Origin: Cyclobacteriaceae bacterium
Lineage (GTDB): Bacteria; Bacteroidota; Bacteroidia; Cytophagales; Cyclobacteriaceae
NCBI GenBank assembly: GCA_947457095.1
Contig: CANGUK010000010.1
Coordinates: 1-38,264 of the forward strand
Length of the DNA: 38,264 bases
Reading direction: 5' to 3'
Position numbers and translations under genes: made by a program. Shown here piece by piece: positions 1-38,264 of this stretch; position 1 is the stretch's first letter, and every line of letters starts with the position of its first letter. The notes beneath the pieces were generated by a model. That model worked only from the letters and a program-made list of their open reading frames with translations, searched no databases and was not told where the DNA came from.

Positions 1-17
1 AAGCCCCTTCCCTTGGG

Positions 18-1586
18 ATGGCTTTATTCAATGGCGTAGATGAATTAGGAAGAGCCTATTCCTTGCAAGAAAAAGATCAGGGTGAAAGTGATTACCTTAC
101 AAGTGTCCCACTCGATCTTAGTGGGATCTCTGCAGCACAAAAAACAAGCCTTTACCTGAGCTTTTTCTGGCAGGCAGGGGGCAAAGCAGAAGTTCCTGAC
201 AGCAATGACCGCCTCACCTTGCAGATTTTGACTCCAGCAGGAATTTGGCTAAGTGTGTGGGAGAAAAAAGGTGGGGGAACTTTAGATCGAACTCGATTTG
301 TCCAAGAAACCATCGCCATCCTTCCGGAATGGCAACATGCCAACTTTCAATTTCGCTTTTTCTCGAATGGCCGCCAAAGCGGACCCTTTGATTCCTGGCT
401 GCTGGATTATGTCTATTTGAATACACGGCGCAGCGCCACTGACCTTTCCTACCCAGATCGAGCACTCACCCTACCCACCACTGTTCGACTAGGTGACTAT
501 GGGGCTTACCCATGGGAACTCTTACGAAAGCACCAAAAAGGCAAGTGGTCCACGGTAAAAAGTGAGTTTCAAAATCTTGAGAATCGCTTCAAGGCCATGG
601 AGTATTCCGTGACGGTTCGTGACAGCATCGGAACCAATTTGCTTCCCATCAATAGCACAACCCCAATCAACCCTGTTCCCAATGCCTTAGAAAGGAGATC
701 TATTGTAAGTCGGACATTTCCAGAAATCCCTGTTCCAAGTAAACCTGGTGATGTGTATTTTGAAACCTCCCTTATCACTGGAGATGGGCTCTTGACCTCC
801 ATCAACGGCACAGATACCACGCGCTTCACACAGGTGGATTTCCGAGCCAATGATCGGGTACGCACTAAATTTCCACTGAAAGATTACTTCGCATACAACC
901 AGGGAATGGCAGACTATACGGCAGGGATTAATCAGCGATCTGGCCAATTGGCTGTTTCCTATGTAACTCCAGAACCGGTATTTTTGACCGGTATTTCCAT
1001 CGATTTCAACAATGCACGGCAGGTCGATCAAGTTCTGGATCTAGTCATATGGTCTGATTTAGACAAAAAGCCCCTGTACACCGAAGAGGTAGTCATTCCC
1101 GCCAAAACTGCTGGGCAAGAAATTCAGTATTTTTCCTTGAAAGAAACTGTTTCCGTTTCTGACACCTTCTATGTGGGTTTCACCCAGTTTACCAATGATT
1201 TCTTGCAAGTAGGCCTTGAAAAAAGCCAAAACTTAGGAGACCGAATTTACTACAATGTAGGTGGTGGATGGGTTCAAAATAAGGAGGTAACTGGTGCACT
1301 TTTAATTCACCCTCATGTGAGCCTTTCGGGTAAAGTAGGAGGAAATCTAGTTCCAGAAAACACCCTAAGGATCTATCCCAATCCAGCCATTGAAGAAGTG
1401 ATGGTTGAAGGAACATTCACCAACCTCCAAGTACTCGACTCGTATGGCCGAGAGATTACCATTCCACGCATGCCTGGAAATACGGGAGAAGTCCTTAATT
1501 TTAGAGATCAACATCCCGGACTTTACCTCATCAAGGTGGTGCATGCCCAGGGAATCACCTCATTTCGAATTTTAGTTAAAAAATAA
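18..1586 (+). CDS. Secreted protein with C-terminal T9SS type A sorting domain; probably 5'-truncated by the window edge
   Basis: C-terminus LRIYPNPAIEEVMVEG...GLYLIKVVHAQGITSFRILVKK is typical of Por secretion (T9SS type A) domains. The frame is open to the window start. Confidence 0.85.
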   Translation: MALFNGVDELGRAYSLQEKDQGESDYLTSVPLDLSGISAAQKTSLYLSFFWQAGGKAEVPDSNDRLTLQILTPAGIWLSVWEKKGGGTLDRTRFVQETIAILPEWQHANFQFRFFSNGRQSGPFDSWLLDYVYLNTRRSATDLSYPDRALTLPTTVRLGDYGAYPWELLRKHQKGKWSTVKSEFQNLENRFKAMEYSVTVRDSIGTNLLPINSTTPINPVPNALERRSIVSRTFPEIPVPSKPGDVYFETSLITGDGLLTSINGTDTTRFTQVDFRANDRVRTKFPLKDYFAYNQGMADYTAGINQRSGQLAVSYVTPEPVFLTGISIDFNNARQVDQVLDLVIWSDLDKKPLYTEEVVIPAKTAGQEIQYFSLKETVSVSDTFYVGFTQFTNDFLQVGLEKSQNLGDRIYYNVGGGWVQNKEVTGALLIHPHVSLSGKVGGNLVPENTLRIYPNPAIEEVMVEGTFTNLQVLDSYGREITIPRMPGNTGEVLNFRDQHPGLYLIKVVHAQGITSFRILVKK

Positions 1587-1587
1587 T

Positions 1588-1890
1588 ATGGAAGACATTA
1601 CCGTTAGCGAATTGAAAGAAAGGCTGGAGCGAGGAGAAAAATTTCACTTTATCGATGTCCGCGAGGAATGGGAGTACGAGGAAGACAACCTAGGAGCGGA
1701 CAATATCCCTTTGGGAGAACTTGCGCATCAGTTGAGCCAACTTGAAAAAATCAAAGACGAGGAAATTGTTGTTCACTGCCGCTCAGGTGCTCGAAGTGGG
1801 AATGCAAAAAAGTTTATGGAAATCAATGGCTTCACCCAAGTTCGCAATGTGCTGGGTGGCATTTTGGCTTTCCGTGCCTTGCCTGAATAG
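1588..1890 (+). CDS. Rhodanese-like domain protein
   Basis: FIDVREEWEYEEDNLGADNIPLGEL and active-site loop VHCRSGARS. Confidence 0.9.
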   Translation: MEDITVSELKERLERGEKFHFIDVREEWEYEEDNLGADNIPLGELAHQLSQLEKIKDEEIVVHCRSGARSGNAKKFMEINGFTQVRNVLGGILAFRALPE

Positions 1891-1915
1891 TGAAAACCAA
1901 TTCTAGGTTAAATTG

Positions 1916-2138
1916 TACATTGTACAAAGTACCAAGTACAAAGTATGGATCCGAGTTGTACAATGTTTCAGGTAGGTAATCAAATGTGAGGTACGAAATA
2001 AGGACTAATGTCGAACACCGATCGTCAATTGAAGAGTGTTGAAGTAGTTCTCTGCCTACCCATTTTGAAATCCAATCTTCATTTTTAAGATACTTGGTAC
2101 ATTGTACTTAGTACTTTGTACAAAGTACTAAGTACAAT
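1916..2138. repeat. GTACNNN heptad-repeat element with degenerate core and terminal palindrome
   Basis: TTGTACATTGTACAAAGTACCAAGTACAAAGTA at the left, TTGGTACATTGTACTTAGTACTTTGTACAAAGTACTAAGTACAAT at the right; related to repeats at 37119-37500 and 37921-38085. Confidence 0.8.
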
Positions 2139-3248
2139 TTAACTCATCTGAAATGGTTGCGGCGAAAAGCAGAGGATAAAGATGACTAGGGCAATCCAGC
2201 CCAACACCTTACGTCTGCTGTCTACTGCCTGTAATCCAGCTACTTCAGGATGTACCAAACCCATCACCCGCCCAAGTAAAAAGGCAAAAAACAGCCATCC
2301 TTGGTATCCCTCCCAAGTTGGTTGAAAGAAGGAAAGCAGGTATTGTCCAGCAGCCAAACTGAGTGCTAAGGTGAGGCGATTGAGCTGAGTTAATCCAGAC
2401 TTGCTTAGACAGAAGTAGAGAAACCCGAGGTAGAGTGGGATTCGAATTACCAATTCCTCTAGCGGTAAGGAAGGTTGAATCACTCCTAGCCCTGCAAAGG
2501 CAAGGAAGAGCGTAAACACCACCAAAGAAATCTGGGCATGTCGCCTGGGAAATAACCCAAAGAGCACATGTCCACCATCCAATTGGCCTATCGGAAGAAG
2601 ATTGAGTGCGGTAAAGAACAGCGCCAAGTACCCCGCGAAAAGATAGGGGTAGTGAATCATTTCGGATAATTGGGGTAAGCGCGCAGGATCCGCCAAAAGC
2701 TCTCCCATTCCCCAAAAGAGGAGGTTATTTCCCAACTCAAATTCCAACACATCCTCTCCATACCCTTGAAAGTTGGGATCTGCATACTCAGGATGTATTT
2801 CGTAAATGTAATCCGCAGGGGGCAAGGTCAGCATGCCATAGGTCAGTACCCCAAAGGCAAGCACAAAGCCAGCTAGCGGTCCAGCAATGCCGATATCAAA
2901 GTATTTTTTTCGACAAGTTACGCGTCCTTTCATGCGTATTATCGCCCCGAAGGTACCTAAGGAGGGACTTCCCAAGAATCCTAGCCAGGCAGGAATAAAG
3001 TAAGGCAAGGTACAGCGCACCTTGTGGTAGATCGACGTAAAGAGGTGTCCCAATTCATGCACCAATAAGATTCCAATAAAGGGAATAGAGAAGTGTAAGG
3101 ACTTTAAAAAATAAGCCCAGGTCAACGCTGCTTCTCCAGAAGCGAGAATGGATTTACCATAAACCCACTCCCCTCCTGCTAAAGTGGTGGTGACTAGTGT
3201 AAAGAAAAATAAAAGGCCATGAATGAGGTATTCCTTAGGTTTATACAT
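2139..3248 (-). CDS. Site-2 protease family (M50) membrane metalloprotease
   Basis: HELGH and NLLPIGQLDGGH motifs, multiple TM segments. Start MYKPKEYL at 3248 preferred over the ORF-track start at 3341, which lies deep in the upstream HAD gene. Confidence 0.85.
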   Translation of the reverse strand: MYKPKEYLIHGLLFFFTLVTTTLAGGEWVYGKSILASGEAALTWAYFLKSLHFSIPFIGILLVHELGHLFTSIYHKVRCTLPYFIPAWLGFLGSPSLGTFGAIIRMKGRVTCRKKYFDIGIAGPLAGFVLAFGVLTYGMLTLPPADYIYEIHPEYADPNFQGYGEDVLEFELGNNLLFWGMGELLADPARLPQLSEMIHYPYLFAGYLALFFTALNLLPIGQLDGGHVLFGLFPRRHAQISLVVFTLFLAFAGLGVIQPSLPLEELVIRIPLYLGFLYFCLSKSGLTQLNRLTLALSLAAGQYLLSFFQPTWEGYQGWLFFAFLLGRVMGLVHPEVAGLQAVDSRRKVLGWIALVIFILCFSPQPFQMS

Positions 3249-3870
3249 TTCCAAAAAATTCAAAAATCGTGTTTGGGCCCGTGACTTGAACTGCTTGAAT
3301 CCCCAAGGCTGCTGCTCCGTCCACATTGGCGAGCAGGTCATCGAAGAAAAGAACGCGGGAAGGTGTGGTATCTAGCTCGAGGAGCAGCTGTTGGTAGATG
3401 GCAGCGCTGGGCTTGGCAAGTCCCATCTCCTGGCTGTAAAAAACGCGATCAAACAGCGGGTAAAAGTTGGCCATGCCGTGCTCTGCTTGCAGGAGCGCAT
3501 GAACCGCTTCCACATGGATCTCGTTGGTATTGCTCAATATGCCTACCTGATACTGGGATTTGAGTCGGCGAACCAGATCTAGGCGGTAGGCAGGAAGCTC
3601 CCCGAGTAGGCTATTCCAGAGAAAATCTACTTCGGAATCTGACCAGGCTTGCTCAAAATAATCTCGAAAGGCATTGCGGAAACTTGGGGAATCAATTTCT
3701 CCCCGTTCGTATGCTTTATGAAATTCTGCAGCATAGCAGGTATCTACTCGATGATGCAAGGCTTGAGGTAGCGCTTCTTTCATCAGGTTCATGGCTTTGC
3801 TATAGTCGATGTCGATCAGGACATTGCCCAGATCAAAGATGACAAAGTCTACATCAGGCCAGTTTTTCAT
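3241..3870 (-). CDS. HAD-IA family hydrolase
   Basis: FDLGNVLIDIDY (motif I), ILSNTN (motif II), FFDDLLANVDGAAALGI (motif IV); ATGTATAA overlap with downstream S2P gene. Confidence 0.9.
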   Translation of the reverse strand: MKNWPDVDFVIFDLGNVLIDIDYSKAMNLMKEALPQALHHRVDTCYAAEFHKAYERGEIDSPSFRNAFRDYFEQAWSDSEVDFLWNSLLGELPAYRLDLVRRLKSQYQVGILSNTNEIHVEAVHALLQAEHGMANFYPLFDRVFYSQEMGLAKPSAAIYQQLLLELDTTPSRVLFFDDLLANVDGAAALGIQAVQVTGPNTIFEFFGNV

Positions 3871-3979
3871 CGGAGAGATCAGTTGATTAATTCAACTCAA
3901 ATATGTAACATTGCAGACCCAAAACCAAGGTCAGGGAGGTATTCTCCTTGTTTTTTGGCTAAGGTAAATCCCAATTACT

Positions 3980-4053
3980 GGGCCTATAGCTCATTCGGTT
4001 AGAGCAACTGACTCATAATCAGTAGGTGCTTGGTTCGATTCCAAGTGGGCCCA
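3980..4053 (+). tRNA. tRNA with CAU anticodon (Met or Ile2/lysidine type)
   Basis: Cloverleaf: acceptor GGGCCTA/TGGGCCC, anticodon arm CTGACTCATAATCAG, T-arm CTTGGTTCGATTCCAAG; CCA not encoded. Confidence 0.9.
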
Positions 4054-4054
4054 C

Positions 4055-4197
4055 TTCATATTCAGGCACTTATTAGTAAATAACTCTAAGTTCCTTTTTC
4101 ATTTGCACAACTTTTTCAAAAAAACTAAGAAGTGAGCAACTGACTCCCCCGATCCTTCGGGGCAGTAGGTGCTTGGTTCAATTCCAAGTGGACCCAC
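4055..4197 (+). mobile_element. Remnant module: terminator-like hairpin, vestigial GIY-YIG ORF 3' end, tRNA 3'-half copy
   Basis: TTCATATTCAGGCAC...CCTTTTTCATTTGCACA shared with 4198-4252. AACTTTTTCAAAAAAACTAAGAAGTGA (NFFKKTKK*) resembles the end of the intact GIY-YIG ORF (FLINKAKT*). The tRNA 3' half has a hairpin in place of the anticodon. Confidence 0.6.
4134..4197 (+). repeat. tRNA 3'-half pseudo-copy with anticodon loop replaced by hairpin
   Basis: GAGCAACTGACT[CCCCCGATCCTTCGGGG]CAGTAGGTGCTTGGTTCAATTCCAAGTGGACCCAC compared with the intact tRNA at 4002-4054. Confidence 0.85.
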
Positions 4198-4330
4198 TTC
4201 ATATTCAGGCACTTACGAGTTTTCTAGTCGAGGTGCCTTTTTCATTTGCACATCATTTTCACTAAATTAGAGATAGGCTAAGAAGCCAAATCCAAAATTG
4301 GAAATTATCTCAACTTTTTAATTTTTAACT

Positions 4331-4624
4331 ATGTGCTTCTGCTATATTTTGTACAGCCCATCTTCAAACAAATTTTATACAGGAATTACTCAGGAATCTG
4401 TTGAAGAAAGATTGGTTAAACACAACACTAAAGCCTATGGAAACCATCGGTTTACAGCCATGGTATCAGATTGGGAATTATATCTTTGCATAAAGGCTGA
4501 ATCCATTTCTCATGCTAGAAAAATGGAGGTGTTTATCAAAAGAATGAAAAGCCAAGTTTTTATTAGGAAACTCAAAGATGTGCCCGAAAACCTTCAATTT
4601 CTGATCAACAAAGCTAAGACCTGA
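4331..4624 (+). CDS. Stand-alone GIY-YIG nuclease family protein
   Basis: CYILYSPSSNKFYTGITQESVEERLVKHN matches the GIY-YIG fold N-terminus; 97 aa; stop codon abuts the tRNA 3'-half copy. Confidence 0.9.
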   Translation: MCFCYILYSPSSNKFYTGITQESVEERLVKHNTKAYGNHRFTAMVSDWELYLCIKAESISHARKMEVFIKRMKSQVFIRKLKDVPENLQFLINKAKT

Positions 4625-4686
4625 GCAACTGACTCCCCCGAGCCTTCGGGGCAGTAGGTGCTTGGTTCGATTCCAAGTGGGCCCAC
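4624..4686 (+). repeat. tRNA 3'-half pseudo-copy with anticodon loop replaced by hairpin
   Basis: GAGCAACTGACT[CCCCCGAGCCTTCGGGG]CAGTAGGTGCTTGGTTCGATTCCAAGTGGGCCCAC; T-arm and acceptor 3' strand identical to the intact tRNA. Confidence 0.85.
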
Positions 4687-4690
4687 AAAG

Positions 4691-4727
4691 AATCCCCTTC
4701 AAAAATGTTTTGAGGGGGATTTTTTTG
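4691..4727 (+). terminator. Rho-independent terminator
   Basis: AATCCCCTTCAAAA-ATG-TTTTGAGGGGGATT followed by T-run. Confidence 0.85.
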
Positions 4728-4737
4728 TAATCAGGCC

Positions 4738-4813
4738 AAGACCTGCTGCCGCGGGCAAGACGTAGAGACAGGAAGAAAAAACTCCTTTGCGTCTCTGCGC
4801 CTTTGCGAGGAAA
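4738..4813. repeat. Low-copy intergenic element of the 'CTTTGCGTCTCTGCGCCTTTGCG' type
   Basis: CCTGCTGCCGCGGGCA plus GTAGAGAC...GTCTCTGCGCCTTTGCG; resembles dispersed noncoding repeats I associate with Bacteroidota genomes (from memory). Confidence 0.45.
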
Positions 4814-4832
4814 ACAAAAACTTTTTAGTCTA

Positions 4833-5381
4833 CTACTGCTTGACCAAATTGAACTTTCCAGTAATGGTGATTGTCTCAGCGATTTTATCAAATACCAAAG
4901 TAGGCACTTCAATCTGGTAATCGGCCGTACGCACCTGAAAGGAAAAATTCACCTGCAAGGCTGTGGCTGTAGCCACGATTGTTCCTTTGACCTGTACCGG
5001 TTTGGTCACTCCATGGATGGTCAGATTTCCTTCTGCGGTTACCGGATAGGTTCCTGGCTTACTGAAGTCGACTTCTTCCTTGATTTTACCTGCAAACTTC
5101 GTAGATGGGAACCGCTCGCTCTCTAGGTAGTTTTCATTAAAATGCTCCTGCATCAGCTTGTTGGGAAACTGAAAATCAGTGATTTTCGCCTGTATAGCCA
5201 GGTCCTTGGTGCCTGCATTTAAAATCGCACCCACCTTTTTATTGACTGCCTCGATGTCCAACACGGGTGTTTTGGAAAAGAAGGACAGCTCTCCCACCGA
5301 GGTTCTATACAGGGTCTGCCCATATGACAAACCGCTTCCTAGAATTAAGAAGAATAAAAAAAACAGGGTCAATTTTTTCAT
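4833..5381 (-). CDS. YceI family protein (lipocalin-like, secreted)
   Basis: FPNKLMQEHFNENYLESERFPSTKFAGKI...GNLTIHGVTKPVQVKGTI, signal peptide. Confidence 0.92.
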   Translation of the reverse strand: MKKLTLFFLFFLILGSGLSYGQTLYRTSVGELSFFSKTPVLDIEAVNKKVGAILNAGTKDLAIQAKITDFQFPNKLMQEHFNENYLESERFPSTKFAGKIKEEVDFSKPGTYPVTAEGNLTIHGVTKPVQVKGTIVATATALQVNFSFQVRTADYQIEVPTLVFDKIAETITITGKFNLVKQ

Positions 5382-6373
5382 TTGTGTGTATTTCTAGCGG
5401 CTTTATCAAAACTGAAGGTTCTCGCGATGTTGAATCCATAAAAGATGTCCCCTTTTCCCCAGGCCCCTACATTTTGCCCGATAAATTGCTTTTCGACCAT
5501 GCCGCGGGCATTGGTGAGGTGAAATTGAAATACATGCCCTCCCGTTTCAATGTCTACTCCAAAGGAGAGTGCATTGCGGTAGGGATAGGGAAAAGATCCA
5601 CTGGCTTCATAGTCATCGTCATCCTCCTCATCTTCATCTTCAAACTCACGGAGGCTGTAGTAGTACTCCGCTGAGAGCGTAATTCGCTGATTGAGCTTGT
5701 ATCGACCCCCAGCACCCAGTGCAAAGAGCTGGTTGGGGATGCTGGGATCCTCTACCTTATTCACGTGAATAAGGGTTGGCATCAGCTGCAAGGAAAGTTT
5801 TTCAGTAAACTTACGCGCTACCAGCACCTGACTCCAATAGGAATAGCGCTCTACATTGTTGTCAAACTTCATGGTAGATCCGGACTCCATTACATAACCA
5901 GTAGGCATGGTATTGATCCCCCAGCCCGCCATTGCAGTGACTGTGACCGGCATCGTGTTGGACTGGCGCAGCACCTTGTATTTGGTGTAGAGGTCGTAGG
6001 TCTTTTCTAGGGAACTCCTTCCCGCCCCCACGAGCCACCTATCCGTCAGGCCATATTCTAGTCCTAGGCGAATTTTTGCTTCATCAAGACCAAAGAAATT
6101 GGCAATAAATCCAGAGTTTACGGCACCAAAACGGTGAGAAATCCAAAAGTTGAGGTGGTTTTTGGATATAGTTTCAATAGTCTGTCCATTGATAAGGCGG
6201 GAGGCTTTGAAGGTCGCCATGGTGTAAACTGGCTCCTTGGATTGCTCTTCATCGAGCATGCTCAGCAAATCATCTTGAGCTGTTGCCGCCGTCCAAGAAC
6301 CTGATCCCAAAAACAGCAGGCAGAAAAAAAAGAGTCCAGTAGCTCCTTTCATCAAGAATTTAGCCCGAATCAT
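5378..6373 (-). CDS. DUF5777-like beta-barrel protein
   Basis: KNHLNFWISHRFGAVNSGFIANFFGLDEAKIRLGLEYGLTDRWLVGAGRSSLEKTYD; signal peptide; ATGA overlaps with both neighbours. Confidence 0.75.
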   Translation of the reverse strand: MIRAKFLMKGATGLFFFCLLFLGSGSWTAATAQDDLLSMLDEEQSKEPVYTMATFKASRLINGQTIETISKNHLNFWISHRFGAVNSGFIANFFGLDEAKIRLGLEYGLTDRWLVGAGRSSLEKTYDLYTKYKVLRQSNTMPVTVTAMAGWGINTMPTGYVMESGSTMKFDNNVERYSYWSQVLVARKFTEKLSLQLMPTLIHVNKVEDPSIPNQLFALGAGGRYKLNQRITLSAEYYYSLREFEDEDEEDDDDYEASGSFPYPYRNALSFGVDIETGGHVFQFHLTNARGMVEKQFIGQNVGAWGKGDIFYGFNIARTFSFDKAARNTHK

Positions 6374-6816
6374 ACGGTTACTTTTAAGGTAGTTCCTTCA
6401 AGTAAAGTCGCGTAAGTTTTCAATCCTCTAGAACCTGTAGAGTTAAGACCCTTGCCTGCTGTATCAAAGCGAGCACCATGTGCAGCGCAGTAGAATTCAC
6501 CTGCATTAAATACCACTTGTCTTCTTCCTTCGTGGGAACACACCTGAGTCACTGCAGCAAATGCAGTGGCACTTACACGAGCGATGACGATTCCACTTAC
6601 AACTACGTAATTGCCTACCGTGTTTAGTTTGGTGTAAGCGGCTGAGTTAAGATCCAAAATCAATTCATTTCCAGTTACTCCAGTAGGATTGGTAGGGTCC
6701 ATGCTTTCGTTGACGCAGCTACTTAGCCCTGAGGCAGCACAGTAGACAGCAAAAAGGGAAGCTCCTTTCAGCCCTAGGCTCTTCAGAAACTCCATGCGGT
6801 TCATTTTTTCATTCAT
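6370..6816 (-). CDS. Rieske 2Fe-2S domain lipoprotein
   Basis: CSHEGRRQVVFNAGEFYCAAHGARFD (CxH...CxxH) with lipobox-like LSSC. Confidence 0.88.
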   Translation of the reverse strand: MNEKMNRMEFLKSLGLKGASLFAVYCAASGLSSCVNESMDPTNPTGVTGNELILDLNSAAYTKLNTVGNYVVVSGIVIARVSATAFAAVTQVCSHEGRRQVVFNAGEFYCAAHGARFDTAGKGLNSTGSRGLKTYATLLEGTTLKVTV

Positions 6817-7033
6817 TGGAAAAAAGGTTTAGATAGGATTCAAAATTAAATTGTGTACTCTTTACAGGTTCTTAGTGGATTCTTAAGATTGGATTAAAAT
6901 TACCAAATAACTAATTATATAACCGATTATGGAATCCACCAACCTACCAAAAGGTTTAACGCATCACTAAAGAAAAGAGAGATAACTTCTTCACTAAAAA
7001 AAAGAGGATTTTGTGGCTCGGAGGCTACTTAAA

Positions 7034-7855
7034 TCAATTACCCTGCTTTTTCGTCAGATCCAGTGTGAAATTTGAATTGATTATCAATCCATTGTTGTGT
7101 TGAAAACCATTTTTCCCATTGATCAGCCTTCCGTACTGCAGGGTCTGGTTGAGATAGCCTCCCTCCAATCTGAAGTTTTTAGAAAAACGGTAGCCTAGTA
7201 AAACACCAATTCGATTCTGGTCAAATACATTGGCATTTACATGTTGACCAAAGCCTACAAAAACTTCGTCGTACACAGAAAAATACGGCGTTTTGTCTTG
7301 AATTTCATTTCCCTTCAAGGGAACTTGCATCCGGACCATATACCGCATGCGATGAAGCAAAGGAAACTCCTCTTCCCGCGTCGAATTGGCCGAAGCATAT
7401 TTCCCTACAAATCGCTGTTCGAGCATAAAGCGATGTGAAAAATCCACCTTCCCTACTTTTTGGGAAAGTTGGGCCATCTGGAAAATCCTGTGTTCGGTAA
7501 ATTGCTTCCCAAACCCGTTTAACGGGTATTCCCCGTAGGGAAAAGTCTCAATCCAACCGTAACCGACCCTCACTTGGACGGATGGATGTAGCGTGTAGTT
7601 TAATCCAATTCGCAACAAACTTTGCTGCCAATAGCTGATTACCTCGTTTCTCCGAAATTGATATTCGGTATGAAGACCAAGTTTATTGGAGAGCTTGAAA
7701 GTTCCAAAATACGTATACCATCCAATTTGATTGGAGGTGTTTAGCCGATTGTTTTGGCCAAAAGAAGGCGGCGGAGCAAGGAAAAAAAATAGGATCACCG
7801 CAAAGAGATAGTGTTTACAAGTCATTTTTTTTGGAAATGGGTTTGTACTACCCAA
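7034..7855 (-). CDS. DUF2490 domain-containing protein
   Basis: NQIGWYTYFGTFKLSNKLGLHTEYQFRRNE...SLLRIGLNYTL...LEQRF...RYMVRMQ; signal peptide; last gene of the dab/sulP run. Confidence 0.75.
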   Translation of the reverse strand: MGSTNPFPKKMTCKHYLFAVILFFFLAPPPSFGQNNRLNTSNQIGWYTYFGTFKLSNKLGLHTEYQFRRNEVISYWQQSLLRIGLNYTLHPSVQVRVGYGWIETFPYGEYPLNGFGKQFTEHRIFQMAQLSQKVGKVDFSHRFMLEQRFVGKYASANSTREEEFPLLHRMRYMVRMQVPLKGNEIQDKTPYFSVYDEVFVGFGQHVNANVFDQNRIGVLLGYRFSKNFRLEGGYLNQTLQYGRLINGKNGFQHNNGLIINSNFTLDLTKKQGN

Positions 7856-7931
7856 AAGAAGGAGATGAATAGATTCTATTTCTATTCATCATCCTAGCTT
7901 CGATAGGCTGCAATTAATCAATCAACTATAC

Positions 7932-9524
7932 TTATGATCTTGCTTTTCGCGCGGCCAGCGCATGATCCGATGCAGGCTGGTGCTTTTCCAATCCAATAAT
8001 CTGTACCGTTCCCCCATTTTCAATGTACTCCTGTTCAAAACGGTGTAAGTTTTCCATCACCGAATGATCAACCAACTTGGTATTTTTCAAATCTATTGTC
8101 ACATTAAAACCCGATGGAATCTCTTCCAATTTTCGTTTGATTCCCAAGTAATTGGAAAAAATAGCTGCCTTATCGATTTCAACAAGGTATTGATTATTGT
8201 TGAAGGACACTTGGGTAGGAGCTATGAAAAAAGATGAGATTGGAGTTCCACTAATCAAATGGAGAATCATTTTTAAGGCCACCCCAGCCGCTATTCCAAC
8301 CAATAGATCCTCTATAAGCGTAAAAACGATCGTGATCAAGAAAATTGCAAGTTGCTCTTTTCCAATACGGAAGGTGTTAATAAATTCCTTGGGATGGGCC
8401 AACTTAATTCCTACTGTAATCAACATTGCGGCAAGTGCTGAATTTGGAATCATTTCGATTACCGGAGTAGCCACCAACACAAAAACCAATAAAAAGACGC
8501 CATGAAAGAAATTAGCCCAACGAGTTTTGGCTCCTTGGTTGACATTCGCAGAACTTCTAGCCACCTCCGAAATCATAGGCAATCCGCCCAAAAATGCACT
8601 TACCGTATTTCCTACCCCCACAGCAATCAGATCCTTGTTGGTGTTTGATTTTCTCCGAAAAGGATCAGCCAAGTCAATGGCCTTCACCGTCAGCAAGGAT
8701 TCCAATGAACCTACCAAGGCAAACATGATCACGTATTTAATGAAAACTCCAGTTTGAAATATTCCTGAAAAATCAGCGTTAAATGAGATGCTGTCCATCA
8801 AATTGCCAATATGCAACAATGCATAAGGAGGCTCTGTATGAGCAAAATCCATGGCCAACTCCGAAGGAATGGCCACTAGCAAGACCATCAACGGCGCAGG
8901 AATTTTCCCTAAAACAAAACCTTTCAAGTAAGGCCAGCCCAACATAATCGCAAGGCTATATGCACCAATTAGCGTAGCTCTAGGATCAAAGTTGGCAAAA
9001 AAAGTAGGAATAGACGTAATCATGGCTACAGTACTCATCCCCTTGTATAAATCCGGATTTACATCCAAGAATACAGGAATCTGCTTTACAATGATGATGA
9101 TTCCAATAGCTGCAAGCATCCCATGAATGGCAGAAAGTGGAAATACATCCACCAGCTTTCCAAATTTAAATAGTCCAAAAAGAACCTGGACTAGCCCTGC
9201 TACTACCATAGCGCCCAAAGCTAGCTTCCAACCCATTTCTCCTCCCCCAAAGGCGGCAACTGCACCTGCCACCACTACAATCAGCCCAGCAGCTGGACCT
9301 TTGACGGTCAAGCGCGAACCAGAAATTACAGAGACTAGAATACCACCGATAATGGCGGTGACCAAGCCCATGATGGGCGGGAAATCCGAAGCTTTGGCAA
9401 TCCCCAAACTCAGGGGCATCGCTAATAAAAAGACCACAAAACCTGCCATAGCATCGGCAGCGAAATTTTCTTTTAAGCCGGCCAAACCGTCTTTGGGCGC
9501 CTGTGTTTTTGTTGTTGTTTGCAT
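7932..9524 (-). CDS. SulP family anion/bicarbonate permease with STAS domain
   Basis: AADAMAGFVVFLLAMPLSLGIAKASDFPPIMGLVTAIIGG and C-terminal STAS region IDLKNTKLVDHSVMENL. Confidence 0.93.
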   Translation of the reverse strand: MQTTTKTQAPKDGLAGLKENFAADAMAGFVVFLLAMPLSLGIAKASDFPPIMGLVTAIIGGILVSVISGSRLTVKGPAAGLIVVVAGAVAAFGGGEMGWKLALGAMVVAGLVQVLFGLFKFGKLVDVFPLSAIHGMLAAIGIIIIVKQIPVFLDVNPDLYKGMSTVAMITSIPTFFANFDPRATLIGAYSLAIMLGWPYLKGFVLGKIPAPLMVLLVAIPSELAMDFAHTEPPYALLHIGNLMDSISFNADFSGIFQTGVFIKYVIMFALVGSLESLLTVKAIDLADPFRRKSNTNKDLIAVGVGNTVSAFLGGLPMISEVARSSANVNQGAKTRWANFFHGVFLLVFVLVATPVIEMIPNSALAAMLITVGIKLAHPKEFINTFRIGKEQLAIFLITIVFTLIEDLLVGIAAGVALKMILHLISGTPISSFFIAPTQVSFNNNQYLVEIDKAAIFSNYLGIKRKLEEIPSGFNVTIDLKNTKLVDHSVMENLHRFEQEYIENGGTVQIIGLEKHQPASDHALAARKARS

Positions 9525-9570
9525 CTATTTTGAAGGGCTTTACCCCCATTTAAAGTCTAAAATTGATTAT

Positions 9571-11460
9571 TTAAGCCTCCTTTTTAGGGATTGAAGTTTG
9601 AAATTCTGGTAAAGTGCCATCAGGTACTGTACCAAAAAAGAGTCTTGCGTAGATTCGAATTGCAGCGACACCCTCCATCACAAAGGCCATTGCTGCGAGA
9701 AAAGCAAGTACAAACTGATCTTCATGGATGTGACTGAAAAGCAAGTCTTCCCCAATAAAGGTGGGTGAAATTGGAAATCCAATGAGCCCCAAAACCGCCA
9801 ATAGAAATAGAAAAGCTATTAATGGGTGCTGTTTCACATAGCCTTGATAGCCATATAAGCCAAGATCGCCATGCCGCTGAGTCATCCACAGGATCAATCC
9901 CCAGCCAAGGGACCCGAAGAAAATCACCCCACTGAGGTAAATCCCAATTTCGGTTAGTGCAAAATTTTCATTTTCAGCTATAGCGAGCACCATCCAAAAA
10001 TGGTTCAGCCACAACATCGTCCAAGCCAAACGTATGGACCTACGCTCAGTAAAGGATTTTAACACCATCAATAAGGATAGAAAAGCAAATCCTACTGGTA
10101 AAATTTGATGAAGCCAGGTAGGAAGTACATAACCTTCCACTAATAAGTAAACCCCTATTGCATAGCTTGGAATGAAGTAAAGAAGTAGCGTGCGGTACCG
10201 AAGAAAATCAAGGTTATGTCCCAACTTCTTCAAGGGTCGGAATATGACTCCTTGAACTAGTCGATCTAGGTTCCACTCCTTGAGACTCCAAACATAGACT
10301 GAAAAGTAAAGTCGGTTTTTCCAGGTACTTCCAACCTGTTTTTCTTTAGGAACAAAGCCATAAAACTGTTCCCGAATCAGGTAGCTGACTACCGAAGGCG
10401 ACACGAGCAATTGGTAAGTTCGTAGGAAAGCATTTCCAGCAAAATGGACCAAAGCCAACAGTTCCAACCCAGCAGCTACCTCAATAAACATGATCCCGAT
10501 TTGAGTGAGGGAAGCATAGCCAATTTGAGTTTTTACGGAAGTTTGTACGCGTGCTATAGTCGTAGACATCACAGCCGTAATTAGACCTATGGTACCAATT
10601 AAGACGCGTACGAGTAACTGATTTTCCCAAAATGGAAAGGTTCGTAACAATAGGAAAACCCCCAAATGCACCGAAAGTGAGCCATAGAAAATCGCAGAAG
10701 ATGGTGTTGGTCCTTCCATTGCACGCGGCAGCCACGAGGAAAATGGAAATTGTGCAGATTTAGCAGCTGCAGCCAGAAGAAGCATGAGACCTATAAATAA
10801 GGCAATTCCCGAATGACCGAGTTGCTGATCTACTACCCGCTGCGCATCATTTAAATCAAGGAAGGTTACATTGGCATGCCAAAGGTGATGGCTAGCCCAC
10901 ATTGCCAAAATCAATCCCACATCCCCTATTCGGTAAATGGAAAACACCTTAATGGCATTGCGCGAAGGGAGCAGGTTTTTACGGTAGAAGGCCACCAACA
11001 AAAAGGAGGATAGTCCCAATACTTCCCAACCAATAAAGAGGGTTTCGAAGTTACCTGCCAGAATTGTCAGGTTAAAACCCAGGTAAAAGAAGAGAACTGT
11101 ATTGAAAAACCGCTTGTATCCAGCTTCACGATGCAAATAATACCTACTGTAAAAGGTAATCAGGAAGGTTAGCATGGCGCCTACGATAAGGTAAACGGCA
11201 CTGACACGGTCAAAGAAAAAGTCAATCAAAAACTCAAATTGCTCGTTTTTGAAGAGGATGATTTCTTTTAGATTGAGGTCCTTTCCTCCCTGAAATACCC
11301 AAAACACCAAAAAAACCAAGGTTGCCAACAAGTTAATCCCTGCGGTATAAAATGCCACTCGAGAAAGCCAAGTCTCTTTTCGCTCTGGGACAGCCAAACT
11401 AATTAAAAAGCCAAGGAGAGGTATCCCAATCATCAGCTGAATCCAATTTGAAAGTCCCAT
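9571..11460 (-). CDS. dabB: DabB: NADH-quinone oxidoreductase subunit 5-like proton-conducting subunit of DAB inorganic-carbon transporter
   Basis: NuoL/MrpA-like TM protein (AAAAKSAQFPFSSWLPRAMEGPTPSSAIFYGSLSVHLGVFLLLR) directly after dabA with TAATG overlap. Confidence 0.88.
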   Translation of the reverse strand: MGLSNWIQLMIGIPLLGFLISLAVPERKETWLSRVAFYTAGINLLATLVFLVFWVFQGGKDLNLKEIILFKNEQFEFLIDFFFDRVSAVYLIVGAMLTFLITFYSRYYLHREAGYKRFFNTVLFFYLGFNLTILAGNFETLFIGWEVLGLSSFLLVAFYRKNLLPSRNAIKVFSIYRIGDVGLILAMWASHHLWHANVTFLDLNDAQRVVDQQLGHSGIALFIGLMLLLAAAAKSAQFPFSSWLPRAMEGPTPSSAIFYGSLSVHLGVFLLLRTFPFWENQLLVRVLIGTIGLITAVMSTTIARVQTSVKTQIGYASLTQIGIMFIEVAAGLELLALVHFAGNAFLRTYQLLVSPSVVSYLIREQFYGFVPKEKQVGSTWKNRLYFSVYVWSLKEWNLDRLVQGVIFRPLKKLGHNLDFLRYRTLLLYFIPSYAIGVYLLVEGYVLPTWLHQILPVGFAFLSLLMVLKSFTERRSIRLAWTMLWLNHFWMVLAIAENENFALTEIGIYLSGVIFFGSLGWGLILWMTQRHGDLGLYGYQGYVKQHPLIAFLFLLAVLGLIGFPISPTFIGEDLLFSHIHEDQFVLAFLAAMAFVMEGVAAIRIYARLFFGTVPDGTLPEFQTSIPKKEA

Positions 11461-13955
11461 TAGAGCGAATCGATTAAGTACACAGGAAGATTTTGTTGGG
11501 TACTCAGCAGCTTGTCTTGCAGGTGGTCCAAATGTTCTATCTCGGTCAAAGGAGTATAAGTAACAAACTTCTCATCCACCCAGCGAAGGAAATTCCCAGA
11601 ATTAGGATCGAGAACTACCAGGTGAACCCAATTATTGTTGACCCATTCCAACAAAGCTGGAGAGGAAGTGATCACTTTATTCACCAAATCAGGAACCTGT
11701 TCGACCACCATCAGCAATCGAATCGGGTCGTGAATCTCCACCATCTGGTACGGGAGTCCTGTTCGTAGATCCCCATCTGCTCCATTTGCAACGCCAATTA
11801 GACCCATGACATTGTGTGGTAGCTTCGTTCCTGCCCCCAACTTGTCAGGATCCATTCGTGAGAAATAATACTCTAGATTGATACCTCCGCAGACAGGAAT
11901 GGCAGCAGATAGGATTTTAGTTAAGGCATTTCCAGATGGGTCTTTTCTATAGTCATAGGAATTCAAAAAAGCCCTTCGGTCAAAGAACAAACCTTTCAAA
12001 CTTGATTTTCGAGAGACAATGCAAAGTGCATTGGTGGCGTGGTTGTATTCCGGACGCGGTTCAAAGAGCGAAAATGCTCTTTTTTTAACCGCATCATGAA
12101 GTCCACCAATGGATTTGTTTTTATCCAAGGTATCGAAGCGTCGAGAACGTTCAAGCGAATTGATATCCAAAACACGAACAAACTTTTCTTGATTCTCACG
12201 ATGTAAGTGTTGATTGGCTACATGCAAGATATCTTCGTCAAAGAACAGCAGCTCGTCCTTCGTGGTATCGTGCAATCCTCCTAAAAACTGGGTTTCTGCA
12301 GGGATGTCAATTCCTCTGCCTTTGAGATGAATCCGAACCTCAGGATGATTGGCCATAAATGCTGCCACCCGAGCGTTTACTGAGCCAGGGCGACCACAAC
12401 AGGCTCCACAATCGTAACCGGCATAATGCGTATTGTTGATACTCGATGCACCATGCCCTATCAAATACACCAAGGGAGAAAATCCTTCCAGCAAGCCAAT
12501 GCTTCGAAGTAAACCTTCGATTCGATCGACCATCTCCTCTATTTTGAAACCTACTTGAAGCCCATTTTCTTCCTCGCCCTGGTAGACGATGGAAAGGCTT
12601 CCTTTGGGATCCATGTGGTGGAAACTAGATACTTCCAGCGCTGAAGAACTGGGTCGCAATATGTTGCCGACCAATTTAAGCGCCGACCAAAAACCCAAAG
12701 TTTGTGCACTCAACCATCCCCGAACAAGGGAATGACTTCGCTGATTAAAGTGAACGTCTGAGGCCAACTTCTTGTGCTTTGCCGTCTCTTTAATCAAAAA
12801 TTTTGGGTTAACTGGAGCAGGGCAGGATTTGGTATGAAACTTTCCATATTCGGGTTGGAAGTAGAATTCCACATTAAAAAAACCAGGAGTCCCAAAAGTA
12901 GCACAGTGAGGATCGATGTATTCCAAATGCCTACGCGTACTACATTCCCGGTCATCGATGCAAAAGAGTGCCTGAAAACTTGGAATGGTCGGATTAGAAT
13001 TTGCTGGCAGTACTGCTTGAATGCCTGCTAGAACTTCGTCATAGTAGCTCCATTCGTAAGCCTCTTGCCAGCACTGCCGAACCAAATCATACTCCTCCAT
13101 CAAGCCTATTTCAAATAAGCGGTGGGTATCGTAGGAAAACTGTTGGCCCAATGGAATCCAGCCTTCACCAAATTTCTTGTCTAAGGCATCAATTTCTAGC
13201 AGGCATTCCACTAGAATCAAATCATGCAAGGAAATTCGCTTGGTGTCCAGTAAGGATTCGGGCTGATCTTCAAGTACCGAGACCATTCCAGACCATCCGG
13301 AATGTGCAAATTGCTGATCAAATACATACCATCCATAGCCTTTGGGATCCCCCACTAGGATTTCTAGGAGATCTTCCAAGTTCAAATCTGGATTTTGAAG
13401 AAGGGTTACTACTCGTTTAGATTTGAAGATGGAAGAATAGCTACCTGCTTGGAGTTGTCGAATCGAATCCAAAAAGCCCTTAGCTTCCAAGGGGAAGGGC
13501 CAAATTGAAATGCCCTGATCGAGGTATGCCGAAAGAAGGCGAAACAGAAAAGGATGGATCGTTTTGTCAAGATTGAAATGATCATCGTTTCTCCAATGGG
13601 CTCTAAACTGCCCAATTTTTGGAGAAGGAAAATCATCTGTTGATTCATCCAACAATTTGACTAGCCAAGCATTGGCTTGGTCACCAAATTGGTCTTCGAG
13701 GATTTTCTTCAGGACAAGCCCTTTAATCTTTCCCTCTCGGTATAGACTTCTATACGCTGATAAGGAAAGAAAGCCTTTGTAGCCAAATTGGTCTCCGGCT
13801 TGCTTTAATCCCTGAAAAAAAGGAAGGTGTTGAAAGGCATGTAAGGTATTGTGATGGACAAAGTCCTTGAGTGGAGCCTGGGCAGGGAGGAAATGCTTCA
13901 ATTCATGAAGAATTTGCTCCATACCCCTGGGTTCACGGGTGGAATGATGGTGCAT
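11460..13955 (-). CDS. dabA: DabA: DUF2309/UPF0753 inorganic-carbon transporter subunit (beta-CA-like)
   Basis: FCIDDRECSTRRHLE (Cys/Asp), YLIGHGASSINNTHYAGYDCGACCGRPGSVNAR (His/Cys); 831 aa. Confidence 0.92.
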   Translation of the reverse strand: MHHHSTREPRGMEQILHELKHFLPAQAPLKDFVHHNTLHAFQHLPFFQGLKQAGDQFGYKGFLSLSAYRSLYREGKIKGLVLKKILEDQFGDQANAWLVKLLDESTDDFPSPKIGQFRAHWRNDDHFNLDKTIHPFLFRLLSAYLDQGISIWPFPLEAKGFLDSIRQLQAGSYSSIFKSKRVVTLLQNPDLNLEDLLEILVGDPKGYGWYVFDQQFAHSGWSGMVSVLEDQPESLLDTKRISLHDLILVECLLEIDALDKKFGEGWIPLGQQFSYDTHRLFEIGLMEEYDLVRQCWQEAYEWSYYDEVLAGIQAVLPANSNPTIPSFQALFCIDDRECSTRRHLEYIDPHCATFGTPGFFNVEFYFQPEYGKFHTKSCPAPVNPKFLIKETAKHKKLASDVHFNQRSHSLVRGWLSAQTLGFWSALKLVGNILRPSSSALEVSSFHHMDPKGSLSIVYQGEEENGLQVGFKIEEMVDRIEGLLRSIGLLEGFSPLVYLIGHGASSINNTHYAGYDCGACCGRPGSVNARVAAFMANHPEVRIHLKGRGIDIPAETQFLGGLHDTTKDELLFFDEDILHVANQHLHRENQEKFVRVLDINSLERSRRFDTLDKNKSIGGLHDAVKKRAFSLFEPRPEYNHATNALCIVSRKSSLKGLFFDRRAFLNSYDYRKDPSGNALTKILSAAIPVCGGINLEYYFSRMDPDKLGAGTKLPHNVMGLIGVANGADGDLRTGLPYQMVEIHDPIRLLMVVEQVPDLVNKVITSSPALLEWVNNNWVHLVVLDPNSGNFLRWVDEKFVTYTPLTEIEHLDHLQDKLLSTQQNLPVYLIDSL

Positions 13956-13981
13956 AGTAGAATAATACTTTGTGAAAAATT

Positions 13982-14040
13982 CCGTTGGACCAACGGAGAT
14001 CTAAACCTGGATAATTACTCCAGGAGATGCCTGCACAGGC
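13982..14040 (-). promoter_or_regulatory. Three consecutive perfect hairpins between the hypothetical ORF and dabA (possible leader/attenuator)
   Basis: Minus strand: GCCTGTGCAGGC, CCTGGAGTAATTATCCAGG, CCGTTGGTCCAACGG followed by AATTTTT. Confidence 0.55.
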
Positions 14041-14046
14041 AAAAAA

Positions 14047-14439
14047 TTAACTTAGATGGAATTTCCAGGAATGAAAAAAATCATAAAGCGGTAATCTACT
14101 ACCACGTATGGCTTTGTTTGTGAAGAGCGAACCGCCCTTATTTTTTACGATCTCCTTGAAGGAAGAAATGGAGTGGATAGCAATCTCAGAATCGGAATCT
14201 TCAGACTCCACTTCTGCACGCTCTTCAATTTCAATGTTGGGAGTTAAACTACCTTGTCCTTCAAAGGAAACGAAGGAAGGTTGAAACTGATTTTCGGGGG
14301 TTTGAATCGCATTGTTTTCAAAAAAATCGAGCTGAACCGAATCTGAAATTCCCTCAACCTGACCTTGGCAAAGCAAGGAAAGGCGTAGTAAAAGAGAAAA
14401 TAGACTGGATAGGGTTAGCATACAGTTGCGAAATACCAT
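14047..14439 (-). CDS. Hypothetical small secreted protein
   Basis: 130-aa ORF with N-terminal hydrophobic signal-like segment; upstream of dabA on the same strand. Confidence 0.5.
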   Translation of the reverse strand: MVFRNCMLTLSSLFSLLLRLSLLCQGQVEGISDSVQLDFFENNAIQTPENQFQPSFVSFEGQGSLTPNIEIEERAEVESEDSDSEIAIHSISSFKEIVKNKGGSLFTNKAIRGSRLPLYDFFHSWKFHLS

Positions 14440-14602
14440 TCGAATGTAAATTTTAATTTCAAATTCCTCATCAATAATTTGATTTTTTTATAAAATCAAT
14501 AAAAATCAACAGGGGTCGGTCTGCCGCGGTGGATGAACAAAATCCAGCCTCTTTTCTATTTTTCTTCTAATTTTTTCCAATTTCGTACTCAAACTAATTC
14601 CC

Positions 14603-15202
14603 ATGAAACAACTCGGTATCCTCATCTTTGACGATGTGGAAGTCCTCGATTTTGCAGGACCCTTCGAAGTATTTTCAGTTGCCAATCAACTCGCGGATTA
14701 CAAGATCCTAGAGGTCCATACTTTTGCGGCAAGCAAAGAGGTAATCAGAGCCAAAAATGGGCTCCAGGTGCTCCCTGACAAAAGCTTGGACCAACTCAAT
14801 CATCTAGACTACCTTGTTCTACCAGGCGGAGATGGGAGTAAAAAAGTGATCCAAAACCCGCACCTAATGGATAGCATCCAAAATCTTGTCCACCAAACCG
14901 AATGGACCATGAGCGTGTGTTCGGGCTCTCGAATACTCGGAAAAGCAGGTTTTTTAGAACAAAAACCCTACTGTACCCACCACGAGGTCTACGATAGCAT
15001 GGCTTCGCTTGTACCTAGCGGGATACCCAAACCTGAGCACCGATACATTCAAAGTGATGCTCGGATCTGGACAGCGGCAGGGATTTCTGCAGGAATGGAC
15101 TTGGCGCTACACTTGGTCGAACTTACTTTTGGAAAAGAATTGGCACAGGCTACAGCCACCTACATGGAATACACCCCCTATCAGAATTCCCATGCTCGCT
15201 AA
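14603..15202 (+). CDS. DJ-1/PfpI family (glutamine amidotransferase-like) protein
   Basis: LGILIFDDVEVLDFAGPFEVFSVA and nucleophile-elbow Cys in TMSVCSGSRILGKAGFL. Confidence 0.92.
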   Translation: MKQLGILIFDDVEVLDFAGPFEVFSVANQLADYKILEVHTFAASKEVIRAKNGLQVLPDKSLDQLNHLDYLVLPGGDGSKKVIQNPHLMDSIQNLVHQTEWTMSVCSGSRILGKAGFLEQKPYCTHHEVYDSMASLVPSGIPKPEHRYIQSDARIWTAAGISAGMDLALHLVELTFGKELAQATATYMEYTPYQNSHAR

Positions 15203-15512
15203 GACTCCTCCTCCACCCTACTATGCGGTGATTTTTACTAACCTTCGAACAGATACCGATGCCGGTTACGAAGAAATGGCTCTGGAGATGGTTCGCCTAG
15301 CAGCTGAACAACCCGGTTACTTGGGCCACGAAAGTGCACGAAGCGGCTTGGGTATCACCATTTCCTATTGGGATAGTTTGGATGCGATTAAAGCCTGGAA
15401 AGCCAACACAGACCATCAACTTGCACAGAAATACGGGCGAGAAAAGTGGTATTCCGCCTTCAAAACGCGAATTGCACTTGTAGAACGAGATTATGGAATG
15501 AATGCCGAATGA
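15192..15512 (+). CDS. Antibiotic biosynthesis monooxygenase (ABM) family protein
   Basis: MLAKTPPPPYYAVIFTNLRT...MVRLAAEQPGYLGHESAR...ISYWDSLDAIKAWKANTDHQLAQKYGREKWY; start 15192 chosen over 15009, which overlaps the upstream gene. Confidence 0.88.
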   Translation: MLAKTPPPPYYAVIFTNLRTDTDAGYEEMALEMVRLAAEQPGYLGHESARSGLGITISYWDSLDAIKAWKANTDHQLAQKYGREKWYSAFKTRIALVERDYGMNAE

Positions 15513-15517
15513 GAAGA

Positions 15518-16036
15518 TTATCCTCCCAGTTCCAATTCCTTCTTTAAGTGCTTGACGCGCTCACGAATATCCAAGGAAGCCGGATCTAGATGGAGGGAAG
15601 TAGCCTTTAAAAAATCAACGACTGCTCCTTCATGGTTGGTTGATTTTCCCTCATCTAAAGTTACATACCGCATGGTAGACCAAAGTACAGTCTTCAACTG
15701 GGTCTTGGAATCATCGGTAAGGTAATACTCCACTAGAATGGTATTCGCATTGTACCACAAGATGCGGCTGTAAATCCGTACCCATTCCCCGACCATGGCC
15801 GGTTTGATGTAACTGATGTTGTGGTTATACACCACCCAAGCAGCTTTGTACACTCGAATCAAGTCTATGATTTCCAAGCCATACAACTTAGGGACCTGAT
15901 CCTCACGGGCATTGAAAAAATAGTCGAAGTACTTCGCATTGTTGAGGTGCCGAAGTGGGTCGCAGTCTTGAAAGCGGATCACCACCCGACTTTCGGTTTC
16001 CTTGGGATACTGCTTCTGAGGATCGTAGTTAAACAT
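15518..16036 (-). CDS. Acyl-CoA thioesterase (4HBT/hotdog fold)
   Basis: VVIRFQDCDPLRHLNNAKYFDYFFNARED. Confidence 0.85.
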   Translation of the reverse strand: MFNYDPQKQYPKETESRVVIRFQDCDPLRHLNNAKYFDYFFNAREDQVPKLYGLEIIDLIRVYKAAWVVYNHNISYIKPAMVGEWVRIYSRILWYNANTILVEYYLTDDSKTQLKTVLWSTMRYVTLDEGKSTNHEGAVVDFLKATSLHLDPASLDIRERVKHLKKELELGG

Positions 16037-16670
16037 ACTTAGTGAAGTCTTTGCTTTCCAAACAGTGAATACCTGCTGCTTTCATTTCTTCTAAGGCCCG
16101 CTGCCCATCTTCAGGCTGCAGATTGACTGCCCGTGTGGCATCCGTAAGGAGTAAGGTTTCAAAACCCAAACTTTTTGCATCCATAGCAGTGAATTTCACG
16201 CAATAATCTAAAGCAAGGCCAGCAACAAACACCCGTCGAATACCCTGCTGCTTGAGGTAATCTCCTAGCCCTGTATCCCCTCTCCGCGCATTGTCAAAAA
16301 ATCCAGAGTAAGAATCTACCAGGGGGTTTTTCCCTTTTTGAAAAACTGCTTTCCATCTGCTCCGGTCCAAGGTGCTTGGAAAATCGGCCCCTGAGGTACC
16401 TTGAACACAATGCACGGGCCAAAGGATTTGTGATAAGCCCCCCAAATCGATTTGCTGCCCTGGCCGGGTACCGGGATGGTTTGCGGCAAAACTCCCATGA
16501 TCAGCCGTATGCCAATCTTGGGTGGCTACAATGTGATCAAATTGGGTTTGCAGGGATGCAATGACAGGTAGAATCTCATCCCCTTGTGGAACCGCTAGCG
16601 CACCGCCTGGTAGAAAATCATGTTGAACATCTACCAGAATCAATGCAGTATCAGAACTAATTGTCTTCAT
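16029..16670 (-). CDS. pncA: Nicotinamidase/pyrazinamidase
   Basis: ALILVDVQHDFLPGGALAVPQGDEI, VATQDWHTADHGSFA, VFVAGLALDYCVKFTAMDA; start at MKTISSDTA. Confidence 0.93.
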   Translation of the reverse strand: MKTISSDTALILVDVQHDFLPGGALAVPQGDEILPVIASLQTQFDHIVATQDWHTADHGSFAANHPGTRPGQQIDLGGLSQILWPVHCVQGTSGADFPSTLDRSRWKAVFQKGKNPLVDSYSGFFDNARRGDTGLGDYLKQQGIRRVFVAGLALDYCVKFTAMDAKSLGFETLLLTDATRAVNLQPEDGQRALEEMKAAGIHCLESKDFTKYV

Positions 16671-18147
16671 GTTGATTATTTTTTGCTGCAATAACCAATT
16701 CCATCCGGAGCTGATGAAGCCGCTCCTCCAAGCCCACAGGATAAACGTGAGGATTGGTCAATCGTTTGTGTGTTTTATCAAACGCTTCCAATTGAACACC
16801 TGCTCGCTCTCGGATTTGTTGAAGACTTGGTAAGGTATATACCAGCTCTCCCTTTCGGAAAATAGGCTTTAGCAATTCTTCTTCCTCATAAAATGCAGGC
16901 ATCAAACGCTTGCGTTGCGTCGCATCATTTGGGTCAATGATCATGATTCCTTTAGGGTCGATTGTCTGGCCCTCCAAGTAAATCATATCCGCCACAGCTT
17001 TGCCTTTACTGAAGTAGCGTCTTACCTTATGTATCCCTGGGATATTGATTTTCAAGGATTGTTGGGAAACTTTCACCTTAGGCTCCCAAGTTCCAGTTGC
17101 ATTTTTAACAGCAGAAAGCTTGTATACCGCACCCAAGGCAGGTTGGTCAAAAGCAGTGACCAACTTGGTGCCCACTCCCCATACATCGATCGCAGCATCT
17201 TGAGATTTCAAAGAAGAAATGATGTACTCATCCAAGTCATTGGATGCATAAATTTTGGCATTAGGGAAACCGGCATCATCCAATAACTGCCTTGCTTGAA
17301 TCGAAAAATAGGCCAAATCACCCGAATCAATCCGAATACCCAGCATCTCCTTCCCTTTTTGGCGCAGACTTAATCCCACTTGAATGGCATTTTTCACACC
17401 TGTCAGCGTATCGTAAGTATCCACCAAAAACACACATTGATCCGGAAAGGCTTCTGCATAGGCATAAAATGCTTCCAATTCAGAATCAAACGAAAGAATC
17501 CAGCTATGGGCATGCGTTCCAGAAACAGGAATTCCAAATAACTTCCCCGCCATCACATTGCTGGTAGAACTGCAACCTCCGATGTAAGAAGCCCTACTTG
17601 CAGCAAGTGCTCCATCAATCCCCTGCGCCCTGCGCAATCCAAATTCCAAAACGGGAGCACCCTGGGTAGCCAAATTGATACGCGCCGCCTTCGTGGCTAT
17701 GAGTGTCTGGAAATTGAGAATGTTGAGCAAGGGAGTTTCCAGCAACTGGCATTGAATCAAGGTGCCCTTCACTTGGACGAGAGGTGCATTCGGAAAAACT
17801 ACGGTCCCTTCTTCTACCGCATCCACATCACAAGTAAATCGAAGATCCTTCAAATAGGCCAAAAAAGCCTCCACAAACATAGGGCTCCCATCTTTCTGCT
17901 TCATCTGGCGGAGGTAATCCAATTCGGATTCCCCAAAACGCAGGTTCCTACAGAAGTCCACCACGTAATCCAACCCCGCCGCAAGCGTAAATCCGCCTTC
18001 AAAGGGATTCTTTCTAAAAAACAAGTTGAATACCGCTTCCTGCTCCCCTTTTCCCGACTTCCAATAAGCATAGGCCATGGTCAGTTGGTAAAAATCCGTC
18101 AGCAGCACAAGGTTACTTTGGTAGAGGTCTTTGGTGATTTTCATCAA
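16657..18147 (-). CDS. pncB: Nicotinate phosphoribosyltransferase
   Basis: LLTDFYQLTMAYAYWKSGK, EFGLRRAQGIDGALAASRASYIGGCSSTSNV, GIRIDSGDLAYFS. Confidence 0.93.
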   Translation of the reverse strand: MMKITKDLYQSNLVLLTDFYQLTMAYAYWKSGKGEQEAVFNLFFRKNPFEGGFTLAAGLDYVVDFCRNLRFGESELDYLRQMKQKDGSPMFVEAFLAYLKDLRFTCDVDAVEEGTVVFPNAPLVQVKGTLIQCQLLETPLLNILNFQTLIATKAARINLATQGAPVLEFGLRRAQGIDGALAASRASYIGGCSSTSNVMAGKLFGIPVSGTHAHSWILSFDSELEAFYAYAEAFPDQCVFLVDTYDTLTGVKNAIQVGLSLRQKGKEMLGIRIDSGDLAYFSIQARQLLDDAGFPNAKIYASNDLDEYIISSLKSQDAAIDVWGVGTKLVTAFDQPALGAVYKLSAVKNATGTWEPKVKVSQQSLKINIPGIHKVRRYFSKGKAVADMIYLEGQTIDPKGIMIIDPNDATQRKRLMPAFYEEEELLKPIFRKGELVYTLPSLQQIRERAGVQLEAFDKTHKRLTNPHVYPVGLEERLHQLRMELVIAAKNNQHEDN

Positions 18148-18179
18148 AAAGGAAGAATTAGGAACTGCAAAACTACAAA

Positions 18180-19013
18180 CTATTTTACCCGCAAATTCAA
18201 AAGAATGCCAATGAATACAAGTACCATCCCAATGTAGGAAGGTATTGGGAAAGTTTCTCCGAATAGAAGAAACCCAAAAATCAAGGCGTAGACTACTCCT
18301 AGGTAACTCAAACTAGAAATACGAGACACATTGCCCGACTGATAGGCCAAGGTCATAAAGTACTGAGCATTTTGCGTACAAAACCCGATCCATAGCAAAA
18401 TCAACCAATCCCAACCTACTGGAGTCACCCAGTCAAAATACATCAGCACCGAAGCGATGGGCAAGGTGACCAAGGGAAAGTAAAAAATTATCACCATGGG
18501 ATGTTCAATTCCTTTCAGCTTTCGGATCAGGTTGTAGGCTACCCCCGAAGCTAGCGCGGAAATCAAGCCCAGCGCAGCACTCAATCCATCTACACGTGGA
18601 TCTACTCCTTGAATTAGCAACACCCCCGCAAAGGCTAATCCAAAGTAGACAAACTGCCTTGCACGTACTTTCTCTTTTAAAATAAAGATACCTAGGATGG
18701 TGGTGAAAATTGGAGATAGATACTGCAGCGTCACTGCAGTAGCCAAGGGAATCCGTTGAAGGGTATAGAAAAATAAAATCAAACTGATCGATCCTACGAT
18801 ACCTCTGGCTACCAAACTTAGTTTGTGAGTTCCAAAAAGTGGGATCCCTTTTTGACGCAAAACTATCACCGTGAAAACTGCACTGAAAACAGATCTAAAC
18901 CACACAATTTCAATTGCAGGAATGTGGGGAATAAATTTGACCGACACATTCATCAGCGCAAAAAACACGCTTGCCAGAAGCATTGACTGTACGGGACTGA
19001 TTTTCAAAGACAA
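18180..19013 (-). CDS. EamA/DMT family transporter
   Basis: Ten-TM pattern; two EamA repeats; LATAVTLQYLSPIFTTILGIFILKEK. Confidence 0.88.
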   Translation of the reverse strand: MSLKISPVQSMLLASVFFALMNVSVKFIPHIPAIEIVWFRSVFSAVFTVIVLRQKGIPLFGTHKLSLVARGIVGSISLILFFYTLQRIPLATAVTLQYLSPIFTTILGIFILKEKVRARQFVYFGLAFAGVLLIQGVDPRVDGLSAALGLISALASGVAYNLIRKLKGIEHPMVIIFYFPLVTLPIASVLMYFDWVTPVGWDWLILLWIGFCTQNAQYFMTLAYQSGNVSRISSLSYLGVVYALIFGFLLFGETFPIPSYIGMVLVFIGILLNLRVK

Positions 19014-19128
19014 GGTGCTAGGTGGGAAAATAGATGTACAAAACTAAGAGATTCTTCCTAGCTTGAGCTAGTAAATGGTGGTAGGGTGAAAACCTTCCCG
19101 CAACTAAAACTGTTTTAGAAAAAAAAGT

Positions 19129-19578
19129 ATGGCCTTAGCTATTGGAACCCAAGCCCCAGATTTTACACTCACTGCCACGACTTTGGGCAGTATCACCCTT
19201 TCCAAAGACCTCGTAGGAAAATCTGTGATTCTTTATTTTTACCCCAAAGATTTTACCCCTGGCTGTACCACTGAAGCTTGTGAATTTCGTGACCAATTTG
19301 CCGCCTTTCGGGAGTTAGAAATTCCTGTTTTTGGGATCAGCCGAGATAGCCTCGCTACCCATGAAAAGTTTAAAAAAACGCATCGTCTTCCTTTTGAGCT
19401 GTTGGCAGATGAATCGGGAAAAGTCTGTAAAGCCTACGATGCGCTACTTCCATTGATCAAAATGCCCACGCGGGTGACCTACCTTTTGGATAGCAAGCAC
19501 CAGATCGTAGGAGTTTTTCAAGGATTGTTTGAAAACAAGGCGCACGTGGCTGCCATGATCAAGCAGCTCAATAAATAA
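19129..19578 (+). CDS. bcp: Thioredoxin-dependent thiol peroxidase (BCP-type peroxiredoxin)
   Basis: LYFYPKDFTPGCTTEACEFRDQF. Confidence 0.93.
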   Translation: MALAIGTQAPDFTLTATTLGSITLSKDLVGKSVILYFYPKDFTPGCTTEACEFRDQFAAFRELEIPVFGISRDSLATHEKFKKTHRLPFELLADESGKVCKAYDALLPLIKMPTRVTYLLDSKHQIVGVFQGLFENKAHVAAMIKQLNK

Positions 19579-20244
19579 TCAAGCCCCTTCGATTCGTCCA
19601 TCCTTCATGACCACTTTTCGGTCAGCCATTGCGGCCAATTCCTCGTTGTGGGTCACGAGCACAAAGGAAAGATTGTAGGTATCCCGCAATTTGAAAAATA
19701 AGTCATGTAGGGCTCTTGCATTGCTAGTATCGAGGTTTCCACTCGGTTCATCTGCAAATACCAAGTCTGGATTATTGATCAGGGCACGGGCTACGGCCAC
19801 TCGCTGCTGCTCACCCCCAGAAAGTTCGGAAGGCTTGTGATCCAATCGATGCCGAATCCCTAGAATTTCACCCAATTCTTCGGCCCGCTTGTTCAGTTCT
19901 TTTTCCTCCCTTCCTTGAATAAATCCGGGAATGCAAATATTTTCCAAGGCAGTGAATTCGGGAAGTAGGTTGTGAAATTGAAAGACAAAGCCAATTCGGG
20001 AATTTCGAAACTCCGCCAGCGCATCTCCTTTAAGTTGCATTAAATTCTCTCCATTGAGGGAAAGCTGCCCTTGGTCCGGCCGATCCAAAGTTCCCAAAAT
20101 ATGAAGTAGGGTACTTTTACCTGCACCTGAAGCACCTACAATGGACACGATTTCCCCTTTGGAAATATCCAAATCTACCCCTTTTAGAACCTCAAGTGAA
20201 CCGTATGATTTATGAATACCTTTGGCAATCAGCATGCTACCCAT
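19579..20244 (-). CDS. ABC transporter ATP-binding protein (LolD-like)
   Basis: Walker [11 protein letters not shown], signature [15 protein letters not shown], Walker [13 protein letters not shown]. Confidence 0.92.
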
Positions 20245-20373
20245 TTTTGATTTTTTAAATGTAAAACAAATCCTTCTAATCCAGGAATTAACAGGCTTTT
20301 TTCCAAAAATTTCGAGGATTCCAGTTTGCTATATTGCCTTGACCCGCGTATCTTCGGGCAAAAATTTCCACAG

Positions 20374-21582
20374 ATGAATATTCACGAATATCAGGCTAAA
20401 GAAGTATTAAAAGGATACGGCGTTCGTATTCAAGAGGGTATTGTAGCCAGCACCCCGGAAGAAGCACATGAGGCAGCTGTGAAGCTCAATGCGCAAACCG
20501 GTACTTCTTGGTTCGTGATCAAAGCACAAATTCACGCAGGCGGACGCGGCAAAGGTGAAGTAAAAGAAACCGGCTCCAGAGGAGTGGTTCTTGCCAAGAA
20601 ATTAGACGATGTGAAAGAAAAAGCAGCTGCGATCTTGGGAGGAACTTTGGTAACCATCCAAACAGGTGCTGAAGGAAAAAAAGTAAATAAGGTGTTGATC
20701 GCTGAGGATGTATACTATCCTGGAGCATCCGAACCCAAAGAATATTACATGTCTATCCTACTGGATCGTGCCACTGGTTCTAATGTAATCATGGCCTCTA
20801 CAGAAGGGGGTATGGACATTGAAGAAGTAGCAGAACACCACCCTGAAAAAATTATCAAGGAGTGGATCGATCCTAAAGTTGGTTTACAAGGCTTCCAAGC
20901 CCGTAAAGTTGCCTTCAAATTGGGATTAAGTGGTACGGCTCACAAAGAGATGGTGAAATTCATTGGTGCGCTCTATGCGGCTTTTGTAGGTACCGACTCT
21001 TCGCAATTTGAAATCAATCCAGTACTCAAAACGTCTGATGACAAGATTTTGGCAGTAGATGCCAAAGTGAATGTGGATGACAATGCACTTTACCGTCAGC
21101 CTAAGCTGGCAGAATTGAGAGACTTGGCTGAAGAAGATCCTTTGGAAGTGGAAGCTGGTGAGTCTGGACTCAACTATGTGAAATTGGATGGCAACGTAGG
21201 CTGTATGGTCAACGGAGCAGGTCTAGCCATGGCCACCATGGACATGATCAAACTTTCTGGTGGAGAGCCTGCCAACTTCCTAGATGTGGGAGGAGGAGCC
21301 AATGCCACTACCGTAGAGGCTGGATTCCGAATCATCTTGAAAGATCCAAACGTAAAAGCTATCCTAATCAACGTATTTGGTGGTATCGTTCGTTGTGACC
21401 GTATCGCCAATGGCGTGGTAGAAGCATACAAATCCATCGGAGATATTCGCGTTCCCATCATCGTACGCCTTCAGGGCACCAATGCTGCAGAGGGCGCAAA
21501 AATAATTGACGATTCAGGCTTGAAAGTGTTCTCTGCCATCACCTTGAAGGAAGCTGCTGAGCGAGTAAAAGCAGCGCTATAA
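20374..21582 (+). CDS. sucC: Succinate-CoA ligase (ADP-forming) subunit beta
   Basis: MNIHEYQAKEVLKGYGV, KAQIHAGGRGKGEV, VNIFGGIVRCD-like VNVFGGIVRCD; start at 20374. Confidence 0.96.
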   Translation: MNIHEYQAKEVLKGYGVRIQEGIVASTPEEAHEAAVKLNAQTGTSWFVIKAQIHAGGRGKGEVKETGSRGVVLAKKLDDVKEKAAAILGGTLVTIQTGAEGKKVNKVLIAEDVYYPGASEPKEYYMSILLDRATGSNVIMASTEGGMDIEEVAEHHPEKIIKEWIDPKVGLQGFQARKVAFKLGLSGTAHKEMVKFIGALYAAFVGTDSSQFEINPVLKTSDDKILAVDAKVNVDDNALYRQPKLAELRDLAEEDPLEVEAGESGLNYVKLDGNVGCMVNGAGLAMATMDMIKLSGGEPANFLDVGGGANATTVEAGFRIILKDPNVKAILINVFGGIVRCDRIANGVVEAYKSIGDIRVPIIVRLQGTNAAEGAKIIDDSGLKVFSAITLKEAAERVKAAL

Positions 21583-21591
21583 ATTTAGTAC

Positions 21592-21665
21592 GCAGACGTA
21601 GTTCAACTGGATAGAATATCGGATTTCGGCTCCGAGGGTTGAGGGTTCGAATCCTTCCGTCTGTA
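21592..21665 (+). tRNA. tRNA-Arg(TCG)
   Basis: Acceptor GCAGACG/CGTCTGT, anticodon arm TCGGA-TTTCGGC-TCCGA, T-arm GAGGGTTCGAATCCTTC. Confidence 0.9.
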
Positions 21666-21670
21666 CTTTA

Positions 21671-21700
21671 AAGCTCAAACGAAAGTTTGGGCTTTTTTTT
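21671..21700 (+). terminator. Rho-independent terminator of tRNA-Arg
   Basis: AAGCTCAAAC-GAAA-GTTTGGGCTT followed by T-run. Confidence 0.85.
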
Positions 21701-21747
21701 ATGCCTAAAGCTACAATTCCTCACAAAAAAATAAAGGGGCCTTAAAC

Positions 21748-21773
21748 TAAAAAAGCAGGAGAAAATCTCCTGC
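21748..21773 (-). terminator. Rho-independent terminator, minus strand
   Basis: Minus strand GCAGGAG-ATTTT-CTCCTGC followed by TTTTTTAG. Confidence 0.7.
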
Positions 21774-21989
21774 CCTTTATTTGAAAACTAAACCAACTAT
21801 TATTTAACTACCACAATAGATTCAAAAATACCACAATTCTGAATAAATCAAAATCCAATAGAAAAAATTGAATTTTTTTATTTTCACCAACTCAATTCAT
21901 CTCAAATAATTCCAATTCAGAATAAAAAAGTTTAATTCTGCAGTTCATCCACAGAATTATTCTGTTCATTTTTAAATCAATTCAGAATC

Positions 21990-24161
21990 TTATCCAACTC
22001 CATTTACTTCTGGAGCATCAGAAGAAGAAACAGGTTGTTTTTCTTCCACCAACTTTACAGCAAGTACTTGTTTTGCATCCAACCTAAAAAACTCCTGATG
22101 AATGTTGAACTTGGCTTCACCTTCAGCTGGTGCCTTTGCGATGTATGTTCCATCCTCTTGCATGGTGTAGGAGTTGGCATTATCTCTCAAGTTGTAGGAG
22201 AGGATATTCATCAACTGCTTTTCCAGCAAAGGTGATTCGACCTTAAACAAGGACTCCAGACGTTTGTCAAAGCTACGTACCATCATGTCTGCACTACCCG
22301 AGTAGGTACGTGTTGCTCCATTGTTATGGAAATGATAGATGCGGCTATGCTCCAAGAAATCACCCACGATGGATAAGACTTCAATATTCTCACTCAAACC
22401 CTTTCTTCCAGGTCTGAGGCAACAAATCCCACGAACGATTAGCTTTACTGGCACCCCCTGCTGAGAAGCACGGTAGAGTGCATATATGATTTCAGAATCT
22501 TCTAGTGAGTTTACCTTGATAAATATGCCGCTTGGAAGCCCATTTTTGGCATGCTTGGCCTCCTCTTCAATAAATGAAATCAACTGATGCCGCATATCTC
22601 GCGGTGCAGTGATCAAGTTGCGGTAGTCACTCGGGACCGAATGGCCCGTAATTACATTGAAGAATTCAGACACATCATTGGCCAGCACCTCATTGGTGGT
22701 CAAAAGACCGATGTCCGTATAAAGACGTGCTGTATCCTCGTTGTAATTACCCGAACCCAAGTGTACATAGCGCGTAATCTCCTGATCGTCTTTTTTGACG
22801 ATTAAAAGCAACTTGGTATGTGTTTTTAGGTTGGAGATTCCATAGATGACGAAGCAACCTGCCTTTTGCAGTTTTTTTGCCTCCCGGATATTATTCTCCT
22901 CATCAAAGCGCGCTTTTACCTCAAACAACACGGATACGTGCTTTCCATTTTCTGCGGCACGAAGCAAGGCTTTGGTGATGCGGCTATCCTTGGCCAAGCG
23001 GTAAATGGTCATTTTGATGGCCATCACGTCCGGATCATCGGCTGCATTTTCAATCAAATCAAGGATAGAGTCGATGTTGTTGTAGGGATGATGAAGCAGA
23101 ATATCTCGTTCTTTCAAGATTTCAAAAATATCTGCCCTTCCCTCTTCAGGATAAGAAAGTGGCTTGACAGGGTCTGGGATTTGCGGCAATCTTTCTCGAA
23201 AACGTTTGTTGCCTACAATCTGCCATAAACCTGTAAAATCAATCATACTTGCCCGCTTGACCATAAATACGGAATCTGAACGAAGGTTCCAACGTTCGAG
23301 CAGGGAGCTGAGCATCCATTTGGAATACCCTTCCTCGATGTCAATGCGTACCACACGGCCTGTCTTCCGCTCCATAAGCTTGCGCTTCACCTCCTCCAGG
23401 AAGTTGGCATCCATGTCTTCACTTTCTTCCAAGGTAAAGTCACCATTTCGCGTAATTCGGAAGAGGCTGACCGACTCAATCTCTACATTTCGGAAGAGGG
23501 AAATCAAATTTTCACGAATGACTTCTTCTATGGGGATCAAGGTCAAGGAATCCTCACGCTCAATCTCAAAAAATCGTGGGATATTCGCTGGAATCTGCAC
23601 AAAACTCATTTTGCGCATGTCCTTTCGCTCTCCTGGGCTCGTGGTCACCACCCCAAAGACCAGCAGTTTGTTCATCAAAATAGGAAAGGTACGGTACCCA
23701 TCGTACACCATGGGGGTAAGCATGGGGTAAATCGCCTTAAGAAAATACTCTTTTACCTTCTCCTGTTCCTCGGGCGTAAGTTTGGATACATTCACCAAGG
23801 AAATCCCCTCTTCGTGTAGTCCAGGAAGGATGGTTTGAATAAAATGCTGCTGCTGCTCCCCATGGAAGCGCTGGCAATCCTTCATCAATTTTTCCTTGAA
23901 GGGCTCTTCCCGTAATCCCGAGTAATCCACCCGCTCTTTTTCATAATCCAGGTAGTTGTACAAGGATCCCACACGAATCATAAAAAACTCATCCATATTG
24001 GATGCCGTGATGGCCAAGAACTTTAACTTTTCGAAGATGCTTCGAAAACTCTTTTTGGATTGATCGAGAACTCGTTCATTGAACCTCACCCAGCTCAGAT
24101 CTCTACTGATTAGGTCACTTTTTTGGATGATGGACTCGTATTTATCTGCTGCCAGTTTCAT
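21990..24161 (-). CDS. ppk1: Polyphosphate kinase 1
   Basis: RDLSWVRFNERVLDQSKK, NMDEFFMIRVGSL, HLGSGNYNEDTARLYTDIGLLT, SADMMVRSFDKRLE. Confidence 0.96.
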   Translation of the reverse strand: MKLAADKYESIIQKSDLISRDLSWVRFNERVLDQSKKSFRSIFEKLKFLAITASNMDEFFMIRVGSLYNYLDYEKERVDYSGLREEPFKEKLMKDCQRFHGEQQQHFIQTILPGLHEEGISLVNVSKLTPEEQEKVKEYFLKAIYPMLTPMVYDGYRTFPILMNKLLVFGVVTTSPGERKDMRKMSFVQIPANIPRFFEIEREDSLTLIPIEEVIRENLISLFRNVEIESVSLFRITRNGDFTLEESEDMDANFLEEVKRKLMERKTGRVVRIDIEEGYSKWMLSSLLERWNLRSDSVFMVKRASMIDFTGLWQIVGNKRFRERLPQIPDPVKPLSYPEEGRADIFEILKERDILLHHPYNNIDSILDLIENAADDPDVMAIKMTIYRLAKDSRITKALLRAAENGKHVSVLFEVKARFDEENNIREAKKLQKAGCFVIYGISNLKTHTKLLLIVKKDDQEITRYVHLGSGNYNEDTARLYTDIGLLTTNEVLANDVSEFFNVITGHSVPSDYRNLITAPRDMRHQLISFIEEEAKHAKNGLPSGIFIKVNSLEDSEIIYALYRASQQGVPVKLIVRGICCLRPGRKGLSENIEVLSIVGDFLEHSRIYHFHNNGATRTYSGSADMMVRSFDKRLESLFKVESPLLEKQLMNILSYNLRDNANSYTMQEDGTYIAKAPAEGEAKFNIHQEFFRLDAKQVLAVKLVEEKQPVSSSDAPEVNGVG

Positions 24162-24233
24162 ACAGGTATGTTTTTTTCAAAGTAGTCTTACGGAAATCGC
24201 TAGGCTTCGTTACTTAAGACAGAATTTTTTCAA

Positions 24234-24259
24234 GAAAAAAAGGGGGCTGAAGAGCCCCC
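24234..24259 (-). terminator. Rho-independent terminator of gyrB
   Basis: Minus strand GGGGGCT-CTTC-AGCCCCC followed by TTTTTTT. Confidence 0.88.
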
Positions 24260-24264
24260 AAAGA

Positions 24265-26334
<2,070 letters not shown>

Positions 26335-26428
26335 TTAAATGAAGTTGGTAAGGAAAAATTGCCTGAATAAAAACCAAATATTATTCTGAAAAATTGAACT
26401 TTTAAAAAATCGTTAAAAAAATTTTGTA

Positions 26429-26461
26429 CTGAAAATACGCCTGTATATCGCTGATTTTCAG
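26429..26461. promoter_or_regulatory. Inverted repeat upstream of the rhodopsin gene
   Basis: CTGAAAAT-N17-ATTTTCAG; overlapping GCTGA-TTT-TCAGC. Confidence 0.35.
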
Positions 26462-26569
26462 CTTTTGGTATTTTTTGTTAAATTTTTCTTGTTTTTTTTT
26501 AAACAAATTTTTTACCTTAAACTTATGTATTTGTAAAAGTTAGTTAACATCAACCAAAACCAAAAAACT

Positions 26570-27304
26570 ATGAATTACACGTTATTGGCTGATCTAGTCG
26601 GTTTAGACAAGATCATCAACTCAGACCCAGTAGCAATTACCTTCTTTATCGGGTACATGGCTATGTTTGCCTCTGCAGTTTTCTTCTTCGCAGAAAGAAA
26701 CTCAGTGGAAGGAAAGTGGAAGCTTTCCCTATTGGTATCCGGACTTATCACGGGTATCGCTGCAGTACATTACTATTACATGAGAGATTTCTACCTACAA
26801 ACTGGAGCTAGCCCTACGGCTTTCCGTTATGTAGACTGGACCTTGACTGTACCATTGATGTGCGTTGAGTTTTACCTATTGACTAAGCCTTTCGGCGCAA
26901 AAGGTGGAACCCTATTCAAGTTGATCGTCGCTTCTATTGTGATGCTAGTGACTGGTTACATCGGAGAAACTTCCGGACTTGATAACAACATCCTTTGGGG
27001 TATCCTTTCAACTGTAGGTTACTTGTACATTGTATATGAAGTATTTGCAGGTGACATCGCTAAGTTGGCTAGCAGCTCAAACAGCGCAGCACTTGGAAGA
27101 GCAATGTTCCTATTGAAGATCTTCATCACTTTGGGATGGTCTATCTACCCTATCGGTTACATGGTACTTCCAGGAAACTTGCTTTCTGGCATGTTCGAAG
27201 TAAGCTCTATCGATTTGTTCTACAACCTTGCCGATGCGATTAACAAAATTGGTTTTGGTTTAGTAGTTTACTCAGTAGCAGTTGCTGAAAGCAACAAGAA
27301 ATAA
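26570..27304 (+). CDS. Proteorhodopsin-type light-driven proton pump (DTE motif, green-tuned)
   Basis: Helix C RYVDWTLTVPLMCVEFYLL (Asp97/Thr101/Met105/Glu108 in PR numbering), helix B His in AAVHYYYMRD, helix G retinal Lys in NLADAINKIGFGL. Confidence 0.96.
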   Translation: MNYTLLADLVGLDKIINSDPVAITFFIGYMAMFASAVFFFAERNSVEGKWKLSLLVSGLITGIAAVHYYYMRDFYLQTGASPTAFRYVDWTLTVPLMCVEFYLLTKPFGAKGGTLFKLIVASIVMLVTGYIGETSGLDNNILWGILSTVGYLYIVYEVFAGDIAKLASSSNSAALGRAMFLLKIFITLGWSIYPIGYMVLPGNLLSGMFEVSSIDLFYNLADAINKIGFGLVVYSVAVAESNKK

Positions 27305-27314
27305 AATTTAATTT

Positions 27315-27351
27315 GGCTGCCTATGTGAAAGCATAGGCAGCCTTTTTTTTT
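27315..27351 (+). terminator. Strong intrinsic terminator between rhodopsin and crtY
   Basis: GGCTGCCTATG-TGAAAG-CATAGGCAGCC followed by nine T. Confidence 0.9.
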
Positions 27352-27353
27352 CT

Positions 27354-28493
27354 ATGAAAAAATATGACTACATACTAGCTGGAGGAGGATGCGCAGGTTT
27401 AAGCCTGGTCTACCATCTACTAGATAGTAGTTTGAAAGATTCCAACATTCTTATCTTAGAACCTACTCTTGGAGAGGTTCCCAACAAAACCTGGTGCTAC
27501 TGGAACACAGCAGCACTCCCCATTCACCCAGAAGCGGCTCGATTTTCCTGGAATTCGTTTTACTTACAGCAAGGAAAGCAGCAACACCAACATGGGTTCG
27601 GAAAATTATCCTATTACCACCTCAATTCGCACGACTTCTATGCACACGTGCTGGAGAAGATTAAAAACTTTCCTAACGTACATTTTTTGAAGGAAGAAGT
27701 AAGTGCCGTACGTTGCACTGGAAACGAAGTGAAGGTGGATACCAAGAACTCAGGTACGTTTTCCAGTAATTACGTATTTGATTCACGTATTACTACAACT
27801 AATACAAATCAAACAATTTTAAATCAGGTTTTTATAGGGTTACGAATAAAAAGTAAAACCCAGCTATTTGATCCCGAATCCATGGGTCTAATGGATTTCG
27901 ACACTCCTTCCTCTTCCAGTTTTGATTTCATCTACACGCTTCCCTTTTCTAGTCAGGAGGCCTTGATCGAATACACTGCCTACACCAGCGAAGCACGGGA
28001 CGAAAAAGAACTTTTGGATTCGCTTAAAGCTTTCCTGAAACAAAAATACGGGGAGCTTGAGTATGAAATTACCTTCCAGGAAACTGGTCAGATTCCAATG
28101 ACCAGCCGAATTCACTCACAGACTAGCGGGAATCGGCACATACAGATTGGTACAGCTGCAGGCTGGACCAAACCTTCCACGGGCTATACTTTCGCACAAA
28201 TTCAAGAAAATTGCAGCCAACTTGTTGCTCGCTTGGAAAAGGGAGCACCTCAAGATCTCCTATTTCCAAGGAAATTACGTTTCGTTTTCTACGACAACAT
28301 CCTGTTAAGCATTGCGCATCACTGGCCCAAGCGCCTTCCAGGGCTATTTATCAACCTTTTTTCGACTTCCTCTCCAGACTTAGTCTTTCGATTTTTAGCA
28401 GAAAAAACGAGTTTCTGGGAAGAACTTAAACTCTTGTCTCGCTTGAAGTTTGGTATTTTCTTGAAAGGACTTACCCGCTATGGCACGTATTGA
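27354..28493 (+). CDS. crtY: Lycopene beta-cyclase (CrtY type, FAD)
   Basis: YDYILAGGGCAGLSLVYHLL, PNKTWCYW, AAGWTKPSTGYTFAQIQ. Confidence 0.93.
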   Translation: MKKYDYILAGGGCAGLSLVYHLLDSSLKDSNILILEPTLGEVPNKTWCYWNTAALPIHPEAARFSWNSFYLQQGKQQHQHGFGKLSYYHLNSHDFYAHVLEKIKNFPNVHFLKEEVSAVRCTGNEVKVDTKNSGTFSSNYVFDSRITTTNTNQTILNQVFIGLRIKSKTQLFDPESMGLMDFDTPSSSSFDFIYTLPFSSQEALIEYTAYTSEARDEKELLDSLKAFLKQKYGELEYEITFQETGQIPMTSRIHSQTSGNRHIQIGTAAGWTKPSTGYTFAQIQENCSQLVARLEKGAPQDLLFPRKLRFVFYDNILLSIAHHWPKRLPGLFINLFSTSSPDLVFRFLAEKTSFWEELKLLSRLKFGIFLKGLTRYGTY

Positions 28494-29358
28494 ATACTTG
28501 GCCAAAGCCCTTGGTCTTGGAATCGCAGTTCTTTTTCTACTATTCCCTGACCTCTCCCAATCCATCCAATTTGCGGTATTAGGACTCATCCTACTCCTGG
28601 TAGGTATTCCACACGGCGGCATAGATCACCTCATTCACAACCCGGACATTCAACCTAAGGGACTGATTTCCTTTATCCTACGCTACCTACTCCTGATGCT
28701 CGGCTATGGACTTTTGTGGTGGTTTCTTCCTGTAGCAGCACTAATTGCATTTCTGGGGATGTCTGCCTACCATTTTGGTCAATCACACTTCCTGGAACAA
28801 GGCAAATTAGAAAACAAGGAAGGATTGCTGTACCTACTTAAAGGTGCCTTTTTCCTTTTCGTAATTCTCTTTGGGGATTGGTCCATGACACAGGAAATTT
28901 TAAGTTCCATGCTCTCCCTCGACCTTTCAGAAGAGTTCAGACTGGGGATTTTAGGTTTCTTATTGGTCAGCTCCCTAATCGCTCAAGGCTTCAGTGCCAA
29001 ACCTTTTGGCTTAGCCGATGGACTGGATTACCTGGTCCTCGCCCCAATCCTCTATTTCAGCCCACTATTGATTAGTTTTAGCGTGTATTTTGGGTTTTGG
29101 CACTCTCTACCCAGCATGCTTGCTGAATATGCCTACCTGCGGCAAATCCCTGCCTTCAATTCTCCCTTGAAATTTGGGAAGCAATTGCTCCCCTTTTCTG
29201 GAATAAGTTTGGTGGGAATAGCGGGAATCTTGTTTGCTGGACTGGAATTCCTAGAACCAAACCAACTTTACCTGCTATTTTTTGTGCTAATTTCCCTTAT
29301 TTCCCTTCCCCATATCCTGTATATGGACACCTTTTTGAAGGAAAAATTTCAAAATTGA
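28480..29358 (+). CDS. blh: Brp/Blh family beta-carotene 15,15'-dioxygenase
   Basis: LVGIPHGGIDHLIHNP, SAYHFGQSHF, YFGFWHSLPSM; overlaps end of crtY. Confidence 0.93.
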   Translation: MARIEYLAKALGLGIAVLFLLFPDLSQSIQFAVLGLILLLVGIPHGGIDHLIHNPDIQPKGLISFILRYLLLMLGYGLLWWFLPVAALIAFLGMSAYHFGQSHFLEQGKLENKEGLLYLLKGAFFLFVILFGDWSMTQEILSSMLSLDLSEEFRLGILGFLLVSSLIAQGFSAKPFGLADGLDYLVLAPILYFSPLLISFSVYFGFWHSLPSMLAEYAYLRQIPAFNSPLKFGKQLLPFSGISLVGIAGILFAGLEFLEPNQLYLLFFVLISLISLPHILYMDTFLKEKFQN

Positions 29359-29753
29359 CCTGTAGTCAACATAACTAAAGTACAGGCTTCTATTGCCTCA
29401 ATACCTGCTTTTTGTGTTTTGGAGAAAAATTCAGGGTTCTCTGTTCCTGGGTTAAAAATAATTCGCTGAGGACCCAACCCAATTAGGTAATCCACCCATT
29501 CAACCTGGTTTTGAGGCCCTAAATACAGCGTAATGGTATGAATACCGGGTAATTCAGGCTTCTGACGCAAGTCAACAATTTCCTTTCCAAAAACCAGCCC
29601 TTTTTTGATTCCAATCGGGATAAATGGAATCCCTTTGGCTTGCAATAAGTCAGCCGCACGGTAAGCATAGCGCTCTGGATTATCGGTAGCGCCCACAATT
29701 AAGGTGAATTTGGATTTATTTGGCTCGCTGCCCATAGTATCGGTCCCGCTCAA
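29349..29753 (-). CDS. CoA-binding domain protein (YccU-like)
   Basis: TLIVGATDNPERYAYRAADLLQAKGIPFIPIGIKKGLVFGKEIVDLRQKPELPGIHTITLYLGPQNQ. Confidence 0.88.
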   Translation of the reverse strand: MSGTDTMGSEPNKSKFTLIVGATDNPERYAYRAADLLQAKGIPFIPIGIKKGLVFGKEIVDLRQKPELPGIHTITLYLGPQNQVEWVDYLIGLGPQRIIFNPGTENPEFFSKTQKAGIEAIEACTLVMLTTGQF

Positions 29754-30699
29754 AAGTATCCATATGGCGGTGCTTTTTACTTTCGTAGATGTCGTCGAGT
29801 GTGAGTAAGATCCCCGTCTCTTCTACCTCTCCAAACTCATCGTTTAGCGCCGTTCCAAAATTTTTCATACTTGGGGACAGGTTCATGTACGCATTGATCA
29901 GTGGAGGAATGTTCTCTCCTAATGCCCGGATCTTTCCGTTGAGCACCTTATAACCTTCCTTGTAATCGAGCCCTTCGAAGGGATTGGGATGCGAAAGGAT
30001 ATCGGTTTCATAGTTCAACCTTAACTTTTCCTTAGGTTTTACTAAGTCTTGATCATCAGGGAAATAATGGTTCATAAAGTAGAGCAGCAAATCGCGCCCC
30101 TCCCGATTGAAATGCGGGTACATGGTCACCTTTCCAAACAAGTATTTGACATTGGGATGAAGGAGTACGAACGCACCCAAACCATCCCAAAGATTGTCTA
30201 GACTAAACATTCCTTTACGGTTGTCCAAACTAGGCTGGTAACTCGGTTGAACGAAAGATCTACCCAACTCTATGGTGTAAGGCAAGTAGTCTTGAATAAA
30301 TTCTGGAGAAAAGTCAAACAAATGGGAGGTCGAAAGTTGAATTTCCCCATCAGGACCTAAGGCATTCGTGCAACAAATGAGTCGATAACCTGCCACAATC
30401 TGTTCGTCCTCCTCATTCCAGGTGATGAGCTGCTCGTAGCAAGTTTCGCTCGTATCATTCTCATCAAGGTCCAATTCCATACCTGTACCTCCTCCTGCTG
30501 CTCGAAAAGTCAATTCCCGAAGTCTACCGATCTCACGCACTACATTCGGTGCATTGTGGTAATTGACCACGTACACTATGTTATCGCCATTGTTGGTGTA
30601 GCGAAGGAAGCGCTCTGGGGTAAGTTCGGCCTTCAGAAGTTCACGATCCACAGCGGGGATAATCGCTTTCACCTCAGGCATTCGATTTTCCAAGTTCAT
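29716..30699 (-). CDS. GNAT/hemolysin-like N-acyltransferase (OlsB/GlsB-like amino-acid lipid synthesis)
   Basis: REIGRLRELTFRAAGGGTGMELDLDENDTSETCYEQLITWNEEDEQIVAGYRLICC; ELGRSFVQPSYQ. Confidence 0.8.
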   Translation of the reverse strand: MNLENRMPEVKAIIPAVDRELLKAELTPERFLRYTNNGDNIVYVVNYHNAPNVVREIGRLRELTFRAAGGGTGMELDLDENDTSETCYEQLITWNEEDEQIVAGYRLICCTNALGPDGEIQLSTSHLFDFSPEFIQDYLPYTIELGRSFVQPSYQPSLDNRKGMFSLDNLWDGLGAFVLLHPNVKYLFGKVTMYPHFNREGRDLLLYFMNHYFPDDQDLVKPKEKLRLNYETDILSHPNPFEGLDYKEGYKVLNGKIRALGENIPPLINAYMNLSPSMKNFGTALNDEFGEVEETGILLTLDDIYESKKHRHMDTFERDRYYGQRAK

Positions 30700-31495
30700 A
30701 CACTTTTGATTTCATGTGGTCTGCCCACTCTGGATCGGATTTGCTGCTGTCAAAATAGGTATAGGGCACTGGCTTTCCAAGTGTGATGTGAATTTTGCCT
30801 TTGCGCTGCTTGTACATTTCATCCACTAACCAGAACATTTCCAGGTTAACTTTCAAACCTATTTTTTTTCTAAAGTTGCTCAGATTGTAAAAAAACGAGG
30901 AATTTTTCCCTGAAATATGGGTTGGAATGACCGGCAACTGGTATTGTTTTGATTTGGCAATAAAGCTTTTCTTCCAGAGCAAATCCTTGATCCCTTCCTC
31001 CTGCTTTCGCGAAACCAGTCCAGCAGGGAATATCAACACCACATGTCCTTTGGAATACACTTCTTCGATGCGCTGATTGGCTTCTGTAGAGTTTCTCCCA
31101 AACTTGTTGACGGGTACAAAAAGAGGTTCAAAATTATTGAAGGTCATCAGCAGATCATTCACAAGGATGCGCACATCTGGACGAATCTTTCCAATGGCCT
31201 GCACAAAGGCGATCCCATCCATACCCCCCAACGGATGGTTGGAAGCCAAGATTACACCCCCTGTTTCTGGGATGTTTTCTGCCCCACTTACGGTAACATC
31301 CATCTCAAATTCCTGAATAAGCGCATTAGCAAAGTCCCAACCTTTTTTAGTCAGGTGCTTATTCAATACCGAATTGAGCCATTCCTCGTGGGTTACCCGC
31401 TTCACGTAGCGAAGCAAAAACCCAGGCATCCATTTCAAGAGACTTGGATTTTTTAAAGCAATCGCTTTTTCAATATCTATAAATTTTTGAGACAT
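30674..31495 (-). CDS. Lysophospholipid-type acyltransferase (PlsC/GlsA-like)
   Basis: ILASNHPLGGMDGIA, PVNKFGRNSTEANQRIEE, VLIFPAGLVSRKQEEGIKD; start at MSQKFIDIEK. Confidence 0.85.
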   Translation of the reverse strand: MSQKFIDIEKAIALKNPSLLKWMPGFLLRYVKRVTHEEWLNSVLNKHLTKKGWDFANALIQEFEMDVTVSGAENIPETGGVILASNHPLGGMDGIAFVQAIGKIRPDVRILVNDLLMTFNNFEPLFVPVNKFGRNSTEANQRIEEVYSKGHVVLIFPAGLVSRKQEEGIKDLLWKKSFIAKSKQYQLPVIPTHISGKNSSFFYNLSNFRKKIGLKVNLEMFWLVDEMYKQRKGKIHITLGKPVPYTYFDSSKSDPEWADHMKSKVYELGKSNA

Positions 31496-31654
31496 GGCCC
31501 AACTCAGAACAAGGGTTAAATTCTTCTTGGCACCCCACAAAAGGGCTAACTATCAAAAATAGAAAAAAATCTAGCATACAAACCCCGAACAAGCCACTGG
31601 TTTTCTAGTTTCCTGAAAACCAAGTACCTTGATTTGGAATTGAACCCCTAAAAA

Positions 31655-32500
31655 ATGAACCTAGTTCTTACCGGCAGTACCTCCGGAATCGGATGGGAAA
31701 CCCTCCTCGCACTTCTTCCGCAGTTTGATCAAGTATTTCTACCAGTCAGAAACCTGGAAAAGGCCGAAAAATTGATCCAAAGCCTTCCTCAAAAAGAAAA
31801 AATAATACTCGTTTACTTGGACTTAAGCAACCTGGCATCGGTCAAGGAAGGAGCAGCAGTCCTGCTGAGCCAGGTGGATGAAATACAGGTTCTCATCAAC
31901 AATGCGGGCGGAATGTACCCGTCTGGAAAGCAAACTGCTGAAGGGCTGGATCTCAGTTTCAGCAGCAACCATCTGGGACAGTTTCTTTTGTTTCAAGAAC
32001 TGCTCCCTGCCCTGATCAAAGGCCAAGCCAAGGTTATCCAAGTGAGTTCCGAAGCCCACCGCATCGCAGGCCCTCCACAACAGGATTTTTCGCTGCGGAA
32101 ATCCTCCAGCACAGTGGCTTCTTATGCAAAAGTTAAATTATATAATATATTGTTTACGAATGAGATAGTTACTAAATATGAAAGTGAAGGATTAAGTGCA
32201 TATTCTCTACATCCAGGAGCTGTGCGAACGGCTTTCGGCTCGGAAGCCTCTCCTTGGGCCAAGGGGGTGATTGCCTTTACCAAGCTCTTTTTTATCTCCC
32301 CAAAAGCTGGCGCTGCCACTACCATTTTTTTGGCTACCACACCAAAAGAAAAACTTAAAAATGGGGGCTACTACAAAAACAAAAAGTTAAGCTTCCCCTC
32401 CACCCTTGCACGGGACTCCAAACTGGCAAAAGCGCTCTGGGAGTTTAGCCTAGCGGAAATCCAACGCGTATTGACAAACACAGGTACCCACAAGAAGTAA
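31655..32500 (+). CDS. Short-chain dehydrogenase/reductase family protein
   Basis: TGSTSGIGWETLLAL, INNAGGMY, YAKVK catalytic YxxxK. Confidence 0.9.
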   Translation: MNLVLTGSTSGIGWETLLALLPQFDQVFLPVRNLEKAEKLIQSLPQKEKIILVYLDLSNLASVKEGAAVLLSQVDEIQVLINNAGGMYPSGKQTAEGLDLSFSSNHLGQFLLFQELLPALIKGQAKVIQVSSEAHRIAGPPQQDFSLRKSSSTVASYAKVKLYNILFTNEIVTKYESEGLSAYSLHPGAVRTAFGSEASPWAKGVIAFTKLFFISPKAGAATTIFLATTPKEKLKNGGYYKNKKLSFPSTLARDSKLAKALWEFSLAEIQRVLTNTGTHKK

Positions 32501-32531
32501 GAACACCACGAAATTCCGTAGTTTTGCAGCA

Positions 32532-33428
32532 ATGAAAGACTTGATCCTATCACTTTCCCCAGGACCTTGGAAAGAATATGAATTGATTGACACAGGAGGC
32601 TTCGAGAAATTGGAGCGCTTTGGGAAATTTATCCTGAGCCGTCCCGAACCACAAGCCATCTGGGACAAATCATTACCTGAATCAGACTGGAAAAAGTTGG
32701 CTCATGCTCACTTTGCCAAGGAAAAAAACAATCCTGAAAAGGGGCAATGGCAGCAGCTGAAGCCTATGCCGGACCACTGGCAACTCCCCTATGAAAATGC
32801 AGAAGGGCTAAAAATGACCCTCAATCTTTCCCAAACTTCCTTCAAACACATTGGCGTATTCCCGGAGCAGGCGGTTAACTGGGATTACCTGTACCGTAAG
32901 CTGAAGGCTTTCCCTACACCCAAGCCGAAGTTGCTCAACTTGTTTGGCTATACCGGAGCGGCTAGTGTGGCAGCCAGAGCCGCTGGCGCAGATGTTTCCC
33001 ACCTGGATTCGGTCAAGCAAGTCGTAACTTGGACCAAGCACAACATGGAGTCTTCGGGCCTAGACGGCATACGCTGGATCGTGGATGATGCCATGAAATT
33101 TATTAAGCGAGAAGCCCGTAGGGGCAATGTATACCAGGCCATCGTCTTGGATCCTCCCGCCTACGGAAGAGGTCCAGAAGGAGAAAAATGGATCCTGGAG
33201 GAGCAGATCAACGAAATGCTGAAAACCTGCGCAGAGATCTTGGATCCAAAGAATCACCTGCTTTTACTCAATATGTATTCTCTGAGTTTTTCTTCCTTGA
33301 TCGCCGCTAATTTGATCCAAACCAACTTTGGAAAAGTGGAAAATGCAGAGCAAGGGGAATTGTACTTGGAAGAAAGTCAAGGGAAAAAACTTCCTTTGGG
33401 CATTTTTTACCGGTTTTCAAGTTTTTGA
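32532..33428 (+). CDS. Class I SAM-dependent methyltransferase (RlmI/RlmK-like)
   Basis: LLNLFGYTGAASVAARAAGADVSHLDSVKQVVTWTKHNMES; DPPAYGRGPEGEKW. Confidence 0.88.
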   Translation: MKDLILSLSPGPWKEYELIDTGGFEKLERFGKFILSRPEPQAIWDKSLPESDWKKLAHAHFAKEKNNPEKGQWQQLKPMPDHWQLPYENAEGLKMTLNLSQTSFKHIGVFPEQAVNWDYLYRKLKAFPTPKPKLLNLFGYTGAASVAARAAGADVSHLDSVKQVVTWTKHNMESSGLDGIRWIVDDAMKFIKREARRGNVYQAIVLDPPAYGRGPEGEKWILEEQINEMLKTCAEILDPKNHLLLLNMYSLSFSSLIAANLIQTNFGKVENAEQGELYLEESQGKKLPLGIFYRFSSF

Positions 33429-33440
33429 CCAAGATTCAAA

Positions 33441-34625
33441 ATGATCTCCAATCGGCAGCTTTTCCTATCCCATCTGGCTCAAACGACAGATTTTCCCTTG
33501 GCAATCGAAATCGTGAAGGCCGAAGGAATCTATCTTTATGGACCCAATGGAGAGCGCTACTTGGACCTGATATCCGGCATTGGCGTGAGCAATGTAGGCC
33601 ACTGCCACCCCAAGGTGGTCACCGCCATCCACCAGCAAGTAGATCAATACCTCCACGTAATGGTCTACGGAGAATACATTCAATCCCCACAAACCCTGTT
33701 GGCTAAGGCCTTAGTGGATACCCTTCCTGCTGGGCTAGACAACGTGTACCTAGTCAATAGCGGCTCGGAAGCCATCGAAGGAGCCATGAAGTTGGCCAAG
33801 CGCTACACCAATCGCCGCAACCTCATCTCCTGCACCAATGCCTACCACGGCAGCACCCAGGGTGCGCTCAGTATCGGGGGCAACGAGGAATTTAAGCGCG
33901 GTTACCGCCCCCTCCTCCCAGGCACCTCCCAGATTTTTTATGGGAGCTTCTCAGACCTGGAAAAAATTACCGAAGAAACTGCCGCAGTACTTATTGAAAC
34001 CATCCAAGGTGAAGCGGGCATTCGTGTGGCATGTACAACCTATTTCCAAGCCCTACGCGCTCGATGTACGGAAGTAGGCGCCTTGCTTATCCTGGACGAG
34101 ATTCAGGCTGGATTTGGTCGAACAGGTACTTTCTGGGCCTTTGAACAGTTTGACATCGTCCCAGACATTGTCGTATGTGCCAAAGGAATGGGCGGAGGCA
34201 TGCCCATTGGTGCATTTATCGCCAACAAGGAGGTGATGGGAGTATTCAAATCAAATCCCCTACTCGGACACATCACCACCTTTGGCGGACATCCGGTATC
34301 GGCCGCTGCATCGCTTGCTACCCTACGTGTGCTTCAAGTGGAGCAGTTGATAGATCAGGTCGGAGAAAAGGCCAACCTATTCAAATCCCTACTCATCCAT
34401 CCTCAAATCAAAGCCATTCGCAACCAAGGACTAATGATGGCCCTAGAATTCGAATCCTTCGACGCGCTCAAACCGATCATCGACCGGGCGATTCAACTCG
34501 GAGTAATCACGGATTGGTTCCTATTCTGCGACGATAGCATGCGCATCGCTCCTCCATTGACCATCAGTTTGGACGAGATCCGCGAAGCCTGTGCGATTAT
34601 CCTACAGGCCATCGATGGAAATTAA
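33441..34625 (+). CDS. Class-III pyridoxal-phosphate aminotransferase (aspartate aminotransferase family)
   Basis: LDLISGIGVSNVGHCHPKV, NSGSEAIEGAMKLAKRYT, ILDEIQAGFGRTGTFWAFEQFDIVPDIVVCAKGMGGGMPIGA. Confidence 0.92.
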   Translation: MISNRQLFLSHLAQTTDFPLAIEIVKAEGIYLYGPNGERYLDLISGIGVSNVGHCHPKVVTAIHQQVDQYLHVMVYGEYIQSPQTLLAKALVDTLPAGLDNVYLVNSGSEAIEGAMKLAKRYTNRRNLISCTNAYHGSTQGALSIGGNEEFKRGYRPLLPGTSQIFYGSFSDLEKITEETAAVLIETIQGEAGIRVACTTYFQALRARCTEVGALLILDEIQAGFGRTGTFWAFEQFDIVPDIVVCAKGMGGGMPIGAFIANKEVMGVFKSNPLLGHITTFGGHPVSAAASLATLRVLQVEQLIDQVGEKANLFKSLLIHPQIKAIRNQGLMMALEFESFDALKPIIDRAIQLGVITDWFLFCDDSMRIAPPLTISLDEIREACAIILQAIDGN

Positions 34626-34705
34626 CCCAAGCATGCAAAAAATTTAACCTCCACCTATGCATTTTTTATCCTAATTTTCCCTAGTTCAAAGACACAACAC
34701 AATCA

Positions 34706-37102
34706 ATGAAAACAACACTACGCATACTCGGCATCATCTTATTTGTGGTTCTAGCAGCCCTTCTCGGATTTATTTTCTGGAATAGTCCCCAATACGATGG
34801 GGAAGTGCAGATCACTGGATTGACCGAGGAAGTAGACATTCACTTCGATGACTATGGTGTGCCGCATATCTATGCACAAAATGAGGTAGACGCCTACCGC
34901 GCTTTGGGCTACATCCATGCGCAGGAACGCTTGTTTCAATTGGAAATGATGCGCCGCGTGGGTTCGGGCACCCTTGCCGAACTTTTGGGGCCAGATGTAG
35001 TCGAAATCGATCAATTTTTCCATACCCTTGGGATACCCAAGCATGCCAAGGAAAGTAGCAAAGCCTTAGTAGCACAGGGCAATAGTCCCTGGAAAAGTGC
35101 CGCAGAGGCCTACATCGCTGGGGTCAACCAGTTTATCGAGCAAGGCAAACTCCCCGTAGAATACCTACTTCTAGGAAGCAAACCACGCCCCTACACCTTG
35201 GATGACATGCATTCTGTCTTGGGCTACATGTCCTTTTCCTTTGCCATGAGTTTGAAGACGGATCCTTTGGTTACGCAAATTGCACGCAAGTGGGGTCCCG
35301 ATTACCTTGCTTCCCTTGCCGTACAGACGCTTCCTAACCACCACGTCATCCCGGTTAATTACCCCGACTCCTTAGTGGCTGGAGCCAGTGCAGTCAATTC
35401 CAAACTCAGTGCCCTATTGGAAAAACTACCTGCACCTATGTTGGAAGGATCTAACGCCTGGGTGATCTCCGGTAACCGCACCAAATCGGGCAAGGTCCTT
35501 TTTGCAAACGACACGCACATTGGATTTGCTTCTCCATCTGTTTGGTTTGAAGCCCATATCGAATATCCTGGGTACAGCTTTTATGGCAACCACCTTGCAG
35601 GGATTCCTTTTGGCCTGGTAGGACATAGCCGCCACCACAGCGTGGGCTTGACCATGTTTGAAAATGACGATCAGGACTTTTTTGAGGAGAAACTGAATCC
35701 CGCCAATCCGAATGAAATAATTGTTGGGGATTCCATATACCCCATCACCACTCGGACGGAAGTCATTCAAGTCAAAGGACAGCAACCAATTACCTTCCAA
35801 ATCAAGGAAACGGTGCATGGACCGGTAATAAACTCCGTGGTCAAGGAAATTGAAACCATGACTTCGAATCCAGTTTCCTCATGGTGGGTGTACCTACTAG
35901 AGCCTACCCGTGCCTTGGAGGCCGTCTACCAGATCAACCATGCGAGCAGCATGCAAGATGTGGCAGATGCCGCAGCACTTATCCATGCCCCAGGACTCAA
36001 CATCATGTACGGGGATAGTCTGGGCAATATTGCCTGGTGGGCAGCAGCAAAGCTCCCAATTCGAGGAACCGCAGTGCATCCCACAATTTTTGCTGACGGT
36101 TCGGATCCTGCGGCACAACCCCAAGGATGGTACCCATTCACTGAAAACCCACAAAGCATCAATCCCGAATCAGGATTCGTTGCATCGGCCAACAATCAGC
36201 CCGATTCTACCAAATCAGGAATCTTCTTCCCAGGGTACTACTACCCGGGTGAGCGCTGGAATCGAATTGCCAAGACGGTAACTTCCAAAAAAGACTGGAC
36301 CCAAGAATCCCTTGAAGACCTGCAATTGGAAACGATTAATGAAAAATCAGTTCAAAACGCAGACTTCTTACTTGAACAGGTTACCCAAGGGAATTTTGAA
36401 AAATACGAAGATATCCTCGGTGAGCTAGCAGAATGGGAAGGCAACCATGATCTAGCCAATACTGCGCCTACCCTGTACTACAAGTGGCTGTACCATACCC
36501 TCCGCCTAGCCATGGAAGATGAAATCGGCAAAGAAGGATTTGAGAGTTACCTCCAAACCTTCATTATGATTGGTAGCACCTCCCATTTCTTTACGCACGA
36601 GCAAAATAAGTGGTGGGACAAGAAAAATACCAGCACCAAAGAATCACGGGCAGAGATCGTGAGCGAAGCCTTGAAGATTAGTTTGGAGGAACTCACCCAG
36701 CAGTTTGGTGAAAACCAAGGTGATTGGGAATGGGAAAAGGCTGTAACCGTAGAACACCCACACCCCCTAGGTGCCAAGAAGCCGTTGGACAAACTTTTCA
36801 ATGTGCGTACCGAAGCCGTGGAAGCAAATGAGGAATCGGTCAACAAATTGGCTTTCAAATTGAATGGAACCGGAATCTACAAAGTGACTTCAGGACCTGC
36901 CATGCGTATCCTCTTGGACTTTGAGAATGTAGAAGAATCTGTGTCGGTTTTGCCTACCGGAAACTCTGGGAATCGCTTCAGCAAGCACTATGCCGACCAG
37001 AAAGAACTGTATGTAGAAGGCAAGTACCGCCCTCAACTGATGAATAAGGAAGCTATTCTAGATGAAGCGAAAGGAACGTTGAAGTTGATACCGAGGAAAT
37101 AG
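34706..37102 (+). CDS. Penicillin acylase family protein (Ntn hydrolase)
   Basis: LGYIHAQERLFQLEMMRRVGSGTLAELLG; nucleophile Ser in LEGSNAWVISGNRTKSGKVLFANDTH; N-terminal TM/signal. Confidence 0.93.
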   Translation: MKTTLRILGIILFVVLAALLGFIFWNSPQYDGEVQITGLTEEVDIHFDDYGVPHIYAQNEVDAYRALGYIHAQERLFQLEMMRRVGSGTLAELLGPDVVEIDQFFHTLGIPKHAKESSKALVAQGNSPWKSAAEAYIAGVNQFIEQGKLPVEYLLLGSKPRPYTLDDMHSVLGYMSFSFAMSLKTDPLVTQIARKWGPDYLASLAVQTLPNHHVIPVNYPDSLVAGASAVNSKLSALLEKLPAPMLEGSNAWVISGNRTKSGKVLFANDTHIGFASPSVWFEAHIEYPGYSFYGNHLAGIPFGLVGHSRHHSVGLTMFENDDQDFFEEKLNPANPNEIIVGDSIYPITTRTEVIQVKGQQPITFQIKETVHGPVINSVVKEIETMTSNPVSSWWVYLLEPTRALEAVYQINHASSMQDVADAAALIHAPGLNIMYGDSLGNIAWWAAAKLPIRGTAVHPTIFADGSDPAAQPQGWYPFTENPQSINPESGFVASANNQPDSTKSGIFFPGYYYPGERWNRIAKTVTSKKDWTQESLEDLQLETINEKSVQNADFLLEQVTQGNFEKYEDILGELAEWEGNHDLANTAPTLYYKWLYHTLRLAMEDEIGKEGFESYLQTFIMIGSTSHFFTHEQNKWWDKKNTSTKESRAEIVSEALKISLEELTQQFGENQGDWEWEKAVTVEHPHPLGAKKPLDKLFNVRTEAVEANEESVNKLAFKLNGTGIYKVTSGPAMRILLDFENVEESVSVLPTGNSGNRFSKHYADQKELYVEGKYRPQLMNKEAILDEAKGTLKLIPRK

Positions 37103-37118
37103 TACTAGTTATCAAATA

Positions 37119-37500
37119 CAATGTAGGAAATACGGATTTGTACAATGTACCAAGTACAAGGTACAATGCAGGAAATACGAGGTACGAGGTACGGAATTGA
37201 AAATATCGAATGCCGAACGTCGAACGCCGAATGTTGAATTGAAACATCCAATTACCCGAATGCCATACTTAGTACTTGGTACAATGTACCTTCCAAATAC
37301 AGGTTGTATTTCAAAATAAATGAGCAGAATTACCCTACTAACAGAATGTCATACTTTGTACTTCGTACATCGTACTTGGTACATTTAAAATACGGAATTG
37401 GAAATATCGAACGTAGAACGCCGAATTTTGAATTGAAACATCCAATTACCCGAATGCCATACTTAGTACTTGCCTGCCTGCCGCAGGCAGGGTACAACAT
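37119..37500. repeat. Heptad-periodic intergenic repeat, two related copies
   Basis: Copy 1 ~37191-37278 and copy 2 ~37391-37472 share ACGGAATTGRAAATATCGAA...GAATTGAAACATCCAATTACCCGAATGCCATACTTAGTACTTG; flanked by GTACNNN runs. Confidence 0.88.
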
Positions 37501-37518
37501 ACTTGATACTTGATACTC

Positions 37519-37920
37519 ATGCCCAAATCCTACCCCATCCAAAAATCCGAAGAAGAATGGCAAGACCAATTGGATCCCCTTTCCTACCAGGTATTGCGCC
37601 AAAAAGGAACAGAAAGACCCTTCACTGGTGCTTACACGCTCAATAAGGAAACAGGCATCTATTCCTGCAAAGGATGTGGCAACCCCATTTTTCACTCAGA
37701 CTTCAAGTACGACAGCGGCTGCGGTTGGCCAAGTTTCACCCAACCCATCCGTCCAGAAGCCATTGAGGTACACATGGACTACAGCCACTTGATGATCCGA
37801 GAAGAAATCCTTTGTGCATCTTGTGGAGGACACCTAGGTCACAGATTTCCCGATGGTCCCAGCGACCAAGGAGGCATCCGCTATTGCATCAATTCGGTGA
37901 GTATGGAGTTTGGGAAATAG
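37519..37920 (+). CDS. msrB: Peptide-methionine (R)-S-oxide reductase
   Basis: FTGAYTLNKETGIYSCKGCGNPIFHSDFKYDSGCGWPSFTQPI; catalytic RYCINSVSMEF; start MPKSYPIQKSEEEW. Confidence 0.95.
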   Translation: MPKSYPIQKSEEEWQDQLDPLSYQVLRQKGTERPFTGAYTLNKETGIYSCKGCGNPIFHSDFKYDSGCGWPSFTQPIRPEAIEVHMDYSHLMIREEILCASCGGHLGHRFPDGPSDQGGIRYCINSVSMEFGK

Positions 37921-38085
37921 TACATTGTACAAAGTACAAAGTACAAAGTACAAGGTACAAAGTATCTTAAAAAATGCAGTTTGGGTTCCAAAATGAGATA
38001 GTAGAATTAACCTGCTAGTACAATCCCCTACTTGGTACTTTGTACTTCGTACTTGGTACAAAATAGTTGTACTTCGTACAAAAAT
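37921..38085. repeat. GTACNNN heptad arrays in inverted orientation
   Basis: TACATTGTACAAAGTACAAAGTACAAAGTACAAGGTACAAAGTA ... TACTTGGTACTTTGTACTTCGTACTTGGTACAAAATAGTTGTACTTCGTACAAA. Confidence 0.85.
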
Positions 38086-38264
38086 CTTATATTTGCTCTT
38101 GAAATGAAAAACACAGCAGCAAATCTTATTTTTTCTCTGCCAGCACAGGTGCACCACCTGTTGCATCATTTCCATCATTCCTTTTGATAGGAAGATACAT
38201 ACACCCACCCCGGTGCCGCTGATGATAGGGATTCGGCCAGTCACCACCCCTTCATTCAATTAGT

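Follow-up and report, generated by a model that had tools for sequence, protein, structure and literature searches.

Free-standing GIY-YIG nucleases linked to tRNA genes are an already known kind of protein, and the best precedent for the modules described here, whose own homing endonuclease is putative, is SegB of phage T6. SegB cuts inside tRNA genes, where it prefers the sequence RAWTSGAAC, which we read as the T-loop consensus of tRNAs in reverse complement, and through recombination it causes the tRNA-segB segment to be amplified in tandem (PMC13096335); another paper also lists its target in the tRNA region (PMC2988022). By analogy, the same logic may apply to the modules reported below; their nuclease is likewise a GIY-YIG protein, free-standing and located among tRNA genes. 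However, SegB is borne by T-even phages and is reported to prefer no tRNA isotype, whereas the modules are chromosomal, code for proteins of 75-100 aa and fall into isoacceptor-specific clades. They also contain tRNA copies with palindromes, which the passages on SegB consulted here do not describe (PMC13096335).

Other systems share individual traits with these modules. tRNA-integrated genomic islands (tyrosine recombinases) also duplicate the tRNA 3' end at their far end, but unlike them the modules have no integrase, measure 0.1-0.5 kb, have copies on both sides of the tRNA and form arrays. REP/REPIN sequences with RAYTs combine a small nuclease gene with short palindromes, an arrangement comparable to that of the non-tRNA GIY-YIG clades mentioned at the end of this work; yet RAYTs are HUH enzymes, whereas the present modules pair a GIY-YIG nuclease with a tRNA as the repeat. 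The closest solved structures are those of UPF0213 and SLX1, and the likeness extends to small single-domain proteins. SLX1, however, has additional domains and acts in repair as a structure-specific nuclease. To our knowledge, UPF0213/SLX1 proteins have not been described as located in tRNA modules. In the open-licence literature, searches covering Bacteroidota and pseudo-tRNA gave no account of GIY-YIG modules linked to tRNAs in the genomes of cellular organisms.

Organization of the locus

The window (the whole stretch of DNA analysed, 38,264 nucleotides of a Cyclobacteriaceae bacterium, contig CANGUK010000010.1) contains an intact tRNA gene with a CAU anticodon on the + strand, delimited at 3980..4054 by ARAGORN and at 3980-4053 by Rfam (69.7 bits). 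Its GGGCC acceptor suggests tRNA-Ile2 rather than tRNA-Met, and it is the cognate tRNA of the modules. On the same strand it is followed by module 1 (4055..4197), module 2 (4198..4686), and a terminator (4687..4727). Each module opens right behind a tRNA 3' end and closes, again at a 3' end, with a partial tRNA copy, which in module 1 runs from the 3' strand of the D-arm to the acceptor end (4134..4197, +) and in module 2 was located by repeat comparison (4623..4686, +), the two copies being 95% identical. Two repeats in the window, one of 82 nt (91% identity, 4116-4197 versus 4605-4686) and one of 104 nt (84% identity, between 4020 and 4163), correspond to this arrangement. The intact tRNA and the two tandem modules ending in tRNA 3' copies, as given in an earlier note made from the letters alone, are thus both borne out.

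Module 2 is of the autonomous type. Its terminator-like 5' end (AGGCACTT...GAGGTGCCTTTTTC, 4198..4251, +) equals the plain tRNA terminator allele of the relatives L105 and L106, and it carries an ORF for a stand-alone 97-aa GIY-YIG nuclease (4331..4624, +), whose TGA stop (4622-4624) shares bases with the beginning of the tRNA copy. Module 1 is ORF-less and consists of a terminator-like 5' end, an 8-codon vestige and the tRNA 3' copy; compared with module 2, it retains both ends and lacks ~346 nt between them, which agrees with the internally deleted copy proposed in the earlier note and supports the view that it behaves as an ORF-less derivative. The GIY-YIG ORF is the only one of at least 60 aa wholly within the modules, so no integrase is found among ORFs of that size inside them. 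Rfam detected no group I intron family, and, the CAU tRNA being intact, its anticodon loop is uninterrupted. Chance can be ruled out as the origin of this architecture, because the same one recurs at orthologous and nonorthologous tRNA loci in many species.

The GIY-YIG protein

The translated ORF matches Pfam GIY-YIG (PF01541), scoring 38.7 bits where the cut-off is 22.6, as anticipated from its sequence in the earlier note, and this is the sole Pfam match of the protein, with no HUH (Y1) transposase. Residues Y5, Y16, G18, R27, H31, N32, and E66 are invariant in 17 family members, K70 is also listed among the family-invariant residues, and the conserved GIY-YIG active-site residues (Tyr, Tyr-x-Gly, Arg, His, Glu) are all present. 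Values of dN/dS against the window copy were 0.09-0.12 where measurable, and the range was 0.05-0.22 where dS was unsaturated. The active site is intact, and the ORF is under purifying selection.

In profile comparisons, the nearest solved structures were those of UPF0213 (1zg2 and 1ywl, E of about 1e-13), followed by SLX1 (E of about 1e-9), with I-TevI far behind both. The window protein is therefore nearer to UPF0213/SLX1 than to SegB, to which no sequence relationship was found. Searches of phages, plasmids and PHROG with the window protein gave no match, so carriage by a phage or a plasmid was rejected for it. An Ala-type relative had only weak, partial PHROG matches to homing endonucleases, and queries made as artificial consensus sequences for the Leu type and the Ala type gave distant matches in Rhizobium phages only.

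The orthologous locus across Algoriphagus

The genome belongs to the genus Algoriphagus, throughout which an HAD-hydrolase gene and the CAU tRNA are linked. Among 30 orthologous loci, 13 are empty, 6 contain a GIY-YIG gene, 4 have fragments only and 7 are undecided, the contig ending near the tRNA or no tRNA being reached; module presence is patchy. The empty sites that the earlier note had proposed to look for therefore exist. In L101, L107, and other relatives with an empty site, nothing separates the tRNA from the terminator AATCCCCTTC...GAAGGGGATT, the same one that lies behind the last copy in the window; in L102, the tRNA is also followed directly by the terminator, with a short fragment further on. 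The terminator at 4687..4727 is thus in its ancestral position, and the suggestion that it was the original terminator of the tRNA holds. The CAU tRNA itself is identical in sequence between the window carrier and the empty relatives.

A terminator also forms the module's 5' end (TTCATATTCAGGCACTT...AAGTGCCTTTTTC); in L105 and L106 it follows a module-less tRNA, implying that alleles with different terminators recombined through the tRNA. L110 has two ORF-less modules with ordinary intergenic DNA and the same right-hand boundary, TGAGCAACTGACT. The identity of the nuclease tracks that of the neighboring HAD gene (rho 0.69, for nonindependent pairs with one genome per species), so that vertical inheritance with losses suffices at the window locus; this comparison showed no sign of recent transfer between species there.

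Distribution in the genus, the phylum and beyond

The genome of the window is a draft, 83.6% complete, in which two other small GIY-YIG loci lie directly behind tRNA-Ala(GGC) and the initiator tRNA-Met, also with altered tRNA copies. The Ala(GGC) locus (contig C36, L001) has a duplicated GIY-YIG gene together with hairpin-bearing tRNA copies; the initiator-tRNA locus is on contig C4 (L002). Over the genus, an intact tRNA lies directly upstream of the nuclease gene at 37 of 61 loci, always on the same strand, and further loci have fragments only. UvrC and the GIY-YIG proteins of ~460-476 aa were never near the tRNAs listed in five genomes of the genus that have few contigs.

This type of nuclease is present in 158 of 248 Bacteroidota genomes. 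The number of copies reaches 21, tandem arrays hold 2-8 of them, and about 20 isoacceptors are in use; ORF-less copies and broken ORFs are common. Among 86 loci examined in detail elsewhere in the phylum, an intact same-strand tRNA lies no more than 250 bp away on either side in 72, and a tRNA or a fragment of one is present in 82; this sample is biased upward because the loci were picked by a profile built from tRNA-linked members. The association of a GIY-YIG-only module with tRNAs, read in the earlier note from a single locus, hence recurs at many of them. Beyond the phylum, in the Patescibacteria L231, L232, and L233 (Woesebacteria, Levybacteria, and Giovannonibacteria), the nuclease gene abuts tRNA-His or tRNA-Asn in mirror order, and at L231 the D-arm of a 5' tRNA copy contains the palindrome CCTGCCTGCCGGCAGGCAGG.

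Palindromes in the tRNA copies

Both tRNA copies of the window have a palindrome in place of the anticodon loop, a feature absent from the earlier account. The CATAAT of the loop is swapped for CCCCGA-TCCT/GCCT-TCGGGG, giving perfect palindromes of the form CCCCGA-N4-TCGGGG: CCCCGATCCTTCGGGG in module 1 (4147..4162) and CCCCGAGCCTTCGGGG in module 2 (4636..4651), both assessed by a hairpin test and by covariation. The anticodon arm is replaced in 29/29 distinct segments, namely those flanking copies with recognizable sequence on both sides of the arm. Entire anticodon arms are exchanged for palindromes, as in an Ala case where CTACACTGGCAGTGTAG has become TCCCGATAGCAATCGGGA. It is the T-loop rather than the anticodon arm that is interrupted in Leu copies and in Asp/Gly copies of other classes, while the Leu copy in L063 has an intact T-arm and no anticodon arm; the T-arm rows of L087 and L005 were excluded from this comparison as artefacts of the T-loop regular expression. 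One exception to the loss of the site is L176, where the second tRNA-Ser is intact.

The replacement segments form hairpins in 30 of 38 cases at p <= 0.02, and the window-type hairpin has been kept through compensatory change (7 cells, a number reached in 0/500 shuffles; in slid controls such change was absent except for one cell). The possibility that the palindromes are peculiar to tRNA copies was rejected, since they are dispersed genome-wide, though concentrated at this locus. Palindromes of these types occur at 12 sites of the genome that contains the window versus 1 in the control, and palindromes of the form TCCCGA-N1-8-TCGGGA occur in 228 of 248 Bacteroidota genomes, many of which have tens of copies (maximum, 111 per genome) compared with ~1 in the reversed control.

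A. kandeliae has 31 sites of one palindrome type, 10 of them in this single locus. There, 5' copies of the tRNA lie upstream of it and 3' copies downstream, the former stopping and the latter starting ~12 nt to each side of the anticodon loop. The shared stretch of ~30 nt centered on the anticodon is a candidate site for the nuclease, and the boundaries of the copies would fit the extent that a homing site should have.

One nuclease lineage per tRNA

Setting the GIY-YIG phylogeny against module position, as the earlier note had advised, revealed protein lineages that are tRNA-specific. Each tRNA label with at least two rows is one clade in the tree of the genus, with 13 changes for 13 groups compared with a shuffled mean of 54.1, and in the phylum tree there are 26 label changes for 15 labels versus 69.4 after shuffling. 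Leu-linked proteins fall in one starred clade in 13 of 14 cases, and Met-linked proteins cluster. The window-type nuclease is sister to the tRNA-Thr type, and both tRNAs share the anticodon arm GAGCAACTGACT..AATCAGTAGGT. A nuclease phylogeny mirroring the similarity between tRNA types was nevertheless unsupported, as protein and tRNA distances did not correlate (rho 0.009), individual cases such as initiator/elongator Met and Ile2/Thr excepted. Clustering by tRNA type can also reflect long vertical residence.

Interpretation of the modules

We give an even chance to the reading in which the module resides in tRNA genes much as a homing endonuclease would, is amplified locally, and has one nuclease lineage for each tRNA. 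In this reading the nuclease would cut or nick its cognate tRNA gene, close to the anticodon arm in the case of the window type. The break would then be repaired by recombination between copies of the tRNA, which could both copy the module into a module-less allele, as in homing, and build tandem arrays; the extra copies may survive through a kind of immunity, the palindrome removing the nuclease site. Speaking for this reading are the empty and remnant alleles, the adjacency to same-strand tRNAs that UvrC and the larger GIY-YIG proteins lack, the tRNA-specific clades, the arrays, the replaced anticodon arms, the boundaries of the A. kandeliae copies, the low dN/dS and the precedent of SegB. 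On sequence grounds, the similar modules across Bacteroidota suggest a class of minimal parasites of tRNA genes that has gone undescribed. A broader proposal, which we advance tentatively and with the chances somewhat against it, is that these are phylum-wide selfish elements of less than a kilobase, whose proteins of 75-100 aa, GIY-YIG domain only, would each recognize one isoacceptor gene (or its tRNA) and neutralize duplicated sites by swapping an arm for a palindrome, a built-in mark of site immunity with no separate recognition domain.

A real weakness of the homing reading is the unchanged intact tRNA of the carrier. Alterations are confined to the extra tRNA copies and, because the intact tRNA of the carrier equals that of the empty relatives, the presumed target is unprotected in the carrier. 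Also counting against it are the sufficiency of vertical inheritance, the closer similarity of the protein to SLX1/UPF0213 than to SegB-type enzymes, the searches of phages and plasmids that gave no carrier of the window protein, the lack of correlation between nuclease and tRNA distances other than clustering by type, and the upward bias of the phylum sample. The interpretation of the earlier note is itself partly supported: the empty sites, the recurrence at tRNAs, the tRNA-specific lineages and the ORF-less module 1 bear it out, but nucleases of the window type keep to their own tRNA and diverge in step with the neighboring HAD gene; moreover, the tandem arrays look more like local amplification than the repeated insertion behind the tRNA that the note had envisaged.

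Vertical inheritance is the core of another explanation, in which a GIY-YIG gene with an unrelated cellular function was trapped by tRNAs early in Bacteroidota, replication slippage between tRNA repeats gave rise to arrays and pseudocopies, and dispersed palindromes landed in them by chance. The agreement with the HAD gene and the dispersal of the palindromes within the own genome and over 228/248 genomes fit it well, but about 20 isoacceptors, each with its own clade, a patchy presence, the replacement of the anticodon arm in every bracketed segment and the concentration of palindromes at the locus, as in A. kandeliae, do not, and we regard it as unlikely, although with a real chance of being right. 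The tRNA-specific lineages would equally suit a toxin with a decoy, in which the GIY-YIG protein cleaves the RNA of the cognate tRNA and a co-oriented, transcribed copy with an uncleavable hairpin restrains it, forming an addiction module beside its target. Such a system would be consistent with a tRNA copy that lies behind the ORF, overlapping it on the same strand, with copies that fold stably, and with an arm-replacing hairpin maintained by compensatory change. However, a toxin needs no adjacency to the tRNA gene, 5' copies exist upstream as well, ORF-less copies and broken ORFs are common, and the structures solved for GIY-YIG relatives belong to enzymes that act on DNA; taken together, these points make a toxin decidedly unlikely.

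The similarity to SLX1/UPF0213 can be turned to yet another use if a structure-specific GIY-YIG enzyme of the SLX1 kind acted on hairpins formed by tRNA arms or palindromes and swapped one for the other, in which case tRNA copies and the GIY-YIG genes within inverted repeats would be parts of one REP-like system. Whole anticodon arms exchanged for palindromes, as in the Ala case, a separate GIY-YIG clade among dispersed inverted repeats, and the same palindrome type in a tRNA copy of the Patescibacteria are in line with it. Palindromes are also found in genomes with no match to the nuclease profile, though, and we consider such a system very unlikely. Duplication of a tRNA attachment site by a site-specific recombinase acting in trans, close to the integrative-element analogy of the earlier note, could account for a duplicated tRNA 3' end together with an empty site, but it is hardly credible for a module without an integrase whose tRNA copies lie on both sides of the tRNA, vary in extent by clade and carry palindromes. 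Attachment-site duplication of the integrase type was accordingly rejected, given the lack of an integrase and the copies flanking the tRNA on both sides.

Returning to the homing-endonuclease-like resident, if the cleavage is true, the modules would hold diversified natural nucleases of less than 100 residues for about 20 tRNA targets, informing how a bare GIY-YIG domain gains specificity, and would offer a model for the persistence of a parasite in an essential single-copy gene. Small GIY-YIG genes of Bacteroidota are abundant and mostly without a stated function, and the link to tRNAs gives a large subset of them a testable target each. The palindromes that replace tRNA arms raise a new question.

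Reading frames and repeats near tRNA genes

The modules explain tRNA fragments, as well as chimeric ORFs read through tRNAs. At L042, L044, L075, L091, and other loci, open frames traverse the tRNA and continue into the GIY-YIG gene (e.g., NGAVVQLVRMPACHAGGRGFESRPFR from tRNA-Asp), which probably leads to chimeric proteins being misannotated.

Algoriphagus also has a separate clade of stand-alone GIY-YIG genes (L038-L040, L043, L045-L047, L051, L057, L066, and L076) that lie inside dispersed inverted repeats, TGTCAGTCCGAGCGAAGTCGAGGAC / GGCTTCGACTTCGCTCAGCCTGACA and GTCATTTCGACCGCAGGGAGAAATCTC / GAGATTTCTCAG..TCGAAATGAC, an architecture resembling that of REP/RAYT with a different nuclease. 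Another dispersed repeat, of the type CGCCAAGGCGCAGAGGCGCAAAG, is found just downstream of the tRNA locus in the window (4747-4800) and in L102, L104, and L107, and in some species it is interrupted by palindromes.
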